Positions 1-6,388 of a stretch of DNA of 6,388 nt are shown here, piece by piece. The notes under the pieces were generated by a model, which was given only the letters and a program-made list of their open reading frames with translations, ran no database searches and was not told where the DNA came from. Both the position numbers and the translations under genes were made by a program. Within the stretch, counting starts at the first letter, position 1. The number at the start of each line of letters is the position of its first letter. This DNA comes from Deltaproteobacteria bacterium (lineage in GTDB: Bacteria > JAUYMQ01): positions 1-6,388 of the forward strand of contig JAUYMQ010000344.1 in assembly GCA_030698575.1 (NCBI GenBank), in the 5' to 3' direction.

Positions 1-149
1 GCCGTCGGTAATGCTCCGAAGCCATTTTTTCCGGTGAAGGACGGCCACTCCGGTCGTCGACCCGACAGCCCTCGAATCGCTCCGGGGACGTCCACATGTT
101 GTAACCGAAATGTTACCTCCTCTTGCTAACCAACCGATGTCGTTCCTGC
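1..149. other. Upstream leader without a convincing gene
   Basis: This stretch before the first ribosome binding site holds no gene I can support. Forward frame 1 is open from the window edge to a TAA at 127-129, but it gives a short, low-complexity-looking tail with no recognisable motif. On the minus strand an open frame runs from an ATG at 97-95 to the left edge, with a second in-frame ATG at 25-23, so a divergent gene may begin here. The part nearer the operon is less GC-rich and contains an inverted repeat, which fits a promoter region. I see no clear -35/-10 pair and no terminator hairpin. Confidence 0.5.
101..116. promoter_or_regulatory. Inverted repeat GTAAC-N6-GTTAC, candidate operator
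   Basis: A perfect 5-bp inverted repeat with a 6-nt spacer (GTAAC CGAAAT GTTAC) lies 46 nt upstream of the first start codon. The same place also carries an imperfect direct repeat, ATGTT-gt-AACC at 96 and ATGTT-ACC at 110. The symmetry and the AT-richer context in a GC-rich window suggest a binding site for a dimeric regulator. It does not match the FNR/Crp-type TTGAT-N4-ATCAA core, and I do not recognise the regulator. A match this short could arise by chance. Confidence 0.3.
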
Positions 150-155
150 GGAGGA
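150..155 (+). promoter_or_regulatory. Ribosome binding site deciding a GTG start
   Basis: GGAGGA lies 7 nt before the GTG at 163. It is the strongest Shine-Dalgarno match in the window and supports this GTG over the in-frame ATG codons at 178 and 199. A weaker GGGAGAG sits before the ATG at 199. Confidence 0.7.
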
Positions 156-162
156 CAGATCA

Positions 163-432
163 GTGAATGCCCGCGAGATGGCGGGAGAGAGCAAGTCGAT
201 GTCGTTTGTGGCGCGTATCTGGTTGGAACGCGGCCATAACGGAGAGCCCGTCTGGCGAGGGCATATCAAGCACGTTCAGGGCGGCGAGGAAAGCTACTTT
301 CAGGATCTTGGGGAGATGAACGAGTTTCTCGAACGCGTTAGCGGCATTCCCGGACCGTCAGCGGCAAGCGAATCCGGGGCCCATGCCTCTCCGCCATCCG
401 GCTCCGTCGCCAGAAGAAAGCGAAAGGTATGA
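163..432 (+). CDS. Small conserved-looking protein of unknown function
   Basis: This is an 89-residue soluble protein with no signal peptide, membrane segment, cysteine pair or heme motif. Residues about 14-56 form the recognisable part: a strand-like start (SFVARIWLE), then PVWRGHIKHVQGGEESYF and an amphipathic helix (DLGEMNEFLERV). From memory, small bacterial proteins with the pattern R-I-W ... W-R-G-x-I-x-H-V-x-x-G ... Y-F-x-D-L ... F-L/I are widespread and unnamed. The tail (about 57-89) is rich in Pro, Ser and Ala, ends in basic residues (RRKRKV) and looks disordered. The GTG start has a strong ribosome binding site; ATG starts at codons 6 and 13 are alternatives. The stop overlaps the next ATG (ATGA), so it leads the operon and is probably translationally coupled to the bd-like gene. 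A role in assembly or regulation of the complex would be a guess from position only. Confidence 0.75.
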   Translation: MNAREMAGESKSMSFVARIWLERGHNGEPVWRGHIKHVQGGEESYFQDLGEMNEFLERVSGIPGPSAASESGAHASPPSGSVARRKRKV

Positions 433-2231
433 GGGAGACCGTGGTTATGGCGTGCGCGCGGAGGCTCGTCACTCGATACCTCTTTGTTGTTACGGCCGTC
501 GCCGCCGTCTTCGAGGCCGGCGTCGCCGCCGCACAGGGGGCGCCGCTGGCACCCGAATATGCCGCCCCTGCCTTGATGGACAGCCGGCTCGTGGTGTGGG
601 TCGCGGCTCAGCTACATCTCGACTTCGCCGCCTTCGTGTTGGCGGTGCCGATGTTCGCTCTGGTGATCGAGTTCTTCGGCTGGCGCATGGCCAAGCACGA
701 CGCGGCGGCGGCCACCCGGTACGACTGGCTGGCGCACGAGATGGCCCGTTTGCTCCCCGCGGCGTACTCCTTGACCGCCATTACGGGGGCGCTTCTCGGG
801 TTTATTCTGTTCAGCGCCTACCCGCGGTTCATGGGGTATCTCACGAATACGTTCGGGCCGACGTTCGTGGTCTATCCGCTATTCTTCGTCGCCGAAACGC
901 TGTGCCTCTACTTCTGGTACTACGCGTGGGACCGACTGCAGGGCGACCGCAAGTGGGCGCACTTGGTCTTGGGCCTGTTCCTCAACATCTTCGGCACGAT
1001 TGTCATGTTCATCGCCGATGCCTGGGCGACGTTCATGATGACGCCGACCGGGGTGGACCATCAGGGCGCGCTCGTCAGCCTCTATGACGCGGTGTGGAAC
1101 CCGGGCTGGATGCCGCTCAACATCCACCGCCTGATCGCCAACATCACCTTCGGCGCGCTGCTTTGCGCCGCATACGCCGCTTACCGATTCTTGAGCGCTC
1201 GTACGGAGAACGAGAGGGCCCTCTATGATTGGATGGGGTACACGGGCAACCTGATCGCTCTCTTCACCATGCTCTTCCTGCCCTTCGCGGGGTACTACTT
1301 CGGCTTCGAGCTCTTCGCCTTCTCGGCCACCTATGGCGTGACGCTGATGGGCGGGGTGCTCTCGTGGCTGTTCATTATCCAGGCCATCGTCATTGCCATC
1401 CTGTTCATTGGTGCGGCCTATTACGCCTGGCTCGGGCTCCTGCGAATCCCCGGCTCCGAACCCCAGCGGCGTTGGATACCGGCCTTCAACGTCATTCTCA
1501 TTCTCGGGTTCATGGTATGGGCGACGCCGCACACCATGGCTGCCTCGATCGAGGAATCGACCGGGCAGTTCCACCCGCTCCTCGGCGCCCTCGGCCTCAT
1601 GGCGCCGAAGATGATCGCGGTGACGCTTGTCCTCGTGGTGCTCTACGTGAGCTATCTCCTCTATCGACGGGCCGGCAAGGTTCTGACTGTTCCCTGGGCG
1701 CGGACGGGCACCATAGTGGAATGGGGCTTGGTCGGTCTGACGGCTTTCGCCATCACGGCGCTCGGAGTCTACGGCTACTTCGCCCCTGCCGACGTCCGGA
1801 TCGCCACCTCCATTTGGCAAATCGTCGTGCTCATCGCCGGCATCGTCGTCACTTTTGTTCTGGATCTGCTCCTGCTCCGCGGATCGCGAACGGTCGCCGA
1901 GGTGCGCTGGGGCAGCATGCCCCGGCGCGGTCAATACGTTCTCGTCACGTTGGCCTTCGTCATCGTCTGGCTAATGGGGCTGATGGGCTATGCGCGGAGC
2001 GGAGCACGCCTCAACTGGCACGTCTTCGGCATCGTGCAGGACACATCCGCGAGCGCCGGCCTTCCCACCCTGGGAGAGGCGGCGATCATGGTCACCTTGA
2101 TCACTGTCGTTTTCTTCGCGTTGCTCGCGATAGCCTTTGCGATCTCGGCCATGGCGGAGAGGGGCGCGCCGCCGCGCCTCGCGCCGGGGACTCGTGAGCC
2201 TGCGGCGACTTCGGAAGGAGTTCGAACGTGA
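429..2231 (+). CDS. Cytochrome bd oxidase subunit I-like membrane protein, divergent
   Basis: This 600-residue integral membrane protein has a signal-like segment (about 14-35, ending AAAQG) and about 13 further hydrophobic helices, against about 9 in ordinary CydA. Its first half aligns by eye with E. coli CydA: His63 matches His19, Glu156 in FVAETLCLYFWYYAWDRL matches Glu107, and His233 in NIHRLIANITFG matches His186. Further on, Met395 (APKMIAV) fits the second b558 ligand, Met393. The quinol loop (Lys252/Glu257 region) is replaced by hydrophobic sequence. The GRQPW-AIGE stretch becomes ARLNWHVFGI near residue 530, so the Glu445 heme ligand is missing, with His531 nearby. The Glu99 position is Val or Tyr. 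No subunit II gene adjoins it. It probably takes part in electron transfer or O2 reduction at the membrane, linked to the cytochromes c encoded next to it; from memory, quinol-site-lacking bd-superfamily members occur in Nitrospira. Codon 7 (ATG at 447) has a better Shine-Dalgarno (AGGGAG, 9 nt away) and may be the true start; 429 is kept because of the ATGA overlap. Confidence 0.85.
   Translation: MRETVVMACARRLVTRYLFVVTAVAAVFEAGVAAAQGAPLAPEYAAPALMDSRLVVWVAAQLHLDFAAFVLAVPMFALVIEFFGWRMAKHDAAAATRYDWLAHEMARLLPAAYSLTAITGALLGFILFSAYPRFMGYLTNTFGPTFVVYPLFFVAETLCLYFWYYAWDRLQGDRKWAHLVLGLFLNIFGTIVMFIADAWATFMMTPTGVDHQGALVSLYDAVWNPGWMPLNIHRLIANITFGALLCAAYAAYRFLSARTENERALYDWMGYTGNLIALFTMLFLPFAGYYFGFELFAFSATYGVTLMGGVLSWLFIIQAIVIAILFIGAAYYAWLGLLRIPGSEPQRRWIPAFNVILILGFMVWATPHTMAASIEESTGQFHPLLGALGLMAPKMIAVTLVLVVLYVSYLLYRRAGKVLTVPWARTGTIVEWGLVGLTAFAITALGVYGYFAPADVRIATSIWQIVVLIAGIVVTFVLDLLLLRGSRTVAEVRWGSMPRRGQYVLVTLAFVIVWLMGLMGYARSGARLNWHVFGIVQDTSASAGLPTLGEAAIMVTLITVVFFALLAIAFAISAMAERGAPPRLAPGTREPAATSEGVRT
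2215..2220 (+). promoter_or_regulatory. Ribosome binding site for a GTG start
   Basis: AAGGAG (within GGAAGGAG) lies 7 nt before the GTG at 2228, inside the end of the bd-like gene. It supports this rare start, which overlaps the previous stop as GTGA. The next in-frame ATG, at 2360, would remove the membrane anchor. Confidence 0.7.
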
Positions 2232-3064
2232 GTCGGACATCTTCCTATGCGGCGGCGACCTTGCCGGCCCTGATCGTGCTTGGCTTCATCGTCTGGTTCG
2301 CCAACTGGATCCCACAGACCCGCTGGGAGCCGCCAAAGACGAGGCAGATCACGGCGGCGATGTCGCCTTCCCAACTTGCGGGACTCGGCAAGGCGATTGT
2401 TCGCGAAAGGGGCTGCCTCGCCTGCCACACGATCGAGCCCGGTGTCGGCGTCAAGGGCCATGGGCGAGGCCCTAATCTCGCCAATATTGCGGCGCGGCGA
2501 GTCCAAGGTGTCCCTGGCGGCCCGGGCAACTTGGTCGAATATTTGGCCCAGGCCCTCTATGAGCCCGGAGCGTATCTGGTCGAGGGGTACGCCGGCATCA
2601 TGCCCTCTTCCGTGCGGGCTCCGGCCAAGCTCAACTACGAAGAAGTAACAGCCGCCGTCGCCTACCTCCAGTCCCTGGGCGGCAAGCCGACGGCGCGGGT
2701 GGGCGATTTGCCGCGACCGCCGGCCGAGGCAGAAACAGCGAGGACGACCCAGGGGGAAGGGACGGCAGGTGCGACCGATCCCAAGGACATTCTCACCAAG
2801 TTCGATTGTCTCACTTGCCACAGCCTGAAACCCGGCGAAGTGCTCGTCGGGCCGCCCTTCGAGACGACGTTATTGAAAAAGGCTGCGGCCGCGCGGGGTG
2901 TGACCCCCGAAGCCTACATCATGGAATCGATCATTGATCCGCGTGCCGTGGAAGTGGGCGACTTTCCCAAGGAGACGATGCCCGACGACTACGGGAAACG
3001 CTTGACCGCCGCGCAAATTTACGCGCTGACGCGCTATCTGATCGAGCCGGAGAAGAAGAAATGA
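2228..3064 (+). CDS. Membrane-anchored diheme cytochrome c
   Basis: This is a 278-residue protein with one N-terminal hydrophobic helix (about 9-28) that acts as an uncleaved anchor or signal sequence. Two class I-type cytochrome c domains follow. Domain 1 (about 47-150) has heme motif Cys63-Leu-Ala-Cys66-His67 and a probable axial Met125 (AGIMPSS). Domain 2 (about 184-273) has Cys194-Leu-Thr-Cys197-His198 and probable axial Met251 (KETMPDD). A Pro/Ala/Glu/Thr-rich linker (about 155-183) separates them. Both domains end in the typical helix (VTAAVAYLQSL and AAQIYALTRYLI). It should sit on the outer face of the membrane and carry electrons between the Mo enzyme, the second cytochrome and the bd-like protein. 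It overlaps both neighbours by 4 nt. It is not close to a named cytochrome I can identify; the diheme layout and heme ligands are secure, the partner assignments are inferred. Confidence 0.93.
   Translation: MSRTSSYAAATLPALIVLGFIVWFANWIPQTRWEPPKTRQITAAMSPSQLAGLGKAIVRERGCLACHTIEPGVGVKGHGRGPNLANIAARRVQGVPGGPGNLVEYLAQALYEPGAYLVEGYAGIMPSSVRAPAKLNYEEVTAAVAYLQSLGGKPTARVGDLPRPPAEAETARTTQGEGTAGATDPKDILTKFDCLTCHSLKPGEVLVGPPFETTLLKKAAAARGVTPEAYIMESIIDPRAVEVGDFPKETMPDDYGKRLTAAQIYALTRYLIEPEKKK
3049..3052 (+). promoter_or_regulatory. Ribosome binding site inside the preceding gene
   Basis: GGAG followed by a purine-rich run (AAGAAGAA) lies 8 nt before the ATG at 3061. It supports this start, whose ATG overlaps the stop of the diheme cytochrome gene as ATGA. 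Confidence 0.55.
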
Positions 3065-3861
3065 ACGCCGACACGCAAAGCCGAAACCGGTTTTCCGTGC
3101 CGCTTCCCGTTGGCGCGCTACTAGTCGTCGTCCTCGTTTTCGTAATGCTGAAGCTGATTCGGCCGGTGATCCCCCAAAGCGTCATCCTCTTGTACATGGG
3201 CTTCGTGGTGCTCGGCGTCGTCATTCACCTCACGCTCGACGACGATCGCATAAGACGGTTCTGGAACTTCTTCGTTCGCGCTGGAGACGAAGGTCCGGTT
3301 CTGCGCGCCCAACGCTGGGCGCTCCTCGCGGTGCTGCCCCTGGTCGCGGGATGGTGGGCCTACGACGCCGTGCGGCCGCGGTATACGCCGCCGGTCGAGA
3401 TCTTCCAGCGGCATCCGACGGTCGGAGAGGAGGTCCTGGGCCGGATCCAGGTGCCGGAGTGGGCGGCGAATCCCGCGAAATGGCGCGCCGAAGACATCGC
3501 CGAAGGCAAGAAGCTCTATGCGGCTAACTGCGCCGTCTGCCACGGCGAGAAGCTCGACGGCAATGGTCCAGCGGCGGCCGGCTTCCGTTATCCGATCCGG
3601 CCCGCGGACTTTCGCGACGTGGGTACGATCGCGCAGCTGACGATGCGTTACGTGTACTGGCGGATGACGACGGGCGGCATCCAGAATCAATTCAACAGCC
3701 CGATGCCGCGCTGGGTAGCTTCCGCCGATGGCCCTCAGGTCTCCACGCTCCATAGTTACGATTTCACGCCCGAAGAAGGATGGAAGGTCATCATCTATCT
3801 TTATCGGGCAACGGGTTACGAGCCGCGCAAGGAAGAGCTGCGCGACTATAAGAGCCATTGA
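3061..3861 (+). CDS. Triple-pass membrane protein with C-terminal monoheme cytochrome c
   Basis: This 266-residue protein begins with three hydrophobic segments (about 13-33, 39-58 and 86-105), joined by a charged loop (about 59-83, DDDRIRRF...RAGDEG). A linker (about 106-142) leads to a cytochrome c domain (about 143-252). That domain has heme motif Cys157-Ala-Val-Cys160-His161, a following GEKLDGNGPAAAGF segment typical of class I cytochromes, a probable axial Met215 (NSPMPRW) and a C-terminal helix (EEGWKVIIYLYRAT). Three membrane passes after a cytoplasmic N terminus put the heme domain outside, on the same side as the Tat-exported Mo subunit. It probably relays electrons between the NXR-type enzyme and the bd-like membrane protein. 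I do not recognise a named family for the three-helix part. Its stop shares a base with the next ATG (TGATG), which suggests coupling to the catalytic subunit gene. Confidence 0.92.
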   Translation: MNADTQSRNRFSVPLPVGALLVVVLVFVMLKLIRPVIPQSVILLYMGFVVLGVVIHLTLDDDRIRRFWNFFVRAGDEGPVLRAQRWALLAVLPLVAGWWAYDAVRPRYTPPVEIFQRHPTVGEEVLGRIQVPEWAANPAKWRAEDIAEGKKLYAANCAVCHGEKLDGNGPAAAGFRYPIRPADFRDVGTIAQLTMRYVYWRMTTGGIQNQFNSPMPRWVASADGPQVSTLHSYDFTPEEGWKVIIYLYRATGYEPRKEELRDYKSH

Positions 3862-6388
3862 TGGCCGGGGAAGGGAACATGGCGGAGACACCGTCCGGGG
3901 ACGAGACGATGAAAACGCGAAAGATCAGTCGCAGACATTTGTTGATGGGAGCGGCGGGAGTCGCCGGCGCCGCGGCCGGGGCGCAAGCGTTGCGCGGCCT
4001 CGCGGCGGAGCCGGGCTTCGAAGGCCGCGCCCTGGCCGTGGTCGCGCAAATCGAAAACCCGCTGGAATACTACCCCGACCGCGACTGGGAGGAAGTCTAC
4101 CGTAACCAGTACGCTTACGACCGCACGTTCACCTTTATCTGCGCGCCCAACGATACCCACATGTGCCGCGTGCGGGCCTTCGTGCGCAACGGCGTCGTGA
4201 TCCGCCTCGAGCAGAACTACGACTACCAGAGGTACTCGGACCTTTACGGCAACAAGGCGACGTACGCCTGGAATCCACGCATGTGCCTCAAGGGCTATAC
4301 GATACACCGGCGGGTGTACGGCCCCTACCGGGCCAAGGGTCCGATGATCCGGAAGGGCTGGAGGCAATGGGCCGATGACGGCTTCCCCGCCCTTTCGGAC
4401 GATCCCGCGCTGCGCACGAAATACAGGTTCGATTCGCGGGGAACGGACGACTTCGTCCGCGTGTCCTGGGATGAAGCGGCCACCTACTTGGCCAAAGGCC
4501 TGATGGCGATCGCGCGCACCTACAGCGGTGAGGAAGGAAAACGACGGCTCATCGAGAAGGACGGTTATCCCGCCGAGATGCTCGAGCACTGGGAGGGCGC
4601 CGGCACGAGGACGATCAAACTCGGGAGTTCGCTGCCCATTCACGGTGTCATCGGAAAGTTCGGCCTCTTCCGGATGGCTAATCTGCTTGGTCTGGTGGAC
4701 GCGCATGTGCGTGGCGTAGGGCCGGGCGAGGCGAAAGGAGCGCGGGAGTGGTCGGAATACACCTGGCGGGGGGACCAGGCGCCAGGACAGCCGTTCGTGC
4801 ATGGTTTGCAGACTTCGGACATCGACCTCAACGACCTCCGCTTCACGAAGTTTACGGTTCAGGTCGGGAAGAACCTGATCGAGAACAAGATGCCGGAGGC
4901 GCACTGGCTGACGGAATTGATGGAACGCGGCGCCCGCATCGCCGTGATCGCGCCAGAGTACAATCCGGCGGCGACCAAAGCGGATTACTGGATATCGGTT
5001 CGGCCCGGCCTCTCGGATACGGCCATCTTTCTCCACGTGACCAAGGCCCTTATGGACAAGGGCTGGTATGACGCGCCGTTCGTCAAGCAGTTCACCGATT
5101 TCCCGCTGCTCGTACGGACCGATACCCTCAAACGGCTCAAGCCGGAGGACGTCATTCGCGGATACCGTAACAAGGACATCAGTCGCGGGCCCAGCTTCAC
5201 GATCCATGGGATGACTGCCGAGCAACGCGACCGTCTCGGCGATTTCGTCGTTTACGACCTCACATCGCGGGGTTTCAGGCCGATCAGCCGCGACGACGTG
5301 GGCCGCAAAATTGCAGACGCCGGCATCGACCCCGCGCTGGAGTGGAGGGGTCGTGTCACGCTCTTGGATGGGGCTGAGATCGAGGTGATGACGGTGTGGG
5401 AGATGTATCGGGAGCATCTCCGGGACTACGACCTCGATACCACGGCCGATATCTGCGGGGCGCCGAAAGAGCTGATCGAAAAGCTCGTCGAGGATTTCGG
5501 GCGTCGTTTCTGGGATCCTGACTTTGTCGGCAGGCCCCGCGAGGCCTACCCAGTGGCGATCCACTTCGGCGAGGGCATCAACCATTATTATCATGCGACA
5601 CTACACAATCGCGCGACCTTTCTGCCGCTGATGCTGATCGGCAGCGTCGGCTTCCACGGGGCAGGCGCGCATACCTGGGCCGGAAACTACAAGGGCGCGC
5701 TGCTACAGGGCTCCGGGTGGTCGGGGCCGGGTGTCGGCGGCGCCTGGGTGAAAGAAGACCCCTTTAATCAGGTGCTCGACCCGGATGGACAAATCCGACC
5801 CGAAAACATCCGCGAACTTCTGCATGGCGAGGAAATGAGCTACTGGGGCTTTGGCGATCGGCCCCTGATCGTCGACACGCCGGGAGAGGGGCGCAAGAAC
5901 TTCACGGGCCGAACCCACATGCCGTCGCCCACCAAGGCGATGTGGTACTGCAACGCCAACCTCATCAACCAGGCTAAATGGGTCTACCACCTTCTCGTCC
6001 ACGTTAATCCCAAGGTCGACCTTATCGTCGACCAGCAAGTCGAGTGGACGGGATCGGCCGAGTATTCCGACATTGTGCTGCCGGCGAATACCTGGCTCGA
6101 GTTCGAGGATCTCGAGTGCGGCGCCTCCTGCTCCAATCCCTTCCTCCAATTATGGGGCGGCAACGGGATCAAGCCGCTCTACGACTCCAAGGATGACGGG
6201 ATGATCTTCGCCCTCGTTTCGCAGAAGCTCACCGAGCTCACGAACGACCATCGATTCCGGGACCACTGGAAATTCGTCCTCGAGGGCAAGTCCCAAGTCT
6301 ACATCCAGCGGGTGTTCGACAACTGCACCACGACGAAGGGTTACAAGGTTTCCGACATCATGGAGGGCAAGTATGGGGAGCCGGGGGC
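3861..6388 (+). CDS. nxrA: NxrA/NarG-type molybdopterin oxidoreductase, catalytic alpha subunit (partial, 3' end cut)
   Basis: The frame stays open for 842 codons to the window edge. By family knowledge NxrA is about 1,100-1,150 residues, so roughly the last quarter is missing, including most of the C-terminal cofactor-binding domain. It is the Mo-bis-MGD subunit of a class II DMSO reductase-family enzyme, converting nitrite to nitrate or the reverse. Residues 21-49 are a Tat leader ([10 protein letters not shown], hydrophobic Ala/Gly run, then LAAE), so it works outside the cytoplasm. The FS0 cluster motif is Cys94-x3-Asp98-x3-Cys102-x39-Cys142. Asp280 in [10 protein letters not shown] fits the Mo-ligating Asp of NarG (Asp222). 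[14 protein letters not shown] (336-349) and [16 protein letters not shown] (362-377) are cofactor-site motifs of the family. Stretches such as [29 protein letters not shown] and [16 protein letters not shown] strongly resemble Nitrospira and anammox NxrA as I remember them. Starts at 3879 and 3909 are in frame; 3909 gives the most usual Tat leader length, and 3861 is the outer limit, which overlaps the previous stop. The iron-sulfur subunit NxrB should lie downstream. Selenate, chlorate or perchlorate reductases are less likely alternatives. Confidence 0.92.

Follow-up and report, generated by a model that had tools for sequence, protein, structure and literature searches.

A predicted NXR-type operon in which a bd-like protein and two cytochromes c lead directly into nxrA, shared with proteobacterial relatives

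Introduction

The nxr cluster of Kuenenia stuttgartiensis encodes NXR, TorD, alt_NxrC, a monoheme and a diheme cytochrome c, and a bd-like protein (PMC3578206). This cluster (kustd1699-1713) and the sets of Nitrospina gracilis and Nitrospira defluvii share NXR, TorD, both cytochromes c, and the bd-like protein with the operon type described here (PMC3578206, PMC8387239). For the bd-like protein of Nitrospina, a role like that of alternative complex III has been suggested (PMC3578206). In Nitrospira, alt_NxrC, two cytochromes c, and a bd-like protein form a conserved cluster (PMC6606698). The alt_NxrC_2/two cytochromes c/bd-like_3 cluster of Nitrospira moscoviensis, proposed to act as a partner of NXR or in reverse electron flow, represents the same module but pairs it with alt_NxrC and has not been reported to form an operon with nxrA (PMC6606698).

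Two other systems are comparable in part. The OR-N enzymes (CydAA') resemble the bd-like protein in being related to CydA and in having a proposed cytochrome c partner (PMC10839748, PMC12342949). The nxr locus of “Candidatus Nitrotoga,” a member of the Betaproteobacteria, likewise encodes a periplasmic NXR with NxrA, NxrB, NxrC, and a chaperone, but its NxrA belongs to another clade and no bd-like/cytochrome module has been reported for it (PMC6050957).

The sequence analyzed here (the window) is one whole contig (C235) of 6,388 bp from a draft genome of 4.13 Mb in 653 contigs, 91.6% complete and 4.6% contaminated. We compared its genes with related loci in other genomes, found by scanning one genome per species with an alignment of bd-like proteins, which yielded at least 80 loci; taxon names of the relatives follow the public records as deposited.

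Results

Gene layout and cytochromes. Five open reading frames, all on the + strand, occupy the contig: a small protein of 89 aa (positions 163 to 432), a bd-like membrane protein with the CydA fold, 600 aa, and about 15 hydrophobic segments (429 to 2231), a diheme cytochrome c of 278 aa (c2; 2228 to 3064), a monoheme cytochrome c of 266 aa (c1; 3061 to 3861), and the 5' part of nxrA (3909 to 6388), which the contig end cuts. Pfam recognizes Cytochrom_C and Cytochrome_CBB3 in c2, which has heme motifs CLACH (2414 to 2428) and CLTCH (2807 to 2821) and one N-terminal membrane segment, and Cytochrome_CBB3 in c1, which has a single heme motif, CAVCH (3529 to 3543), and N-terminal membrane segments. 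The content claimed by the first-pass annotation, three c-type hemes, a Mo subunit, and a membrane protein of the bd family, was confirmed by Pfam, the CxxCH motifs, and a match to the Kuenenia structure 7b04_B. No RNA families were found in the 6,388 bp.

Neighboring genes overlap by 4 bp at three junctions (small protein/bd-like, bd-like/c2, and c2/c1), and the last two of these overlaps are kept in nearly all relatives. Candidate start codons (ATG) for nxrA lie at 3861, 3879, and 3909, with homology and the twin-arginine motif running from about 3909. Because nxrA begins 4 to 43 bp past the c1 stop in the relatives, it probably does not overlap c1 in this contig either; the description of four overlapping genes therefore stands for bd-like/c2 and c2/c1 but probably not for nxrA.

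The 89-aa protein had no match in Pfam or NCBIfam, and a copy (57 to 58% identical) was found just 5' of the bd-like gene in only two relatives, L054 and L058. Another small gene, X (83 to 89 aa), stands between nxrA and nxrB in every complete relative and in a Rokubacteria locus (L172); examples are L060 16811-17062 and L054 12182-12451. The L060 copy had no match in Pfam, and protein X is possibly an assembly factor.

NxrA. The fragment covers 826 to 843 aa of about 1,150 to 1,190. Its best match among solved structures is subunit A of Kuenenia NXR (7b04_B, 1090 bits), against which the full-length NxrA of a relative, L055, scores 1653 bits. Motifs were aligned to 7b04_B by way of that relative. 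CAPNDTHMC (4140 to 4166) supplies the counterparts of FS0 ligands C67, D71, and C75 and of the substrate residue Asn70 of Kuenenia NxrA, and NPRMCLKG (4272 to 4295) supplies the fourth FS0 ligand (C115 in Kuenenia); the roles of Asn70 and of the 3Cys/1Asp FS0 site have been described for the Kuenenia enzyme (PMC8387239). The Mo-coordinating Asp motif (Y-4x-D-11x-Q; PMC6050957) is present as YTWRGD-11x-QT (4758 to 4814), the residue after Q being T, not N or M. A Tat signal was recognized by inspection of the leader, with the twin-arginine motif SRRHL at 3927 to 3941.

In a tree from which Nitrospira sequences were left out, a clade of 13 rows supported at 100/100 joins this NxrA with those of Scalindua, Rokubacteria, and Chloroflexi. 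Within it, a proteobacterial subclade that includes the contig holds nine rows at 100/100 (the contig counted once or twice), or ten with the more distant L147. Identity is 54 to 60% to the NxrA of Scalindua, Rokubacteria, and Chloroflexi but falls to about 40% against the other NXR/NAR type. In FS0 ligands, Mo motif, Tat signal, and phylogenetic position, the protein agrees with alpha subunits of the Nitrospira/Nitrospina/anammox type, and its sequence identifies it as a predicted alpha subunit of a Tat-exported, periplasmic-type NXR of that kind. The possibility of an inactive paralogue was considered and is not supported, as the FS0 and Mo ligands are intact.

The bd-like protein. Pfam Cyt_bd_oxida_I (PF01654) spans residues 52 to 290 (E value, 2.5e-15). 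A structure model built from 59 sequences (pLDDT 86.9; a 10-sequence model was weaker, at pLDDT 71) matched ten CydA chains at Z scores of 31 to 34 and rmsd values of 3.5 to 4.0 over about 350 residues, followed by membrane subunits of alternative complex III (Z, 19 to 23.5) and polysulfide reductase PsrC (Z, 14.8). His63 (codon at 615 to 617), Glu156, and His233 (codon at 1125 to 1127) align with CydA His19, Glu99, and the heme b558 ligand His186, which we take to be heme-site residues in E. coli numbering, and they never vary in the rows examined, His63 being invariant in 80 of 80. Alongside these features of canonical CydAB, two others are missing: neither the quinol-loop signature QPxKxAxxE nor the GRQPW segment, which lies next to the heme b595 Glu of CydA, occurs in any of 81 bd-like sequences. 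Past residue 376 the alignment holds no invariant Glu; any reading of this for heme b595 is tentative, given that the C-terminal half aligns weakly to CydA. The missing quinol loop and GRQPW segment, together with the likeness in fold to alternative complex III, match what has been described for the bd-like protein of Nitrospina (PMC3578206).

Close relatives. Twelve close relatives, mostly proteobacterial MAGs with bd-like proteins 75 to 83% identical to that of the contig, carry the same gene order, here called the fused operon; their bd-like proteins form one clade with a support of 1.0. The order bd-c2-c1-nxrA is present in all of the eight closest among the matches listed (76 to 83%), which are labelled Gammaproteobacteria, Betaproteobacteria, Burkholderiales, Ideonella, and Pseudorhodoplanes. 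Seven of the eight have nxrB-torD-nxrC on the same contig, and the eighth has the rest on another contig of the same genome. Sampling 399 genomes of the order of one relative added four fused-type loci (5 of 399, including the reference genome), three with the full operon and one on a contig ending inside c1, while no fused operon besides that of the reference genome was found in 398 genomes sampled from the same relative's phylum. The first-pass annotation had proposed a search for the same gene order near nxrA homologues, and the order recurs: in all 11 testable close relatives, drawn from the matches listed and the order sample, bd-c2-c1 continues into nxrA. Chance or an assembly artefact can be ruled out as the source of an order that independent contigs repeat.

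The complete order in the relatives is bd-c2-c1-nxrA-X-nxrB-torD-nxrC, with the nxrB, nxrC, and torD partners on one contig in 10 relatives; in the contig's own case these positions lie beyond its end. The beta, gamma, and chaperone genes had seemed to be separated from alpha, an impression that the contig end created, since X-nxrB-torD-nxrC lies directly 3' of nxrA in relatives. Loss of nxrB, torD, and nxrC is thus ruled out for the clade. A search of the contig's own genome bin with a relative's nxrB recovered only a second, unrelated NXR/NAR (on contig C514) and weaker Fe-S proteins.

Some members of the clade show further features. In genome G105 (locus L061), the bd-like protein is 83% identical to that of the contig, but no NxrA of the fused clade diverges more (66 to 69%), a hint that the module and NXR were perhaps exchanged independently of each other. 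Some fused-operon genomes (G098, G099, and G105) have an additional NxrA of the roughly 40%-identity type; in G098 it shares a contig with the fused operon, about 10 kb away. A universal stress protein is encoded near fused nxr operons and bd-like/alt_NxrC clusters (L060 20059-21552, where it has a C-terminal PCP_red domain; similar genes in L039, L041, L042, and L059).

Distant loci and the place of alt_NxrC. The matches listed include 72 more distant bd-like loci (bd-like identity of 52% or less) from Rokubacteria, Gemmatimonadota, Acidobacteriota, Bacteroidota, Chloroflexi, Nitrospinae, Scalindua, and others. In 68 of these 72, c1 is followed by alt_NxrC, which has two cytochrome c domains and an EB_dh domain; the contig ends in the other 4, and nxrA is the fourth gene in none of the 72. 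The possibility had been raised that homologues of the bd-like and cytochrome genes lie mostly away from nxrA, and this holds for the wider family (0 of the 72 distant matches listed) but not for the clade (11 of 11 testable relatives). A search for alt_NxrC in nine fused-operon genomes found it in none, the hits being limited to the EB_dh domain of NxrC or to scattered cytochromes; the same search found it in Scalindua, Chloroflexi, and Rokubacteria at E values of 1e-90 or below. The fused operon thus keeps the bd-c2-c1 order of the bd-like/c/alt_NxrC module with nxrA in place of alt_NxrC as fourth gene, and from these comparisons we conclude that nxrA occupies the alt_NxrC position in the fused lineage and that alt_NxrC was lost.

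Similarity to reference loci indicates that many of the distant bd-like loci run on into aa3-type oxidase genes. Modules of the form bd-c2-c1-alt_NxrC (L062-L133), often followed by such genes, are common across phyla in which nitrite oxidation is not known, and their function is therefore probably broader than nitrite. This suggests that the bd-like module works generally as a cytochrome c device and became linked to NXR in the fused clade. In Rokubacteria GWA2_73_35 (L172), bd-c2-c1-alt_NxrC and torD-nxrB-X-nxrA-alt_NxrC adjoin in convergent orientation on opposite strands, a possible intermediate arrangement.

Host and genome content. The nearest relatives of the contig are proteobacterial MAGs. 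Its tetranucleotide profile correlates with that of its bin at r = 0.954, within the spread of the bin's contigs in the contig sample. Its proteobacterial affinities are compatible with either horizontal transfer or a misbinned proteobacterial fragment. Heme-copper oxidase genes are present in all nine fused-operon genomes. RuBisCO was found in 4 of 8 relatives, which fits lithoautotrophy in some of them, and none was detected in the contig's own genome. That genome also carries the second, unrelated NXR/NAR-type operon (nxrA, nxrB, nxrC-like, and torD; L028, C514 2375-11794), which belongs to the roughly 40%-identity group, is 76% identical to its counterpart in a Myxococcota MAG (L154), and is flanked by a porin-like gene on one side and by a 152-aa gene and a 360-aa gene on the other.

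Discussion

The gene set of this operon is already known from Kuenenia, Nitrospina, and Nitrospira and is not a new kind of system; what is new is how compactly its genes are ordered, that alt_NxrC has been lost, and that it occurs in a proteobacterial setting. The Kuenenia cluster, whose NxrA is of the same type, comprises about 15 genes, including alt_NxrC, cupredoxins, and a zinc-finger-like protein, whereas the type described here has no alt_NxrC and runs from bd-c2-c1 straight into nxrA. A limited literature search, which is weak evidence, found no description of a bd-c2-c1-led nxr operon without alt_NxrC in Burkholderiales-type or other proteobacteria.

The original proposal of a coupled operon, in which an NXR-type alpha subunit is encoded together with two membrane-anchored cytochromes c and a bd-like protein, is upheld by genes that are co-directional and partly overlapping and by a linkage that extends across the clade. 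We consider it probable, from gene content and order, that the contig is the promoter-proximal half of a periplasmic NXR operon with an electron-transfer module of its own, in which c1 and c2 would deliver electrons to a heme-copper oxidase and the bd-like protein would be their membrane partner. The downstream genes X, nxrB, torD, and nxrC would follow as they do in the relatives. NxrAB would be exported by Tat, nitrite would be oxidized at Mo, and electrons would pass through the Fe-S chain and NxrB to the heme b of NxrC. Membrane-anchored c1 and c2 would then stand in for alt_NxrC as acceptors of these electrons and hand them on to the heme-copper oxidase, which the cell encodes separately. 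The bd-like protein would be a membrane partner carrying heme b, most likely tying the cytochromes to the membrane, rather than a canonical quinol oxidase; it may also connect them to the quinone pool and so allow reverse electron flow, a role in quinone reduction that only the shared fold points to. The Kuenenia enzyme works in both directions (PMC8387239), and the direction of electron flow cannot be read from sequence.

How closely the two halves of the operon cooperate is a separate matter. They may share only a promoter, with NXR and the bd-like/cytochrome module never in contact and their linkage reflecting transfer of a useful gene set. The L061 locus, where the bd-like protein is 83% identical but NxrA only 66%, indicates that the halves need not coevolve, and in Rokubacteria L172 both operons adjoin but on opposite strands. 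The conserved 4-bp overlaps, the short gaps, and the complete loss of alt_NxrC in the fused clade suggest functional coupling instead, and we regard a shared promoter alone as a possible but somewhat unlikely explanation. A further step, to which we give a similarly tentative standing, would be that the proteobacterial NXR, without alt_NxrC, docks directly on a bd-like/cytochrome c membrane complex to form one nitrite-oxidizing respiratory unit, in hosts to which nitrite oxidation has not been ascribed and in some of them alongside RuBisCO.

A different end point for the electrons would follow if the bd-like protein were itself an oxygen reductase of the OR-N type fed directly by c1 and c2, making the operon a complete chain from nitrite to O2. 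OR-N enzymes, which are widely distributed among Nitrospinota and Nitrospirales, have been proposed to reduce O2 with electrons from cytochrome c (PMC10839748, PMC12342949), and the clear CydA fold and the alignment of His63, Glu156, and His233 with the CydA residues speak for this reading. However, OR-N is thought to need two CydA-like subunits (CydAA'), a pair that was not found in most fused-operon genomes: five of nine drafts (G000, G098, G101, G102, and G103) have a single bd-like gene. The lack of the GRQPW segment by the heme b595 Glu in 81 of 81 bd-like proteins, the heme-copper oxidases in 9 of 9 genomes, and the position of the bd-like module beside aa3 oxidase genes in many phyla also argue against it, and we find it doubtful.

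It is improbable that the enzyme is mainly a periplasmic nitrate reductase to which the bd-like protein and the cytochromes carry quinol electrons, since, although NXRs of the superfamily are bidirectional (PMC8387239), some members of the neighboring clade are nitrate reductases (PMC6050957), and RuBisCO went undetected in four of the eight relatives and in the contig's genome, this NxrA groups with anammox-type NXRs, the Nitrospira, Nitrospina, and anammox enzymes are described as exclusively NXRs (PMC6050957), and nitrite oxidation is expected to be paired with c-type carriers of high potential.

The route by which electrons leave periplasmic NXR, and the role of the bd-like proteins, have been long-open questions since the genomes of Nitrospira and Nitrospina became available. 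A natural variant that holds the whole path in one compact operon, with no alt_NxrC, leaves a shorter list of candidate partners: c1, c2, and the bd-like protein. One proteobacterial order and its relatives may include unrecognized nitrite oxidizers, and these may grow more easily than anammox bacteria or Nitrospira.
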